Assembly (NCBI GenBank): GCA_005801425.1
Contig: SYDY01000098.1
Coordinates: 1 to 64,000, forward strand
Direction of reading: 5' to 3'
From: Bdellovibrionales bacterium
GTDB taxonomy: Bacteria > Myxococcota > XYA12-FULL-58-9 > SYDY01
Length of the DNA stretch: 64,000 nucleotides
Shown here: one piece after another, positions 1-64,000 of the stretch
Numbering within the stretch: position 1 is the stretch's first letter
Layout of the letters: the number at the start of each line of letters is the position of its first letter
Program-made: the position numbers and the translations under genes
The notes under the pieces: generated by a model
The model's input: only the letters and a program-made list of their open reading frames with translations
The model's database searches: none
Told to the model about the DNA's origin: nothing

Positions 1-102
1 CATAAGGGCGGTTCGCGAACCGCCCCTACAGGGAGCGGGTGTTTACAAATTCATGCGTATGGTTGTGACTTTTGTAGGGGCGGTTCGCGAACCGCCCTTA
101 TG
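1..102. repeat. Inverted pair of palindromic family-A repeats
   Basis: Positions 1-30 and 73-102 are perfect 30-bp inverted copies of each other. Each holds the 20-bp palindrome GGGCGGTTCGCGAACCGCCC (6-25 and 78-97), flanked on one side by CATAA and on the other by CTACA. The spacer is 42 bp. The same palindrome recurs at 13046-13065 and, with one mismatch, at 38055-38074, so this is a dispersed intergenic element of REP type arranged here like a BIME. The stop codon of the gene to the right starts directly after it, so it could act as that gene's 3' hairpin; no T tract is present. Confidence 0.85.
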
Positions 103-483
103 TTAAACCGGCGGTGAATTTTTGGGCGCAAGGGCATAGATGGCCACTTGCGTAAGAATGGATTGTTCGGTGACGGGGTCTGCTGTGGCATGCACGCCTG
201 TTGCATGCGCAACGGATGCAGGGGCATCAAGAACGACGTTTCTTAAGAGCACAGCAAGTGCGCAATGGGCGTCGTGTTGTTCGTCAGACGCTTCGGCTAT
301 CAGCGCATGGCTCGAATTTGCATGGCCGACGTGATGGACTTCACCGGCATGAATGATCTCGCCATGTTCCACACAGGTGGTGTGCTGGACGACAATCCCA
401 TGGATCATAGCACCGATGTGCAGCGCCATACAAAGCCACGCACAGAGCGTGGTTATGCCACGGGAACGGGAAAACATGATCAT
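103..483 (-). CDS. Small His-rich secreted or membrane-anchored protein, unknown function
   Basis: A 126-residue protein. A positively charged start (RSRG) is followed by a hydrophobic stretch at about residues 11-31, which reads as a signal peptide or one membrane helix. The middle is rich in His with Cys close by (HTTCVEHGEIIH, a cluster HHVGH, then HDAHC), which suggests binding of a transition metal outside the cytoplasm. The C-terminus ends with a second hydrophobic stretch and APKNSPPV, an ending I associate with small uncharacterised proteins of similar layout. Codon 3 is also ATG, so the start could be at 477; an AGG lies upstream of both. Function is not recognised; metal binding is an inference from composition. 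Confidence 0.6.
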   Translation of the reverse strand: MIMFSRSRGITTLCAWLCMALHIGAMIHGIVVQHTTCVEHGEIIHAGEVHHVGHANSSHALIAEASDEQHDAHCALAVLLRNVVLDAPASVAHATGVHATADPVTEQSILTQVAIYALAPKNSPPV

Positions 484-587
484 CCGAACCTAGCATGATT
501 GCGCGTATGGATGTCAATGTGGGCTCTTTTTTGATGGATTGAGAAAAAACCTCAGCAACGCGAGAAAAGGGGGGTTAGGATTTAGGT

Positions 588-2123
588 ATGGCAAGTTTTG
601 ACCCAAATACTGCTGCTGGTCGTGTGTCCAACCCCCAAGCTGCTCAAGTCAATGACGATGGTGATGCTACGCGGGGGGCTTCTGCGGGAAGGACGATGTC
701 CGCTCCATTGGCTCAGCCTGCGCCATTGATTGTGACGCAAGCTCAACTGGATGGCATACATGCGGCTTTGTCGCGGCTTGTGCAGAATCGTTCTGGCGCG
801 ATGGTGTCGGGATTGGACTTTCTTAAAAGTGACCCTGTGAATGCTCGTATACCCGTCCCCTTCACATTAGATGGGCAGGTTTTCACCCTCAAGTGGGATA
901 CTGCAACAAGGTCGTGCATGCTGAGGGAGGGAGAGGTTGCATCGGGGAAAGGTAGTCCATACGTCAGACTCGATGCTTTAAAGGTCAAAGTCGAGGAGAA
1001 TGTTTATGAGCAGCAAACACAGCAAAAACGGCTATCCAGTGAAGGTCTTTATGCCTCCTCCACCTCTGTTGTGCCTGATGCTTCCAAAAATTTTAGGCGT
1101 GGGAAGGGCCACGTCGAGAAGTATCGGTATGAACGAAAAGAAAGTCAGGCAGAGGTCCCCCCTGTAGCGGTAAGCGTTCTTCCTGGCGCCGAGCGTGTAC
1201 CCACGGAGTTGACGCGTTCCATGGTCGGTGGCGCTTTGCATGCTGCATTTCCTGATGAAGTGCTTGCTGATTTCGGCGTGGGCAAGGGTAAAAAAGACAA
1301 AGATGTCTCTGCTTTGCATGCGGAGTTGATGTCGGTTGTGCAGATGGACACAACCAATCAAGCAGCATTTCTTGATAAGCTTAACGGCTTGGGAGCAATG
1401 GCGAAAAGCATCGAAGGTGAATTTGCAGGAAGTGTGCAGAAATTTGTTGCCGCTTTGCGGCCTGTTGTTTTGCGCAATTTGATCAATCAATTGTTGGATG
1501 GTGAGACACCGCCAGAGTTGCGTAAGCCAGGGTCAGCGTCGAAAATTGAAGCGGCCTGGGCAAGTGGAAATTTTAAAGACATAGAGCCCGCGACGAAAGG
1601 GGCTTTGCTTAAGAAGCTGGTCCCTATGCTAGGCATTGGGTTTGATGTTGCTGCGAGTGAACCCCCAGTGGGTCATGGGTTGTATTTAGAGGCATCTCCA
1701 GCTGACCCTCGTATGAAAGTATCGGCGTTGGATGGATGCTGGATTGTTCCATTCTTTCCTGATCCAAAGGATGAAGGTATTGCAACGCATGTGGTTGCGT
1801 TGCTGCAACATGCGCTTGTTACGGGTGATGCCAAGGGCAGTCAATCTGCGAATCTGGCAGGAACACCTGCTTTTTCTCCGTTGATGCGCATAAAAAATGA
1901 ATTGTTTGCTGCGTTATCATTGACTGGTGCAGGAGCGGCTGCGGCTAGGATTCAAGCCTATTTCGGATCACATTTACTCGTTTTTGATGAAGATATGGCC
2001 AAAATTCTGTCGCCACATATGGATCTGATAGGTAAGGCCTGTGAGGAGGGACGAATATCAGATACCGATTATCGCTGGTTCATGGAAAATATGATGGCCC
2101 ATGAGGACAAAACGAGAATGTAA
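588..2123 (+). CDS. Orphan 511-residue cytosolic protein, unknown function
   Basis: Starts at ATG after a strong GGGGGG ribosome-binding site about 15 bases upstream. There is no signal peptide or membrane segment. Residues 1-45 are Ala/Ser/Pro/Gly-rich and probably disordered. Residues 48-150 look globular and include a predicted mixed region before a basic, Gln-rich stretch (about 140-180). Residues 205-330 look mainly helical (leucine-spaced, with GKGKKDKD near 227). The C-terminal 130 residues are again mostly helical and end with a charged tail. I recognise no family or catalytic motif. Its length, disordered start and lack of partners resemble the other orphan proteins here (18312-19106, 19183-20748). 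An effector-like or structural role is possible but not supported by any motif. Confidence 0.65.
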   Translation: MASFDPNTAAGRVSNPQAAQVNDDGDATRGASAGRTMSAPLAQPAPLIVTQAQLDGIHAALSRLVQNRSGAMVSGLDFLKSDPVNARIPVPFTLDGQVFTLKWDTATRSCMLREGEVASGKGSPYVRLDALKVKVEENVYEQQTQQKRLSSEGLYASSTSVVPDASKNFRRGKGHVEKYRYERKESQAEVPPVAVSVLPGAERVPTELTRSMVGGALHAAFPDEVLADFGVGKGKKDKDVSALHAELMSVVQMDTTNQAAFLDKLNGLGAMAKSIEGEFAGSVQKFVAALRPVVLRNLINQLLDGETPPELRKPGSASKIEAAWASGNFKDIEPATKGALLKKLVPMLGIGFDVAASEPPVGHGLYLEASPADPRMKVSALDGCWIVPFFPDPKDEGIATHVVALLQHALVTGDAKGSQSANLAGTPAFSPLMRIKNELFAALSLTGAGAAAARIQAYFGSHLLVFDEDMAKILSPHMDLIGKACEEGRISDTDYRWFMENMMAHEDKTRM

Positions 2124-2149
2124 TTTCTGTTTTTTTTCGTATCATCTCT

Positions 2150-2623
2150 TCAATACGACAACATCGGCGCAAGCGCGCTAAATATCAGCGGCGAGGCCTG
2201 CCATGCAGCACCTAGAAGAATGGCGAGTACAATTATTTTTGTATTGAGCACGCCATCACGATGGGCACCTCTAAAACATGCCCATGCGAGTGGCAAAAAC
2301 AAAAACATCGCGCTTAAGCATCCTGGATTGAGTCGTCCTTGTACAGATGAAATGCCTATGTGAAAAAACAGTGCATTGACGATCATCAAACCTGGCAGTG
2401 ATAGCGCATAAATAGGTGCCTTCCATCCAACCGCTGACACCGATATCCCGAGGATCATGACGACGGTGTTTGTTATATAGAAATCTGGCCAACCAAAGGG
2501 TAGGCCGGCGCTATTGGCCCATGCGACCCAGTTGAAGGCATGTTCCTCCATGACGTGAATGCCGTAGGCCATGGTTGCAATCCAGAGCAAATATTCATGG
2601 GTGTTTTTGGTTTTGAGATCCAT
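2150..2623 (-). CDS. HXXEE domain membrane protein
   Basis: A 157-residue integral membrane protein with about four hydrophobic helices. The motif HVMEEHAFNW at about residue 23 fits the HXXEE family signature, and the later pattern (YITNTVVMIL, then VNALFFHIG) also fits that family, whose function is unknown. The His and the paired Glu inside a membrane segment would suit metal coordination or a membrane enzyme. This is the first of two HXXEE-type proteins in the window (the other is at 47733-48497). Start ATG at 2623; no clear Shine-Dalgarno. It stands alone between two unrelated genes, with its stop 26 bases from the convergent orphan gene. Confidence 0.75.
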   Translation of the reverse strand: MDLKTKNTHEYLLWIATMAYGIHVMEEHAFNWVAWANSAGLPFGWPDFYITNTVVMILGISVSAVGWKAPIYALSLPGLMIVNALFFHIGISSVQGRLNPGCLSAMFLFLPLAWACFRGAHRDGVLNTKIIVLAILLGAAWQASPLIFSALAPMLSY

Positions 2624-2689
2624 GGGGATATTCTAACCGGTGTGAAATATCTCCCAAAATATTGAGATTATGGGAACAGTGACTGTTAC

Positions 2690-3196
2690 TTAATTTTTTG
2701 TGTAGACGGTGATATACCATGGATCAAAAATTACGTTGTCGCTGAAATCACTGAAGCTCCATGTGTAATGAAGTCCGGCGCTTGTCGCTGCTTTCGTGTT
2801 TTGATTTTGGATAAAATTGGTGCAGAGGGATGTGTTGGATGACGAGGCCAAGAGCTCGAGACGTGTCACTTTATAACCTAGACTTTTGGCAGGTTTTTCT
2901 TTTACCGCGTTACGAAAGATGTCTAACGTGGAAGTTGAGGGCTGTCCAAAAGAATCAATCATCCCAGTTTGTCGGTAGCGGCAAACGGTAGGGTACGGGA
3001 TAGACGTTCCAGTGGCTCCAACTTGGCGCGTCATTTCCTGAACAAACGACAAATCGGCACCTACTTTGTATATGTCTTTTTCAGCTGAACGAGACGCTTG
3101 TGACCATGTGCCGACGATAAATGCAGGTAAGCTTACCGAAGCAGCATTTGATGCACCCGAGAAAAAAAGCACGCTCAAAAAGGCTAACGTTTTCAC
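2690..3196 (-). CDS. Secreted hypothetical protein with signal peptide
   Basis: A 168-residue protein starting at GTG with a good AAGGAAA ribosome-binding site. Residues 1-18 form a classical Sec signal peptide (MKTLAFLSVLFFSGASNA, cleavage after Ala). The mature part begins with a GTW motif (FIVGTWSQAS), common in small secreted proteins that fold as beta barrels similar to lipocalins. It contains two Cys that could pair (CRYRQTG and SLCTNF). It ends in a Trp/Tyr-rich strand-like segment (HYTWSF, WYITVYT). No enzyme motif is visible. A small periplasmic or outer-membrane-associated beta protein is the best guess. Confidence 0.65.
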   Translation of the reverse strand: MKTLAFLSVLFFSGASNAASVSLPAFIVGTWSQASRSAEKDIYKVGADLSFVQEMTRQVGATGTSIPYPTVCRYRQTGMIDSFGQPSTSTLDIFRNAVKEKPAKSLGYKVTRLELLASSSNTSLCTNFIQNQNTKAATSAGLHYTWSFSDFSDNVIFDPWYITVYTKN

Positions 3197-3302
3197 GCAG
3201 ATTTCCTTAATAAATGGCGGCGCAGCGATGTGTGTATTTTTATTTTATATGCAATGTCAATAAGGCAAATAGGAAAATGTTTATGGCAAGCCTTGTCGGG
3301 GG

Positions 3303-4475
3303 CTATTTTTTGGGGACTTCTTTTTCGTGAGTGAGTCGCTCTAGGATCTCTTCCAAAATATCAGGCCCTGTTGCGAAGTTAAGACGTGCAAAGCCAGCGC
3401 CTTGGATGCCGAAAGCGGGGCCTTCTCCGAGCATGACTTTACGGTCGCGTGCGATGGTTCGTGCAGGATTTCCGCCTAAATTTTGGTCGCGAAAATCGAT
3501 CCAATACAAATAGGTGGCTTCGGGAATGGCATGTCTTCCGTTGGGCAATGTCTTTTTCAAAAATGCGGTGACGCGATCGCGATTCTCTTGCAATTGGTTG
3601 ATCAAACCGTGCAGCCAATCATCACAGGATCCATCCCAGGCTTTGATGGTGGCATGCAGTCCCATGGTGTTGACACCGCCCAGAATGCCCCGAGGGGTAT
3701 TTTTGAATGTGTGCTGCAACACATGGCTTCCAAAATGGATGACTGCACAACGCAATGCGGGGATCCCAAAGGCTTTGGTGGCCGATGTGACGGTGATGGT
3801 TCGCGCGGCAATTTCCGGCGACAGGCTCGCGAATGGAATATGCGTGTGTCCGTTGTAGATCACTTCACTGTGAATTTCATCGACGACAATGATCAAGTTG
3901 TGCTCCATGGCGATGTTGGCCATGGCTTCGAGTTCAGGACGTGTGAATACGCGGCCGGTGGGATTGTGCGGATTGCATAGCATGAGAATTTTGGCATCTT
4001 TGGCGAGATGGCGCAGATTTTCGAGATCGATCTCGAACGAGCCATCGTCTTTTTGAATCAGGGGATTTTCGAGGAGGCGCCTTTTGCAATCGGTGACGAC
4101 GTTAAAAAACGGTGGATAAATGGGTGTTTGAATGATCACACCGTCGTTTTCTTGGCTCATCGACATCACAACGCCGTAGAGACCTTGCACCACATCGGTG
4201 ATCACCATGCAATCGCATGGATCGATGTTCCACCCATACAAAGCCCGTTCACGTGCTGCGAATGTTTCGCGCAAACGACGTTGTGGCCCGTCGGTCAGTG
4301 TGGGGTAGCCGTAATCGGAGATGGCGACCATCTCGGTGAGGACCTCTTGGATCGCAGGTGCTGCTGCGAAGTCCGTTTCGGCAACCCATGCAGGAATGAC
4401 ATCGGGCTCCATGGTGGCCCATTTACAGCTTTTGCGGCGGCGTAAAATATCCGTGGGGAGACATATGGGTTTCAT
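3303..4475 (-). CDS. PatB/MalY-type cystathionine beta-lyase (C-S lyase)
   Basis: A 390-residue fold type I PLP enzyme. It opens with the PatB-like start (RRKSCKWATM, then PAWVAETDFAAAP), a hallmark of bifunctional C-S lyases of the MalY/PatB group. The nucleotide-binding pattern NPHNPTGR (about 168-175) and VDEIHSEVIY (about 198-207) are intact, and the Schiff-base lysine is K234 in TSATKAFGIP. The family cleaves cystathionine or cysteine conjugates to a thiol, pyruvate and ammonia. Start ATG at 4475 with GGAG upstream. It is monocistronic here. An aminotransferase role is less likely because the N-terminal signature is that of PatB. Confidence 0.9.
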   Translation of the reverse strand: MKPICLPTDILRRRKSCKWATMEPDVIPAWVAETDFAAAPAIQEVLTEMVAISDYGYPTLTDGPQRRLRETFAARERALYGWNIDPCDCMVITDVVQGLYGVVMSMSQENDGVIIQTPIYPPFFNVVTDCKRRLLENPLIQKDDGSFEIDLENLRHLAKDAKILMLCNPHNPTGRVFTRPELEAMANIAMEHNLIIVVDEIHSEVIYNGHTHIPFASLSPEIAARTITVTSATKAFGIPALRCAVIHFGSHVLQHTFKNTPRGILGGVNTMGLHATIKAWDGSCDDWLHGLINQLQENRDRVTAFLKKTLPNGRHAIPEATYLYWIDFRDQNLGGNPARTIARDRKVMLGEGPAFGIQGAGFARLNFATGPDILEEILERLTHEKEVPKK

Positions 4476-4602
4476 GTTTGCGGCTCCGTCTATGACGCGG
4501 AAAAGTAGAATGTCCCTAATTATACGCGATGTTTGCGCTTGTGCGAACCCTCACCCGACGCTAAAGGGTCTTGCTTTGAATCAGGTGTCGTATACGCGTC
4601 GA

Positions 4603-4623
4603 CCTCTCCCGCAAGCGGAGAGG
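4603..4623. repeat. Short hairpin, CCTCTCC / GGAGAGG
   Basis: A 7-bp stem with a 7-base loop (CCTCTCC at 4603-4609, GGAGAGG at 4617-4623) sits just before the methyltransferase start. It resembles small palindromic intergenic repeats seen in many proteobacterial genomes, but only one copy is visible in this window. No T tract follows, so it is not a typical terminator. Confidence 0.45.
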
Positions 4624-4645
4624 TGAGACAGATGAGGGGCGTTTT

Positions 4646-5458
4646 GTGAAAAAAAAGACAAAAAAAGTGAAATTGACCGCGAAAACTGCGGATAAATTCG
4701 AATTGTATGAGGCTTCAGTCCAAACGCCCGATGTTGATGTGGCGTTTGTGAGTAAATTATTCAAGAAAAAGACAAAACGTGCGGCCATGAGCCTGCGCGA
4801 AGATTTTTGTGGGACCGGTGCTTTTGCTGCGGAGTGGGTGAGAAGCAAGCGCGAGCGGACGGCAGTGGGTCTCGATTTATGTGAAGAAACATTGGCTGTT
4901 GCGCAAGTGCGTCAGGCCGATACGCTCAAACGTGCCAGCGATCGCCTTCATTTTGTGAAGGGCGATGTCCTGGAGGGGACCCAAGAGAAATCCGATGTTA
5001 TCGTTGCGTTTAACTTTTCCTACTGCTGCTTTAAAGAGCGCGAGACTCTGCTTGCGTACTTTAAGCGTGCTCGGAATGATTTGAATGCCGATGGTTGCTT
5101 TGCGCTCGATATTCACGGTGGCGTGGAAGTATTCGCAGAACTTGAAGAAGAAACGGATCATAAGCGTTTTTCGTATGTTTGGGACCAAGAGCCCTACGAT
5201 CCTATCAATGGCTATGCATTTCGTAAAATCCATTTCAGATTTCCCGATGGAACTGAGATGAAAGATGCTTTTGTATACGATTGGCGTCTGTGGGGCCTTG
5301 CGGAAATGCGCGATATCCTGCGCGATGCTGGTTTCAGCGACGTTGTGGTGTATTGGGAAGGTACGACCAAAAAAGGCGATGGCGATGGCATTTTCAGCAA
5401 GGCAGACACAGGGGTGAATGACGACGCTTGGATCGCTTACGTTGTCGCTTGGAGGTAA
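4646..5458 (+). CDS. Class I SAM-dependent methyltransferase
   Basis: A 270-residue protein starting at GTG with GAGGGG upstream. The lysine-rich start (KKKTKKVK) is followed by a Rossmann-type methyltransferase core: motif I is EDFCGTGAFAAEW (about 52-64), motif II is VGLDLCEETL (about 74-83), then KGDVLEG (about 109-115) and a hydrophobic post-II strand VIVAFNFSYCCF. The Cys-containing variant of motif I (CGTG) is typical of small-molecule and RNA methyltransferases of unknown target. The start of the DUF4442 gene lies 3 bases after its stop, so the two are probably co-transcribed and translationally coupled. The substrate cannot be named. Confidence 0.85.
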   Translation: MKKKTKKVKLTAKTADKFELYEASVQTPDVDVAFVSKLFKKKTKRAAMSLREDFCGTGAFAAEWVRSKRERTAVGLDLCEETLAVAQVRQADTLKRASDRLHFVKGDVLEGTQEKSDVIVAFNFSYCCFKERETLLAYFKRARNDLNADGCFALDIHGGVEVFAELEEETDHKRFSYVWDQEPYDPINGYAFRKIHFRFPDGTEMKDAFVYDWRLWGLAEMRDILRDAGFSDVVVYWEGTTKKGDGDGIFSKADTGVNDDAWIAYVVAWR

Positions 5459-5461
5459 TTC

Positions 5462-5956
5462 ATGCTCGAACTTCTCTTGGGTAAAAAACCGATTCAGTGG
5501 AAAGAAACGTTTAAACTGCGTGTCTTTGGTCTTCTTAAAGTGCCGATGATCTTGTTCACACGTCCCGTGGTGCAAGAGGTCAACGACCAACGCGCGATTG
5601 TGCGTATTCCACTGTGTCGTCGAACCAAAAATCATTATGGATCGCTGTATTTTGGCGCGCTTGCCGTAGGTGCCGATGCATGCGGTGGTATTTTGGCCAT
5701 GTACCATATGGATAAAGCTGGGGTACAACTTGGGCTCTTATTTAAAGATTTCCATGCGGAATTTTTAAAGCGCGCCATGGGTGATGTGTCATTTGTTTGC
5801 GAAGCCGGTGATGAAGTGAAAGCGTGTATTGCGAAGGCCATAGAAACCGGTGAACGCCACAATGTTGCATTGCCCATCGAAGCACGTGTTGACGGCGAGA
5901 ACGGGCCTGTGGCCAAATTTACACTGACTTTGTCGGTGAAAAAAAGAAAACGATAA
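5462..5956 (+). CDS. DUF4442 hotdog-fold protein, probable thioesterase
   Basis: A 164-residue protein. The pattern RTKNHYGSLYFGALAVGAD (about 50-68) followed by a long helix matches the hotdog fold of DUF4442 proteins, relatives of acyl-CoA thioesterases. Later strands (GDVSFVCEAGDEV, PIEARVDGENGPVAKFTLTLSV) complete the fold. The protein lacks a signal peptide and ends with a basic tail. It starts 3 bases after the methyltransferase and lies 18 bases before the aldolase gene, so the three form an operon. Thioesterase activity is inferred from the family, not from a visible catalytic triad. Confidence 0.75.
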   Translation: MLELLLGKKPIQWKETFKLRVFGLLKVPMILFTRPVVQEVNDQRAIVRIPLCRRTKNHYGSLYFGALAVGADACGGILAMYHMDKAGVQLGLLFKDFHAEFLKRAMGDVSFVCEAGDEVKACIAKAIETGERHNVALPIEARVDGENGPVAKFTLTLSVKKRKR

Positions 5957-5974
5957 ATTAAGGAGACCTCCACC

Positions 5975-6892
5975 ATGTCAGATCGCGTTCGTGAAATTTT
6001 GAGTTGGTACAATGGGAATCCCGCAGGCGTACAAGCCAATTTGGCGCGCATGCTTAATACTGGACGTCTTGCAGGCACAGGCAAGATGGTGATCCTTCCT
6101 GTGGATCAAGGGTGTGAACACGGCCCAGCCCGTTCGTTTGCAAAAAATCCTGCGGGCTATGATCCACGCTATCATTTTCAGTTGGCGATTGAGTCGGGAT
6201 GTTCGGCCCATGCAGCACCTTTGGGTGCCCTTGAAACGGGCGCTGTGGAATACGCAGGGCAGATCCCGCTTATTTTGAAATTGAATAATTCCGATGTGAT
6301 GTATCAACCCGAAGATCCATGTCCTGCGATCACAGGCAGCGTGCATGATGCGCTTCGTATTGGCGCCAATGCCATTGGGTTTACCATTTATCCCGGATCC
6401 TCCGAACGCAATACGATGTACGAAGAGATCCGAGAGTTGATTGAAGAAGCGCGCAGTGTGGGCATTCCTACGGTGATTTGGTCTTACCCGCGTGGTTCGG
6501 CCCTTTCTAAAGAAGGTGAAACGGGTATCGATATTATTGCCTACGGCGCTCACATGGCGTGCCAGTTGGGTGCGCATATTGTGAAAGTGAAACCACCGAC
6601 CGCGCACATCGAACATGCCGATGCGAAAAAAGTGTATGATGCCCAAGCCATTCCTGTGTCGACATTAAAAGATCGTACGCGGCATGTGGTGCAGAGCTGT
6701 TTTGCGGGGCGTCGCATTGTCATTTTCTCCGGTGGTGCCACCAAAGGTGAAAATGACGTGTATGCGGAGGTAGCGGAGTTGGCGGCAGGTGGATCTTTTG
6801 GGTCGATTATGGGGCGTAATGCGTTTCAACGTCCCAAGGCCGAAGCCTTGAATTTGCTGCACAAAGTGATGGACATTTACGCCGCAGCGTAG
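5975..6892 (+). CDS. fbaB: Class I fructose-bisphosphate aldolase (DhnA/archaeal type)
   Basis: A 305-residue TIM-barrel aldolase of the DhnA/FbaB family, which forms a Schiff base with its sugar phosphate substrate and splits fructose 1,6-bisphosphate. Diagnostic segments are ILPVDQGCEHGP (about 40-51) and LKLNNSD (about 101-107). HIVKVKPPT (about 201-209) carries the candidate Schiff-base lysine (K204 or K206), and VIFSGGATKGE binds the phosphate. Start ATG with AAGGAG 8 bases upstream. It is the last gene of a three-gene run. Because transketolase is also in this window, the strain probably runs standard central carbon metabolism. Confidence 0.92.
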   Translation: MSDRVREILSWYNGNPAGVQANLARMLNTGRLAGTGKMVILPVDQGCEHGPARSFAKNPAGYDPRYHFQLAIESGCSAHAAPLGALETGAVEYAGQIPLILKLNNSDVMYQPEDPCPAITGSVHDALRIGANAIGFTIYPGSSERNTMYEEIRELIEEARSVGIPTVIWSYPRGSALSKEGETGIDIIAYGAHMACQLGAHIVKVKPPTAHIEHADAKKVYDAQAIPVSTLKDRTRHVVQSCFAGRRIVIFSGGATKGENDVYAEVAELAAGGSFGSIMGRNAFQRPKAEALNLLHKVMDIYAAA

Positions 6893-6964
6893 GTGTTTAG
6901 AAATCCCCCGCCGACATTCAAAAAAACACAAGCGCATTGAACAAAGCCATGGAAGACTGTTGCT

Positions 6965-6982
6965 GGTGTCTGTACGGACACC
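6965..6982. promoter_or_regulatory. Inverted repeat just upstream of a lipoprotein ribosome-binding site
   Basis: GGTGTC and GACACC (6965-6970, 6977-6982) form a near-perfect 18-bp palindrome, GGTGTCTGTACGGACACC. It ends one base before the GAGAG ribosome-binding site (6984-6988) of the lipoprotein gene that starts at 6996. It could be an operator or a 5' hairpin. No second copy was seen before the paralogous gene at 9456. Confidence 0.4.
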
Positions 6983-6995
6983 GGAGAGTCATACC

Positions 6996-9188
6996 ATGAA
7001 ATACACGCCGATGTTTTTATCCAGAAAATTTATTTGGATCCCTGCTATGGGTTTTGCCCTTGCAGGTTGTACTGGGAGTTCGAGCACTTCAGGTGCTGGA
7101 AGAAATGGTGGCACGGTTGAGGCGTTGAGCCTCCCGCCGGATTTATCGGTGATCCATTTTGATGACGACACACCTGCAGGTGCTTTGGTCTCGCGTGCGA
7201 TTGGAGCAAATCTTCCCGCCAATTCTCCCGAACTGAATTTGGACCACGAAGCGGTAGGTCCATTGCAGACGGTGGATATGATCCTCTGCATGCTTAAGCA
7301 TTTTAAATACGAAGAGCACATGAAAACCGGTGACGAATGCGATGGTGATGCAGGCTATGGCGTAAAAATGGGCTTAAGCCAGTGTCAGTCGTCTGGCGGC
7401 AATTCAGATGCAGGAAGCGATGTGAAAGTGATTACGGTGAAATCGTGTCGTCGCGATGCAGATGCTCCACACACCGTCAAAGTGAGCTTTGATATGGAGG
7501 GTGGTCGTCTTTTTGCTGAAGCAACGATTTACGCCGCACCTGCATCGTCCGACAGTGCTACTTCTGGTTATTTTGGGAAATTTATCTTGGCGTGGAAACA
7601 TTCATCAGGGCAGTCCCAAGGGGCGTTGTGGACGGTCGCTGACACAAATGGTGTGATTGATGCTGAAGGAAATGCCCAAAATGGTTGGCGATTTAGGGAA
7701 GAAATGGGTGACGATTCTTCCAGTGCGGCATTGGTAGTTGATGCTGGCAAGCGTTATGCGAGTGTTAGTTCTCGACGTGGGGATGATTCGGAAACATACA
7801 GCGTTTCTGAATACGGAAATTATTTTAAAATTGGCGATACAGTGATTGAACAATGTTTTGATAAAACGCAATTCACGGAAGAAATTTGGAGTTATGATGT
7901 TTGGAAGAAAGTGGAAAATGAAAATACATATACATGGGAAGAGGTAACGCCACCGAAAGCGTCGGTGCAGTTTCAATCGGCGAGTGGATGCTATGGTAAC
8001 CTTAATCGCTACGGCGTGTATGTGGACCAACGGTGTAGTCTTGACGATGGCGCCCAAGTGAAAGAATCGCTCCCCGGAAATAATGGCCGCACGCTTACCT
8101 ACGTAAAGAAAATTGGAAAACTTGAGCAAAAAACGCCACGTTCGGTTGCACTTTCTGATTTGCATGGGCGTTTGTTTGAGACCTGGTCGAATAATTACAC
8201 TTTGTCAGGCTCAACGCTCACGCTTGCAGTGAATAATGGACAAGGCGATCAACTGAATCTTCAAGTGAAATATATTGCGGATGGGTTTTATGCGGTGAAA
8301 GCAGCGCATCAAACAAACAATGGAAATCCAAGTTGGGTTGATGTTGATGACGTGCCGATCACCGGTCAACTCAATATGTATGATGTGAGCAATAATAGCG
8401 ATGCGAGCTATGATGGCAGTTCTTTAACGCTCACCACGTATGATCGTCGTACGATCAACCCTGGTGAGTTGAGTAATTATGCAATCGAAGGTGTGGTTGA
8501 TTTTGTCGATTTCGATAATTCTTCGAACACATATACGTTTAATGTCAACGATTACATGCTGTTGAATGGTACTGAAGAGATGGTTGGCAATGCATCAGAT
8601 AACAATTATCGTCGATTGAAACTTAATCATGCGACAGGTGACTCAGCAAACCTGATATTTGAATGGCACGACGGATGGGGCAACGATGGGCAATCAAACA
8701 CACGCAAAGAAATGTCATGGGAAAATTTCCAAGGCCTAAAAGAGGGCAGTGCCTATGTGACCGTCGAAGATCCGTTGATGTTTAATTACAGTATTGATGT
8801 GAGTGATTTACGATCAGAATCGGCTTCTGCGTCTGCTGGTGACCGTGTTGATTTTCAATATGTGGGCCCAGGCCAATTGTGGGGCATTCAGGGTTCGCAA
8901 GATAATCAAGGCCGTTGGCACCCCAATTTCAGTTTGAAAGATGGTGTGATTGTTCAAGGCAGCGATAATGCAGAATACGCTGTATATGCAACGCGTGGGT
9001 CGCGTCTCATGACGCCGCAATTAGATAATAACTCTGATGCTCTTGTTGCTTGTACTGCGATGGGCAATGGTTCTGCACCTGCCGCACCTACGCATTTGCC
9101 ATCGATATCGCCCAGTGAATTCACCGATGCACCTGTGAGCGTCGAGGCTCCAACCATTCTTGAAGATTGGACTGTTGTTACGCCGTAA
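6996..9188 (+). CDS. Large surface lipoprotein, paralog of the downstream gene
   Basis: A 730-residue protein from the ATG at 6996, chosen because GAGAG lies at the right distance and the signal peptide then starts cleanly. The signal ends in a lipobox (FALAGC), so it should be lipidated on Cys. Acidic, Asn/Ser/Gly-rich strand-forming sequence follows, with scattered Cys. Conserved blocks shared with the next gene include LDHEAVGP-LQTVDMILCMLKH, FGKFILAWKHSSG-GALWT, EEIWSYDVWKKV, MSWENFQGL and the ending SLKDGVIVQGSDNAEYAVYATRGSRLM. No known domain is recognised. It probably forms a beta-rich outer-membrane or surface protein. The two genes form a tandem duplication. Confidence 0.8.
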   Translation: MKYTPMFLSRKFIWIPAMGFALAGCTGSSSTSGAGRNGGTVEALSLPPDLSVIHFDDDTPAGALVSRAIGANLPANSPELNLDHEAVGPLQTVDMILCMLKHFKYEEHMKTGDECDGDAGYGVKMGLSQCQSSGGNSDAGSDVKVITVKSCRRDADAPHTVKVSFDMEGGRLFAEATIYAAPASSDSATSGYFGKFILAWKHSSGQSQGALWTVADTNGVIDAEGNAQNGWRFREEMGDDSSSAALVVDAGKRYASVSSRRGDDSETYSVSEYGNYFKIGDTVIEQCFDKTQFTEEIWSYDVWKKVENENTYTWEEVTPPKASVQFQSASGCYGNLNRYGVYVDQRCSLDDGAQVKESLPGNNGRTLTYVKKIGKLEQKTPRSVALSDLHGRLFETWSNNYTLSGSTLTLAVNNGQGDQLNLQVKYIADGFYAVKAAHQTNNGNPSWVDVDDVPITGQLNMYDVSNNSDASYDGSSLTLTTYDRRTINPGELSNYAIEGVVDFVDFDNSSNTYTFNVNDYMLLNGTEEMVGNASDNNYRRLKLNHATGDSANLIFEWHDGWGNDGQSNTRKEMSWENFQGLKEGSAYVTVEDPLMFNYSIDVSDLRSESASASAGDRVDFQYVGPGQLWGIQGSQDNQGRWHPNFSLKDGVIVQGSDNAEYAVYATRGSRLMTPQLDNNSDALVACTAMGNGSAPAAPTHLPSISPSEFTDAPVSVEAPTILEDWTVVTP

Positions 9189-9204
9189 TCAATGTAGCGA
9201 CCAT

Positions 9205-9315
9205 GGGTTCCCGCCTTCGCGGGAATGACGTCTTGTTTGTCTGTGTTCCATCTTCGTGGGAATGACGTCTCTACTATTTATTATTTCTCGCCATTTCCGC
9301 GAAAGCGGGAACCCA
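9205..9315. repeat. Cluster of family-B palindromic repeats
   Basis: Three copies of a repeat with the pattern GGTTCCCGCnnTCGCGGGAA and a TGACG end lie between the two lipoprotein genes. A full copy is at 9205-9230, a truncated one at 9247-9268, and an inverted one at 9294-9315 (CCGCGAAAGCGGGAACCCAG). The related form with GGGGATCCAG occurs at 17798-17824, 34888-34979 and 44601-44668. Each is a hairpin with a stem of about 10 bp. The 267 bases between the two genes hold little else; no T-rich terminator follows the first gene. Confidence 0.8.
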
Positions 9316-9455
9316 GTACGTACATATGCACACAAAACGTGTACCCACAGTACCAAAAAATTACATCAAAATAAACAAGCGCAACGCAAAAACTCGTGGA
9401 ACAATTATTCATGTTTCCCGAAATGGGCTTTTGCGTTTTGAAAGCGAGTTGTGTG

Positions 9456-12400
9456 ATGAAATGCAGTGGTTTGTATTTATCGAGAAAGTTTTTATGGGTG
9501 CCTGCTGTAGCCCTTGGGCTTGCGGGCTGCACAGGCGGTTCTAGTTCTACAGGCTTGGATAGTGGCGGTGGCGGCGGTGGTGGCGGTGACGTTGCTGCAC
9601 TTAGCCTACCAAGTGATTTGGCTTTGGTGGATTTTGATAGCGACGAAAATCCAAATGCATTGGTGTCGCGTGCGGTGAATGAATCCGTAAATAAACCTCA
9701 ACTTAATTTTGATCACGATGTGATGCGGCCGATACAGCAGGCTGAGATGATCCTCTGTTTTTTTGATCACCTTAAATACCAAGACAACGACAATTGTGAA
9801 CCTTACGGTGTGCTTATGGACATGAGTCTGTGTGAAAGCGGTGCCTCAGAAAAGACCGAAGAAAACGCTCAGCAAGAGGGCTCACAGTCCATGACTGTGA
9901 CGGTGTTGTCGTGCCAGGAGACGCCAGAATCACCTCTTCGCGTTCAGTTGAGCTTTGAGGGCGATGGTGGTGATCGTTTGTTTGTGGAAGCTGTGATTTA
10001 CGCAGGTCCTGTTCCTGATGGTGGAGGCAGTGCAAAAGGTGATTTTGGGAAATTTATTTTATCGTGGCGAGAGGGCAATGATAACAGTGGTGCGTTGTGG
10101 ACTTTGGGTGAAACAGAAGATGGCATACTGACTTCAGAGGGGTCGGCTCAGAAGGGATGGAGCTTCTATGAATCATCGGCACGTGGTGATGGTGGTTCAG
10201 AGAGGTCCCGTGCGAAGATGGTGGTAGGGACCACCGGCCGTCGTGCGAGCGTGGGGCTGGAAAGAGGAGGCAGTGAGACATCGTATACGGTGTTTACTGC
10301 TTCTGATAGCGATAAATTTGTTATCAGGCCAGTGGGCGGATTAGCAGAATGCTATGACAAACAAGAATATAACGAGGAGATCTGGTCGTATGATATTTCT
10401 AAAAAAGTGGGCAATAACCAGGTTCCTGTTGAGTTGACCACTGCCTTACAATTTAAAGGCGATGCGATTTGTAAGAGACCCTTGTCAGAAAAGATATCGT
10501 CTTGCCCGGTGGGCGCAAGCACAACGGTTGAAGGTACTCAAACCTTCTGCACCAAAACAGAAACAGTTCGTGGTAATTTGGACCGATGGGGTGTGCGTCT
10601 TCACGATTATTATTGTTCCATGGAAAATGGGACGAAGGTTCATGAAGAGAATTTTTCCCGAGGACCAGGTTCGTCTCAAGGTCGCGAGCTTACGTATGTG
10701 AAAACAACGGGACGCATGGAATATCGTGAGTCGCGTAAGATCAAATTGAGTGATTTGGGCGATCGTACATTTCTTCTTAGAGATATGGGAAGCAACTATA
10801 CAGTAACCAAGAACGAAGGTGCTGATACTGTCACATTGGCGAAGCGTGATTTTAATTTCGGCGGTGGTGGCAGTACCATTACGCCAGCTCCAGGCCGTGG
10901 GCTTCCTTCAGAGGGTGGTACCAGCGGTGGCACGCCTCCTCCAGGGTGTGAGGGATGCAATTTTTCGACACATCATTGTGAAGTCATAAATGGTCAAGGT
11001 ACATGCAAGGAAGGCGCTGGTGGCCAACCTCCTCCTTCAGGTGGTGGCAGTAACCAACCTCCTCCAGAGTGCGAAAATGTATCATGTTCTTCGACTCAAC
11101 ATTGTGAACCGGTCAATGGCGCAGGTGTATGCAAGGATAATCCCGTATGCAGCAATCCTGCATGTACACCGGATCAACATTGTGAAGGACCCGTTGGGAG
11201 TACACAATGTGTTTCCAACCAGCCTCCTTCGGACACCGGATCCGGTTGCAGTCCCGCATGTGAGTCTGGAATGCATTGCGATTACAATACGCGTGTATGC
11301 GTCGCAGGCCAACCTCCTGCAGGTGGTACCCAACCTACCATGTGTTCTCCTGATGTCGCTGAAAGGCAAAATTGTGGATCGGGGAAAATGTGCGTGATTA
11401 AGGACAACGCGCCAACATGTGTTGAGGGTGGCCAACCACCTGCGGGTGGTGGTCAACCTCCTCCTGGTGGTAATCAACCCCCTGCAGGTGGTGGTCAACC
11501 TCCTCCTGGTGACAATGGCGGTGGCATGGTGCCATCGATGAAACAATTTGTAATCGAAGTAAAATACATGCCTGCTGTGGGCAACAGTAAAGCAGGTTTC
11601 TACGCTTTGCGTGTTGCGGAAGAAAATTTACAACCACCTGCCATGGGGACAACGGCAGGCAAGGGAATGTCTGAAAGACCACAGTTTAAAAAGGTTGATC
11701 CTCCTTTTCTTTTGATGTCTCAAATTGACGAAACATCAAACTCAGGGCCTGGTTCACCTCCTATGTTTCCCTTTAATAAAATGCTTTGGATGCAATCCAA
11801 TGGAAGTGACAGTCCGGTCACTTATATGCAAGGCGACGACAGTGTGCGTGAACAATTCTCAGGAACCATCGCACCCAATGCTGCGATACTTAAGGATCTT
11901 GATGCTGATGAAGACGGTGTTGTTGAATTTGTGGATGATGGCATGAGGTTTGGTCCGGATGCGGCTACAGTGGCGACCTACCATTTTGTTCTGGCTGAGT
12001 ACATGCTGTATTCCACGAAAACGGATGATGATGGAGAGATAGTCAAAGACATAGCGATGAAATATTCGGAAACTTCTCTCTCATCGACAGATTTCCGCGG
12101 CTTTGATCGTGGCTTACGTCTTAAAGATGCAACCGAAGAACAACAGGAAATGTTCTTTAATTGGTTCGATGGAGGTTCTATTATGATGGATCCTGCCTCG
12201 ATGAATGGAGGTGATGTGACCACCCAAGCGACGGAAATGCTATGGGAGAATTTCCAGGGGCTTACAGAGAGCGATGGCTCTTATGCCACTTTGGGAGAGG
12301 CAATTCGTTTCACGTATCGTCATACAAAAGAAAATGATCGTGTGGGCGATGACAATGGTAAGCAGTATGGCCAATCCTTCATGTTGCAGTACATGGGTCG

Positions 12401-12755
12401 TGGTCAGTTGTTTGGTCTCCCAGGTGAGTATGACGACCAAGGTCGTTACCACCCGTTCTTCAGTTTGAAAGACGATGTGGTGCTCACCGCCGACGATGGT
12501 ACGGAATATCTTGTAAAGGCCATCCAGGGTGCACGCCGCATGAAAAAGTTAACGGGTGCGGATGCATGTTCTTCGATCACAGCGACGACAGGACCTGGGG
12601 CACCCGATGGGTTGCCTTATGATGCCGCATCCAATGAGACAGTGACCCCAAGCAATTACACGGAGTCTTATGCTATTTCGGATGATGAGATTGATATTCT
12701 CGTGAACTGGGTGCTTTATCCGAGCACAGGGGTGCCGGCTGTGCTTACCGAATAA
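9456..12755 (+). CDS. Giant surface lipoprotein with Cys-rich and Pro/Gly repeat insert
   Basis: Starting at ATG 9456, which gives a clean lipoprotein signal (FLWVPAVALGLAGC), the product is 1099 residues. After the lipid Cys come a Gly8 tract and a region similar to the whole first half of the upstream paralog. At about nt 10855-11535 an insert of roughly 225 residues interrupts this similarity. It has five short Cys-rich modules of EGF-like spacing (for example CSSTQHCEPVNGAGVCK) joined by QPP linkers, then a (QPP[AP]GG[GN])n tract. The second half again matches the paralog (MLWENFQGL, SLKDDVVLTADDGTEYLVKAIQGARRM). DLDADEDGVVEF at about nt 11898-11933 resembles an EF-hand calcium loop. Surface adhesion or a spacer role is inferred. 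A terminator follows. Confidence 0.8.
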   Translation: MKCSGLYLSRKFLWVPAVALGLAGCTGGSSSTGLDSGGGGGGGGDVAALSLPSDLALVDFDSDENPNALVSRAVNESVNKPQLNFDHDVMRPIQQAEMILCFFDHLKYQDNDNCEPYGVLMDMSLCESGASEKTEENAQQEGSQSMTVTVLSCQETPESPLRVQLSFEGDGGDRLFVEAVIYAGPVPDGGGSAKGDFGKFILSWREGNDNSGALWTLGETEDGILTSEGSAQKGWSFYESSARGDGGSERSRAKMVVGTTGRRASVGLERGGSETSYTVFTASDSDKFVIRPVGGLAECYDKQEYNEEIWSYDISKKVGNNQVPVELTTALQFKGDAICKRPLSEKISSCPVGASTTVEGTQTFCTKTETVRGNLDRWGVRLHDYYCSMENGTKVHEENFSRGPGSSQGRELTYVKTTGRMEYRESRKIKLSDLGDRTFLLRDMGSNYTVTKNEGADTVTLAKRDFNFGGGGSTITPAPGRGLPSEGGTSGGTPPPGCEGCNFSTHHCEVINGQGTCKEGAGGQPPPSGGGSNQPPPECENVSCSSTQHCEPVNGAGVCKDNPVCSNPACTPDQHCEGPVGSTQCVSNQPPSDTGSGCSPACESGMHCDYNTRVCVAGQPPAGGTQPTMCSPDVAERQNCGSGKMCVIKDNAPTCVEGGQPPAGGGQPPPGGNQPPAGGGQPPPGDNGGGMVPSMKQFVIEVKYMPAVGNSKAGFYALRVAEENLQPPAMGTTAGKGMSERPQFKKVDPPFLLMSQIDETSNSGPGSPPMFPFNKMLWMQSNGSDSPVTYMQGDDSVREQFSGTIAPNAAILKDLDADEDGVVEFVDDGMRFGPDAATVATYHFVLAEYMLYSTKTDDDGEIVKDIAMKYSETSLSSTDFRGFDRGLRLKDATEEQQEMFFNWFDGGSIMMDPASMNGGDVTTQATEMLWENFQGLTESDGSYATLGEAIRFTYRHTKENDRVGDDNGKQYGQSFMLQYMGRGQLFGLPGEYDDQGRYHPFFSLKDDVVLTADDGTEYLVKAIQGARRMKKLTGADACSSITATTGPGAPDGLPYDAASNETVTPSNYTESYAISDDEIDILVNWVLYPSTGVPAVLTE
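11430..11513 (+). repeat. Tandem 21-bp coding repeat (QPPxGGx)
   Basis: Four 21-bp units, also readable as two 42-bp units, encode repeats of the type QPP[A/P]GG[G/N]. Looser copies lie further upstream in the same insert. The flexible Pro/Gly linker separates the Cys-rich modules from the second paralog-like half of the lipoprotein. Confidence 0.8.
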
Positions 12756-12772
12756 ATAAAAGTTCTTTCATA

Positions 12773-12809
12773 GGGCGGCTCAGGGGCAACCTTGGGCCGC
12801 CTTTTTTTT
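12773..12809 (+). terminator. Rho-independent terminator after the giant lipoprotein gene
   Basis: A GC-rich stem (GGGCGGC...on the left, GGGCCGCC on the right, with a small bulge) is followed by eight T residues. It lies about 20 bases after the stop codon. Confidence 0.8.
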
Positions 12810-12824
12810 GCTTGATTTGCAACA

Positions 12825-13026
12825 CGTATCGATCACTATCTGAAGAAGGCTGTGACGTCGCTTTGTAAAAAACGTGGTTGGAAGATCAATCGCTTCGTTG
12901 AAGATGCGCTGACTGAAAAATTGGAAGAGCTTGCTGATTTGGAAGATCTCGCATTGATACGCAAAAAAAACCTCACGGCCATTATCTGAAGTGATCCAAA
13001 GTCTTGGGCTTTGTGATTACATATAG
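12825..13026 (+). pseudogene. Remnant of a ribbon-helix-helix type antitoxin gene
   Basis: Between the terminator and a palindromic repeat, the plus strand encodes about 49 residues without a start codon: RIDHYLKKAV, then CKKRGWKINRFVEDAL, then EKLEELADLEDL. This looks like a CopG/RHH-type DNA-binding antitoxin. In the present frame it ends abnormally after a run of eight A (12963-12970). If one A is removed, the frame continues to a stop at 13024-13026 with RPLSEVIQSLGL, a typical antitoxin C-terminus. The gene has therefore lost its 5' end and carries a frameshift. No toxin gene is nearby. The 333-base gap also holds a terminator and the family-A palindrome. Confidence 0.65.
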
Positions 13027-13045
13027 TTATCGCTGAATACAGGGC

Positions 13046-13065
13046 GGGCGGTTCGCGAACCGCCC
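13046..13065. repeat. Family-A palindromic repeat
   Basis: An exact copy of the 20-bp palindrome found at 6-25 and 78-97, again followed by CTACA. It sits 23 bases beyond the stop of the minus-strand M20 peptidase gene. Confidence 0.85.
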
Positions 13066-13088
13066 CTACAAGAGAACAACAGAAAATC

Positions 13089-14447
13089 CTACGTCACCAC
13101 CCGCCACACCGCATCCATGAACGCACGAAGTCCCCACAAAAATCCATCGACGGGAATGCGTTCGTTGTGGCCATGGTACATGCTTGCAAAGTGCATATCG
13201 GGTGGAAGTTTCACAGGAACAAAACCGTAACATTTGGCACCGAGCGCCATGTAAATAGGACTGTCGGTAAATCCTGGGATCATGTTGGCTACGACATGAG
13301 ATCCAGGATCATGATCCTGGATCACCTGTGTAAGCAACGCCATCATGGGATCGTTCGCATCGCTCACTGCCCCTTCGTAAAATTTGTCCACACGAATTTC
13401 AAAACCATCACCGATCACTGTTTTAAGTTCGCGCACAAAATCATCTGAGGTTTGTCCTGGAAGTACGCGGCCATCAACGTGCATCGTTGCGCTTCCGGGA
13501 ACCACGTTTATTTTACTGCCTGCATGAAACATGGTGGGGTTGGCGGTGTTGCGCAGATAGCTATCAAACGTGCGTGCAAGTGCTTGGTCCGGAAATAAAC
13601 TTAAAATAAACGGCGCAAGCGAAGGCACGCGCAACAAAGGCAACATGTGGGCCACGACGCCTTGTTGCGTTGCTGCAATTTGTTTTAAAAAATCATCGAT
13701 GACGGGATGATGATGATAAGGGAAACGCGTGCGTGCGAGTTTATGCGCGGCTTCAGCCAAACGCGGCAATGCGGCGTCAGGTGCGGGAATACTTCCGTGT
13801 CCAGGTGTGCCGGTTGCGGTGATGGTGCACCAGCAAATACCTTTTTCGGCAATTTGGATTGGGTAAATTCGTTTGCCGCCAAAGTGCAGTGTGAATGCAC
13901 CGACTTCGTTGAACACATATTCGGCAGTGATTTTTTCGGGATGATATTGCGCAAGCCATCGACTGCCGTAGTCACTGCCGGATTCTTCGTCGGCGCAGGC
14001 CACCATGATCACATCGCGTTTCAAGGGAACGTCACTGCGCTTTAATGCGCGTAAGGTGGCGAGCGACATCGCCGTCATGTTTTTCATATCGATGGTGCCG
14101 CGTCCGTAGAGCACACCGTCTTTGATATCGGCTGCAAAAGGCGGCGCATCCCAATGGGCTGTTTCTGTGGCAGACACCACATCCACATGGGAACTTAGTA
14201 AAAGTGGCTTTTTGCTTCCATCGCCATACATGCGCACCACCAGATTGCCGCGCCCAGGGGCACTTTCCAGCACCTCGGGCTCAAATCCGTCGCACCTAAG
14301 CGCCTCTGCGAGCCACTGGACGGCCGCAAGCTCATTCCCTGGGGGATTGGATGTGTCGAAACGCAGAAGGGTACGGAAAGCCTCCAGGGCTTCGTGTTCA
14401 AAACTGGGATCCTGTGCGTATGGAGCGTTCATGGGGCCTGTTGTCAT
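13089..14447 (-). CDS. M20 family metallopeptidase (ArgE/DapE-like)
   Basis: About 452 residues from the ATG at 14447, chosen because GGAAG lies 5 bases upstream and it avoids overlap with the divergent ribE gene. The dinuclear-zinc residues of the family are present: H in LLSSHVDVVS, D in GRGTIDMKN, and the catalytic Glu pair in CADEESGSDYG. The dimerisation domain follows (TGTPGHGSIPAPD), and a late His in MYHGHNERIP supplies another ligand. Such enzymes hydrolyse N-acyl amino acids or dipeptides (acetylornithine deacetylase, carboxypeptidase G2 and similar). The exact substrate is not clear. It is cytosolic, stands alone, and shares an intergenic region of about 70 bases with the riboflavin operon. 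Confidence 0.88.
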   Translation of the reverse strand: MTTGPMNAPYAQDPSFEHEALEAFRTLLRFDTSNPPGNELAAVQWLAEALRCDGFEPEVLESAPGRGNLVVRMYGDGSKKPLLLSSHVDVVSATETAHWDAPPFAADIKDGVLYGRGTIDMKNMTAMSLATLRALKRSDVPLKRDVIMVACADEESGSDYGSRWLAQYHPEKITAEYVFNEVGAFTLHFGGKRIYPIQIAEKGICWCTITATGTPGHGSIPAPDAALPRLAEAAHKLARTRFPYHHHPVIDDFLKQIAATQQGVVAHMLPLLRVPSLAPFILSLFPDQALARTFDSYLRNTANPTMFHAGSKINVVPGSATMHVDGRVLPGQTSDDFVRELKTVIGDGFEIRVDKFYEGAVSDANDPMMALLTQVIQDHDPGSHVVANMIPGFTDSPIYMALGAKCYGFVPVKLPPDMHFASMYHGHNERIPVDGFLWGLRAFMDAVWRVVT

Positions 14448-14516
14448 CACATCTTCCGAATGTAGGCAACCATCCGCCTTGTAGCTTTCCGTGGTTCCGT
14501 GGTTATGTCGCGCCGC

Positions 14517-15119
14517 ATGTTTACGGGTTTGGTCGAATCGATTGCCAAGGTGTGCTTGGCTCACGGTGATGCACCGCGTGAGCTGGGTCTTGATGTGCCG
14601 TGGCCGGTTGAAAGTATCGAACTCGGTGATTCTATCGCCATCGATGGTTGTTGTCTTACTGTGGTGCGTAAAGAGCCGGATCGGCTCTATTTTGAAGCAG
14701 CCGCAGAAACCCTAAGGTTGACCACACTGGGAACTTTGCAAGTGGGCGACGTGGTGAATGTCGAACGTGCCATGCAACTGGGTGCACGTTTGGGGGGACA
14801 CCTGGTCCAGGGGCATGTGGATGGTGTGGCCTACGTGGTGAATATCCGCGATGAAGGTGCCACACGCTATATTTACCTTCGAATTCCCCATGATGTGGCC
14901 ATTTTGAGTTGTATACGCGGTAGTATTTGTCTGGCAGGTGTTTCGCTGACTATCGCCGATTTAAAAGATTTGATTCTTACGGTGGCTATTATTCCCCACA
15001 CGATGGCAGCCACGACCATCGGCACCTGGAAACTCGGTACCTCTGTTAATATTGAAGCAGATCTCGTAGGACGCTACCTCCATCGATTTTGGACGACACG
15101 GCAGGAAGATAAACTATGA
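14517..15119 (+). CDS. ribE: Riboflavin synthase, alpha subunit
   Basis: A 200-residue protein starting at MFTGLVE, the universal start of this enzyme; in-frame start codons a few bases upstream are less likely. It contains two copies of the lumazine-binding barrel: GLVESIAKV...[14 protein letters not shown], and [16 protein letters not shown]...[10 protein letters not shown]. It converts two molecules of 6,7-dimethyl-8-ribityllumazine into riboflavin and a pyrimidinedione. The second barrel has AGVSLTI where NGVSLTV is usual. Its stop overlaps the ribB start by 4 bases (ATGA), so this is the first gene of an overlapping riboflavin operon. No FMN riboswitch consensus is visible upstream. Confidence 0.95.
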
Positions 15120-16258
15120 GTAAAAAGCGTGTGGAACGTGCCATTGAAGACATCAAACAAGGGCGCATGGTTATTTTGGTGGATGATGAAGATCGCGAAA
15201 ATGAAGGCGATTTATGCATGGCGGCGGAATGCGTAACGCCCGAAGCCATCAATTTTATGGCCAAATATGGCCGTGGTTTGATTTGCCTCACGCTGACGGA
15301 AGAACGTTTGCGCGAACTTGATATTCCTATGATGGTGCAGCACAACACGAGCACGTTTTCTACCGCATTTACGGTGAGTATCGAAGCGCGCGAAGGTGTG
15401 AGCACGGGGATCAGTGCATCTGATCGTGCAAGAACGATTTTACAAGCCGTGGATCCTGCATGCAAACCCGATGATCTTTCGCGTCCTGGGCACATCTTTC
15501 CGCTTCGTGCCATGCCGGGTGGTGTGCTTGTTCGCACGGGTCAAACCGAAGGTGCTGTTGATTTGGCGCGCATGGCAGGTCTTAAGCCCGCAGGTGTTGT
15601 GTGCGAAGTGATGAACGACGATGGAACCATGGCGCGCATGCCCGATCTTGAAGAATTTGCGCGTACACACGATATGATTGTTGTGACCATTGCTGACTTG
15701 ATCGAGTACCGCTTGCAAACCGAATCGGTGGTTTCGCGTCTTGCCACGCGCACATGGGAGCACCCTCGCTTTGGTGAATTCACTATGCATGTGTACGGCA
15801 CTGCCATTAACGAGTGTGAACATGTGGCGTTGGTGAAAGGTAATCTTTCGGGTGATGCCCCATTGGTGCGTGTGCAAGCTGGGGGTGCTGAATCGTTTGG
15901 TCGCAGTTTTTTAAGTGAAGGGCGCGCGAGTATGGATGCGGCGCTTGAGCGCATTCATGCCGAAGGGCGCGGCGCCGTGGTTTTGATCGAACGTGATATG
16001 GATTGCCGTCGTTTGTCGGGTGATGCCAACAAGCATGCGGCACAAGCGGTGGCTGAAAAATCCCGTCCAGGACCGCTGCGTGAACTTGGCATTGGTGCGC
16101 AGATCCTCAGGGATCTGGGATTGCATCATTTGCGGATCTTAAGCGATCATCCCGATAAACCGCTTAAAGGACTCGAAGGTTACGATTTGTTGGTAGAAAG
16201 TATTGAACCGCTGTCTGCATCTGCAGACGCAGTGGTGTTGAGGTTGCATCATGGGTGA
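15116..16258 (+). CDS. ribB: DHBP synthase with degenerate GTP cyclohydrolase II domain (RibBX type)
   Basis: A 380-residue fusion. Residues 1-205 are a complete 3,4-dihydroxy-2-butanone-4-phosphate synthase ([41 protein letters not shown], then [11 protein letters not shown]), which makes the four-carbon precursor from ribulose 5-phosphate. Residues about 210-380 align with GTP cyclohydrolase II, but the three zinc-binding Cys are gone: the usual ECLTGD and RCDCG read GNLSGD and VQAGG. The QEGRG motif is also lost. This matches the RibBX variant known from Proteobacteria, in which only the DHBP half is active, so a genuine GTP cyclohydrolase II should be encoded elsewhere. It overlaps ribH by 8 bases. 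Confidence 0.92.
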
Positions 16259-16745
16259 AGAATGCTGTGGCGATGGACGTTATTTTGAAGGCAATGTGGT
16301 GGGAACCGGCGTACGCGTGGCACTTGTTGTTTCGCGTTTTAACCAGTTCGTAACCTCTAAATTGCTTGAAGGTGCCCACGAAACATTGGTGCGCCATGGT
16401 GTGGAACCGAGCGATGTGGATATTGCCTGGGTTCCGGGTGCTTTTGAATTGCCACTTGCGGCAGCACGTTTGGCTAAGACAGGTCGTTATGATGCAATTG
16501 TGTGTTTGGGCGCGGTGATCCGCGGGGCTACGGCGCATTTTGATTATGTGTCCGGTCAGGTTGCAAGCGGTATTGCGCGTGTGGCGCTTGATACCGATTT
16601 GCCTGTCATTTTTGGTGTGCTGACCACCGATACCTTGGAACAGGCGATTGATCGTTCCGGTGGAAAAGCCGGTAACAAAGGCCATGAAGCGGCCGTCAGT
16701 GCCATTGAAATGGTGCAACTTTTAGGATCGTTTGATGCGACGTAA
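16251..16745 (+). CDS. ribH: 6,7-dimethyl-8-ribityllumazine synthase
   Basis: A 164-residue protein with the family motifs intact: [16 protein letters not shown] (about 28-43), [12 protein letters not shown] (about 60-71) and [16 protein letters not shown] (about 84-99) with the substrate-binding residues and catalytic His, followed by [11 protein letters not shown]. It joins the DHBP unit to the pyrimidine to make lumazine, the substrate of RibE. Two Cys at residues 5-6 in the short N-terminal tail are unusual. It overlaps ribB at its start and nusB at its end (11 bases), so translation of the whole block is likely coupled. Confidence 0.95.
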
Positions 16746-17166
16746 ATCCAGAGAGAGTGCGATTCAAATTTTGTATCAGATCGACGTGCGTCGAAATCCC
16801 GATGACGCGGAAATCGAAGTATTGATCCGCGATCATTTTGAGCATTTTACGTCGGCATCGACGGATGAACGCGCCTACGCGGAAATGCTCGTTCACGGTA
16901 CGATAGAACATGTCGAAGCGATCGATGATGCGCTTAATGCGGCAAGCCACAACTGGCGCTTGTCGCGTATGGGGGGGGTCGACCGCAATATTTTGCGTGT
17001 TGCCGCCTATGAAATCCTCTATTGCCCCGAAGTACCTGCCGCTGTGACCATGGATGAAGCCGTGGAAATAGCACGTAAATTTGTAAGTGGTGACGCAGCG
17101 TCTTTCATCAATGGTATCCTTGATCGTATTAATAAGACGAAAGAGGGGGCAGAAAATAATGAGTGA
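16735..17166 (+). CDS. nusB: Transcription antitermination factor NusB
   Basis: A 143-residue all-helical protein. The start [16 protein letters not shown] and the C-terminal block ([17 protein letters not shown], then [13 protein letters not shown] and FINGILDRI) are characteristic of NusB, which binds boxA RNA with S10 in rRNA antitermination. The order ribH-nusB is common across bacteria. ATG at 16735 overlaps the end of ribH. The following gene starts 8 bases before its stop. Confidence 0.95.
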
Positions 17167-17656
17167 CGATGTGGGTGCCCATACCGTAAGTGATCGGGTG
17201 CGGCGTGTCTCTTTGGAGACCCTGGATGATGTGACCTGTGAGGCCATGGCGGTATTCTGCTGGGACGATGTGCGCCCTTTGGGTGGCGTGGCATCATTTA
17301 TCGATCAGCGCATGGAGGGCATGCTTTCTAAAACGGTCGCAAGTGAGTTTTTTGCGGCAAGGCCGTTTGAAGTGATGCAGTGGTCGTGTGAAGGGCGTGT
17401 GGGAAATCGACGCTTGTTTGTGTTTGGCCTTGGTGCAAGCAGCGACTACTCCAGCCGATGCGTGATAGACACTGTCAAACGCGCCTCCGATGTGATGCGC
17501 CGTGCGGGTGTATTGCATTTGGTATTTGCAGTGCCTGCGTGTCGCAATCGCCCCGAACTTGAACAGCGTTTTGTGGAAGTGGCCGACGCGGAACTCCACG
17601 GTGCTGTAGAAACCTACCTTACCGAAATACATCACGAACCCGCTGCGCTTGCGTGA
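17159..17656 (+). CDS. Stand-alone protein similar to the N-terminal domain of M17 leucyl aminopeptidases
   Basis: A 165-residue cytosolic protein that starts inside the end of nusB. The segments DVRPLGGVASFIDQRMEGMLSK and GNRRLFVFGLGAS match the macro-domain-like N-domain of M17 peptidases in spacing and hydrophobic pattern, but the catalytic C-domain is absent. A role as a regulatory or nucleotide-binding module is possible. It is sandwiched between nusB and an alpha/beta hydrolase and shares a GTGA overlap with the latter, so all are in one transcription unit. The family assignment is moderate; the function is unknown. Confidence 0.7.
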   Translation: MSDDVGAHTVSDRVRRVSLETLDDVTCEAMAVFCWDDVRPLGGVASFIDQRMEGMLSKTVASEFFAARPFEVMQWSCEGRVGNRRLFVFGLGASSDYSSRCVIDTVKRASDVMRRAGVLHLVFAVPACRNRPELEQRFVEVADAELHGAVETYLTEIHHEPAALA

Positions 17657-18294
17657 ATCATCTTTGTCTTCATGGTTTTGCGCAGAGCCCCGCCTTGTGG
17701 AACGCGTTTGATGCCCCGTGGCTTCCGGGCCATGGCCTAGCCCCTGTGTGTGAAGGCGATGATTTTGAGTCGGCGGTGAAGGCGTTTGTGAAAAACCGTC
17801 ATCCCCGCGCAAACGGGGATCCAGTGTTAATCGGCTATTCCATGGGGGCCCGTGTGGCCTTGAGCATCGCGCTGCAAGGACTGCTGCCTATACGGCACTT
17901 GGTTTTGTACAGTGTACATCCGGGGCTTGAAGAACACGAACGGCCTATGCGGCGTGCGCAAGAAGAAGAATGGCAATCGTGGATTACGCAAGGCCTCGAT
18001 GTGTTTGCACAAAAATTTGGTGCGCTGCCTGTGCTCAATCAAAACCCGCCGCATCCGGATGCCGATCTTTGGCGACGTTCACAGACGCAACAAGGGTTAA
18101 GTTGGGCGCTGCGCACGTTGGGCTTGGCTGCCATGCCAAATTATTGGGATCGATTGAACGAATTGACCATGCCGGTGACGCTGGTGGTGGGCGAATACGA
18201 TATTGCATATCGAACACACGCGGAGCGCATGTTGCCTTTGTTGCGTTGCGGCGAATTGCGTGTGGTGCAGGGCGTAGGGCATTTGTGTGTTTAG
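17653..18294 (+). CDS. Alpha/beta hydrolase, MenH/BioH-like, with an embedded repeat
   Basis: A 213-residue hydrolase starting at GTG that overlaps the previous stop. It has the oxyanion loop CLHGFAQSPALW (about 5-16), nucleophile elbow GYSMGARVAL with Ser63, an acid in VVGEYDIAY (about 176-184) and catalytic His in VQGVGHLCV near the C-terminus. MenH-type enzymes are close in size, but the true substrate is unknown. A 27-bp family-B repeat lies in frame at 17798-17824 and encodes residues 49-58 (RHPRANGDPV) just before the nucleophile strand. The stop codon is inside a hairpin shared with the convergent gene. Confidence 0.85.
   Translation: MNHLCLHGFAQSPALWNAFDAPWLPGHGLAPVCEGDDFESAVKAFVKNRHPRANGDPVLIGYSMGARVALSIALQGLLPIRHLVLYSVHPGLEEHERPMRRAQEEEWQSWITQGLDVFAQKFGALPVLNQNPPHPDADLWRRSQTQQGLSWALRTLGLAAMPNYWDRLNELTMPVTLVVGEYDIAYRTHAERMLPLLRCGELRVVQGVGHLCV
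17798..17824 (+). repeat. Family-B repeat inside a coding sequence
   Basis: The sequence GTCATCCCCGCG-CAAA-CGGGGATCCAG matches the intergenic copies at 34888-34914 and 44642-44668 apart from the loop. It keeps the alpha/beta hydrolase frame open and adds about 9 residues. Confidence 0.85.
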
Positions 18295-18314
18295 ACCGGT
18301 TTCAGACCGGTCTA
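18292..18314. terminator. Bidirectional hairpin carrying the stop codons of two convergent genes
   Basis: A perfect 9-bp inverted repeat, TAGACCGGT (18292-18300) and ACCGGTCTA (18306-18314), with a 5-base loop. The outer TAG on the plus strand is the stop of the alpha/beta hydrolase. The outer CTA is the TAG stop of the minus-strand orphan gene. There is no T tract, so the role as a terminator is inferred from position. Confidence 0.65.
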
Positions 18315-19106
18315 ATAGGCAGTTCGGCCACTTCTTCCGTGATCACCGTGAATATGATGGCTTGGATCAAACGGATATTTAGGCTTTGCCGAAACGTCGG
18401 AATTCCAGACAATATGATAACGTGGATTTTCTCCGATGATTTCTTGGGCTGTTTTTAGCGCAAGTTGCATGCCTGCTTGGTAATCTACCCATGTCGTGGT
18501 TATGGAACCGATACGTGTGCCTAGATTGTTGCTGACCCATTCAGGGTATTCACCGAGTACATGCACGGTAACATGGGGATTTCCCAATGCGTCATCATGG
18601 GCAGCGAATGCAGCCAATGCATTGAGTGGGGTGATGGCATAGGCTTCAAGACCAGCTCTGGATGCTTCGAATTGAATAAGTTTTGACGTAATCTTTTGTG
18701 ATAGTGTCATTTCGGCAGTCATGACGAACATTTTAATATTTGGGCTGTCATTCTCTTGAAAGATAAGGCTTTTTATCTCGTGGTAAAGAGGCATGCCCAA
18801 AGTATGGGTTTCAGGATTGAAACGCCATGGAATGGCACCGTGACAGGTTTCTGTTTCAGGTTTAACGGAAACATACACCGCTGATTTTGCTGATGCGGTG
18901 AGTGGTCCAAGGTTGGCTTGAACATTGAGGCTTTTGAGGGCATCGCGAAGTGTTGGAAGTGCGGTCTCAAGCGGTGTTTGGGATGGATTTTTCGATTTAT
19001 ACACAGCAACTTGGTAGGCATCCGCGGGTGCTGTGCCAACTGGCCACAGGGGAAGGTTTGTTGCATTGGAAAGTATCGTAAATCCAACGGATGTTCTTGT
19101 GCTCAC
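18312..19106 (-). CDS. Orphan 264-residue protein, unknown function
   Basis: Start taken at the GTG at 19106, which has GGAG six bases upstream; an in-frame TTG lies four codons earlier. No signal peptide or membrane helix. The sequence looks like an alternating alpha/beta protein with several strands (AYQVAVYKS, SAVYVSVKPE, IKMFVMTAEM, HVTVHVLGEYPEWV) and ends with a His/Gly/Arg-rich tail (HHIHGDHGRSGR). No family or catalytic motif is recognised. It has no operon partner: the next minus-strand gene upstream is 77 bases away and is also an orphan. Confidence 0.6.
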   Translation of the reverse strand: MSTRTSVGFTILSNATNLPLWPVGTAPADAYQVAVYKSKNPSQTPLETALPTLRDALKSLNVQANLGPLTASAKSAVYVSVKPETETCHGAIPWRFNPETHTLGMPLYHEIKSLIFQENDSPNIKMFVMTAEMTLSQKITSKLIQFEASRAGLEAYAITPLNALAAFAAHDDALGNPHVTVHVLGEYPEWVSNNLGTRIGSITTTWVDYQAGMQLALKTAQEIIGENPRYHIVWNSDVSAKPKYPFDPSHHIHGDHGRSGRTAY

Positions 19107-19182
19107 GCGAGACTCCAAGAGAAGATTCTATTTTAAGACTATGGATGGATATCGGTAGATATTTCGTCGGGGTGCTTGATTG

Positions 19183-20748
19183 TTATAAATGGAGCGCGTG
19201 TATTAACAGTCTCTCGGCTTGTGCAGGATCTAAGACCAATCCCATGCTACCCTCTACCTTTTGAACGTGCCGTTGAGGGTCGTTATGACGTGGATATGCT
19301 GTGATGATGCGTGCATTTTCGATAGGGGCGTCGGTGGTGAGTAGAACCATGTGTTGTGTCGTGTATCGTCGTCCTTGCAGCTGGTTGGAACCGTACAGCG
19401 GATGCAATGTGTAAGGGACAGGCGCATGCGTTGTGATGTGGCTTAAGGCGCCGATCACAGCGTCATTGTAGTCTTCAACATGGCTTCCATGGCGCAGTGT
19501 GTGAAAGAGCATGTTGCCGATGGGTGTTCGACCATCCCGCTTGTCCCATTGGCCTCGTATCGCGAGTTCAGTCAGCGAACTTTCGGGACGGGCGAGACCG
19601 ACGTAATCGTCAACATGCCAGACGCGCGTATGGATGATACCTTTGCCATCGAAGCCGGGCAATCCAAGTTGATGTTGTAACCAATATACAGGTTCAAAGA
19701 CGGGGATCGGGATGTGTTGCGTGGCTGTGGCTTTGAGATGTTTGACAACGGTCTTTTGGGGCTCAGGAGGGCTTACAGGAGATGCGCATTCTTCGACGTC
19801 GTGTTTGAGATCGGGCGTGGGTGGGTGGGCCTTTTTCTTTGCGCGTTTTTGAACCGGCTTTGCCTTAGGTGAAGCGAATTGCTTTAATTCCGCTGGAGAT
19901 AGCCATTCAACGGTTTTGTTGATTTCAAATGCGGCCCATAGATCTTTTTTTAATGCTTGCAATGCTTCTGCATGATTGAGGATCCATAAAGTTTGTTCGG
20001 CGACGGTATACTCGCAGTGATAGCCTGACACACAGCGATCGAACATTTGGCGCGAAATCTCGGGATCGAATTTGCCTTTTGCCAAACCAGGATAATTTCT
20101 CAACGTGTCACATGCGCTGTTGAGTGTGGCCTCTAAGGACCAAGGCAGCCATGCCCCCCCCTCAATTTCTAGAAGAAGCCAGGGTTTCGACGGAGCACCT
20201 GCCCAAACAGTCATTGTATCGTGTATGAATGCAGGGCCGTGTTCACCCGAGGCATTCAGAGGAAAGCCAAAATTTATGATGCTATTGATACCGTCACCCA
20301 AGGCACCGCGCATGGTTTCAGCATGGCTGCGTGTCCAGGCGGTTGCGAGTGCAGCGTCGACGCTTGTTTGCAGTACTTTTTTGGTGGGTGAATCGAAACT
20401 CGGCGCATGACGCGCAAGAACTGCCGAAAAGATAAGCATTTCTCCCAAAAAAGCATTGCCTTCGGCTGTGTGGGTGGTGGTTCTCCACGGAGGGGGAATC
20501 GTTAGACTGTCGGTACGGGAGATTACCCCATAGTGATTTTGTACCAATGTGCCTTCTGGGATGGGCGTAAAATGGGCGCGTCTCTCGGGGTGCAGCCAAC
20601 CTGCGTGATCAAACGCACTGACGATATCGTCGCGTGTCCAGGCTGTATCATCTGGCCTCATTTGAGGATCCATAAACATGCGACCCGAGGGGGCCAGGAC
20701 AACACGAGGAGGGGTGTTGGCGATGGGCTGTGCGATCACTGTGCTCAT
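19183..20748 (-). CDS. Orphan 521-residue protein, unknown function
   Basis: No signal peptide. Residues 1-280 look globular with Trp-rich segments (ATAWTRSHAETM, PWLLLEIEGGAWLPWSL). A basic, Pro-rich linker follows (about 300-345; KPVQKRAKKKAHPPTPD) and then a second globular part of about 170 residues (HTRVWHVDDYVGL, GRTPIGNMLFHTLRHGSHVEDY). I do not recognise either part. The ATG at 20748 has no clear Shine-Dalgarno. The two-domain layout with a charged linker is similar in style to the other large cytosolic orphans in this window. It may be co-transcribed with the orphan gene after it. Confidence 0.6.
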   Translation of the reverse strand: MSTVIAQPIANTPPRVVLAPSGRMFMDPQMRPDDTAWTRDDIVSAFDHAGWLHPERRAHFTPIPEGTLVQNHYGVISRTDSLTIPPPWRTTTHTAEGNAFLGEMLIFSAVLARHAPSFDSPTKKVLQTSVDAALATAWTRSHAETMRGALGDGINSIINFGFPLNASGEHGPAFIHDTMTVWAGAPSKPWLLLEIEGGAWLPWSLEATLNSACDTLRNYPGLAKGKFDPEISRQMFDRCVSGYHCEYTVAEQTLWILNHAEALQALKKDLWAAFEINKTVEWLSPAELKQFASPKAKPVQKRAKKKAHPPTPDLKHDVEECASPVSPPEPQKTVVKHLKATATQHIPIPVFEPVYWLQHQLGLPGFDGKGIIHTRVWHVDDYVGLARPESSLTELAIRGQWDKRDGRTPIGNMLFHTLRHGSHVEDYNDAVIGALSHITTHAPVPYTLHPLYGSNQLQGRRYTTQHMVLLTTDAPIENARIITAYPRHNDPQRHVQKVEGSMGLVLDPAQAERLLIHALHL

Positions 20749-20794
20749 GGGTGGGAATTGTAACGTTTCCTAAGCGTTTATTAAGGAGGTATTT

Positions 20795-22453
20795 TCAATA
20801 TTTTGGGATCATTACGCCGCGTTCATGGGCGATTTGTATGGCGCGTTCATACCCTGCATCGGCATGACGGAGCACACCCATGGCGGGATCGGCCTTGAGA
20901 ACGCGTTCAAGGCGTATGGCCGCTTCATCGGTGCCGTCGGCAACAATGACCATGCCTGCATGCAAAGAATAACCAATACCCACACCACCTCCGTGATGAT
21001 AACTTACCCACGATGCGCCATTCATCCCGTTGACCATAAAATTGAGGAGCGGCCAATCGGCGATGGTGTCGGAACCATCGCGCATGGCTTCGGTTTCGCG
21101 ATTGGGGCTTGCCACCGAACCGCAATCCAAATGATCGCGACCGATCACAATGGGTGCTTTCACTTCGCCGCGGCGAACCAATTCATTGAATGCAAGACCA
21201 ATGCGATCTCGCTCACCATAACCTAACCAGCAAATGCGTGCGGGCAAACCTTGAAAATGAATTTGCTCTTTGGCCATGGTGAGCCAACGATGCACTTCGG
21301 GACGATCGATCAGTTCCATCACGCAACGATCGGTGCGCTCGATATCGGCAGGATCGCCTGAAAGCGCCACCCAACGAAAGGGCCCAAGACCTTCGCAGAA
21401 GAGAGGACGAATATACGCGGGAACGAAACCCGGATAGCAAAATGCCTGTGCATGATCGAGGCCGCCTATTTCGGCTTGCGCGCGCAGATTGTTCCCGTAG
21501 TCGAAGACATGACTGCCTGCTTTTTGCATGGCGATCATGGCTTCACAGTGAATCACCATGGAGGCGCGCGATGCTGCAATATAGGCACTGGGGTTGCTTT
21601 GACGAAGGCTCGCGGCTTCTGTTAAATTCATGCCCACAGGAATGTAACCGGTGAGTGGATCGTGGGCGGAAGTTTGATCGGTGACCAAATCAAACACCAC
21701 GCCACGTCGAACGATTTCAGGGAGGATCTCGGCGGCATTGCCACATAATCCTATGGACACCGCTTCTTTGTTGCGTTTGGCATGTTCTATTTGTGCGAGT
21801 GCATCATCGAGACTGCTTGCAACACGGTGCAAATAACCGGTGTCGAGTCTGCGCTGAATACGCACGGGGTCGACTTCTACGCACAAGATACATGCACCGG
21901 CCATAGTTGCCGCAAGTGGTTGTGCACCACCCATGCCACCCAAGCCGGCTGTGAGAATGCTTCGTCCTGCCAGATCTGAATTGTTAAAATGCGTTTGCCC
22001 TGCAGCTGCAAAAGTGACAAATGTGCCCTGTAAAATTCCTTGCGTACCAATATAGATCCAACTGCCAGCGGTCATCTGGCCATACATGGTAAGACCTTTG
22101 GCTTCGAGATCGCGAAAATGTTCCCAATTGGCCCAGGCTGGCACAATATTGCTATTTGCAATGACAACGCGTGGGGCATCGGGATGTGAGCCAATCACGC
22201 CGACGGGTTTTCCCGATTGCACAAGAAGTGTTTCGTCGTTTTCTAAATCGCGTAACATGCGCACGATGTCGTCGTAGGCTTGCCAATTGCGTGCAGCGCG
22301 TCCACTGCCTCCGTACACCACCAGATGATCTGGATCTTCTGCAACGTCGCGATCGAGATTGTTCATCAACATGCGAAGTGCAGCTTCTTGGATCCAGCCT
22401 TTGCATGTGCGCTCTGTGCCACGCGTGGCGCGGATGTTGCGGGGGGTACTCAT
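20795..22453 (-). CDS. hutU: Urocanate hydratase
   Basis: A 552-residue enzyme from the ATG at 22453 ([12 protein letters not shown]), matching the usual length. It hydrates urocanate to imidazolone propionate in histidine breakdown, using NAD as an electrophile. Family blocks include [43 protein letters not shown], the NAD-binding [15 protein letters not shown] and the active-site Cys region [30 protein letters not shown] and [13 protein letters not shown] close the protein. No other hut genes are in the window, so it is a lone copy here. A strong hairpin lies about 95 bases upstream in the divergent promoter region. Confidence 0.96.
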
Positions 22454-22547
22454 GGCGCAAAACATAGAGAGTCCACGGATGAGCGTCAAGACGGTACCTG
22501 TGATTCTCCTGCATGGCTATCGGTTCTAAATTTTCCTCAGTGTCTCA

Positions 22548-22579
22548 CCATCCGTGTGCGAGGACCTGCACACGGATGG
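22548..22579. promoter_or_regulatory. Perfect 12-bp inverted repeat between hutU and a divergent lipoprotein gene
   Basis: CCATCCGTGTGC (22548-22559) and GCACACGGATGG (22568-22579) pair perfectly around an 8-base loop. The element is about 95 bases from the hutU start and 73 bases from the lipoprotein start, in the shared intergenic region. It could be an operator for a dimeric regulator or a 5' RNA hairpin. No second copy was noticed in the window. Confidence 0.55.
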
Positions 22580-22651
22580 CAAGGCAACGATAGATGTGCC
22601 TGCTTGACCCATCATGTTCAATCTCCTACCGTGATGTTGGGGGGAATAATA

Positions 22652-24742
22652 ATGATGATACGTGGGTGGGTGGCACTTTGTGCTGCGATTGCTTTAGGCG
22701 CATGTTCGGAAAATACAGCGTTGGATCCTGCTGCGCCGTCGCGCGGGGATGCCGACAATAAACGGGCTGTGATTTTAAATATCGATGCACCGCTTGACGA
22801 TGCACGCGATGTTGCATTTGGCGATCAAATTCAAATCGTGGTGAGCGCTCGTTTTGCCGATGATGGTTCTCCTGCTGTTGAACAACAGATCACTTTTGAA
22901 CTTGCAGAAACCGTCCAGGGCGCAGGATTGGCTGCGCAAACACGCTATGTTGATAGAGAAGGAAAAGTTTTTAATACCCTGAGTGTTGGGTCGGATCTTG
23001 GGAATATTCATGTGGTGGTTAAACACCCTCGTGCGGATAGTGTTGATTTTGTGATCCACGTGACAGGGAAACCCAAAGGAAGTCTGCGCGTGATGTTTGA
23101 TTACCAAGGGGTGATCACGTTGCAAAACTTAGAAACACGTTTGTATCGCGATCTTGCGGCGTGCAGTGCGGCACCCACGCAAATACCTGTGGCGACCATG
23201 CGCGCAGAAAGCGTGAATCGTACGTTGACCTTTGCAGGACTTACCGAAGACGCGCGTTATGCGGTGCTTGTGGAAGCCCGTGGTCCCCTTGGGAATTTGG
23301 TTGCACGGGGTTGCGTGCAAAGTCAGCCGATCATTGCGCGGACCACGATTACTGCGGTTGTTCCACTGTCTCTTTTACCACCGGTGTTGGTGGGCGATTA
23401 TGATTTTTCACAGCAGCTTTTGGCATACGAAGGTTTGCCTGAGCCTGCCGATGAAATTTTTGGTCAGATTTCAGATTTCTTTATCAGTCCGGGTGATTTG
23501 ATTGTCGATTTGATTTTGGATGAAATTTTACCGAGCAGTGGTCTTGAACGTTTGCTTGCCGAAACCGCCATCAATTCGGCGGCCAATATGGCCTATGGCA
23601 ATACGCCTGGCGCTGATTTTGATCACAATGGTCGTGTGAGTTTTGGCGAAGCATTCAGTTATCAATTTTTCCGTATTTCACCGCCGTGGTTGGATGAGGG
23701 ATTTAATTTAGGCGGCGATGTCACTGCAATTTTGGCGGACATGACCGTGGGTGGAAAATTGCATATCGATGGATTGACATCAGAAGGAGGCGTTCGGGGC
23801 CATTATACCTACGACGATTATTTATTTCGTTGGCGTTTGCTCGAAGGCTGTGATCCGCGCGATCAGTGCTGTGGTCGGTCGCAGTATTCGGGTGAAGAAA
23901 TCGGTCTTGCGCCTTTTATTGCTCAGTTTACGGGCAAAGCAAAAGTTCACGAATCGTTTCAGTATTTGGCCTTCGATGTGACGATTGATACCCATCGTGT
24001 GGGCTTAAATTACGGCAATATTATTTATTTTGTTGCGCGTGAACTTGTGTTCCCAACGCTTGCGGGTACCCATGACATGGGTCGTGCCATTGAAAGTTTG
24101 TTTGGTTGCAACAGCCACGGCCAGTGCGGGTGTGCCGCGGTGGGCGCATTTTTAGACAACAGTTTTTTAGGCAGTTTGGGTGGACGCACAGGATCGGCGA
24201 TTTGCCGTGCTGTGGTGACGACGGCGAGCACTCGTTTGGGACGCATGTTTGACCAACTGATTTTTTACGGTTCAGACGATGCCCACTTGGATGCGACGTT
24301 GGGTGGTGTGTTTATCGACAGCGATAAAGATTTGAGCATCGACAATTTTACGGGCAATGCGCAAGGTCGCATCGTTCTTGGGGCCCATGATAAAGCATTT
24401 CGTGGCACTTGGACGGGATGGCGTGAAATGAAATCCTGTCATTCAAATTTTGATTGCGAAGGTGCGCGGGTGTGTCGTGTGATGCCCAATGTGCTCAACG
24501 ATTGCACGGGACACACGGTATGCAACAAACCGGAAGGTGATCGTGCCGCGGGTGCGCTGTGCCAAGCCAATGCGGAATGCATCAGCGGAACATGTTTGCC
24601 CAATGGATTGTGCTTGGGGGTATGTGAAGAAACCAACCAATGCAGCGAAGGCCTTGTGTGTGGAGAGCCCGTGCATGTGCCCTTGCAAGGTCGATCAAGT
24701 TTTGAAGTGAAATCGTGTGTGGCGGGAAGTCAGCCGTTGTAA
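22652..24742 (+). CDS. Large Cys-rich lipoprotein with EF-hand-like loop
   Basis: About 696 residues from ATG 22652 (or 22655), placed after a GGGGGG ribosome-binding site. The signal peptide ends in a lipobox (AIALGAC). The N-terminal third looks like Ig-type or carboxypeptidase-regulatory-like beta sandwiches (VILNIDAPLDDARDV, QIQIVVSARF, VIHVTGKPKGSLRVMF). A calcium-loop-like DFDHNGRVSFGEAF lies at about residues 324-337. The C-terminal 100 residues carry about 12 Cys in short modules such as CHSNFDCEGARVC, CQANAECISGTC and CEETNQCSEGLVC, the type common in myxobacterial surface proteins. Function is unknown. Its stop is only 4 bases from the convergent gene, without a visible terminator. 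Confidence 0.78.
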   Translation: MMIRGWVALCAAIALGACSENTALDPAAPSRGDADNKRAVILNIDAPLDDARDVAFGDQIQIVVSARFADDGSPAVEQQITFELAETVQGAGLAAQTRYVDREGKVFNTLSVGSDLGNIHVVVKHPRADSVDFVIHVTGKPKGSLRVMFDYQGVITLQNLETRLYRDLAACSAAPTQIPVATMRAESVNRTLTFAGLTEDARYAVLVEARGPLGNLVARGCVQSQPIIARTTITAVVPLSLLPPVLVGDYDFSQQLLAYEGLPEPADEIFGQISDFFISPGDLIVDLILDEILPSSGLERLLAETAINSAANMAYGNTPGADFDHNGRVSFGEAFSYQFFRISPPWLDEGFNLGGDVTAILADMTVGGKLHIDGLTSEGGVRGHYTYDDYLFRWRLLEGCDPRDQCCGRSQYSGEEIGLAPFIAQFTGKAKVHESFQYLAFDVTIDTHRVGLNYGNIIYFVARELVFPTLAGTHDMGRAIESLFGCNSHGQCGCAAVGAFLDNSFLGSLGGRTGSAICRAVVTTASTRLGRMFDQLIFYGSDDAHLDATLGGVFIDSDKDLSIDNFTGNAQGRIVLGAHDKAFRGTWTGWREMKSCHSNFDCEGARVCRVMPNVLNDCTGHTVCNKPEGDRAAGALCQANAECISGTCLPNGLCLGVCEETNQCSEGLVCGEPVHVPLQGRSSFEVKSCVAGSQPL

Positions 24743-24746
24743 CTAC

Positions 24747-25640
24747 TTACGCCGCTTTGTACGATGCCGTTTGCTTATACACGGTGATAAATCCATGATG
24801 AAAATGGTCATCATCATAGCCTTGCTTTGGAAATAGTTTGTTGGCTGGAACCGCTTCTGCAGCGGGGGCGTGATGGATGCGTGTCCAGGGCACATCAGAA
24901 ACAACTTCTTTCATCATCAAGTCAAAAAATTCCCCTTCACGGCGTGTGTATGAGGTGACCATGATGACGGACTCGTTGTGGCAGATGCCTGCGCCAGCCC
25001 TTACAAGTTCAGCCCAATTTTTCATATTCTCGCCGAACTCTAAGCCGCGCCCTGGTCGCGCTTCTTGGTGGCAGAGGAGGAGAATATCAGCATAAGGCAT
25101 GGTGGTTGCGGTGGGATGTTTATCTGCTTGCTTTTGTTTTTTTGCGGGTTGCAAGGTTCGGCCATCGGCTTCAATAAAATTAAATCTATGGTTGGCGGAT
25201 TTTGGTCTCTCTGCGTAAATGTCTTTTGCAATGCCTATTGCGGTTGGGTAATTATCGATACCGATGTATGTGAATTTGGGCAACACTTGGGACAAAGCCC
25301 ATTGATGTTGCGATGTTCCGGCAGCGAGTCCAACCACCACCACATGGTGTTCTTTGGGGGGAACCGCAGGCAGTGTGTGCTGTTTGAATTCTTGTGTAAA
25401 GCAGCGTGCCGATGCTTGGTAAGGCGCGAGCTCGCCGCTCTTTTGCCATTGCATTTGGATATTAGAAACGACGCCCGGATCATTGCCTATGGATTTGGGC
25501 GGCCACTCAGAGACATGCGGCATGTGTTGGGTTTTTGAAACGAGATCCAGATAGGTGCGCGCATAATCGGCTTGTGAAGACGGTCCAACGGGAGGCAAAG
25601 AGCTTAGGGAGGCCATGAATACTCCGATGAAAGGCTTCAT
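24747..25640 (-). CDS. Methyltransferase-like protein of unknown substrate
   Basis: About 297 residues from the ATG at 25640, with GGGA upstream; an ATG at 25676 without a ribosome-binding site would add 12 residues. A Rossmann-type motif, VVVVGLAAGTSQHQWAL, followed by YIGIDNYPTAIGIA and FNFIEADGRTL resembles motifs I, II and III of class I SAM-dependent methyltransferases. A strand with DILLLCHQEARPG follows. The C-terminal part is His-rich (DDDHFHHGFIT). The N-terminus contains a Ser/Pro-rich stretch. No specific family is recognised. It is the second minus-strand gene downstream of the PfkB kinase start and could share its promoter. Confidence 0.6.
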   Translation of the reverse strand: MKPFIGVFMASLSSLPPVGPSSQADYARTYLDLVSKTQHMPHVSEWPPKSIGNDPGVVSNIQMQWQKSGELAPYQASARCFTQEFKQHTLPAVPPKEHHVVVVGLAAGTSQHQWALSQVLPKFTYIGIDNYPTAIGIAKDIYAERPKSANHRFNFIEADGRTLQPAKKQKQADKHPTATTMPYADILLLCHQEARPGRGLEFGENMKNWAELVRAGAGICHNESVIMVTSYTRREGEFFDLMMKEVVSDVPWTRIHHAPAAEAVPANKLFPKQGYDDDHFHHGFITVYKQTASYKAA

Positions 25641-25694
25641 ATGAGTTCCCACTATTTGTAAAAGTTGTACAGACATTTTATTGGGGAAATTTAT

Positions 25695-26525
25695 TCAGAA
25701 TTTTGGAAGGCTGATCTTATTTAAAGACCCCATACCAGGCCCTTCCACGACCCGTGCCGCGGCCTGAGATCCAATGACAGCAGCATCGTGGGGCGACAAT
25801 CCTTGCATCAGTGCAAGCCCTAAAAACATACCGAAAACATCGCCTGCGCCTGTGGGATCGACTTCATGGGCAGGGGCTGCGGGAATGTGCGTGATACGAT
25901 TGCGCTCGAAGAGGGTCGCACCTTGGGCGCCTCGGGTAAGGGCGACCACGGGAACATGGGTCGCGAGTGTGCGCGCGATATTTTCAGCATCGGGATGATC
26001 AAGTTCTGAAAAGATCATGGCGCTGATCCCTGGTGGGGGATTGAATACCATGGGATCGCATGCCGGACGTACCTCGCCATGTTCAATAGAACGAAGCCAT
26101 CCCTGAAGGCCTAGAACTACGGTGATGTCAGGATGTCTTAAAACCGCCTCGACGAGGCTCTTTGCACATTCCCCCGCAACAGGTGCGATGTAAACAAGGC
26201 CATAGGGGGTCATGTCGGCGGGAAGATGGGTGGGCAATATGTCGTGGGCACGGCTTCGCAATTCCAAACGACGTACGGGGCCCGAGTAATCGAGAACAAA
26301 CGTGGTGGTATCGTAGGCTGGGATGGCGGTGATCGTGATATCAAGTTCTCTAAGCGGTGTGAGAAGGTCAGATTCATCGCGGCATGAGGTGATCACATGG
26401 GCCGTGCGACCTGCAATATGGGCGGCTTGTGCAGCATACGATACTGCACCACCTAGCCGCGTGGTGTGGCCGATGAGATCACGGGTGATATGGCCTAAGA
26501 TCAGTGTGGCAGGTTGCGCTTGCAT
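25695..26525 (-). CDS. PfkB family sugar or nucleoside kinase
   Basis: A 276-residue ribokinase-like enzyme. It begins with the strand TLILGHITRDLIG and RLGGAVSYAAQAAHIAG, the substrate-binding part of the family, and ends with the catalytic motif DPTGAGDVFGMFLGLAL (about 223-239), where Asp is the base and GAGD forms the anion hole. It is shorter than ribokinase (about 310), lacking part of the lid, as in several PfkB members of unknown specificity. The substrate is not clear. It is divergent from the CDP-alcohol phosphotransferase-GtrA fusion gene; only about 50 bases separate the two starts. Confidence 0.85.
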   Translation of the reverse strand: MQAQPATLILGHITRDLIGHTTRLGGAVSYAAQAAHIAGRTAHVITSCRDESDLLTPLRELDITITAIPAYDTTTFVLDYSGPVRRLELRSRAHDILPTHLPADMTPYGLVYIAPVAGECAKSLVEAVLRHPDITVVLGLQGWLRSIEHGEVRPACDPMVFNPPPGISAMIFSELDHPDAENIARTLATHVPVVALTRGAQGATLFERNRITHIPAAPAHEVDPTGAGDVFGMFLGLALMQGLSPHDAAVIGSQAAARVVEGPGMGSLNKISLPKF

Positions 26526-26575
26526 GGTTGTATGTGTTTTTCACATTATTCAGGAAATGCACAGGCAGGTTTAAA

Positions 26576-27790
26576 GTGACAACATGGTCGGCAGATATTT
26601 GGTGGGGATTGGCACCCGGATTGACAGTGGCATCGTACTTTTTGGGGGGCTTGATTCTCTATACCCTGCGTACCTTTTGGGTGGGGGGCAATTACCGTGA
26701 TGCCGAGATTGAAAGCCGTGGAACATCGCCTTTTATGGGGATGTTTGTGCGTACGTATTTTGTGTGGTTGATGCGGCCTGTTTTTTTTCTGGTACATAAA
26801 TCGGGTGTGCCGCCAAGCGCCATTACCACATTATCATTTTGGTGTGCGGCAAGTTCAGGCATTGGCGCAGCGGCAGGCGAGTTTGCCCTTGCAGGGTGGC
26901 TCTACATTTTCGCAGGTGTTTGCGACTATTTGGATGGGCGTATCGCACGTACGACGGGAAGAACCACACCCGAGGGCGGTGCACTTGATGCGATCCTTGA
27001 TCGGTATGCTGATTCGGCGGTGCTTTCAGGACTTGCGTGGTTTTATCGCGACAGTTGGGTGCTGATTGCTGTGCTCTTCGCCCTCGCAGGTTCGTCGTTG
27101 GTTCCCTACATACGCGCCAAAGGTGAAGCTTTGGGTGTGGAAATAAAAAATGGTGTCATGCAGCGTGGCGAGCGCATCATGTATTTGGGCATCAGTATGG
27201 CATTTAGTCCTTTGGTCGAAACCATCCGTGATCCAAGCAATCGTCAACCTGTTCATCATTTGACGATCTTGGGGATCCTGCTGCTTGCTGTCTCTACACA
27301 GTTCAGCGCGATACAGCGTTTTAAACTTTTGCTTTCCTCATTGCGCCACGAAAAGCACGTCGAATGGCGCTTGGCGCTTGGTCGTACGGCTGTGGTGCGC
27401 AATATCCTGTGTGCGGTGTTGGCGACGGCCTGTGATTTTGTGGTGATGACTTTGTGTGTGGGGGCGACCATGAGTGTCCCATTGGCGACATTGGTGGGAT
27501 GTGCGGTGGGGGGTGTGATCAATTTTGGAAGCAATCGCGTGTGGACTTTTGCAAGTGGTGAGCAGAAAAGATTTCAAATGGCGCGCTATGCGTTTGTAAG
27601 CGCGAGCAGCGCGCTGCTCAATGCAGGTGGCGTGATTGTTCTCTTGTGGTTGCCTTCGTGGGATTATCGCATCGCATGGGGCTTGGCGCGTGTGGCGGTG
27701 TTTCTCTTGTGGAATTATCCGTTGCACCGTGACTATGTTTTTGCTCCGTTAGAAATTCGCAAATTACCTTTTAAGACGCCTTCCGTTTGA
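26576..27790 (+). CDS. CDP-alcohol phosphotransferase fused to a GtrA-like membrane domain
   Basis: About 404 residues from the GTG at 26576 (AGGCAGGT upstream); earlier start codons would run into the divergent gene. The first half carries the CDP-alcohol phosphotransferase signature D-x2-D-G-x2-A-R...G-x3-D-x3-D (DYLDGRIARTTGRTTPEGGALDAILD, split here only by normal spacing), which moves a phospho-alcohol from CDP-lipid or CDP-alcohol. The second half (about residues 285-390) has four hydrophobic helices with the GtrA signature VGGVINFGSNRVWTF, found in flippases or anchors for lipid-linked sugars. The fusion suggests making and moving a polar lipid or cell-surface sugar carrier. The exact alcohol is unknown. 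Confidence 0.82.
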   Translation: MTTWSADIWWGLAPGLTVASYFLGGLILYTLRTFWVGGNYRDAEIESRGTSPFMGMFVRTYFVWLMRPVFFLVHKSGVPPSAITTLSFWCAASSGIGAAAGEFALAGWLYIFAGVCDYLDGRIARTTGRTTPEGGALDAILDRYADSAVLSGLAWFYRDSWVLIAVLFALAGSSLVPYIRAKGEALGVEIKNGVMQRGERIMYLGISMAFSPLVETIRDPSNRQPVHHLTILGILLLAVSTQFSAIQRFKLLLSSLRHEKHVEWRLALGRTAVVRNILCAVLATACDFVVMTLCVGATMSVPLATLVGCAVGGVINFGSNRVWTFASGEQKRFQMARYAFVSASSALLNAGGVIVLLWLPSWDYRIAWGLARVAVFLLWNYPLHRDYVFAPLEIRKLPFKTPSV

Positions 27791-27839
27791 CATCGTCGCC
27801 TGTTTGGCGCAAAACGCGCCCATGTATGGGGGCGTAAGT

Positions 27840-28586
27840 ATGCGTATTGGTTATTTTGTTGCTGTGACTATGTTCTTGTTTACTGGATGCAATTCTGAAC
27901 GTTACATGGGACGTTCGTCGTTTTCATGGGCACAAGATCTTGAAAACGATCTCGAATTCAAGCGACGCGATGCGTGCAAGGCATTTTCAGAAATGCCTGT
28001 GGCTGCGAAAGAGCGTGTGGATGCCTTGGCGGAACGTCTTGCTGATGTAAATCCAGGTATTCGTGAATTTTGTCGTGATGCTCTGATCGTTGCAGGGGAT
28101 GTTGCAAAACCTACCTTACAACGTATTTTGGCGAATGAAGATCCTTTGGTAAGATTGCAAGCTGCAGCCGCGCTGGTTGCGATTGATCCTGCCGATGGGC
28201 AAGCCAAAGAAGTGATCGCCCAAGGGGTTGTTGCGGTTGGCAATGCGGACGTTTCGGCGCTTGCCAATGAAATTTCGGTAAAATCGGGCGCACCGATGGT
28301 CGTGGTCTTGCTTAATGCGATGGCAACCGGCGACGCCGCGCAACGGATCGCTGTTCTTTCTGTGCTTGGAAAAATGCGTAGACATGCCAAAGGTGCGGAA
28401 ACAAAATTGTTTGATGTGATACGCTTGGATGGCGATGCGACGGTTCGACAAGCGGCCATGCAGGCATTACTGGGGATTGCCTCGGCTAAGTCTTTGCGTC
28501 CCGCACTTCAAGATCTGATCAAAGATCCAAATGAAGATGTTGCATCCCATGCGGCGGTGATGCTGCGGCGCTTGGGCGGAACCTGA
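27840..28586 (+). CDS. HEAT-repeat lipoprotein
   Basis: About 248 residues from the ATG at 27840, placed after GGGGG. The signal peptide ends in TGC (VTMFLFTGC), so it is probably lipidated. The rest is a helical solenoid of HEAT-like repeats, seen as recurring pairs such as LVRLQAAAALVAIDPAD, RIAVLSVLGKM, ATVRQAAMQALLGIA and EDVASHAAVMLRRL. Such repeats bind partner proteins. A hairpin follows the gene, so it is probably separate from the ABC operon 150 bases downstream, though its position suggests a possible link. No enzymatic motif. Confidence 0.75.
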   Translation: MRIGYFVAVTMFLFTGCNSERYMGRSSFSWAQDLENDLEFKRRDACKAFSEMPVAAKERVDALAERLADVNPGIREFCRDALIVAGDVAKPTLQRILANEDPLVRLQAAAALVAIDPADGQAKEVIAQGVVAVGNADVSALANEISVKSGAPMVVVLLNAMATGDAAQRIAVLSVLGKMRRHAKGAETKLFDVIRLDGDATVRQAAMQALLGIASAKSLRPALQDLIKDPNEDVASHAAVMLRRLGGT

Positions 28587-28602
28587 GATGCCTCATAACA
28601 TT

Positions 28603-28626
28603 AACAATCCATTTGCATGGATTGTT
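28603..28626 (+). terminator. Hairpin after the HEAT lipoprotein gene
   Basis: A perfect 10-bp stem, AACAATCCAT and ATGGATTGTT, with a 4-base loop lies 17 bases after the stop codon, followed by TTAAT. The T tract is short, so it is a probable but weak terminator. Confidence 0.6.
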
Positions 28627-28672
28627 TAATACCCCAAACGTATGTAACTCTATGTGCGTGAATGCTTAATTG

Positions 28673-28702
28673 TTGAACAAAACTGCGATGTTGATCTAAA
28701 TT
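28673..28702 (+). promoter_or_regulatory. Candidate promoter for the ABC operon
   Basis: TTGAAC (28673-28678) and TAAATT (28697-28702) are separated by 18 bases and lie 33 bases before the ATPase start at 28735. The -10 match is moderate. Confidence 0.35.
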
Positions 28703-28734
28703 GTGCCCATAAATTGTTCCCGAGGGTTTGCAAA

Positions 28735-29745
28735 ATGAACAGCTCAAGCACAGGGACTGTGCGAGATGGGGCAACGCCCCTGGTGGAAGCACGTGGTCTC
28801 ATCAAAGACTATGGCCGCACCCAGGCCGTGCGCGATGTGTCTTTCACCGTATATCGAGGTGAGGTGGTGGGATTTCTAGGGCCGAACGGCGCAGGGAAAA
28901 GCACTACCATGAAAATGCTAACGGGCTATTTGCGCCCCACGGCGGGAAAGGCGTTGGTGGCTGGCATCAACGTGGCCGAGGATCCCATCGCGGCGCAACG
29001 TGTGCTCGGGTATTTGCCCGAAAGCGCGCCCATGTATCTCGACATGATGGTAATCGATTTTCTCCATTTTATCGCTGATCTGCGGGGTGTAACGTCCGAC
29101 GTCAAGCGTGGCCGTATTCGCGCTGCGTGTGAACGCTGTGGCTTGATGGATGTACTTGGCAAAGATATCGGTCAGCTTTCCAAGGGTTACAGACAGCGCG
29201 TGGGTTTGGCTCAGGCACTTCTCCATGATCCCGATCTCTTGATTTTGGATGAACCCACGAGCGGGCTTGATCCCAATCAAATCGTGGAGATCCGTGCGCT
29301 TATCAAAGATCTTGGTCGTGATAAAACAGTGATTTTATCAACCCATATTTTGCCTGAAGTTCAGGCCACATGTGATCGTATCATTATCATCAATGACGGT
29401 CAGGTGGTCGCAGATGACACGCCTGATGCGCTCACTGGCGAAGGCGCAGGCGCCATGATCCGTGTGGTGATGCGCACAGAAAGCTTTGTTGATCCTGCAA
29501 CCGTACGACATGTTTTGGGCGGATTGCCCGGTGTTTTGCGTGTTGATGTTCAAAATGCAGGAAGCAACACCCAGGAACTGATCCTGGCGGTGCGTGCAAG
29601 TAAAAATGCTGACCCCCGAGAAGCTATTTTCGGCGCGGCGGTGGCCAACCATTGGGTGTTGTTGGAACTGCACCGGGATCGTGTGTCCCTTGAAGATACA
29701 TTCCAACGTCTCACGCAAAGGGAGGGTGATCGTCATGCTGCGTAA
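28735..29745 (+). CDS. ABC transporter ATP-binding protein, gliding (GldA) type
   Basis: A 336-residue ATPase from the ATG at 28735 (GAGGG upstream). It has Walker A FLGPNGAGKST, the Q loop YLPE, signature LSKGYRQRVGLAQAL, Walker B LLILDEPTSGLD and the H loop LSTHIL. The C-terminal extension of about 100 residues fits the GldA/ABC-2 subfamily. It powers the membrane permease encoded directly downstream; the stop overlaps that start by 11 bases. The order ATPase, permease, GldG-like protein, DUF4340 protein is the known arrangement of gliding-type or export ABC systems, which does not itself prove that the cell glides. Confidence 0.92.
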   Translation: MNSSSTGTVRDGATPLVEARGLIKDYGRTQAVRDVSFTVYRGEVVGFLGPNGAGKSTTMKMLTGYLRPTAGKALVAGINVAEDPIAAQRVLGYLPESAPMYLDMMVIDFLHFIADLRGVTSDVKRGRIRAACERCGLMDVLGKDIGQLSKGYRQRVGLAQALLHDPDLLILDEPTSGLDPNQIVEIRALIKDLGRDKTVILSTHILPEVQATCDRIIIINDGQVVADDTPDALTGEGAGAMIRVVMRTESFVDPATVRHVLGGLPGVLRVDVQNAGSNTQELILAVRASKNADPREAIFGAAVANHWVLLELHRDRVSLEDTFQRLTQREGDRHAA

Positions 29746-30472
29746 ATCTTGGGTGATAGCCCGCCGCGAATTGCAAAGTGCCTTTGATTCGCCGGTGGCA
29801 TACATTGTGATTGTGACTTTCTTGCTCACAGCAGGAAGTATTTGTTTTCGCGTGCTCTTTCTTACGGGGCGCGCCGAGATGCGTTTGTTTTTTGAGCCGA
29901 TGCCTACACCGCTTGCGGTTTTGTTGCCTCCTATGCTGCTGACCATTCTTGCGCCTGCGGTGACCATGCGTAGTTTTGCCGAAGAGCGTCGCAGCGGCAC
30001 CCTTGAGTTGATGACCACTTTGCCCATCACCGATTGGCATTTGGTGATCGGCAAATTTTTAGGAAGCTTTGGCATTATGGTGGCGGCGCTGGCTTTGACG
30101 CTGGCATATCCGATCACGATTTCCACGTTGGGCGCTTTGGATTGGGGTCCGGTCATCGGTGGTTATTTGGGCTTGCTTCTTTATGCTGCAGCGCTGGTTG
30201 CCATCGGCATTATGTGTTCCACATTTACGAACAATCAGATCGTGGCATTTATCATGAGCTTTGTGTTGGGCGTGGTGCTTTATACCATCGGCATCGCGGC
30301 GGTTCTTTTGCCTGCGGGATTGGGATCGATCGTCGGTTATGTGTCGGTGACCACACATCTTGAAAACTTTGCGCGTGGTCTTATCGATACACGCGATGTG
30401 TTTTACTTTCTTACCATCACAGCCTTCGGATTGCTTTTGGCAGAGCGTTCGCTGAGCAGACAACACGCTTAA
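29735..30472 (+). CDS. ABC-2 type permease, GldF-like
   Basis: A 245-residue integral membrane protein starting at ATG 29735, inside the end of the ATPase gene, after GGAGGG. About six transmembrane helices are visible. The segment MRSFAEERRSGTLELMTTLPITDWHLVIGKF is the typical coupling region of ABC-2 permeases that contacts the ATPase. It works with the ATPase upstream and the GldG-like protein 15 bases downstream. Confidence 0.9.
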   Translation: MLRKSWVIARRELQSAFDSPVAYIVIVTFLLTAGSICFRVLFLTGRAEMRLFFEPMPTPLAVLLPPMLLTILAPAVTMRSFAEERRSGTLELMTTLPITDWHLVIGKFLGSFGIMVAALALTLAYPITISTLGALDWGPVIGGYLGLLLYAAALVAIGIMCSTFTNNQIVAFIMSFVLGVVLYTIGIAAVLLPAGLGSIVGYVSVTTHLENFARGLIDTRDVFYFLTITAFGLLLAERSLSRQHA

Positions 30473-30487
30473 GAAAGGGAGAACATC

Positions 30488-32089
30488 ATGGCTTCATCAC
30501 GACGTATGGACCGTTTTACTGTCGCGACGGCGGTTCTCGGCATTCTGGTCCTTTTGAATGTGCTGGGTTTGCGGGTTTTTGGACGTGCCGATTTAACACG
30601 TAATCACGAGTTTAGTTTAAGCAAAGCGAGCATCAGCGCGGTGCATACGCTTGAAGATCCAGTGGTTGCCACGGCTTATTTTACGGCCGATATGCCGCCA
30701 CAGTATGCGATGGTCAATCGTTATGTGCGCGATTTGCTCGATGAATATCATAACCAGTCGGGTGGAAATTTTAATTATGTGTTTGTCGATCCGGTTGGCA
30801 AAGAAACCGATGAAGACAAACAGAAAAAACATGATGTCCAACACGATATCTTTGGTCGGTCGGTGCGTGAAGCCACGTCCGTCGAAAAAGAGCTGTCCGA
30901 TTTGGGCATTCCCCCTGTGCAGGTCCAGGTTGCTGAAGATGATCAATGGCAAGTGAAACGCGCATATATGGGCATTGCGCTTCGATACAATGATAAAGTT
31001 GAAGTGATCCCCGTGGTGAAGGACACCCAAGGGCTTGAATATGAAATCACCACTGCCATGCGCAAACTTACAGGCAAAGCGCGGCATACCGTGGGTGTGG
31101 TCTATGGCCGTGGTGCGCCTGAGCTTAAAGCAAGTATGAAGCAGTTCGAAACATTGATCGGTCAAATGCACAATGTGGAGAATGCGGAATTGGCTTCTGG
31201 TAATCCAATACCACCCAATGCGGACGCATTGGTTGTCATCGGTGGGACTGAGCCGTTCACCGAAGAAGAACAACGAATTTTTGATGGTTATGTCATGGCT
31301 GGGAAATCCGTGGCATTTTTGCTGTCTCCTCTCAGTGTCTCGCTTGAAAATTTGCAATACAAAGAAGCCAACCACGGTTTGTTTGAGTTGCTTAGAACCT
31401 ATGGTGCACAAATTGAACCGGGGCTTACCCTGGATGTTGCGAGCGCCAGTATCAACGTGACAACTCAAATGGAAAACCGTCGCATGATGCAGCAGGTGAG
31501 ATATCCGTTTCTCATGATGCCACAAGCGCTCAATAGCGATCATCCTGTAACACGAGGCTTATCGCAAATGGTGTTTCCATTTATGAGCCCTGTGAAAACA
31601 ACATTTCCTGTCGCGCCAGAAGTGAAAGCCGAAGTGCTTGCATCCAGCAGTCCCAAGTCGTGGGTGCAGGTTCCGCCATACAATCTTGATCCCATGCAGC
31701 GTTGGACGCTTGATGGTGTGACAGGCATGGGCGTGCACGATTTGGTGGTGAGTTTGTCGGGTAAAATCCCAAGCCATTTTGGTGCAGAATCGAAAGGCAA
31801 TGGGCGTGTGATTGTGGCCGGAGGTTCAGGCTTTTTGAGCGATCCGTATATGGCTGCGGGTGTGCCTCCCTTTGTGCTTAATATGCTTGATTGGATGATG
31901 TTTGATGATGAACTGTTGTCGGTTCGTACACGCGGTTTATCCTCAGATCCTATCGATCCTGAATTGTCGGATACCAAACGCAATTTTGCACGCTACAGCA
32001 ATATCTTGGGATTGCCCGCATTGTTTATGGCCTACGGCGTGGTTCGATGGCGCCGGCGTGAACATCGACGATTGAGCGTAAGCCTGTAG
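30488..32089 (+). CDS. GldG-like ABC auxiliary protein
   Basis: A 533-residue protein with a helix at about 14-32, a large extracytoplasmic part and a second helix near the C-terminus (about 505-520), followed by a basic tail. The start (RVFGRADLTRNHEFSLSKASI) and the segment HTVGVVYGRGAPEL, then ADALVVIGGTEPFTEEEQRIFDGYVMAGKSVAFLL, match the ABC-type uncharacterised transport auxiliary family that includes GldG. It probably forms a periplasmic complex with the permease. AGGGAG precedes the start by 6 bases. A family-D repeat lies 2 bases after the stop. Confidence 0.88.
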   Translation: MASSRRMDRFTVATAVLGILVLLNVLGLRVFGRADLTRNHEFSLSKASISAVHTLEDPVVATAYFTADMPPQYAMVNRYVRDLLDEYHNQSGGNFNYVFVDPVGKETDEDKQKKHDVQHDIFGRSVREATSVEKELSDLGIPPVQVQVAEDDQWQVKRAYMGIALRYNDKVEVIPVVKDTQGLEYEITTAMRKLTGKARHTVGVVYGRGAPELKASMKQFETLIGQMHNVENAELASGNPIPPNADALVVIGGTEPFTEEEQRIFDGYVMAGKSVAFLLSPLSVSLENLQYKEANHGLFELLRTYGAQIEPGLTLDVASASINVTTQMENRRMMQQVRYPFLMMPQALNSDHPVTRGLSQMVFPFMSPVKTTFPVAPEVKAEVLASSSPKSWVQVPPYNLDPMQRWTLDGVTGMGVHDLVVSLSGKIPSHFGAESKGNGRVIVAGGSGFLSDPYMAAGVPPFVLNMLDWMMFDDELLSVRTRGLSSDPIDPELSDTKRNFARYSNILGLPALFMAYGVVRWRRREHRRLSVSL

Positions 32090-32090
32090 C

Positions 32091-32108
32091 GGCGCAGCTT
32101 GCTGCGCC
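32091..32108. repeat. Family-D palindromic repeat before the DUF4340 gene
   Basis: GGCGCAG and CTGCGCC pair around a 4-base loop, preceded by GTAGC. The core GCTTGCTGCGCC recurs on the other side of the next gene, at 33610-33621. Confidence 0.7.
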
Positions 32109-32126
32109 ATATGTATGGAGGGTTTT

Positions 32127-33578
32127 ATGAACAAACGAACTTTAGGTGTCTTATCGGTTTTTGTAGCACTGTTGGTAGCGGCGTATGTGATGTATCGGGA
32201 TCCCGCACAAAAGGGCATTCGCAGTTTTGATCTTACCAGGATTGACGCCAATGCGTTGACCCGTGTGGTACTTAAGGGCGAAAGTACGATTGAGCTTGTG
32301 AAGAACAAGGATGGATGGCGGGTGGGCACCAAACTCCCAGCAGATCCAGCGGCCATCGATGTGCTAAAACGTGTGTTGGCCCAAGCTAAAGTCATGGGTG
32401 CGATCACCGAACGTGACAATCGTTATGCCGAGTTTGGTGTTGAGGACAAAAAAGGGACCCAGGTTATATTGTTTGCAGGAAATAAATCCGTAGCAGATTT
32501 TGTGATTGGGAATGCTTATGAGCAAGGGGCCTATGTACGACTTGATGGCGCTGTCTTTAAAGTGCCGATGTTGCGCAGTTCACACTTTGCTTTGGATCGT
32601 GCCCATTGGCTCGATCGCAGTGTTTTCGCCAACGCTGCAAAAGATGGCAAAGAACTGAAAATTACCTTGGCTGATGCATCAACGTTAACCATGACGCGCA
32701 AAGAAAACGCATGGGTGTTGGCGGATGATGTCAAATTGCCCGAACGTTTTAGGCTCGATTCTGCCGCGGTGGATCGCTATGCGGCCGAATTGCTTGCGTT
32801 GAATGCGCGCGATGTCCCTGACGAAGCGCCAGCATTTGCTGAAGCTGCATTGGCAACACCTACGTTTACGGTGATTGCAAAACTTCCTACCCAAGAAATT
32901 AAAGTTGTTGTGGGAATTGCAGATGCGGGCGCTGTTGCGCGTGTTGAAGGCGGCCTGACCTATGTGGTTGATGCGGCGATTGTTGAAAAACTTAAAAAAC
33001 ATGTGATTGATTTTCGTGATCTCTCCGTGATGAAAATTGATCCAGCCAAGATCACATCGATACGTTTTGAAGAAGGCAAACGTATTCTTACGTTGAAGAA
33101 AACCGGCGAGGCATGGGCCATCGAAAAGAGCACAGAGACAACACCTGAAGGCTTTGCGTTGGCACTTCCGCAAGTGGAAAATAGACTTCGCGGATTTTCT
33201 GGACTTCACGCCGAAGGCCTTGAAGAAACAGAGCCCACCGCTGCTGGACTTAATCGCCCGGCCATGATCGCATCGCTGACTGACGATGCAGGTGTGAGTA
33301 TGCAATTGGCCTGTGGTGGGGAATTCAAAGGGGATGGCAATCCATATCGTTACTGCCGTGGTAATGCCGATGATCGTGTGTATCGTGTGGCATCATCCAG
33401 GCTTCAGGGCTTGTTTGCGGGTATCGCGAGCTTTAAAGCCGATCCAGCACAAAAGCCTTTTGAATTGAATGAGGAAATGTTGCAACAATTGCCACCTGAT
33501 GTGCGTGCCCAATTCTTGCGCCAAATGCGTACTGAGAAGGGCAAGCAGGCGTTGAGCAAGCAACTTAATGGTCAGTAG
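32127..33578 (+). CDS. DUF4340 protein, last gene of the gliding-type ABC operon
   Basis: A 483-residue protein from the ATG at 32127, after GGAGGG. It has an N-terminal membrane anchor (about 5-22) and a long extracytoplasmic region of repeated beta units of DUF4340 type (ITRIRFE-like SIRFEEGKRILTLKKTGEAWAI, LVKNKDGWRV, LTMTRKENAWVL). Genes of this family regularly follow gldG homologs, and the protein is probably a periplasmic partner of that complex. It ends with a charged helical tail. Small palindromic repeats of one family flank it on both sides. Confidence 0.87.
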   Translation: MNKRTLGVLSVFVALLVAAYVMYRDPAQKGIRSFDLTRIDANALTRVVLKGESTIELVKNKDGWRVGTKLPADPAAIDVLKRVLAQAKVMGAITERDNRYAEFGVEDKKGTQVILFAGNKSVADFVIGNAYEQGAYVRLDGAVFKVPMLRSSHFALDRAHWLDRSVFANAAKDGKELKITLADASTLTMTRKENAWVLADDVKLPERFRLDSAAVDRYAAELLALNARDVPDEAPAFAEAALATPTFTVIAKLPTQEIKVVVGIADAGAVARVEGGLTYVVDAAIVEKLKKHVIDFRDLSVMKIDPAKITSIRFEEGKRILTLKKTGEAWAIEKSTETTPEGFALALPQVENRLRGFSGLHAEGLEETEPTAAGLNRPAMIASLTDDAGVSMQLACGGEFKGDGNPYRYCRGNADDRVYRVASSRLQGLFAGIASFKADPAQKPFELNEEMLQQLPPDVRAQFLRQMRTEKGKQALSKQLNGQ

Positions 33579-33585
33579 GCCGCGC

Positions 33586-33627
33586 GCATAGGGCGCAGGT
33601 AGGGGCGTTGCTTGCTGCGCCCTATGC
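33586..33627. repeat. 13-bp inverted repeat, family D, between the DUF4340 gene and metK
   Basis: GCATAGGGCGCAG (33586-33598) and CTGCGCCCTATGC (33615-33627) pair perfectly around a 16-base loop that contains GTAGGGGCG. The right part shares GCTTGCTGCGCC with the copy at 32091-32108. It may end the ABC operon transcript, but no T tract follows. Confidence 0.75.
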
Positions 33628-33644
33628 ACCATGTACGCGACTAT

Positions 33645-33674
33645 TTGACAGGCCATCGACTGGCACCATAGATT
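33645..33674 (+). promoter_or_regulatory. Candidate sigma-70 promoter of metK
   Basis: A consensus -35 box TTGACA (33645-33650) is followed after 18 bases by TAGATT (33669-33674). The start codon at 33696 is 21 bases downstream of the -10 box, leaving a short leader with GAGGG. That leaves no room for a SAM riboswitch downstream of this promoter. Confidence 0.6.
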
Positions 33675-33695
33675 GGGCGCAACGAGGGCCGCCAT

Positions 33696-34847
33696 ATGTC
33701 GACTAGAAATTTCCTTTTTACATCCGAATCCGTCACCGAAGGGCATCCGGACAAGATCGCCGATCAGATCTCCGATGCCATTCTCGATGAAATTTTGTCT
33801 CAAGATCCCCGTGGCCGTGTGGCCTGTGAAACCCTGGTTAAAACAGGAATGGCGATCATTGCGGGTGAAATTACCACGACATGTTATGCCGATATGCCAG
33901 CGATTGTGCGCGCAACTATCAAGCGCATTGGTTACACTTCCAGTGACATGGGTTTTGATTACGAAACCTGCGCTGTGCTTACGGCGATTGATAAGCAGTC
34001 ACCCGATATCGCCCAAGGGGTGGATGCCAAAGAACAAGGTGCGGGTGATCAAGGCATGATGTTTGGTTATGCTTGCGATGAAACCCCTGAGCTTATGCCT
34101 GCGCCTATCGCTTATGCCCACCGGCTCGCACGGCGATTGGCCAAGGTTCGTCATGACAACTCACTGCCGTTTTTGCGTCCTGACGGAAAAACCCAGGTGA
34201 CGTTTGAGTACCGTGATGGCAAACCCCACCGTGTGACCACGGTGGTGGTGTCGAGTCAGCACAGTCCTGATGTCACCAATGAGACATTGCGTGATGCAAT
34301 CACCTCCGATGTGATTGAACATGAATTGCCAACCCATTTGCGATCCGACAAGATCACTTATTTTATCAATCCGACGGGACGTTTTGTGGTGGGCGGACCC
34401 CAGGGTGATGCGGGCCTTACAGGACGCAAACTCATCGTAGAGACCTACGGCGGTATGGGACGTCACGGCGGTGGTGCATTCAGCGGCAAGGATCCAAGCA
34501 AAGTGGATCGCAGCGCCGCGTATTATGCACGTTATATCGCAAAAAATATTGTGGCCGCTAAACTTGCAAGTCGGTGCGAAGTGCAACTTGCCTACGCCAT
34601 TGGTGTTGCAGAGCCTGTCTCCGTGTCGGTGGATACATTTGGAACATCCTCAGTCGATGAGAATCGTATTGCGCGTGGTGTACGTGAAGTATTCAGCGGT
34701 CGTCCTGCGGACATCATTCGTGAATTGAAGTTGCTTCGTCCCATTTATCAGAAGACAGCCGCCTACGGCCATTTTGGACGGGATGACAGCGATTTTACGT
34801 GGGAACAAACCGACAAAGTGCAAGCGCTTTTAAGTGCGGTGAAGTAA
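33696..34847 (+). CDS. metK: S-adenosylmethionine synthase
   Basis: A 383-residue enzyme of standard length that makes S-adenosylmethionine from ATP and methionine. Signatures are all present: [22 protein letters not shown] at the start, [12 protein letters not shown] (about 111-122) and [19 protein letters not shown] (about 255-273). It has its own promoter-like sequence and a ribosome-binding site GAGGG. It supplies the methyl donor for the two methyltransferase-like proteins in this window and is essential for growth in most bacteria. Confidence 0.97.
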
Positions 34848-34887
34848 ACTCTGATCTCCCCAAGTAGAATCGGTCGTACTCTCCAGC

Positions 34888-34979
34888 GTCATCCCCGCGA
34901 AGGTGGGGATCCAGAAAGTACGGTATTCCGCCATAGTTCAACTTATGAATGACTGGATCCCCGCTTTAGCGTGGATGAC
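34888..34979. repeat. Inverted pair of family-B repeats after metK
   Basis: GTCATCCCCGCGAAGGTGGGGATCCAG-type copy at 34888-34914 and its inverted partner at 34953-34979, with a 38-base spacer. Together they could fold into one long stem or two hairpins. They fill the gap between metK and uppP. Confidence 0.85.
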
Positions 34980-34996
34980 GACAGAGAGAAGGCAAC

Positions 34997-35800
34997 ATGC
35001 AAGAAGCGGTAGGGACGTCTGAAGCGGCACTTTTGGGAACGGTTCAGGGCCTTACGGAATTTTTCCCGGTGTCAAGTTCGGGACACTTGGTGATTGCGGG
35101 TTATTTTTTAGGACTGCGCGAAAGCCATTTGGGTTTTGATCTTCTTTTGCATATTGCGACACTCATTGCAGTGGTGTTTTTTTATAGGACATCCATCGGA
35201 AATATTCTCAAGGCGTGTGCACAATGGGCCACGGGTCGTGGTGGTGATCAAGATTCACTGCGCATGGCCGGTTTTATTCTGTTGGGATCGATTCCAACGG
35301 GGATCATCGGATTGTTTGGCCATGATCTGGTGGTGGGGCCCATGCAATCGCCGCGCTTTGTGGCGACCATGCTGCTGGTGACGGGGATCCTGTTGTTTGT
35401 GGTGCGCGGTTTAGGCGATCAAGGCCGTGAGATCCGCGCGATGACCTGGAAAGATGCATTGTTGATTGGCATTGTTCAGGGCATTTCGGTGATCCCAGGT
35501 ATCAGTCGTTCTGGATCGACGATTGTTGCGGCATTGGGGCTTGGTTTGCACCCAAGACTTGCCGCGCAATATTCATTTTTGATGTCGATCCCAGCTGTGG
35601 CGGGTGCAACGTTTCTTGAAGGATTTCAAGCAGGGTATTCAGGCATTTCGATGATGTCTGCTGTTGTTGGAATGCTGGCATCTGGATTGTGTGGATTGCT
35701 TGCGTTATCTTTCTTTGTGCCTTTGGTGGTGCGTGGGCATTTATATCACTTTTCTTGGTATTTGTTTCCGGTGGCTGTCATCACTCTTGTGCTTGTGTGA
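34997..35800 (+). CDS. uppP: Undecaprenyl-diphosphatase (UppP/BacA)
   Basis: A 267-residue integral membrane protein with about eight helices. It removes a phosphate from undecaprenyl diphosphate to recycle the carrier for peptidoglycan and other wall polymers. Catalytic motifs are QGLTEFFPVSSSGHLVI (about 18-34) and PGISRSGSTIVAALGLG (about 170-186). Ribosome-binding site GAAGG. It is monocistronic here, preceded by palindromic repeats. Confidence 0.95.
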   Translation: MQEAVGTSEAALLGTVQGLTEFFPVSSSGHLVIAGYFLGLRESHLGFDLLLHIATLIAVVFFYRTSIGNILKACAQWATGRGGDQDSLRMAGFILLGSIPTGIIGLFGHDLVVGPMQSPRFVATMLLVTGILLFVVRGLGDQGREIRAMTWKDALLIGIVQGISVIPGISRSGSTIVAALGLGLHPRLAAQYSFLMSIPAVAGATFLEGFQAGYSGISMMSAVVGMLASGLCGLLALSFFVPLVVRGHLYHFSWYLFPVAVITLVLV

Positions 35801-35848
35801 TCAAAATAATACGAACCATGCCTCTTGCTGCCAAACCATGAGGTCTCT

Positions 35849-37207
35849 ATGGATCACCATGCATTGTTAAAGCGCATCGAAGCCAGCAACGATCCTCGCA
35901 TTAAAGTGGCCATTACCGATCTGGATGGCATTCTTCGTGGTAAGTACATCAACAAACAAAAATTTCAATCGGCGCTTCAAGGCGGCTTTGGTTTTTGCAA
36001 TGTGGTGTTTGGTTGGGACATGACCGATTCCTGTTACGACAATGCGTCGTATACCGGTTGGCATAGCGGATATCCCGATGTGACCGCACAGATTGACCTT
36101 TCTACATTTCGCACGGTGCCGTGGGACAATCATGTTCCATTCTTTTTGGGTGAATTCGTGAATGAGGCAGGGGCGCCCCTTGAAATATGTCCTCGGCAAC
36201 TTTTAAAACGCGTGATTGCGAAGGCCGAATCCATGGGCCTGCATCCTGTGTTTGCGTGTGAATACGAATTTTTTAATTTCAAAGAAACAGCGCAAAGTTT
36301 TGCAGCCAAAGGCTATCGCGATCCTGAACCCATTACGCCGGGCATGTTTGGTTATTCTTTGCTGCGTGCAGGGCAAAATCGTGATTATCTAAAAGCGCTG
36401 TTTGAAGAACTTACTGCGTTTGATATTCCTGTGGAAGGTTTGCACACGGAAACAGGACCAGGTGTTTTGGAAGCTGCGATTGTGTACACGGATGCGCTGG
36501 CAGCGGCCGATCGTGCGGTGTTGTTTAAAACGGCGACCAAAGAAATTGCAGCGCGATTTGGGATCATGCCCACCTTCATGGCGAAGTGGAACAGCAGTTT
36601 GCCTGGCAGCGGTGGGCATATGCATCAAAGCATGTGGGATGCTGAGGGTAAGAACAATGTCTTCTACGACAAAAAAAATCCCCACGGGATGAGTGCGCTG
36701 TTTAAGCATTATCTCGCAGGCCAATTGCAATTGATGCCTGACATGCTTGCGTTGTACGCACCTACGATAAACAGCTACAAACGCCTTGTGGAAGGCATGT
36801 GGGCACCCACACGGCCTGCATGGTCTGTGGACAATCGCACGGCCAGTTTACGTGTGATTCCAGGAAGCAGCAAAGCGACGCGTCTTGAAACACGTGTTGC
36901 TGGCGCCGATGCCAATCCGTATCTTGCCATGGCAGCTGCACTGGCGTCGGGGCTTTACGGAATAGAAAACAAACTTCCTCTGACGCAATCGCCTGTGCAG
37001 GGCAGTGCTTATGGCGCTTCGGACACATCGTTGTTGCCGCGTGATTTGGCGCAAGCCACCGCAGTGCTTTCTGGTTCAAAAATTGCTTCGGAAATTTTGG
37101 GCGAAACATTTGTGAAGCATTTTGTGCAAACGCGTGAATGGGAATGGCGCGAATATCGCAAAGCCGTCACCGACTGGGAACTCAAACGTTATTTTGAGAT
37201 CATTTAA
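35849..37207 (+). CDS. Glutamine synthetase-like ligase, probable gamma-glutamyl-amine synthetase
   Basis: A 452-residue protein of the glutamine synthetase superfamily, starting at ATG 35849 (GAGG upstream). The ATP and metal-binding regions are present: FACEYEFFNF (about 136-145), EGLHTETGPGVLE (about 199-211), GSGGHMHQSMW (about 254-264) and NRTASLRVIP (about 331-340). The N-terminal part is that of PuuA/GlnA4-like enzymes, with DLDGILRGKYI in place of the usual glutamine synthetase start. Such enzymes join glutamate to a polyamine or ethanolamine. The neighbours, an iron alcohol dehydrogenase and a PuuD-like hydrolase, suggest breakdown of an amino alcohol or polyamine via gamma-glutamyl intermediates. 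Confidence 0.88.
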   Translation: MDHHALLKRIEASNDPRIKVAITDLDGILRGKYINKQKFQSALQGGFGFCNVVFGWDMTDSCYDNASYTGWHSGYPDVTAQIDLSTFRTVPWDNHVPFFLGEFVNEAGAPLEICPRQLLKRVIAKAESMGLHPVFACEYEFFNFKETAQSFAAKGYRDPEPITPGMFGYSLLRAGQNRDYLKALFEELTAFDIPVEGLHTETGPGVLEAAIVYTDALAAADRAVLFKTATKEIAARFGIMPTFMAKWNSSLPGSGGHMHQSMWDAEGKNNVFYDKKNPHGMSALFKHYLAGQLQLMPDMLALYAPTINSYKRLVEGMWAPTRPAWSVDNRTASLRVIPGSSKATRLETRVAGADANPYLAMAAALASGLYGIENKLPLTQSPVQGSAYGASDTSLLPRDLAQATAVLSGSKIASEILGETFVKHFVQTREWEWREYRKAVTDWELKRYFEII

Positions 37208-37303
37208 AAATGGGGACATTTCAGAATTACGCGTCATTGCTACTATTTCGAGCACACTTCTTGCATAAGCATCATGATTTGCGCGTCTTGATTTGCTTTG
37301 TGC

Positions 37304-37798
37304 CTAACGGTCGTCGCGGGGTGGGCAACAGAGGATGCTCCCCAAGCCCACCGCCAACCACGTGACGCCAGCAGCTGCGGTGTAGAATCCCAGACCCACA
37401 GTTCCTCCTAACGCGCCTTTGGCCCATCCCAGCGTGTTGTTGCCCAAAATGCTTGCACCCAGTGGATTGGAAGTGACGGTGGACCAGACTGTGCTTAAAA
37501 GTCCCACGACCGTTGGTGGACCCATACTCACGTCGTGGCGACTCGATGTATTGTACAAACAGCGCGTTCCAAAGGTGAAAGCGCCGGTGAGAGCAGCATT
37601 CACGACTGTGCCAACGGCGGTGCTTTGCATGTAGTTGGCGTTAACGTCAAACCCGTCATGGTTGGCACTGAGAGCGGCAGTGCCCGCTGGACCAAAGGCC
37701 ATACCACCTATCACAGAAGTCGTTATGGCTATGCCAACTTCGAGATAAGCAAATGGAAGGGAGCGTGGCCCTGAGGTTTCTGGGAAGAATGTACTCAT
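37304..37798 (-). CDS. Small Gly/Ala-rich membrane protein, unknown function
   Basis: A 164-residue protein from the ATG at 37798, chosen because AAGGAA lies upstream; an upstream in-frame region has no good start. It contains about four hydrophobic segments rich in Gly, Ala and Thr (AYLEVGIAITTSVIGGMAFG, AVGTVVNAALTGAFTFG, TVVGLLSTVWSTV and a long one of about 30 residues near the end), then a Cys pair and a basic tail (CCPPRDDR). No family is recognised. It is transcribed opposite to the flanking pathway genes. The 297 bases between its start and the next gene hold only the family-A palindrome and no other clear signal. Confidence 0.6.
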   Translation of the reverse strand: MSTFFPETSGPRSLPFAYLEVGIAITTSVIGGMAFGPAGTAALSANHDGFDVNANYMQSTAVGTVVNAALTGAFTFGTRCLYNTSSRHDVSMGPPTVVGLLSTVWSTVTSNPLGASILGNNTLGWAKGALGGTVGLGFYTAAAGVTWLAVGLGSILCCPPRDDR

Positions 37799-38054
37799 AT
37801 GTTGGGATTCCTTTGTGCGGCGGTTCGGCGAGATTTGACGGGGATTATTTAATGCAGTCATAAATAACAAGCACAATATACCGGGCACTGTGCGGGGTGC
37901 CTTGATTCTTGGAATCCATTTCTCGGATTTGTCATCGTTCATGTTGTCCCAGTGTCGTCATCATGTAGGAGGATGTGCAAAACTGCACTTTGCAATACCC
38001 GGCATGATTCGCGTGATTCGCGCTTTCGCAATTGTTAAAAGTATTGTTAAGACT

Positions 38055-38074
38055 GGGTGGTTCGCGAACCGCCC
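38055..38074. repeat. Family-A palindromic repeat, one mismatch
   Basis: GGGTGGTTCGCGAACCGCCC, then CTAC, 21 bases before the alcohol dehydrogenase start. One base differs from the exact palindrome at 6-25 and 13046-13065. Confidence 0.8.
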
Positions 38075-38095
38075 CTACGTATGCGAGTATAAACA

Positions 38096-39271
38096 ATGTC
38101 AGATTTACTTACGGTCCACTCATTTTCTTTCCCAACGGCAATCCGTTTGGGTGCAGGCGTGCGTCACAGTGCCCACGGGGCATTGCATGCACGTGGCTGC
38201 AAACGTCCGTTGATTGTGACCGACCGCGGAATGAAAGATCTGCCGTTTATTGCGGAGATGAAAAATCATCTTTCGGCTGGCAACGCTTCTGTAGATCTTT
38301 TTGCGGGTATTTATGGCAATCCCGTGGCATCGCAATTGGATGCGGGTGTTGCTGCCTACAAAGCCCATGATGCCGATGCCATTGTGGCCATCGGGGGTGG
38401 TGCTACGCTGGATGTTGCAAAACTTATCGCATTGATGGCCCATCATCCGGGATCTGTTTTTGATTATGAAGACGGCAAGCCCGATGGGCGTCCTGTGGAT
38501 CGTGAGATCCCCTTTATCATCGCCATTCCAACCACCGCAGGGACGGGAAGCGAAGTGGGGCGCAGTGCGGTGATTTCCGATGACATCACCCATGCGAAGA
38601 AAATTATATTCTCACCGCGTTTGTTGCCTGCGTTGGTTTTGGCGGACCCCGAATTGCTTCTCGGTCTTCCTGCGATCATGACCGCAGCCACGGGCATGGA
38701 TGCCGTGACCCATTTGATTGAGGCCTATCTTGCCAAGGGTTTTCACCCGATGTGTGATGGGATTGCGCTTGAAGGGCTCAAATTGATGTCGCGTTCTTTG
38801 GGTGTTGCAACCGAGTGTGCACAGAACAAAGAAGGCGCAACGGTAGCGCATCTTACAGCGCGCACCGAAACCTTGATGGGCTCCTTGATGGGGGCGGTTG
38901 CGTTTCAAAAAGGGCTCGGTGTGATCCATTCGTGTGCCCATGCCATGTCCACGGTGGCCGATATCCATCATGGTACGGCCAACGCGGTGATGCTGCCTGC
39001 AGGTCTTGCGTTCAATCTTCCGGTTGTGGGCGATCGCATGGCGGATCTTGCCCGTTCGGTGGGTGCGCACTCTGCGTCAGGACTTATTGATTGGGTACGT
39101 GAGACGCGCCATGATTTAGGACTGCCAGGATCGCTTCCGGATGTTGGGATAGGGGAAGATCGCTTGCCTGCCCTTGTGGCGGTAGCCATGAACGACGGAT
39201 GTCATCCGTGTAACGTGCGTCCTGTGAGCGCCGACGATTTTTATCACATCTTTAAGGCGAGCTGCGCGTGA
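38096..39271 (+). CDS. Iron-containing alcohol dehydrogenase
   Basis: A 391-residue enzyme of the Fe-ADH family. The NAD-binding motif AIVAIGGGATLDVAK (about 94-108), PTTAGTGSEVGRSAVI (about 144-159) and the metal ligand region GVIHSCAHAMSTVADIHHGTANAVMLPAGL (about 278-307, with the His ligands) are intact. It oxidises an alcohol to an aldehyde with NAD(P). Its stop overlaps the start of the PuuD-like hydrolase gene by 4 bases, and the gamma-glutamyl ligase lies upstream, so the substrate is probably a gamma-glutamylated amino alcohol. A matching aldehyde dehydrogenase is not in the window. Confidence 0.93.
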   Translation: MSDLLTVHSFSFPTAIRLGAGVRHSAHGALHARGCKRPLIVTDRGMKDLPFIAEMKNHLSAGNASVDLFAGIYGNPVASQLDAGVAAYKAHDADAIVAIGGGATLDVAKLIALMAHHPGSVFDYEDGKPDGRPVDREIPFIIAIPTTAGTGSEVGRSAVISDDITHAKKIIFSPRLLPALVLADPELLLGLPAIMTAATGMDAVTHLIEAYLAKGFHPMCDGIALEGLKLMSRSLGVATECAQNKEGATVAHLTARTETLMGSLMGAVAFQKGLGVIHSCAHAMSTVADIHHGTANAVMLPAGLAFNLPVVGDRMADLARSVGAHSASGLIDWVRETRHDLGLPGSLPDVGIGEDRLPALVAVAMNDGCHPCNVRPVSADDFYHIFKASCA

Positions 39272-40026
39272 GAGAACCGTTGCATATAGGTATTTCTGCA
39301 TGCTTTTTTCATGCTGATCCGTCCCGTGCGATCTTCAAAGGCAAAACACTGCTTTACATGGAAGAGAGCATGGCGCGGTGGTTGATGGCAGCGGGTGCTA
39401 TTCCTTGGATGTTGCCGCGATCTGACGCACATATTGCGGTAGGCGATTTATTGGATCATATCGACGGACTTCTTTTGCAAGGCGGAAGTGATGTTTCGCC
39501 TGCAACCTACGGTGAAGTGGCACGAAAACCCGAATGGCGAGGCGATGCCCAGCGCGATGCCTACGAAATCGCGTTGGTCAAAGGGGCCATGGCCCGGGAT
39601 ATTCCGGTGTTTGGAATATGTCGCGGTCAGCAATTGTTGAATGTGGCCTTGGGTGGCACCCTGGTGCAAGATATTGCTGAAGACATTGCGGGAAGCGGTC
39701 AGCATCGCCATTGGGACTCCTACGAAGACAATGCCCATGGGGTGAAGATTGCTGAGGGTTCGGTGTTACAGCAAATATTTTCCGGCGCTTCCGAAGGGCA
39801 TATCAACAGCATTCATCATCAATGTGTGAAACGTCTTGGGGAGGGTTTGGTGGCAGAGGCGATCAGCCCGATCGATAACATCATCGAAGCGATTCGTTTT
39901 ACTGGTGAAGCCTATGCGGCTGCGGTGCAATGGCATCCCGAATTTCAAGCCGATCGCCATGGCCATCTCTTGCCTGCCGATCCTTTGCGGGATCATTTTC
40001 TCGCGGCTTGTGCAATGCGCCGGTAG
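39268..40026 (+). CDS. Gamma-glutamyl-amine hydrolase (PuuD-like, peptidase C26)
   Basis: A 252-residue class I glutamine amidotransferase-like hydrolase starting at GTG within the previous stop. The nucleophile Cys is in GICRGQQLLNVALGGTLVQD (about 113-132), and the His-Glu part of the triad is in AAVQWHPEFQ (about 211-220). The start (LHIGISACFFHADPSRAIFKGK) and LLLQGGSDVSP are typical of PuuD, which releases glutamate from gamma-glutamyl-GABA. In this operon it would complete a gamma-glutamylation pathway. Confidence in the family is high, in the substrate moderate. Confidence 0.9.
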   Translation: MREPLHIGISACFFHADPSRAIFKGKTLLYMEESMARWLMAAGAIPWMLPRSDAHIAVGDLLDHIDGLLLQGGSDVSPATYGEVARKPEWRGDAQRDAYEIALVKGAMARDIPVFGICRGQQLLNVALGGTLVQDIAEDIAGSGQHRHWDSYEDNAHGVKIAEGSVLQQIFSGASEGHINSIHHQCVKRLGEGLVAEAISPIDNIIEAIRFTGEAYAAAVQWHPEFQADRHGHLLPADPLRDHFLAACAMRR

Positions 40027-40064
40027 CTTGCATTGTTATGCGGTTCTTACGATGATCAACACCG

Positions 40065-41588
40065 ATGCGTCGCGTTTTTTGCTCTATCATTGTTGTGATT
40101 CTGGGATCGGCTTGTGTAGAGCCGAAATTTACGCCTGTGACATTGCCGGAGTGCGATATCACGTGGCAGCCTCTCGTGGTCGGAAAATCGTTTAAAGAAG
40201 CGTTTTATGATCCGACTGTGTCAAGCCGCCACGAATTTCGTGCGGGTGGGATCGCAAGCGATGGGATTTATCGAGAATTGGTGGTGATCAATAACGGGGA
40301 TGTGCCTGCTGGTGTTGAGAGCCAAAGGACCCTGAATAGTGCATTAACCCCTGGGGAGGGAGTCGCCCTCCAGGTGCATGTTGTTACGACAGAGAAAAGT
40401 ACCTCCGATCTCGATGATCCCGATACATTGCTACACGAGGGAGGGATTGGTCACGTGTTTTATCCGGTTAGTGGGAACTTGGGCATTACGGTGCCAGTAG
40501 CAAACAAAGGTAAGTTTGAGCTCAGTATAACCGACGGCATATTTCAAGAAGTGGGTATGCAAGGAAGCCCGATTGAACGTGGTTTGAGGTTGTGCATACC
40601 AAGTTCGGGTCGCATGGCTGTTGAAGAAACAGCCAAATGGCCTTGCACACGCAAGGTTTTGTTGGATGCTGCTTGGCCGCTTCGCTTGATCGAAGAAGCG
40701 TATACGAGCGTCAATAAGGCGACCGCCTGCAAATGCACAGGCGCAGGTATCAGCACCATATGCCGTACGGCCGAATGCAAGGATGCAACGTTAACGGTCA
40801 CCACGTGCGCAGAGAGTGCCTTGTGCCATCCAGCCGACAATACCCAAGCACCCGAAGGCACCGAGCCTGCGTGCGTTGGAACAACCAAAACACTCGTCAA
40901 TGCTCCGATTACGACAAACCCCTTGGCTTTCTACGATACAGGCGTTCTCAATGCACACTATGGAGAAGTGAGCGATGCAACACAGCGTATTGCGGTGATT
41001 AGGAAAGGTGATGCACCTGCACTTGCACTTAACACGACATTAGGGTTGAGCGGGGACAATATATTGCCGGACAAATGCAAGTGGTGCGTTGTGGGCACGC
41101 GTACGGTTTCTGGTGTGACCACTACGTACTTTGCCCGTTCGGGATCGGTCACACTCAAAACGGCACTGCCAACCCCAACCCCTATTTCGGGAACGTTCAA
41201 CGTCTTTTTGCAAAATTTAGTGCTTCAAGAGGTCGACAGCCAGTTTAATCTCAAGCCTGGCGGTAAGGCATGGATTGTGGGTTCGGCCACTATCAACACG
41301 GCTGTGCGCACCGCAGGGTGGCCTTGTGATAACCTGAGTGCGGTCGAATGGGCTTCTGGACCCCAAAATGGATGGATCACCCAAGCAGGCTTGGACCCAC
41401 GGACGGCCAGTTTGCGACTTCCGTCCAATCTTTTTGGTTCAGTGTGTGTGCCGTTGAGTTCACCTATTATTTTAGGATGTACGTCTCAAAATCTAACAAA
41501 CACGCCGTGTACAACCTCTCCAAACACAACATGCAGCCCAGCAACCAACCGCATATTGGCGGCCTCATGTGTGGCTCCACCGCAATGA
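40065..41588 (+). CDS. Lipoprotein of unknown function
   Basis: A 507-residue protein with a signal peptide ending in a lipobox (VVILGSAC), then a Cys-containing beta-rich sequence. Around residues 225-275 a compact Cys cluster (CKCTGAGISTICRTAEC, then CAESALCHPAD) suggests disulfide-stabilised loops. Two similar segments (about 150-210 and 385-440) share the pattern ITDGIFQEV...W-PCTRK and FLQNLVLQEV...GWPCDNL, so the protein may hold two copies of one domain. The C-terminus is Thr/Cys-rich. No enzyme motif. Start ATG 40065; the ribosome-binding site is weak. Confidence 0.72.
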   Translation: MRRVFCSIIVVILGSACVEPKFTPVTLPECDITWQPLVVGKSFKEAFYDPTVSSRHEFRAGGIASDGIYRELVVINNGDVPAGVESQRTLNSALTPGEGVALQVHVVTTEKSTSDLDDPDTLLHEGGIGHVFYPVSGNLGITVPVANKGKFELSITDGIFQEVGMQGSPIERGLRLCIPSSGRMAVEETAKWPCTRKVLLDAAWPLRLIEEAYTSVNKATACKCTGAGISTICRTAECKDATLTVTTCAESALCHPADNTQAPEGTEPACVGTTKTLVNAPITTNPLAFYDTGVLNAHYGEVSDATQRIAVIRKGDAPALALNTTLGLSGDNILPDKCKWCVVGTRTVSGVTTTYFARSGSVTLKTALPTPTPISGTFNVFLQNLVLQEVDSQFNLKPGGKAWIVGSATINTAVRTAGWPCDNLSAVEWASGPQNGWITQAGLDPRTASLRLPSNLFGSVCVPLSSPIILGCTSQNLTNTPCTTSPNTTCSPATNRILAASCVAPPQ

Positions 41589-41629
41589 TCACTGGACGAT
41601 AACCCATTCGCCTTCTAATATGGCCGCGC

Positions 41630-42637
41630 ATGCTTCCCACCCACATTATTCTTGTGAATATAGGTTCGCCAGACGCGCCGGATCCCCAATCCGTGGCCCG
41701 TTATTTGCGCCATTTTTTGGGTGATCCACGGGTGATCGATATTCATCCATGGTTGCGTTGGTTGTTGGTTAATCTTTTGGTTGTTCCCCGTCGTGCGGCG
41801 TTGTCTGCCCATGCCTATCAACAGATCTGGACGAAAGACGGCTCGCCGCTTGTGGTGCACAGCAAAAATTTTGCGACAAAATTGCAAGCGTATTGGGGCG
41901 AAGATGTGAGGGTCTATCCTGCGATGTTGAATGGACATCCCAGTGTACACGATGTGATTAATTCTTGCATTGACGAAGGCGCGCAGCGTCTTGTGATCGT
42001 TCCCATGTTTCCCCAAAGTGCATCGGCAACCACGGGCGCGGCATGGGACGCGGCGACGTCTGTGCTTCGTACACGGGCAGAAGCCCTGTCTGATGTGCAT
42101 TTCGTTGGGCCATTTTCAGATCATCCGGGATTTATCGAACCGTTTGCTACATCGATACGCGAGACGATGGTGCAAAGTGGTGCCGAGCATTTGCTGATGA
42201 GTTATCACGGTTTGCCCATGCGGCAGTTGAAGTGTGCGTGTTCTGATGTGCGGGCAGGATGCCCGCGTTCCCAGGATAATACATGCTACCGTTCGCAATG
42301 CTACGGCACATCGCGTGCCTTGATGTCAGCGTTGTCGCTTGATGACACACAGATCACAATTGCATTTCAGTCGCGTCTTGGTCGTGCGGCTTGGATTGAA
42401 CCCTATACAGAGGCATCGCTTGCACCGCTGCGTGCGCGCGGCATTAAAAGTCTTGCGGTGGTGTGTCCATCATTTGTGGCCGATTGCCTTGAAACGTTGG
42501 AAGAAGTCGGCATGCGTTTGCGCGCGTCTTGGCTTGGTCTAGGTGGCGAACATTTACATCTTGTCCCATGTCCCAATGCCAACGGTGCGTGGGTACAAGG
42601 CTTTGCTACTATCATTGAAAAACGAGGTCTGCGTTGA
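41630..42637 (+). CDS. hemH: Ferrochelatase with Cys-rich loop that contains a repeat
   Basis: A 335-residue ferrochelatase, which inserts iron into protoporphyrin. Catalytic His193 is in MSYHGLP, and the C-terminal Glu is in CPSFVADCLETLEEVGMR. Between these lies a Cys-rich loop (Cys202, 204, 211, 219 and 224) similar to that of family members that bind a [2Fe-2S] cluster. A 26-bp family-C repeat (42250-42275) lies in frame and encodes residues 208-216, including Cys211. The insertion therefore adds or supplies a Cys in the possible cluster loop. The stop overlaps the start of the next gene by 4 bases (TTGA). Confidence 0.92.
   Translation: MLPTHIILVNIGSPDAPDPQSVARYLRHFLGDPRVIDIHPWLRWLLVNLLVVPRRAALSAHAYQQIWTKDGSPLVVHSKNFATKLQAYWGEDVRVYPAMLNGHPSVHDVINSCIDEGAQRLVIVPMFPQSASATTGAAWDAATSVLRTRAEALSDVHFVGPFSDHPGFIEPFATSIRETMVQSGAEHLLMSYHGLPMRQLKCACSDVRAGCPRSQDNTCYRSQCYGTSRALMSALSLDDTQITIAFQSRLGRAAWIEPYTEASLAPLRARGIKSLAVVCPSFVADCLETLEEVGMRLRASWLGLGGEHLHLVPCPNANGAWVQGFATIIEKRGLR
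42250..42275 (+). repeat. Family-C repeat inside hemH
   Basis: The palindrome GCGGGCAGGATGCCCGC followed by GTTCCCAGG. The reverse complement of 63574-63599 differs at one of 26 positions. The hemH frame is kept open across it. Confidence 0.85.
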
Positions 42638-44559
42638 ACGAGCCATCAGAAAAATCCGAGAATGCAAATGCACCCACGGTGATCCATTTGCAGCGGCCTG
42701 CCTTGTGGAGTGCTGGGCTCATTTTTGCGTCGGTGATCGCAGTTCTTTATGGCATTGATTTGGTGCAAGAAATTAAACCACGTCTTTCGGAAGAAACTTT
42801 GTTCGATGATCTCAAAGTCGCGTTGACTGTTTTTTCTTGTTACGTGCTGGGGCTGATCGCCATTTTGTTGCGGCGTGCCTGGATCCGTAAAAAACCGCTC
42901 CCCCCATTTATTGTGGCCGATCAGTATATCGCGTTCCCAAGGCACCTCGAAAGCAACGAAGTAGTACAGGTGCCCTATACCGAACTGATGGCGCTGTCTT
43001 TGCGCGGCCATCCTAGCGCAGGACGCATTGTGGTTGAAACGGGAGAGAGAAGTTACATTTTGGCGCCCGGCGGTCTTGAAAGTGAAAATGAAGCCGAACG
43101 GATTGCACTGGGGGTTCGTGAGCGTGTGTTGATGTTGCCAGACGGCAACGCGATCATTGAACGCATGCAATCCCAACGCAATGCTGCCATGGTGCTTCTT
43201 GAGCGAAAGCCATGGGCAACCCACGGATTGATGGGAATTTGTGGTGTGTTTTTTCTTAACATGGTGATGTCATCATCCATTGCACCGCCGACACAATTGA
43301 TCGCATGGGGCGCACTCGTTCCTGCATTGTTAAAAACTCCGCAGGAAATATATCGTACCTTATCCCATACCGTGGTGCTTGATGGCCCGCTCGAAGCGTT
43401 GATGGCTATGTTGCTTCTGTATCACCTGGGCAGTGCTCTTGAACGTCTCATCGGGACTGCACGAACCATTATACTGTATGGGATCTGTCTCATGGCAGGC
43501 AGTGCAGGGGTGATGCTGGTGGGAACCCGTGCTATTTACGCAGGACCGTGGGCTTTGCTTGCGGGCGTTTTGGGCGCGCTGTTTGCAATCCATCGATCGA
43601 AGTCGGCATCTCTTCCTCCAGGGTATCGTCAACCAGGCGGCTGGGCTCTGCGTGCGGTTGTTTTGATGGTTCTTGCGCCCACATTTCTTCCTACGGATCT
43701 TGTGCATATCGGTGCGGGATTTATTGTAGGTCTTATTGCGGGCTTTATGATGCCTATGGAATTGCCTAAGCCACTCTTGCGCGGCGCGGTAATGCTTCAA
43801 AGTACATTTTCGAGGCAAGCGGTTTTGCAACCTGCGTTTATTACAGCCTGCTTGCTGGTGGGACTTTTCGCATCCGCACTCGGGGCATCGGTTGTTTTTG
43901 CATCGCGTTTTGATGGCGAGGCTGCGCGGCAAAGCGCTGCACTTTTGATCGAGGATCCACGAACGCCGGCCACAGAGCTTAATCGTATGGCATGGCATTG
44001 GGCTATTGATCCCAATGCACCCGAGTCTGATGTGCGTGTCGCCGAAAATGCGGCGCGGGTGGCTGTGATGCGAGAGCCGGGTGAACCCATGTTTTCGGAT
44101 ACCCATGCCTATACATTAAACAGACTGGGATCCCATGAAGAAGCGATTGCGCTACAGCGCGAGGTTGTTCGCATGCAACCTGCGATGCCAATTTATGCAA
44201 GGCATCTGGCTGACTTTTTGATTGCGGATCCCAAACCTCTCGTAGGGGTCGATGGCTTTTCGGCCTCCGTGCGTGAAGATGCAAGCAATCTGACGTTACC
44301 GCCGACACTGACACTAGCAGGGGCGACCGGCGCTGGCCCATTCCCTCAGGAAATTTTTGCACTTCTCGCCCATGACAAAGAACCCCTTGCCTTGGTGCGC
44401 GCTGTGGTTGTTGTAGAGCCAGGCAAGCCTATCGAAAAATCACTTGCTGATTTGCGTGCCGTGACACCACCGCAGGAAGGTGCTCATTGGCGTGTGGTGT
44501 CGGTGCGTCCAGCAGTTTCAGCTGATCCACAACGATGGCTTGTTTGGGTTTTTAAGTAA
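42634..44559 (+). CDS. Rhomboid-like membrane protein lacking the catalytic Ser, with PH-like and TPR parts
   Basis: A 641-residue protein starting at TTG inside the hemH stop. Two helices (about 25-40 and 62-80) are followed by a cytosolic PH-like beta segment (about 90-165). Then comes a rhomboid-type bundle (about 195-375) with LYHLGSALERLIG and HIGAGFIVGLIAG (His358). Where active rhomboids have GASG with the serine nucleophile, this protein reads GPWA (304-307), so it should be an inactive pseudoprotease. Another helix (about 395-415) leads to a TPR-like region (about 440-515; LNRLGSHEEAIALQREVVRMQP). It may bind membrane clients rather than cleave them. Coupling to hemH is by overlap only. 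Confidence 0.75.
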   Translation: MNEPSEKSENANAPTVIHLQRPALWSAGLIFASVIAVLYGIDLVQEIKPRLSEETLFDDLKVALTVFSCYVLGLIAILLRRAWIRKKPLPPFIVADQYIAFPRHLESNEVVQVPYTELMALSLRGHPSAGRIVVETGERSYILAPGGLESENEAERIALGVRERVLMLPDGNAIIERMQSQRNAAMVLLERKPWATHGLMGICGVFFLNMVMSSSIAPPTQLIAWGALVPALLKTPQEIYRTLSHTVVLDGPLEALMAMLLLYHLGSALERLIGTARTIILYGICLMAGSAGVMLVGTRAIYAGPWALLAGVLGALFAIHRSKSASLPPGYRQPGGWALRAVVLMVLAPTFLPTDLVHIGAGFIVGLIAGFMMPMELPKPLLRGAVMLQSTFSRQAVLQPAFITACLLVGLFASALGASVVFASRFDGEAARQSAALLIEDPRTPATELNRMAWHWAIDPNAPESDVRVAENAARVAVMREPGEPMFSDTHAYTLNRLGSHEEAIALQREVVRMQPAMPIYARHLADFLIADPKPLVGVDGFSASVREDASNLTLPPTLTLAGATGAGPFPQEIFALLAHDKEPLALVRAVVVVEPGKPIEKSLADLRAVTPPQEGAHWRVVSVRPAVSADPQRWLVWVFK

Positions 44560-44600
44560 CAAGGGACTTGGAAATTACCGATATACCGTTTATTGGCACG

Positions 44601-44668
44601 CTGGATCCCCGCTTTCGCGAGGATGACGATGATAGAAAGATGTCATCTCCGCGAAAGCGGGGATCCAG
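44601..44668. repeat. Inverted pair of family-B repeats before transketolase
   Basis: Copies at 44601-44627 (CTGGATCCCCGCTTTCGCGA...) and 44642-44668 (inverse orientation) are separated by 14 bases and can pair into one long stem. They lie just before the transketolase ribosome-binding site. Confidence 0.85.
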
Positions 44669-44685
44669 TTTTAAATGAGGCCCCC

Positions 44686-46686
44686 ATGAATACCACGCGC
44701 CGACCTTTTTCAGATCTCGATCGCAAAGCTGTAAATACGATTAGGCTTCTGGCTGTAGATGCCGTTGAAAAGGCCAATTCCGGCCATCCTGGCTTGCCTT
44801 TGGGCGCTGCACCCATGGCTTATGTGCTGTGGTCACGCCATTTGCGCCATAGCGCCAATCACGCCCAGTGGCTTGATCGTGATCGCTTTGTCTTGTCACC
44901 TGGCCATGGCAGTGCGTTGATCTATAGTTTGTTGCACGTGTTTGGTTACGGCGTCAGCATTGATGATATGAAGAGTTTTCGGCAATGGGGCAGCAAAACA
45001 CCAGGACATCCCGAGTTCGGCCATACATCGGGTATTGAAGCGACCACAGGACCCCTCGGACAGGGGACAGCCAATGTGGTGGGTATGGCGGTGGCAGAGC
45101 GCATGCTTTCCCACCGTTTTAATCGCGAGGATCACACGGTTGTCGATCATTTTACCTACGCCATCGTTTCCGACGGTGATTTGATGGAAGGCATCAGCCA
45201 CGAAGCAGCAGCGCTTGCAGGGCATTGGAAACTTGGCAAGTTGATTTATTTGTACGATGCCAACGATATCTGCTTGGACGGCCCCACCTGCATGGCCTTT
45301 ACCGACGACGTGCGCACACGTTACGAAAGTTGCGGTTGGCATGTTTTGCAAGTCAACGACGGAAACAATGATCTCGACGCACTCGATGACGCGATCACGC
45401 AGGCCAAATTGGAAACGGGGCGGCCCTCGCTGATCATCGTCAAAACGATCATCGCGTTTGGTGCGCCTAAAAAAGCGGGCACATCAGGGGCCCATGGCGC
45501 GCCTCTGGGCGCTGAAGAAGTACGTGGTTTAAAACAAGCCCTAGGGGTGGATCCTGATCGTATCTTTGCCGTGGATGATGATGTTGCAGCGCACTTTGCA
45601 GCGATACGCCAAGAGGGCGAAGCAGCTTTTGTTGCATGGGAACGCAAACATGCAGCGTATGCCAAATCCGAACCCGATCTTGCGCGTCAATTGGATGATG
45701 TGATGGCGGGCCGGCTTCCCGCCCATTGGGACGCGGCGCTGCCTGTTTGGAAATCGACTGAGAAACCCGTGGCAACACGTACAGCATCAGGAAAAATACT
45801 CAATGCCATCGCGGCAGCGGTACCCGAGTTTATCGGCGGCGATGCAGATCTTTCATGCTCTACAAAAACGTCGATCACCGGAGGTGGTTCGTTTGATGGC
45901 GTGACCGGTTCGGGTCGTAATATTCATTATGGTGTGCGCGAGCATGCCATGACCGCCATTCAAAATGGCATTGCCTATCACGGTGGTGTGCGCGCGTTTA
46001 CATCCACTTTTTTTGTATTTAGCGATTACATGCGGCCTGCAGTGCGTGTGGCAGCATTGTCGAAACTTCCAACGATTTATGTGTGGACCCATGATTCTGT
46101 GGCGGTTGGCGAAGATGGTCCAACGCATCAGCCCGTAGAACATTTGATGGCATTGCGCGTGATGCCAGGTCTCACGCTTTTGCGCCCAGCCGATGCCAAT
46201 GAAACCCGTGCTGCATGGCGTGTGGCCATGCAAAGCACACACCCTGTGGGTTTGGTGCTGAGTCGTCAAGATCTACCTATCCTAAAAACAGAAGCCGATG
46301 TGGATGCCGGCGTGACCCGCGGTGCTTATGTGGTGGCGCCAGGCGACGATGGAATTATTATCGCCACAGGCTCCGAAGTGAGCGTGGCCATGGAAGCGCG
46401 AAAACTTCTGGCGGAGCGTGGCATGCATGTTCGCGTGGTGTCTATGCCTTCATGGGATCTCTTTGAAGCACAAGACCCTGCCTATCATGAAATCGTTTTG
46501 CCATCGGCTATCACGCGTCGTGTCTCTGTTGAAGCGGGTGCAACATTTGGTTGGCAGCGTTTTGTGGGTGCCAAGGGCCGAATGCTCGGCATCGATCATT
46601 TTGGAGCATCTGCACCTGGGGAGATAGTTCTCCTAAAATTTGGGTTCACCGCTGAGCGCGTGGTATCTCTCCTAGCTGATAATTAG
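44686..46686 (+). CDS. tkt: Transketolase
   Basis: A 666-residue enzyme from the ATG at 44686 (GAGG upstream); upstream in-frame sequence is only translated repeat. It moves two-carbon units in the pentose phosphate pathway using thiamine diphosphate. Motifs: [16 protein letters not shown] near the start, the thiamine-binding [14 protein letters not shown]...[11 protein letters not shown], and the pyrimidine part with [13 protein letters not shown] and [21 protein letters not shown]. The protein ends at a normal place. A weak terminator follows. With the aldolase and MetK it represents core metabolism. Confidence 0.96.
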
Positions 46687-46689
46687 TAT

Positions 46690-46711
46690 TGCCATATTTT
46701 ATGGCATTTTT
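46690..46711 (+). terminator. Short terminator-like hairpin after transketolase
   Basis: TGCCAT and ATGGCA form a 6-bp stem with a 5-base loop, followed by five T. A second TTGCCATTTTTT lies just after it. It starts 4 bases beyond the stop codon. The stem is short, so confidence is moderate. Confidence 0.5.
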
Positions 46712-46737
46712 GTTGCCATTTTTTACGGGGGAGTTTC

Positions 46738-47682
46738 ATGAGAAGCATGAGGTGGTATCGGTGTACATTGCTAGCGGGTTCTATAGGATTGGCTGCATGT
46801 GGGGAAAACGCATCCATGACAGATCTTGTCGATAGTTCGCACTCGGACGGTGCACGCAGTACGTCAGGGGTGGCGCTGCGCATCGATGTTTTGTCAAATA
46901 CGGATGTGTCGGGATTTGTTTTTGATGTCACCAGTTGCCCAGGCACGGGGAACGTGAGCATCACAACGAGGCGGTCGCTTGAAGATCTTGTGATCCCAAG
47001 CGCAGGTGGAACGCCGCCAAACAGTATGCTTGATTCAAATTCGCGTCATCTCTTTGCAGATTATTTTCAAATGCTTGCACCTGGATGTTACGATATCCAT
47101 GTTACGCCGGTTCGGGACAGTCCAACAGGCAATGTGCCTTCAGCAGATTGCATAGATGTAACGGCACGCAATCTTCAAGTAACATCAGGACGCACCACTG
47201 AAATTGTATTGATCAGCCAATGTACCGATCATGGCGATCCTGGTGCAATCGATGTGATTGTAGCCATCAATCACCCGCCGCGCATTGAGCAGATCGCGTT
47301 TGAGAATGGCAAATTTGTGTGCGAAGACGATGCATTTATTGTATGCGCGACTGCGTATGACCCTGATGGTGATCCTATCATGTTTGATTTCTTCTCTGAT
47401 GTGCAAATGGTACAGGTGAGTGAAGGCGCATGCGAATGCACACCACGCGAGGCCCATGCTTCGATTACGGCATGTTGGTCGTATCATGAGAGCATTGAGT
47501 CAGTGGGGGTGCACTCATGGCATGTCAATGTGTATGATCTGATGGAAAACGGCATGCGTTTTGAAGATTATCTGCGTTCACCTCCGCCAAGTTCAACCCA
47601 GGTGGGCAATCCCAATGCGATCTCTCATGCAAGCATGGAAGGTCCATTTTATGTGGTCGATCAAGATCACTGCTTGAATTAG
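46738..47682 (+). CDS. Lipoprotein with PKD-like domain
   Basis: A 314-residue protein with a GGGGGAG ribosome-binding site. The signal peptide ends in a lipobox (IGLAAC). The mature part has an N-terminal beta domain (VALRIDVLSNTDVSGFVFDV, then CYDIHVTPVRD), a common pattern for lipoproteins of this bacterial group. The C-terminal domain contains ATAYDPDGDPIMFDFFSD, the PKD/Ig-like DPDGD motif. It carries about nine Cys in the mature part, likely as disulfides. Function is unknown; a surface or outer-membrane role is inferred. Confidence 0.75.
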   Translation: MRSMRWYRCTLLAGSIGLAACGENASMTDLVDSSHSDGARSTSGVALRIDVLSNTDVSGFVFDVTSCPGTGNVSITTRRSLEDLVIPSAGGTPPNSMLDSNSRHLFADYFQMLAPGCYDIHVTPVRDSPTGNVPSADCIDVTARNLQVTSGRTTEIVLISQCTDHGDPGAIDVIVAINHPPRIEQIAFENGKFVCEDDAFIVCATAYDPDGDPIMFDFFSDVQMVQVSEGACECTPREAHASITACWSYHESIESVGVHSWHVNVYDLMENGMRFEDYLRSPPPSSTQVGNPNAISHASMEGPFYVVDQDHCLN

Positions 47683-47732
47683 GATACCCTAATTTTTTGC
47701 TCCACCAAGCCTGATCTCTTAAGCTCACCCAT

Positions 47733-48497
47733 ATGCCATCAGAAAATCATGAACGGCGCATTCTTTTGCCTTTGACACTTTTAATTGCGGCGCTTTGGAT
47801 CCCCGCGACGGTCGATTATCTGCTGATGCGTTGGATGCTGATTGGGCTTGGCATGGCGTTTGGCCTGACCATGGCGGTTACCGCTGCGCCGAGCACTTCG
47901 TTAACACGCTGGCATGCTGGACTTTTCATTATGTATTTGGTGCATCAATTTGAAGAGCACGGTGTGGATTTTCTCGGTCGACATTACGCGTTTATCGACG
48001 ACATCAATAAAACCATGGGTGCCAAACTGGGTTGTGGTGATGCGTTGCTATGCCCTATGACACCCTATGCCATCATGATGGTCAATACGTGGGTGGTGTG
48101 GCTTCCCATGGTGCTTGCATTGTTTTTGGGTGAACGTCGCGTGGGCATTGGTATCATCGCCGCAGGTGTCCCCGCGGTGAATGGACCTGTGCACATTATT
48201 TCAAGTATCATTCATCAAGAATACAATCCTGGTGTTGTCACATCCATCATTCTATTTGTCCCTATTTGCATTGCATATTACCGCATGGTTCAGCCGCTGC
48301 TTGAAAATCCCCGACGCATGATCATGTTGAGTGTTTTCTACGGTGTGATTGTGCATGTGTTGTTGATGGGCCTTGCCAAACCCATTTTGGTGGATCACCG
48401 CCTCGATGCGCATTTCTATGGCTTGGCCATGTTTCTTTTAGGATTCTTACCGGTAGTGATGGGTGCACGTGGAATTACAATTCGCCGCGTCGTGTGA
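47733..48497 (+). CDS. HXXEE-type membrane protein
   Basis: A 254-residue integral membrane protein with about seven helices. The motif HQFEEHGVDFLG (about 71-82) matches the HXXEE signature, and VNTWVVWLPM plus the later NGPVHIISSIIHQEYNPGVVTS also fit the family. It is larger than the HXXEE protein at 2150-2623 but shares the same arrangement of an HxxEE segment followed by an Asn-Thr helix and a His-rich helix. Its stop overlaps the M18 aminopeptidase start (GTGA), so these two may be made together. Function unknown. Confidence 0.72.
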   Translation: MPSENHERRILLPLTLLIAALWIPATVDYLLMRWMLIGLGMAFGLTMAVTAAPSTSLTRWHAGLFIMYLVHQFEEHGVDFLGRHYAFIDDINKTMGAKLGCGDALLCPMTPYAIMMVNTWVVWLPMVLALFLGERRVGIGIIAAGVPAVNGPVHIISSIIHQEYNPGVVTSIILFVPICIAYYRMVQPLLENPRRMIMLSVFYGVIVHVLLMGLAKPILVDHRLDAHFYGLAMFLLGFLPVVMGARGITIRRVV

Positions 48498-49792
48498 TAT
48501 GCGATCTCGTCATGTTGGATGCATCCAAAGCACGAAATGCGGCGCTCGATCTTCTCACTTATATTCATCAAAGTCCGACACCTTTTCACTGTGTCTCCGA
48601 AACAGCGAAACGTGCACAATCGGCCGGTTTTCTCGGTTTGGATGAAAAATCCGCATGGAAGCTTGACGATGGTCAGGCGTATTTTGTGACGTGTGACGGT
48701 TCTATCATCCTTTGGCGTATGGGAACAGTGCCGGTGGAAAATGCAGGATTGCGCGTGATAGGCGCGCATACCGATTCTCCCAACTTGCGTGTGAAACCTG
48801 TCATTGACGTGCAACATGCAGGATATGCCCAAGTGGGTGTTGAGCCCTATGGAAGTTTGTTACTGCATACGTGGCTTGATCGTGAGTTGGGTGTGGCAGG
48901 ACGTGTGGTGTCGCGTACTGACCAAGGATTGGCTTGTACATTGGTGCGTATTGATCAACCCTTGTTTCGCGTGCCATCGCTCGCCATTCACTTGGATCGC
49001 AATATTCGCGAGGAGGGCGTTAAACTCAATCCGCAAGATCACATGCAACCAGTCATCGGTTTGGAAGGCCCCAATAAAAATATGTTGCGGGAAATGGTCG
49101 CGGAAGCGGCTGGTGTCGATTCTTCAGCAATTTATGGTTTTGATTTATCGTTGTTCGATCTTAATCCACCCTGTTTGGGTGGTGTGGACGAGGCATTTAT
49201 TTTCAGTGCGCGCCTCGACAATCAAGCGATGTGCCATGCTTCATTGTCAGCGTTGCTCGCCGCACCCGCATCGGCGCCAACGCACATGGTTTGTTTGTAC
49301 GATCACGAAGAAGTGGGAAGTGGATCCCATGCGGGGGCGGGCGGAGCATTGGCAGAACGTATCATTGAGCGTCTCATGCCGACACCCGAGAAAAAAGCGC
49401 GTGTGATAAGTCAAAGTTGGCAACTCTCGGCTGATATGGCCCACGCTGTGCATCCCAATTACGAACACCGTCACGAACCTGATCACAGGCCGCGCATGGG
49501 CTTCGGACCGGTTGTGAAAATAAATACACAACAACGTTACGCCACATGTGGGCAAGGTGAAGCCTTGTTTGCCGCGCTGTGTGCCGATGCAGGTACTGTG
49601 TGCCAGAGGTTTGTGGTACGCTCCGATTTGCCCTGTGGAAGCACCATAGGGCCTATTACGGCGGCGCGCTTGGGGATCCGTACGATTGATGTTGGAAATC
49701 CTATGTTGTCGATGCACTCGATCCGTGAGCAAGCGGGGAGTGCCGATCATGGCGTGATGATCGATGTCATGACTAGATTTCTCGCATCATGA
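48494..49792 (+). CDS. M18 family aminopeptidase (aspartyl aminopeptidase type)
   Basis: A 432-residue protein starting at GTG 48494 in a 4-base overlap; ATG at 48512 is an alternative start. It is a dinuclear-zinc exopeptidase. Motifs include IGAHTDSPNLRVKP, DELFDLNPP-type SLFDLNPPCLGGVDEAFIFSARLDNQAM, YDHEEVGSGSHAGAGG and MAHAVHPNYEHRHEPDHRPRMG. M18 enzymes remove acidic or other N-terminal residues from peptides. The protein is cytosolic. It sits just before the secreted protease cluster, but has no secretion signal itself, so it could process peptides taken up after external digestion. Confidence 0.92.
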   Translation: MICDLVMLDASKARNAALDLLTYIHQSPTPFHCVSETAKRAQSAGFLGLDEKSAWKLDDGQAYFVTCDGSIILWRMGTVPVENAGLRVIGAHTDSPNLRVKPVIDVQHAGYAQVGVEPYGSLLLHTWLDRELGVAGRVVSRTDQGLACTLVRIDQPLFRVPSLAIHLDRNIREEGVKLNPQDHMQPVIGLEGPNKNMLREMVAEAAGVDSSAIYGFDLSLFDLNPPCLGGVDEAFIFSARLDNQAMCHASLSALLAAPASAPTHMVCLYDHEEVGSGSHAGAGGALAERIIERLMPTPEKKARVISQSWQLSADMAHAVHPNYEHRHEPDHRPRMGFGPVVKINTQQRYATCGQGEALFAALCADAGTVCQRFVVRSDLPCGSTIGPITAARLGIRTIDVGNPMLSMHSIREQAGSADHGVMIDVMTRFLAS

Positions 49793-49836
49793 TTTTGCGC
49801 TCGCTTATTTTTACAAAATAGCCTATATGACACCAA

Positions 49837-51552
49837 ATGAAATTGTTTACAGATGCATTTTTATGCATTGTTTTTTGTTCTGCGTTGGGTGCATGCCATC
49901 CAGGCAATCTCGCATCGGAAGCAATTTCTGACGATGGATCCCACGACTCCGATACCCTTGTTGATGGCAATCTTTACGACCCAAACACAGCAGACGACAG
50001 AGCGAACAACAGCATTGCGTATCTCGGTGGTGCAGGGGGCTGTACGGCCACGTTGATCGCACCCCAGGTGTTGCTCACGGCTGGCCATTGCGCACCCGAT
50101 CCAGACGGTGTTGGTCAAGAATATCTGGTGGGGTTTCCTGCACCGTTGAGCGCTGCAAAGGACAGTCTCTATCGCGCAACCCATACGCTGGGAAAATATC
50201 CTGTTTTTCTCACAGTCGCCCATGAGCGCGTGGCGCATCCCGAATGGAAGGGCTGTGTTGGGGAGTTTAAATATGTCGATGTGGGTACACAGTTTGCTAC
50301 ACAGTGTGCCGATGGCACTCAGAGTGCCCGTGGTAAGCTGTATCTCGAAGATCTCTGTGATAGCATGCGCAGCGGAACAAGTGGCAATACGCGCCTTGCG
50401 GGTCGTGCAGCGTGCGAAACAAGCGCCAATGGACGTTTGACCGATGACGGTATCACGTGCGCGTTATTGGGTTTTTCCATCATGCTGCAACCAGTCAACC
50501 GCGATGCGTACCGTGGAATAAACGACAAAGCGACATTCGAGGCGACCTACGCCCATGATATGCTTGCGCTTCGCAATGCGATTATTCCGAATCGTGATGA
50601 TTTGGTACATGCTGAGTCGGTGACGTGTTCTATGGGTGATGGATCTATTGCACGTGTGGGTTACGATATTGCACTTATTAAACTCGATGCCCCGATGCCT
50701 TCCGATGTGAACCCAGAGCGCGTTTTGAGCCAATGCAGTGCCGAACGTGTTGTTGCCAATACGCCTGTTCTTGTGTTTGGTTTTGGTGCAACGGTCACCG
50801 ATATTCTCTGGCGCTTAAAGTTTCCATCCGAGCTTAATCCTATTGAAGATGAGAAACCTTTTGGATTGTATACGGGACTTGGTTTGGTGGATTCGGTGTC
50901 GGAACATCTTCTTGCGATCCAAGGTGGACGTTTTTACAACATGCCAGGTCAGTGTCCGGGTGATTCTGGAAGTCCAGTGATGATGGCTGCATCGGGAGGC
51001 AAGCGCCGCGCAATCGCAGGGGTGACGTCAACGTCGCGTGAATTGGATGGATTCTGTCTTTTAGGTGCCGATTACACACGCGTGCAGACGCACAGTGGTT
51101 GGATCAAGAACACCGTCGCAAACTTTCGTGATGCAGCGCTGAAAGAGGATCCAGCAAATGCCGCTGCAATTCAACGTGCATTCGCTTTGGATACAGAAGC
51201 ATGCTGCGGTGATGGGTTTGTTGATTCAGGTGAACGTTGCGATGGCAATTGTCCAACATCTTGTGATGATCATGATATCAAAACAAAAGATGCATTGGTG
51301 GATGTTGGAACGTGTCAAGCACGTTGTGTGTACATGACCATCGAATCGGTTCGATCTGAATCGGATGGATCTGAGTCGGTTGGATCTGGATCGGTCCCCT
51401 CCGGAACAGTCATTTCTGAATCGCCCACCTCGGATGGAGGTGGCGGATGCAATACGGTCGGCAGCAATTCTTTGGGTAGTGTGATTTTTATGATTACATT
51501 GTCATCTCTTGTATTGAATGGTCGTCGAGGAAAGATAAAGCACTGTCCATAG
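49837..51552 (+). CDS. Trypsin-like serine protease lipoprotein with C-terminal anchor (first of four)
   Basis: A 571-residue protein. The signal peptide ends in a lipobox (CSALGAC). The S1 triad is His84 (LLTAGHC), Asp277 (YDIALIKLD) and Ser377 (GDSGSP). The gap between His and Asp is about 190 residues, far longer than the usual 45 or so, with a conserved Cys-containing insert (YLEDLCDSMRSG, CALLGFSIMLQPVNRDAY). After the protease domain come two short disulfide motifs (CCGDGFVDSGERC, CPTSC), a Ser-rich 15-bp tandem repeat and a tail of Gly-Cys, hydrophobic helix and Arg (GCNTVGSNSLG...GRRGK) similar to MYXO-CTERM signals. It probably acts at the cell surface. Closest paralog is the next gene. 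Confidence 0.88.
   Translation: MKLFTDAFLCIVFCSALGACHPGNLASEAISDDGSHDSDTLVDGNLYDPNTADDRANNSIAYLGGAGGCTATLIAPQVLLTAGHCAPDPDGVGQEYLVGFPAPLSAAKDSLYRATHTLGKYPVFLTVAHERVAHPEWKGCVGEFKYVDVGTQFATQCADGTQSARGKLYLEDLCDSMRSGTSGNTRLAGRAACETSANGRLTDDGITCALLGFSIMLQPVNRDAYRGINDKATFEATYAHDMLALRNAIIPNRDDLVHAESVTCSMGDGSIARVGYDIALIKLDAPMPSDVNPERVLSQCSAERVVANTPVLVFGFGATVTDILWRLKFPSELNPIEDEKPFGLYTGLGLVDSVSEHLLAIQGGRFYNMPGQCPGDSGSPVMMAASGGKRRAIAGVTSTSRELDGFCLLGADYTRVQTHSGWIKNTVANFRDAALKEDPANAAAIQRAFALDTEACCGDGFVDSGERCDGNCPTSCDDHDIKTKDALVDVGTCQARCVYMTIESVRSESDGSESVGSGSVPSGTVISESPTSDGGGGCNTVGSNSLGSVIFMITLSSLVLNGRRGKIKHCP
51346..51395 (+). repeat. 15-bp tandem repeat in a protease gene
   Basis: Three 15-bp units and a partial fourth, pattern TCGGnTnGATCTGnn, encode a Ser-rich stretch (SVRSE, SDGSE, SVGSG) between the disulfide motifs and the C-terminal anchor. 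The following paralog has a similar Ser/Asp-rich spacer of different sequence. Confidence 0.75.
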
Positions 51553-51574
51553 AAGTAGAGTACACTCATCTATC

Positions 51575-53254
51575 GTGTGTGCACTCAAAAACGCAGCCTG
51601 TGTTGTGTTGCTCTTTGCGCTGGCCGCATGTCAATCCGTGCATGTTGGATCGCAGTCTCCCTCAAATACGAAAACCACAGATCCCCTTGTCGATGGGGAC
51701 CTTTTTGATCCCAATGCTGCAACCCAGTCCAATACCAGTATTGCATACATCGAAGGCGCAGGGGGCTGTACTGCCACATTAATTGCACCGCAGGTATTGC
51801 TGACAGCAGGGCATTGCGCGTTGGGATCAGGGTCTTCGGGGAAAACTTTTTTTGTTGCGTTTCCGGCACCTGTGACCGCGAAGTCAGGAGGTTTCTACAA
51901 GGCAACCCATACGATTGAAGACTATCCCGTGTTTGTGACAGCCGCTCACGATGTTGTGGCACATCCACAATGGATGGGATGTCTTTCTGATTTTAAAGAG
52001 ACCAATGTGGGTGATGCATTTAATACGCAGTGTGCCGATGGGTTTCAGGAAGCACGTGGCAAGCCGTATCTCGAAGATCTTTGCGACAGCATGCGAAGTG
52101 GAATAACGTCCAATGACCGTTTGGCTGGGCGAGATGCCTGTGAATCCTCTCAGGGACATTTGACCTATGACGGTATGGTATGCGCGCTTCTCGATTTTTC
52201 GATCATGTTACAACCGGTGAATCGGGATGCATACCGTGAGAATGCGGTTGAAGCCACATTTAATGCGACCTATGCCAGCGACATGCTTGCGCTTCGAGAT
52301 GCCATCATTCCAGCGCGCGAAGATGTATTGCATTCGGAGTCTGTGGTGTGTTCAGTGGACGGCAGTTCTACGTCGCGCGTGGGATTTGATATTGCGCTGA
52401 TTAAGCTTGATAAACCGATGCCACCCGAAGTGCGACCGGAACGTGTTTTGAATCAATGCAGCACGCAGCAAGTTCTTGCAAATACGCCGGTGTTTGTGGC
52501 GGGTTTCGGTGCAACAGTCACCGATATCCTTTGGCGCGCAGAATTTCAGTCAGAACTCAATCCTGTTGAACAAGAAAAACCCTTTGGATTGTATACGGGG
52601 ACGGGCCTGGTGGACGCAGTCTCAGAGCATCTTCTGGCGATTCAAGGCGGACGCTTTTACAACATGCCAGGTCAATGCCCAGGTGATTCTGGAGGCCCGG
52701 TGATGCTGGATGCTTCGGAAGGCAATCCTCGGGTTGTGATAGGGGTGGCGTCAACGTCCCGTGAATTGTTTGGCTTTTGTTTGTTGGGTGCAGAGTACAC
52801 CCGTGTGCAGCCCCACAGTGATTGGATCAAGAACACCGTGGCAAGCTTTCGTGACGCAGAAATCAAGGCGCACCCAGAGAATGCTTCAGCGATCGCAAGT
52901 GCATTTGCCATGGAAATCGACGCATGTTGCGGCGATGGGATGATTAATACAGGTGAGCTTTGCGATGACGATTGTCCCGTAGGCTGTGACGACGCTGATG
53001 ACAGCACGCAGGATACACTTTGGGATGGCGGGACCTGTCAGGCGCGTTGTGTCCATGCCGCAGTCGAAGTGTCGCCTCGATCAGGCGGATCAGACGAATC
53101 GGATCAATCAGAAAAGATCGGAAAAGGCTGCAATACGACAGGCAGCAATTCTTTGGGCTGTGTATGTGTGTTGCCTGCATTGTGTTGGATTGTCCGGTAT
53201 AGGCGTCGAATAGGCATAATGCCCATTATTTTGGGGATAAATTGGATACAATAA
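51575..53254 (+). CDS. Trypsin-like serine protease lipoprotein with C-terminal anchor (second of four)
   Basis: A 559-residue protein starting at GTG. The signal ends in a lipobox (LFALAAC). Triad: His80, Asp272 (FDIALIKLD) and Ser372 (GDSGGP). It shares with the previous gene the long His-Asp insert (YLEDLCDSMRSG, LLDFSIMLQPVNRDAY) and the disulfide motifs (CCGDGMINTGELC, CPVGC), and it ends with the tail GCNTTGSNSLG, a Cys-rich helix and RYRRR. A short extension after the Arg is unusual for such a signal. The two genes are clear tandem duplicates. Its stop is 3 bases before the giant gene, so the two are probably co-transcribed. Confidence 0.88.
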   Translation: MCALKNAACVVLLFALAACQSVHVGSQSPSNTKTTDPLVDGDLFDPNAATQSNTSIAYIEGAGGCTATLIAPQVLLTAGHCALGSGSSGKTFFVAFPAPVTAKSGGFYKATHTIEDYPVFVTAAHDVVAHPQWMGCLSDFKETNVGDAFNTQCADGFQEARGKPYLEDLCDSMRSGITSNDRLAGRDACESSQGHLTYDGMVCALLDFSIMLQPVNRDAYRENAVEATFNATYASDMLALRDAIIPAREDVLHSESVVCSVDGSSTSRVGFDIALIKLDKPMPPEVRPERVLNQCSTQQVLANTPVFVAGFGATVTDILWRAEFQSELNPVEQEKPFGLYTGTGLVDAVSEHLLAIQGGRFYNMPGQCPGDSGGPVMLDASEGNPRVVIGVASTSRELFGFCLLGAEYTRVQPHSDWIKNTVASFRDAEIKAHPENASAIASAFAMEIDACCGDGMINTGELCDDDCPVGCDDADDSTQDTLWDGGTCQARCVHAAVEVSPRSGGSDESDQSEKIGKGCNTTGSNSLGCVCVLPALCWIVRYRRRIGIMPIILGINWIQ

Positions 53255-53257
53255 ATT

Positions 53258-56200
53258 ATGACCTCATCGAAGGTGCATGACAATGTTTGGGGAGGATCAT
53301 GGACTTACTCCCCGACAGCTTCAGACGCTCCCAGTGCGCCTTATTTTCCACCTTCTCCCGATGAGCCGTTTGCTGATGCCATAGAGCATTCGCGCACTTT
53401 GGCAGATCCATTAAACCAAGAACATGCGAAATTGTCTCACAAACGACCTGCACCGCGTTCGATGACTGAGCAAATAATTGATCCCAGTGCACGTTTTTTA
53501 TTGGCACCTCAAAAAGGTCTTTCCCGATCACAGATTGTAATGTGGCTTGAGGCGACAGCAAGAAAGCCCATTTGTTTGATCGAAAATACAGATCTGGCAG
53601 CCTCCCAGAGTATCCGAAAACAAATTGAAGAAGTTCGCGCGCAAGGCGGCACCTTGGTTTTGATGGTCGGACCTGGTGGCGTAGAAAATCCGGCCGCATT
53701 TCATACGTTAATTGACAATTACGGGGCGACAGGAAAACCCGGTGAACGCGCTTCAGATATGCGTGTCGTGGCGGTATTACCAGAAGGTGTATTGCTTGAG
53801 GACACCGCATTTGTGAGCAGATTTCGTGCTCGTATTGTAACACATGACAGTGCTCATTTTCCTGCTCTGCCGTGGACGAAGCCAAGTGCAGCGCAACTTA
53901 AGCAAGCCGATTTACCGCGCGTGGTTGCATGGGAAACCATGGGCTTGCAAGAACGTTTAGAAAAATCTTTTCGAGAATCGAAAGGTACGTTGCTTGTTAG
54001 CGTGCCTGAACCCTCGCAATACACGATGGATCAATTGATTCTACTTGCGCGTGCATATCCCAACGTAAAACTTTATGTGCATGAAGGTTGGGATGGCTAT
54101 GTGAATCGACGTCGGTATGCTTCTCAAGATCCAAGCGTATTGTTTGTGGATGAAAGCAATATTTCGTCCGCATTTGCACGAGGGACAGGTAAGCTGGGCC
54201 AATCATGTTTGGGACCACTTGCCGATCTGCAAAGACCTGCACCCCGGGTACGGGTGATTGGCCCTTTATCGGATGCCTCGTGGCAGATGTTGGCAAGTGC
54301 ACCCAATGCCTGTTGGCCTCCTGATGCTGTGGAGGGGGTGCCAGTGCCTGCATGGGCAATGGAAGTTTCTCGTGTGCAAGAAGGCGAAAGAAAGCCGCTA
54401 ACGCCGGAATTTCGTCCGACAAAGTCGTGTGTCATTGTGAGTTCAGAGCCAGCCCTCGCTGCATGTCATTTGCTTGATGCATTGCCGATAGCACAATGCG
54501 TGGGCATTGCGTCGGACACCAGTGTGGGGGCGCTGCTGCAATCTGCGGGGAGAAATGTCGATGGACAACCTGTTCTTTTCGACACGCCACTTTTGGAAGC
54601 CTTGCGAAGGGGTGGGGATATTATTTTACGCATGGATCATGCGCGGGAACTTGCCCAAGGTTTGGGCTCATTGTTGCTTGATCCTCCATGCGGTCTTATT
54701 TGGGGTCGTATTGAAACATTTTCTAAGGCGCGTGTGATTGTTGTATCCAATGATCCCTTGTTATTGTCTGCGTTGCCTGCATGTGATGTATATACAGACC
54801 CTACGATTTATACACCGAAGGCGATTGCCACTGAAGTTTTACGGATGCATGGCATTTCTGAAAAGGATCCGGATTACAAACAGCTTATCGTCTTATCTGA
54901 ACAGATCCACAAAGCATTGCAAAGTGATCCCGAAACATTGGCCAGAGGTCGTCGCTTTGATGCTGCGACCATGGAACGCCTATTGGCCCATCGCGATGTG
55001 AATGATCCTTCATGGATGAAAAATGCAATTGTAAGCACCCTGAGTGGTGAATTTGGTGATCGAAGCGAAGCATATGCGGAACTTCTTTATCATGTGAGCG
55101 ATCCCAATCAAACTCAGCAGATAGACCCAACCGATATTTTGCGTGTGATCGATGATCTACGTTCGCCGTTGGAACTTATGCGTTACACGTATCGGATTGC
55201 GAATGCTGTATCGCGCAAAGAATACGATGTCGCGATGGCGAGATTTCCTGGCGAACCCAACAAGGCGTTGGGATGCCTTATCTTTAAATTTCTCCGCGAA
55301 GCATCTCGTCCTGGAAGCGATCCATTTCACGTGGCCATATGGATTGCGGATGGCGTTGGTTTATCTACAGAAGAACGCAAGACGACAAGTTTACCTACTT
55401 TTGAGAAGCGTGATTGTTATCAGGACCAATGCAATGCTGTTGTTCGTGCATTGGATAAAAATGTTGTTTGTGCGCTCATTGGTCCTCCGTGTTCAGGGAA
55501 AAGTCGAGCACTTGGTTTATTGAAACAGACTTATCCTCATCATACGCAGTTGAATGTGGGGAGTTATTCCCATGCCACTGCGTTGGCCCGTGATGTGCAA
55601 AAAGCATATGATCAAGGCACTACGCTTGTTGTTCTTGATGAAGCCGATTTGCTTGACTTGCGTGGTGTTCTTCCCATGCCACCGGCGGGATGCAAGCTTG
55701 TGATTGCAGGGAATGGCTTGCACGATGATCGGGTTCCTCTTCCTGATGGGATCCCTTTGGTACGGTTTCCAGAAGTACTGTATAGCGATGATTTAAAAGA
55801 ACGATTTATAGAGCCTGCGCTCGCGCATGTTCGTGCATTGGGACCGCAATGGGTTCATGAATCATATCTGAAAGATAATAAATTATCTGGTAGTCAATCG
55901 GTTATTATGTCCATGACACATACGCTGCTTGCGGCGCATCGTATCGCATGTTCACTTGATCGTACTGGACGTGTCACACCTCGATTGTTGCAAGAAGTTT
56001 TTCGACGATTGGATGCTGTTGTGGACCAGAGGTGGCGACGAGACGCATTTCATTATTTATTGGTGGAGATCATCTTTCAGGTGTACTTCGATGGTTTTAG
56101 CCGTTCTATTCGTGAATCAATAAAACCTCTTTTGGGTGGTGCGTTTTATTCCCTGATTAGGCCCATCGCGCAAGCCAATGTTGCCGATGGGCACCACGCT

Positions 56201-59110
56201 TATCAAAAGTTTTCAGGTCGTAGTGATGAGGCAGAACGTATTGTAAACCATCTTTGGGTTATTCAGCAGGCACAGCAACGACCCTTAAACCCTGCAATTT
56301 ATGGAACACCTTCATCACTCTCCATTGAAGGTCCGCCAGGTATAGGCAAGGACGTGATGTCTCGTTGGGCATGCGAATGTTTGTCTCTTGATTGGGCGCA
56401 AGTTGAAGGTGGCGGAAATATGCCTTTAGACGATGCAAAAGATAAAATGCGTCGTCATGATGTGGTGCTTGCTTCAGAAATGAATACGGTCGATCCTGCG
56501 ATGCTTCATGGTGCGCTTTATAGTGTGGAACGTCGCGATGAAAGATTGCCTGTATTGGTTACCTTGGATAATCCAGCAGGGCTTCATGGGGGTCGCAGTG
56601 ATCGCAATGCCGCTGCTGCAAGTCGTACGGTGCGTGTGCAATTGTCTTCAGAGAATGATTGCGAATCTCTCGTGGTTGCTGTTGGATGGAGTCGTAGAGA
56701 TGAAGCTTCTCATTCTTGCACTTGGTCTAAAACAACCAATTCAAAGTTGAGCGATGCAGGCTCCATGCTGCAAATGACATATCGCCAAATGCTGCAAACG
56801 GTGGCCGATGACGATGGTGCATCAGAGATCCAACATTTGCAGGCTTATACCGATGCGGTAATTCAAACACATAGAAGCACCAACGTACGTCCGTCTCAAA
56901 ATAAAAGTGATGCCGATACGATACAGCATTTAGAAATGTTGGCGGGGATCCCTGTACGTTTTGTGGAACAGTCGTTATCTTCTCATATCGAAAATGGTGT
57001 TTTGTTTATTTCATTGGCTGAAGTCAACAGTGAGTCTCTCTGTATGGCGACGCGTTTGGGGCTTTTGGACCTTTATAACGATGAGTCATTGCTTATTTTT
57101 CGTTTTTGGTTAGAAGGCATGTGTTCGGACGAGGCAATGATGCCTAATGAAAAAATATTTCATTTGTTGGATTTTTTGGCCCAAGATAATCAAAAAGATC
57201 CTGAACATGATGCTTATGATATGTTTGTATATCGTGCTTCAATGTGGACAAAAACGGATATTTTGTCACGTTCTACTTCGTCATGCAAAGCGTTTGGCTA
57301 TTATCTTCGAGAGGTGTTTGCTTGCGCTTATGAAATGATTAAAAATCCAACATCTGTGTTTGATCCGTACGTGTTGATGTCTCAGCGTGAAATTGATGCG
57401 CTTCAAGCGCGTGTCAATCCATTGGCACAAATTGCGTTGCCACCTAAACCATCGCCCAATACATCAGCCTCTGCATTGCCTCGGGTGATAATTGTCCCGC
57501 AACAGCAGGATACGTCACAGACACTTCCAGCACCATCGTTGGATATCATGGCACCCAAGAAGCGCCCGTTGGATGTTGGACTGCGAAGCGCAACAGAAAC
57601 GATGTATTGTCCGGGATTTGTTCAAACGTTGGATGGTCATTGTCATCCTTATCCTGTGGCTGTGCCTTATGATGATGATCGGTGTGAAGAGATAGACGCG
57701 CATACCCTGAGTCCTCTACCCGGTGAAACGATGCTTTCGTTACGTGTTCCATACGGTGTGTGTGTTAGCGATTGTATTTGGGTGTTGCCTGACCAATCGC
57801 ATGTGGATGCGCCTTTGAGCTCTTCTGTCGTGCCAACGGTACATTCAAGTTGCTATGGTGTTGATGTACCAGATGACCTTCCGCCTGGTGCATATCTCTC
57901 GTACCGATTACTGAAAGGTCAGTCTGCTGCCCCACCTTATTATTATCCTGGCACAGCGGTGCATAATGGAGAAATTGTGTGGAGCGAATTATCACAAGGT
58001 CGAAGTGACCTCGTGAGTCAATTTATTCGTGATATGCAGGGGCGAATATGGGAAACCCACGATGCGCTCATCAAACACGTTTGTGCATGGATCCATGACA
58101 ATTTTCAATATCGATGGTCCCATCAAGGCGGCGCAACAACAGGCATAGGAATGCTTGAAACAGGTTCGGGCAATTGTGCAGCAGCGCAAGAGCTCGCGAT
58201 ATGTTTGCTTTATTATGCAGGGCGACCGGATGTCTTAAAGGTCAATGGGCATTTGTTGTCAGGCGATAAATTAACATCGGACGGGCATGCATGGCTTGAA
58301 TACATGGGTCAGATTTATGACCCAACGCCATCGATCTTGCATGCCACTGAGATCGTGCCAGCGCGTGAGGATCCGCGCGCGTTGCGTGAGCATCAGCCTT
58401 TGCCTCACAAAGAGGATGCGCCCACGTTGCATGTTGACGTGCGTTCTGTCACGACTCAATCTTTGGCGTCTGTTCAAGTAAGAGAGAAAGACGATCCAAA
58501 ACGTAGACAGCGCTGGATGGCAAGTGAATGCTTGTTCAAGCAAACGGTGCAGGCGCGTTCGGTGATGGACCCCTACGGTGATGAACTCAAAATAAGTATT
58601 GATGGGAGCATGATCCCTTGCACGCGTGCAGGCAAAGTGGCGCCTAAACCACATGTTTTGTTTATTGGAACCCAAGATGCTGTTCGCATGAAAGAAGACC
58701 CATGCGGGTTGTGGCTTCCCGCATTGGCTGTATTCTTTGAAGAAGGGCATGGACGCATGGTCGTGGGTCGTACGCTTGCGGATGGTACGCGGGATGTGGT
58801 GTGCGTCTCGACGTTGGAGGAGTTATGGGGGGCTTTGCGGGATATGCCGTCTGCGCAACAGGCTGCCACGCTGTTGACCTCGGAAGAGGAGATGACGATA
58901 GCAATGCGTGCCGGTGTTGTACTCCACAATACCCATGCACTGTCGCTGGACGCATTGGAGCGCGAAGGTCTTCGTACAAGTGCCTCACTTTTCAAACCCA
59001 TCACGTCGCAGGAACCCAAGGGACGACGTACCCGAAGTCAGTCTGTGGGAGGCGATACGCCTCGTACGCAACCGGTGCCAGGAATACCAAGAATGGCGAG
59101 TGAGACGTGA
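53258..59110 (+). CDS. Giant 1950-residue tandem AAA and transglutaminase-like protein
   Basis: No signal peptide or membrane helix; the Pro-rich start is probably disordered. At least two P-loop modules are visible. The first has Walker A GPPCSGKS (742-749) and Walker B LVVLDEAD (790-797). The second has Walker A GPPGIGKD (1025-1032), a Walker-B-like VVLASEMN and a sensor-1-like LVTLDNPA. The N-terminal 520 residues contain further AAA-like pieces without a Walker A: VLFVDES (294-300), GGDIILRMD (452-460) and arginine-rich RFRARI, so several degenerate modules may precede. After a Pro-rich linker (about 1390-1450), a transglutaminase-like domain shows Cys1640 (GNCAAA), His1677 (GHAW) and Asp1688 (YDPTPS). 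The tail is basic and Pro-rich. It resembles no family I can name. Confidence 0.85.
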   Translation: MTSSKVHDNVWGGSWTYSPTASDAPSAPYFPPSPDEPFADAIEHSRTLADPLNQEHAKLSHKRPAPRSMTEQIIDPSARFLLAPQKGLSRSQIVMWLEATARKPICLIENTDLAASQSIRKQIEEVRAQGGTLVLMVGPGGVENPAAFHTLIDNYGATGKPGERASDMRVVAVLPEGVLLEDTAFVSRFRARIVTHDSAHFPALPWTKPSAAQLKQADLPRVVAWETMGLQERLEKSFRESKGTLLVSVPEPSQYTMDQLILLARAYPNVKLYVHEGWDGYVNRRRYASQDPSVLFVDESNISSAFARGTGKLGQSCLGPLADLQRPAPRVRVIGPLSDASWQMLASAPNACWPPDAVEGVPVPAWAMEVSRVQEGERKPLTPEFRPTKSCVIVSSEPALAACHLLDALPIAQCVGIASDTSVGALLQSAGRNVDGQPVLFDTPLLEALRRGGDIILRMDHARELAQGLGSLLLDPPCGLIWGRIETFSKARVIVVSNDPLLLSALPACDVYTDPTIYTPKAIATEVLRMHGISEKDPDYKQLIVLSEQIHKALQSDPETLARGRRFDAATMERLLAHRDVNDPSWMKNAIVSTLSGEFGDRSEAYAELLYHVSDPNQTQQIDPTDILRVIDDLRSPLELMRYTYRIANAVSRKEYDVAMARFPGEPNKALGCLIFKFLREASRPGSDPFHVAIWIADGVGLSTEERKTTSLPTFEKRDCYQDQCNAVVRALDKNVVCALIGPPCSGKSRALGLLKQTYPHHTQLNVGSYSHATALARDVQKAYDQGTTLVVLDEADLLDLRGVLPMPPAGCKLVIAGNGLHDDRVPLPDGIPLVRFPEVLYSDDLKERFIEPALAHVRALGPQWVHESYLKDNKLSGSQSVIMSMTHTLLAAHRIACSLDRTGRVTPRLLQEVFRRLDAVVDQRWRRDAFHYLLVEIIFQVYFDGFSRSIRESIKPLLGGAFYSLIRPIAQANVADGHHAYQKFSGRSDEAERIVNHLWVIQQAQQRPLNPAIYGTPSSLSIEGPPGIGKDVMSRWACECLSLDWAQVEGGGNMPLDDAKDKMRRHDVVLASEMNTVDPAMLHGALYSVERRDERLPVLVTLDNPAGLHGGRSDRNAAAASRTVRVQLSSENDCESLVVAVGWSRRDEASHSCTWSKTTNSKLSDAGSMLQMTYRQMLQTVADDDGASEIQHLQAYTDAVIQTHRSTNVRPSQNKSDADTIQHLEMLAGIPVRFVEQSLSSHIENGVLFISLAEVNSESLCMATRLGLLDLYNDESLLIFRFWLEGMCSDEAMMPNEKIFHLLDFLAQDNQKDPEHDAYDMFVYRASMWTKTDILSRSTSSCKAFGYYLREVFACAYEMIKNPTSVFDPYVLMSQREIDALQARVNPLAQIALPPKPSPNTSASALPRVIIVPQQQDTSQTLPAPSLDIMAPKKRPLDVGLRSATETMYCPGFVQTLDGHCHPYPVAVPYDDDRCEEIDAHTLSPLPGETMLSLRVPYGVCVSDCIWVLPDQSHVDAPLSSSVVPTVHSSCYGVDVPDDLPPGAYLSYRLLKGQSAAPPYYYPGTAVHNGEIVWSELSQGRSDLVSQFIRDMQGRIWETHDALIKHVCAWIHDNFQYRWSHQGGATTGIGMLETGSGNCAAAQELAICLLYYAGRPDVLKVNGHLLSGDKLTSDGHAWLEYMGQIYDPTPSILHATEIVPAREDPRALREHQPLPHKEDAPTLHVDVRSVTTQSLASVQVREKDDPKRRQRWMASECLFKQTVQARSVMDPYGDELKISIDGSMIPCTRAGKVAPKPHVLFIGTQDAVRMKEDPCGLWLPALAVFFEEGHGRMVVGRTLADGTRDVVCVSTLEELWGALRDMPSAQQAATLLTSEEEMTIAMRAGVVLHNTHALSLDALEREGLRTSASLFKPITSQEPKGRRTRSQSVGGDTPRTQPVPGIPRMASET

Positions 59111-59183
59111 TTTGATGTGGGTGTTTGTGCGCTTTGTTGTAACTTTCTAAGTATTGGTTACGTAGATAGCGCATAATAAGGGT

Positions 59184-60758
59184 GTGTGTCGTTTCATCTT
59201 TTTCGTATGCGTTTTCGGTGTTTTTGGGGGATGCGGCCAGAATAGATCCGTTCCATCCTTGAACGACAAACAGCCAATTGATTTATCGGACGCGATAATC
59301 GATGCGCCTGTAGAATTAGAACCTGAAACGCACCAATCTTTTGTGCAAATTGTACGTGAAAAAATAGAGAATGATCCCAATGCCACCACATGCAGTGGCA
59401 CACTGATTGCGCCGAGGATCGTTCTCACTGCGGCTCATTGCTTACGCAGTGTGAGCGACCAAGGGCCGTGGCGTTTGACGGTGCGCATCCCCACGTCCTC
59501 TACCAAGTTCCAAAATATTTTGGTCACCGATCCCAACAGTGTTGTGGTCCATGGATCTTGGGTCAATCGTACCGCGAAACTGTCGATTTATGATGGCGAG
59601 GCGGATGGATCCATACGACTTGCGTGTGATGGAGAAGACAAGCCCGCGCGCATTGTTGCGCTATGTGAACAGTTACGAAGTGAATGCGACAGGCAAACAC
59701 CATCATGCACGATGCATAGCAACAGTGATGATAATCAAGCATGCGATGACAGTATTCGTGGCAACGATGAATTGTTGTGTGCCATGACATTGTTTGCAAA
59801 GAGTCTTGCTCCAGAACAAGTTCTTGAGGCATGTCCTGGTGCTTCAGCGGCATGCATTGCCCAAGATGCAAATGCTCACCTTAAAGCACGCAACAGCCTT
59901 TTGGGATTGGCCATTCGATTGGACAGTTGGAGCAATACCGATGCGGCGATAGGGCATGACATTGGTCTTCTGCTTTTGCCTGAAGCTGTTTCGATCGCAC
60001 CCATGGTTTTGCCCAATATTTGTTGGGATGACGTTCTCGGACATGGAACCCAGGTCGAAGCGTATGGGTATGGAAGCACGGTGATGGATGTCCTGCATCC
60101 TCTTGACGGATTGAATCATACTGAAGAACAATTTGGACAGCGCAAAATGCAAGGCGTGATCGCTGATAAATCGGATGCTCTCTTGTGGGTCCAGGCAGGG
60201 CGTTTTTACGGAACACCTGCATTGTGCGCAGGGGATTCGGGTGCATCCATTCTTGCGTATCACGCAACAACACCGCTGGTGATCGGTATTGCGTCGTCGA
60301 GTGCTGAGCATTTTGGATTGTGCATGAACGGCACAGTGGCGACACGTGTGTCATCGTATCTCTCTTGGATTTCTGCAGAGATGAACGCGTGGCATCTTGC
60401 ACCTCCTGAGATGGTGTCATGTTGCGGGAATGGTGTGATCGAATCACCAGAGACCTGCGACGATGGCAATGTGGACAATTTGGACTCATGCACTAACACA
60501 TGTGAAATCGCACGGTGCGGTGATAACACTATACAGAGGGATGAATTGTGTGATGGCAACTGTCCGACGTCATGCGATGATGGTGATGTGTGTACAATGG
60601 ATCGCGTGCTTGGTTCAGGGACATGCCAAGTGCGATGTGCAAACACGTATGAAGAGTCGTTGTGCCCAGAACGTATTCCAGGATGTACGATGTTTGATGC
60701 AGGTGTGATCCTCTGGCCGCTGGTATTGTGGACGCTTCGTCGTAGGAGAATGGCATGA
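59184..60758 (+). CDS. Trypsin-like serine protease lipoprotein (third of four)
   Basis: A 524-residue protein starting at GTG after AAGGGT. Signal with lipobox-like VFGGC. Triad: His85 (LTAAHC), Asp259 (GHDIGLLLL) and Ser352 (GDSGAS, where GDSGGP is usual). It has the long His-Asp insert (about 174 residues) with Cys-rich CEQLRSECDRQTPSC and CEAC-like spacing. The C-terminal region holds a full myxobacterial disulfide repeat (CGNGVIESPETCDDGNVDNL, then CTNTC) and ends with GC, a hydrophobic helix and RRRRMA. More diverged from the first two proteases than those are from each other. It overlaps the next gene by 4 bases. Confidence 0.87.
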   Translation: MCRFIFFVCVFGVFGGCGQNRSVPSLNDKQPIDLSDAIIDAPVELEPETHQSFVQIVREKIENDPNATTCSGTLIAPRIVLTAAHCLRSVSDQGPWRLTVRIPTSSTKFQNILVTDPNSVVVHGSWVNRTAKLSIYDGEADGSIRLACDGEDKPARIVALCEQLRSECDRQTPSCTMHSNSDDNQACDDSIRGNDELLCAMTLFAKSLAPEQVLEACPGASAACIAQDANAHLKARNSLLGLAIRLDSWSNTDAAIGHDIGLLLLPEAVSIAPMVLPNICWDDVLGHGTQVEAYGYGSTVMDVLHPLDGLNHTEEQFGQRKMQGVIADKSDALLWVQAGRFYGTPALCAGDSGASILAYHATTPLVIGIASSSAEHFGLCMNGTVATRVSSYLSWISAEMNAWHLAPPEMVSCCGNGVIESPETCDDGNVDNLDSCTNTCEIARCGDNTIQRDELCDGNCPTSCDDGDVCTMDRVLGSGTCQVRCANTYEESLCPERIPGCTMFDAGVILWPLVLWTLRRRRMA

Positions 60759-62362
60759 GATGGCTTTTCTTGGGTATCTTGGCACTTGCAGCATGCGGTG
60801 ACGATGTTCAAACGGAGGCCGTGCTTGATGCGCCCAACACATCGGATCCCATTGTGGATGCCAACCGTAACATTCCACAGGTGCTTACTAATACACAGCG
60901 CACCGAAGTGGTCAAAGTCCTCATTCCCGTCAGTGCGACATCGGCCAGTTTATGCACAGGAACATTGATCGCACCACGCATTGTTTTAACTGCTGGCCAC
61001 TGCACCAGATCCTCGAAGAATGTGTTTCATTCCACGGATATTCAGGTGTTCGTACGAGGTGATTCTGTGCCTTATGCAGTGATGGGTGTGATCGAACCCG
61101 ACCGATGGATGTCAACGGATAACTATGGGGTAGGGTACAATCAATGGCTTGGTGGAACGACATCAGAGGATGAACAAATACTTGGAAAGTATACCGATGC
61201 ATGTACAGGGACTGCGAAAACCGTTTGCGACCAGATCAAGGCAACGTGTGATAAAAACAACAACGGTATTGCCGATGGAAATACTTACCCTAATCCGGTG
61301 GGTGGAAAAACCTTTGACGAAGCCGTGTGCATTTCTGGAGAATTTGCAAAAAAAGTAGATGCAGCAGTGACTGCAAATGCATCGTTAAGCGTTCTTGCCG
61401 ATCTTTATATCATGCGTGATAAATTGGCAGGCACCTATGGTGTATCTATTCCATTTTTTTGGGCTGAAGATCGTGTATCCGGTGTTACTGATAATACAAC
61501 GGGTTACGATATATCTTTGTTGGTATTGGCTGAGGCTGTTGCTTCAAATTTGGCAGCACCTGTAGCCATCGAGAGCCTGTGTGAATCGGCAGCGATGCAA
61601 ACCACCGCTGAAACAGCGCCACGTCCGATTATAGAGGGCTGCATCATGGGCTACGGCGGTACAAGCCCCGATCCACACAATCTTTTAAATCTGGGTTACG
61701 CCAATGCAACAGGGACAGCCAAATACGGCAGTGTAGATATCGCTGCTTTTGGTGGCACACAGCTTTGGGTGCGTGGCGGTCGTTCGCTTGGGCTGGCATC
61801 CAACTGCGAAGGCGATTCGGGTGGGCCTGTTTTTCCTGGTGCGTGCAGTACGTCGCGCGCGAGTACTGATCGTGTTGCCGGTCTTGTATCGTTTGCGGCC
61901 GATTATGCGGGATATTGCACGCTTGGTTCTGTGCATACGCGTGTGGGAAGTTTCGCCGGGTGGATCAAGGCTTGGGCTGCCCAATTGGCGTTGCTTAAAA
62001 ACGACAATACGGGTTTTGTGATCAAAAGTACCCAGTGTTGTGGCGATGGCTTTCCTGATGCAGGAGAAGCCTGTGATGGAACCAGCGGATGCAATGCCCA
62101 ATGCGGAAGTAATGTACCCGTAGAAACACCGGACGAAGGGGCAACGCATGTGACGGATGCTGGCGGTTCTAATCGTACCACGATCTCTTTCGGCGATGAC
62201 GAGCTGGGCAGCGCCGAAGGGTGCAGTGGATGCCATCAAGGTGCTGGCGGATCCATGTCTTCGATACTGTTACTCTTGGGATTGGGTGTTATGATTGTTT
62301 CGCGTAAACGTTTAGCGCGCGTTCGCAATCATGCGCTCAAGCCGCGCCATCCCCGCCTCTAA
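60755..62362 (+). CDS. Trypsin-like serine protease lipoprotein (fourth of four)
   Basis: A 535-residue protein with lipobox LALAAC. Triad: His82 (LTAGHC), Asp252 (YDISLLVLA) and Ser355 (GDSGGP). It keeps the long His-Asp insert with conserved Cys (CTGTAKTVCDQIKATC). The C-terminus has CCGDGFPDAGEAC, then a Gly/Ser tail with GCSGCHQGAGGSM, a helix and a basic end that extends about 15 residues beyond the Arg cluster. The last 51 bases overlap the end of the convergent aminotransferase gene, which explains the odd extension. It starts 4 bases inside the third protease gene. Confidence 0.87.
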   Translation: MRWLFLGILALAACGDDVQTEAVLDAPNTSDPIVDANRNIPQVLTNTQRTEVVKVLIPVSATSASLCTGTLIAPRIVLTAGHCTRSSKNVFHSTDIQVFVRGDSVPYAVMGVIEPDRWMSTDNYGVGYNQWLGGTTSEDEQILGKYTDACTGTAKTVCDQIKATCDKNNNGIADGNTYPNPVGGKTFDEAVCISGEFAKKVDAAVTANASLSVLADLYIMRDKLAGTYGVSIPFFWAEDRVSGVTDNTTGYDISLLVLAEAVASNLAAPVAIESLCESAAMQTTAETAPRPIIEGCIMGYGGTSPDPHNLLNLGYANATGTAKYGSVDIAAFGGTQLWVRGGRSLGLASNCEGDSGGPVFPGACSTSRASTDRVAGLVSFAADYAGYCTLGSVHTRVGSFAGWIKAWAAQLALLKNDNTGFVIKSTQCCGDGFPDAGEACDGTSGCNAQCGSNVPVETPDEGATHVTDAGGSNRTTISFGDDELGSAEGCSGCHQGAGGSMSSILLLLGLGVMIVSRKRLARVRNHALKPRHPRL

Positions 62363-63565
62363 ACTGGCATGTTCAGGTCCAAACGAAAAGCGGGCATAAT
62401 TTTTAAATCGCGAGGCAGCGCCAGGACGGCGATGTCCGGGATTCACGTCAAAAAATTCACCGGGCACCACAATCACACGGTGTTTTAATGCTTCTTCAAA
62501 AAACGCACGTCCATCGCGCAACGTGGGTGGGAGATTGGATAAATTGCCCCAGACATAAAACGATCCGTTCGGTTCAACATCCATGGTGATGCCCATGGAT
62601 GTGAGGCGTTCCATGAGCAAACGTCGTTTGGCACCGAACACGGATTGAATGGTGGCTGTTTCGGCATTGACGATATCGTCGGAAAAAAGTGCCAAGGCCG
62701 CGCGTTGCAAGGGACGTGATGCGCCGCCATCCAAAAATGATCCAGCGCTTGCAATGCCATCGATGAGCGACTGGGGACCCACGGTCCACGACACGCGCCA
62801 ACCGGGATATCGCCAGTTTTTGGTAAGACCATCGATGATGAGCACAGGATCGTGATCCACGTCATCGACATGGGCAGCAGCACTTACGGGGCCTTCCCCA
62901 TTCCAAATGTAACGACTGTAAAATTCATCGACAATAAGTGCGGTGCCAAGCTCCCTGCATATATCGACCCAGCCTTGCAATTCGTCGCCGTAAATTACTT
63001 TGCCGGTGGGATTGCAGGGATTGGATAAGAGCAATGCACCAAGTCCACGGCCCATCACTTCGCGTCGCAGCTCTTCTTGTGTAAATGCATAGCCGCGTGC
63101 GCCATCAAGCAAAATTGGAATGGGATTAAACGATCGAAAAATATCGAGAAGTTCTTCGTAGGCTGTGTAATCGGGCAAGAAGTGGCCCAAGTTGATATGT
63201 CCAAGGGCTGCAACCACACGTGTAAGACCCGTGCGTCCACCCCCAGAAATCGCAACATTCTTGGCGGTGTATTGGGATACTTTTCCTACGCGATAGGTAC
63301 GGTTGTACAAATCGGCCACGGCTTGGCGAAGTTCTAAAAGACCTGGCACGGGCGCGTATTCGTTGTCTTCGGGGGCAACGTCAATGTGTGTGATACGTGG
63401 CGGAGCGCCGGGAAGTTCACCCGCTTCGGGTTGACCTTGACCCAGATTGCACCAATCGGCGTTGCTTCCGCGATAACCATGGGCGGCGGCTTGGGTCATC
63501 ACATAAATTACGCCGGTGCGTGGGACATTGCGAAATGCGGATGTGCCTGGATGCATATTGCTCAT
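62312..63565 (-). CDS. PLP-dependent class I/II aminotransferase
   Basis: About 417 residues from the ATG at 63565, with AAGGA 7 bases upstream; a longer frame upstream is only translated repeat. It is a fold type I aminotransferase. Visible motifs: ISGGGRTGLTRVVAALG, LLLSNPCNPTGKVIYGDEL, IVDEFYSRYIW and the Schiff-base lysine in LIIDGLTKNWRYPGWRVSW; the Arg in YARFSFG binds the substrate carboxylate. The specificity is not clear. It overlaps the fourth protease gene at its 3' end. It lies 34 bases after the thioredoxin-family gene and probably shares its transcript, with a palindromic repeat in between. Confidence 0.9.
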   Translation of the reverse strand: MSNMHPGTSAFRNVPRTGVIYVMTQAAAHGYRGSNADWCNLGQGQPEAGELPGAPPRITHIDVAPEDNEYAPVPGLLELRQAVADLYNRTYRVGKVSQYTAKNVAISGGGRTGLTRVVAALGHINLGHFLPDYTAYEELLDIFRSFNPIPILLDGARGYAFTQEELRREVMGRGLGALLLSNPCNPTGKVIYGDELQGWVDICRELGTALIVDEFYSRYIWNGEGPVSAAAHVDDVDHDPVLIIDGLTKNWRYPGWRVSWTVGPQSLIDGIASAGSFLDGGASRPLQRAALALFSDDIVNAETATIQSVFGAKRRLLMERLTSMGITMDVEPNGSFYVWGNLSNLPPTLRDGRAFFEEALKHRVIVVPGEFFDVNPGHRRPGAASRFKNYARFSFGPEHASLEAGMARLERMIANAR

Positions 63566-63573
63566 CATTGAAT

Positions 63574-63599
63574 CCTTGGAACGCGGGCATCCTGCCCGC
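63574..63599. repeat. Family-C repeat between two minus-strand genes
   Basis: The palindrome GCGGGCATCCTGCCCGC flanked by CCTTGGAAC. Its reverse complement matches the copy inside hemH (42250-42275) at 25 of 26 positions. It fills nearly the whole gap between the thioredoxin-family stop and the aminotransferase ribosome-binding site, which it partly overlaps. Confidence 0.85.
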
Positions 63600-64000
63600 T
63601 TATAATTTCCATTTAATATTGCAGCCAATACTGGGGAATTGTTCTCGCGCATTGGGCGTATGGGTCAAGAGTGTTTCGACCGCTGCGTGAAGATCGCTTC
63701 CCGTGATGGGCTTGTGATTACCGGGGGTGCTGTCGTCGAAGCGTCCGCGATAGACCAATTTAAAATCCGCATCGAATAAAAAGAAATCGGGTGTGCATGC
63801 GGCTTTGTAGGCGCGTGCAACATTTTGCGTTGCATCGAACACATAGGGGAATGGATATCCTGCCGAGATGATTTTCTCTGCCATTTTTCGCGGTGAATCT
63901 TCGGGGTAGAGGGCGATGTCGTTGGCGTTGATACCTACCACACCTAAACCACGTTCCATGCAATTACGCGTAAATGCCGCGAGGGCCTTTTCTAAATGCG
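63600..64000 (-). CDS. Thioredoxin/AhpC-TSA family protein, truncated by the window end
   Basis: The frame is open to the right edge, so the N-terminal part, including any CxxC motif, is missing. The visible 133 residues match the C-terminal part of the redoxin-like family with the pattern LEKALAAFTRNC...VVGINANDIALYPEDSP, then FPYVFDATQNVARAYKAACTPDFFLFD and the ending QFPSIGCNIKWK. These are cytosolic thioredoxin-like oxidoreductases of unknown partner. The gene is followed by the aminotransferase on the same strand. Confidence 0.9.
   Translation of the reverse strand, partial: HLEKALAAFTRNCMERGLGVVGINANDIALYPEDSPRKMAEKIISAGYPFPYVFDATQNVARAYKAACTPDFFLFDADFKLVYRGRFDDSTPGNHKPITGSDLHAAVETLLTHTPNAREQFPSIGCNIKWKL

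Follow-up and report, generated by a model that had tools for sequence, protein, structure and literature searches.

To our knowledge, the known AAA+ proteases carry Ser, Ser-Lys, Thr or zinc peptidases. Genes for a MoxR-type ATPase, a DUF58 protein and a transglutaminase form a recurrent neighbourhood, the nearest published precedent for the locus described here (PMC6803598; PMC12067865), and transglutaminase-like peptidases occur occasionally in NTPase conflict systems (PMC7159879; PMC8195603). A word search of open-licence papers found no description of a fused AAA+/transglutaminase-fold protein.

Such a fusion is encoded in the window (the whole stretch of DNA analyzed, 64,000 nucleotides) by a single open reading frame of 1950 codons at positions 53258–59110 of the forward strand, on which all features of the protein given below lie. 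Its ATG follows the stop codon of a protease gene by 3 bases, as stated in the preliminary description. The same genome has a full-length paralog (1929 aa) on contig C77 (G000:C77:29940-35726, equal to L003:7944-13733). The two proteins are 42–43% identical from end to end in the two-copy alignment, with similar length and the same domain order. Identity at codon positions 1, 2 and 3 was 54, 62 and 36%, respectively, and fell to 29% at the fourfold third positions of identical residues. Because synonymous sites are near-random while protein positions are held, the duplication that gave the two copies is, judged by these substitutions, old and under purifying selection. The independent full-length copy also excludes an assembly or frame artefact. 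At 48% overall, the GC content of the giant gene is inside the range seen for genes of the window; at third positions it is 0.41, on the low edge of that range.

The N-terminal tail (residues 1–75; 53258–53482) is Pro/Ser-rich, poorly conserved and without a hydrophobic signal, and low-complexity tails are present in both copies, as revealed by the alignment and by hydropathy. No signal peptide or transmembrane segment was seen in the protein by hydropathy, in agreement with the earlier statement that a signal peptide is lacking.

Twelve proteins of the same genome supplied 15 modules for an AAA+ reference, which was compared by hhalign with slices of the two-copy alignment; 40 column shuffles per slice and 101 slices from other proteins served as controls. 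The slice spanning residues 700–900 scored 56.6 (probability 95%, E 2e-8, z 19.6 vs. the shuffles). The best non-P-loop control, an aminotransferase, reached 26.2. The highest score of any control, 42.0, came from the gene at 28654; its P-loop match and its position beside an ABC-transport gene suggest an ABC ATPase. With this reference, slices from the helical and beta regions, the transglutaminase domain and the C-terminus remained at background. The AAA+ core in this slice, module A (residues 735–870; 55460–55867), is canonical. It has a Walker A motif, GPPCSGKS (742–749; 55481–55504), invariant in the paralog, and a Walker B motif, LVVLDEAD (790–797; 55625–55648), of which D794 and E795 in the DEAD segment (794–797) are invariant. 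Pfam matches to AAA_30 and AAA_22 around residues 722–785 of the window copy were sub-threshold. Two canonical P-loops arose by chance in 0.26% of shuffles of the protein's composition. Residues N819, N1105, R836, R1123 and R1176 are invariant between the copies and are roughly placed to act as sensor 1 or arginine finger, roles that they may have.

Module B (residues 1017–1130; 56306–56647) is MoxR/midasin-like, as judged by hhalign and by alignment with midasin. The slice 985–1180 scored 53.5 with the AAA+ reference (probability 95%, E 7e-8, z 19.1); by profile this is an AAA+ core, yet GKD and SE.N replace GK[ST] and DE. The second P-loop, GPPGIGKD (1025–1032; 56330–56353; GPPGVGKD in the paralog), has Asp at the Thr/Ser position, and the Walker B motif, VLASEMNT (1070–1077; 56465–56488; SELN in the paralog), has Ser at the usual Asp, with Glu and Asn kept. 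Two Walker A motifs with Walker B partners had been proposed: the pair of 742–749 with DEAD 794–797 and the P-loop at 1025–1032 stand, but the latter is not a GK[ST] motif and its partner reads SEMN rather than DE. A midasin reference was made from modules taken from PDB alignments (a generic consensus served for their retrieval only). Module B aligned collinearly with these modules over 108 columns, from the P-loop to the arginine-finger region, with a score of 32.9 when compared with 24.7 for the best non-P-loop control.

Both usual Mg-ligand positions of module B are thus changed together, and in both copies (GPPG[IV]GKD and SE[ML]N). NtrC-type AAA+ proteins have GKE in their P-loop and are active, so that the Asp of GKD alone does not abolish activity; examples of NtrC-type proteins in this genome also show an acidic residue after GK. 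In module B the two exchanges would be paired, with metal binding retained. Module B, in which the customary Thr/Ser and Asp ligands of the metal are missing, may however be unable to hydrolyse ATP, which counts against a fully active tandem machine.

In the preliminary description about five AAA modules were envisaged, some of them in the first 520 residues, in a layout recalling dynein, midasin or RNF213. The N-terminal slices scored 20–25 with the AAA+ reference, inside the control noise (26.2 for the aminotransferase). The conserved region 76–374 (53483–54379) holds RFRARI and VLFVDES and has no relatives by profile; the segments 70–215 and 205–385 were at background with both the AAA+ reference and the midasin profiles. 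Neither motif could be upheld as an AAA piece: VLFVDES (294–300) scores no better than the DE motif of the aminotransferase, and RFRARI is in the 70–215 segment. Results differed for residues 375–530 (54380–54847), probably a P-loop-less AAA+ module of midasin type, with GGDIILRMD (452–460) at the Walker B position and SNDP at the sensor-1 position. With a glocal midasin profile this segment ranked in the top 0.6% of 328 controls for the window copy and in the top 1.5% for the paralog, its score was reached by only 1 of 400 shuffles for each copy, and in both copies no other part of the protein scored higher. The local midasin profile comparison was not significant. Ten segments were tested in the glocal scan, and because of this the support for a P-loop-less midasin-type module is moderate and not conclusive; the earlier reading of GGDIILRMD as AAA-like is retained with that qualification.

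With two solid modules, one moderately supported and two unsupported, a total of five is not shown, and the five-module dynein-like picture should be dropped for now. A related reading, in which six AAA modules, several of them P-loop-less, form a midasin/dynein-like single-chain ring and the C-terminal enzyme is secondary, is quite unlikely. The resemblance of 375–530 to a midasin-type module and a module spacing of ∼280–360 aa are compatible with it, but six modules were not found in the chain, the two segments upstream of residue 385 are at background, and profile self-comparison detected no internal repeats. Pfam detected neither a vWA/MIDAS nor a RING domain in either copy; the midasin lid family PF17867 matched neither the protein nor anything in the control genomes, which makes its lack of a match uninformative. 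A PDB search with the whole protein and with the module profiles gave nothing significant, and the designed TIM barrels matched by residues 375–560 were judged spurious. AlphaFold with a two-row alignment gave a pLDDT of 35 for both halves of the window protein, too low to speak for or against any fold.

The transglutaminase-fold domain (residues 1600–1692; 58055–58333) was recognized by Transglut_core (Pfam) at 26 bits in the paralog and 14.8 bits in the window copy, which is below the cut-off of 23. The predicted catalytic residues, Cys1640 (58175–58177), His1677 (58286–58288) and Asp1688 (58319–58321), follow the Cys-His-Asp order of Transglut_core and are invariant, as are the motifs TGSGNC, GH.WLEY and YDPTP. 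These motifs are in register with L005, a transglutaminase-fold protein of the same genome scoring 82 bits, and, except for the His column, the triad aligns with L006, another such protein. The triad residues proposed in the preliminary description were confirmed, and the tandem AAA plus C-terminal transglutaminase-like arrangement is supported by the profile comparisons and by the independent full-length paralog. A further soluble transglutaminase-fold protein of this genome (L022:2331-5126 on G000:C34; 931 aa, Transglut_core 36.7 bits) is apparently helical. Beyond this domain, residues 1740–1900 (58475–58957) form a C-terminal domain that is without relatives in the profile search and is among the best conserved stretches; residues 1751–1850 are 62–66% identical between the two copies.

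The transglutaminase fold is also found in non-catalytic and in non-protease proteins, which counts against the protein-processing machine favoured below. A Cys-His-Asp triad fits amidase, protease, deamidase and cross-linking chemistry alike. The protein could be a transglutaminase-type cross-linker or deamidase whose AAA part serves for assembly or localisation only. The triad is compatible with such an activity, but nothing in our data tells these chemistries apart, and we regard this reading as very unlikely.

The neighbours of the window copy match trypsins, an M18 peptidase and an aminotransferase (Pfam), and the giant gene interrupts an array in which four related genes for trypsin-like proteases stand in tandem. 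These copies (49837–53254 and 59184–62362) have diverged to identities of 24–62%; some of them show CCGDG..D.GE.CD repeats and what appear to be membrane anchors at the C-terminus. The gene had been placed among secreted proteases; this is true of the window but is not kept at the paralog, whose flanking genes read as nagZ- and hutH-like from their sequence. Two further neighbours of the paralog had no Pfam match above cut-off. Since the paralog lacks this array, the proteases are not a conserved partner and a protease operon was rejected as the functional unit. No partner gene is common to both copies.

Other genes were noted in the window and on the contig of the paralog. In the window, 6960–9188 and 9396–12755 code for related large proteins (28–36% identical), apparent lipoproteins with no Pfam match, and the latter has a Pro/Gly/Cys-rich insert. 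Upstream of the paralog lie two orphan genes (L003:2290-3387 and L003:3512-4285), one with a Pro/Ser-rich N-terminus similar in style to the tails of the giants. A MoxR gene is also present on that contig (C77:84477-84869).

A gene for the T6SS sheath (VipB, E 2e-102; G000:C77:96784-97677; L020 and L021) lies on the contig of the paralog, which brings in the possibility of an effector sent into another cell by a type VI system, with the processing enzyme flanked by a Pro/Ser-rich disordered N-tail and a basic C-tail. The low-complexity tails of both copies and the lineage restriction described below fit this reading. The T6SS genes are, however, ∼60 kb away, no known delivery domain was found, and ATPases of 1950 aa are not what such a system would be expected to carry. 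With regard to other export routes, no T3SS/flagellar export gene (FHIPEP) or VirB4-type T4SS ATPase was found. We consider such an effector improbable.

No homologue of the giant protein was found in 195 genomes of its own phylum, including 7 others of the order, and a profile search of the phylum genomes with the C-terminal or N-terminal domain alone detected no relatives. The weak matches G176 and G007 (the two best) and G124 proved to be unrelated proteins on inspection. Scans of GTDB and IMG/VR with short peptide patterns, by which distant relatives would be missed, found none, and no homologue was found in plasmids and phages. NCBIfam, PADLOC and PHROGs gave nothing usable, apart from one weak PADLOC match. 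As far as could be checked, this is a lineage-restricted giant AAA+/transglutaminase-fold fusion that is new as an architecture.

A sporadic distribution and two diverged copies would also fit conflict genes, and transglutaminase-like peptidases do occur, if rarely, in MoxR/STAND conflict systems of multicellular bacteria (PMC7159879; PMC8195603). As in those systems, the AAA+ part could sense an invader or stress and nucleotide exchange could free the transglutaminase-fold peptidase as effector, in an ATP-gated switch. Neither copy is in an obvious defence cluster, however, and no PADLOC model matched apart from the weak match mentioned above. By Pfam, neither the protein nor the flanking genes that were scanned showed an effector-associated domain or a vWA partner, and the pair of a vWA partner and a third component, typical of MoxR-vWA sets, was not found among the neighbours of either copy. 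A switch of this type is rather unlikely.

These comparisons show that two AAA+ modules and a complete predicted Cys-His-Asp triad are preserved between anciently diverged copies. We tentatively favour, at somewhat less than an even chance, a cytosolic machine that joins AAA+ modules to a transglutaminase-fold Cys enzyme and that remodels and then processes a partner protein. In this machine (i) the N-terminal 700 residues, with the probable P-loop-less AAA module and other domains, would select the substrate; (ii) module A would be the main ATPase, and module B would bind nucleotide with its altered metal site, as a regulatory or secondary ring; (iii) ATP-driven movement would unfold or remodel the partner; and (iv) the C-terminal enzyme would then cut, deamidate or cross-link it at Gln/Asn-type or peptide bonds. 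One chain would thereby take on a task that AAA+ proteases perform with other peptidases and that MoxR-DUF58-transglutaminase sets perhaps perform with separate proteins. Unfolding followed by cleavage or cross-linking was put forward as a possible model in the preliminary description and is our preferred reading too.

The more specific proposal of an undescribed single-chain class is possible but doubtful. In it, tandem AAA+ modules, one with an Asp/Ser metal site, would feed a transglutaminase-fold Cys peptidase or transferase, giving ATP-dependent protein processing with a fold unused by known AAA+ proteases. If true, the Cys enzyme would provide a different chemistry for AAA+ proteases. 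The two copies are a natural pair for testing, and the paired metal-ligand change in module B poses a sharp biochemical question on AAA+ sites.

When compared with known systems, the protein shares with Lon and FtsH an AAA+ motor and a peptidase in one polypeptide, but those proteases have other peptidase folds (Ser-Lys or zinc) and one AAA module each. Midasin (Rea1/Mdn1) likewise strings AAA+ modules together in a single chain; they belong to the same broad clade, some are degenerate, and module B and residues 375–530 align with them. Midasin is, however, ∼4700–4900 aa long with a MIDAS domain, whereas the giant protein has 1950 aa, two solid modules, no MIDAS and an added enzyme domain. The sigma-54 activators (NtrC type) share with module B the acidic residue after GK (GESGTGKE), but keep Asp-Glu in Walker B where module B has Ser-Glu. 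The NTPase-peptidase conflict systems (MoxR-vWA-VMAP and iSTAND) also join an NTPase chaperone or switch to peptidases, occasionally transglutaminase-like ones. They come as three-part gene sets that include vWA and EAD components, which were not found at the giant genes. The MoxR (MRP)-DUF58-transglutaminase sets, such as the bifidobacterial PFNA cluster, likewise combine a MoxR-clade AAA+ ATPase with a transglutaminase-fold protein. In contrast to these separate genes with DUF58, the giant protein is a single soluble polypeptide that has two or three AAA modules and in which no DUF58/vWA was found, and the PFNA transglutaminase, unlike it, is a polytopic membrane protein. That MoxR ATPases occur together with transglutaminase-like proteins has long been noted without being explained, and such a fusion would put this association to the test.
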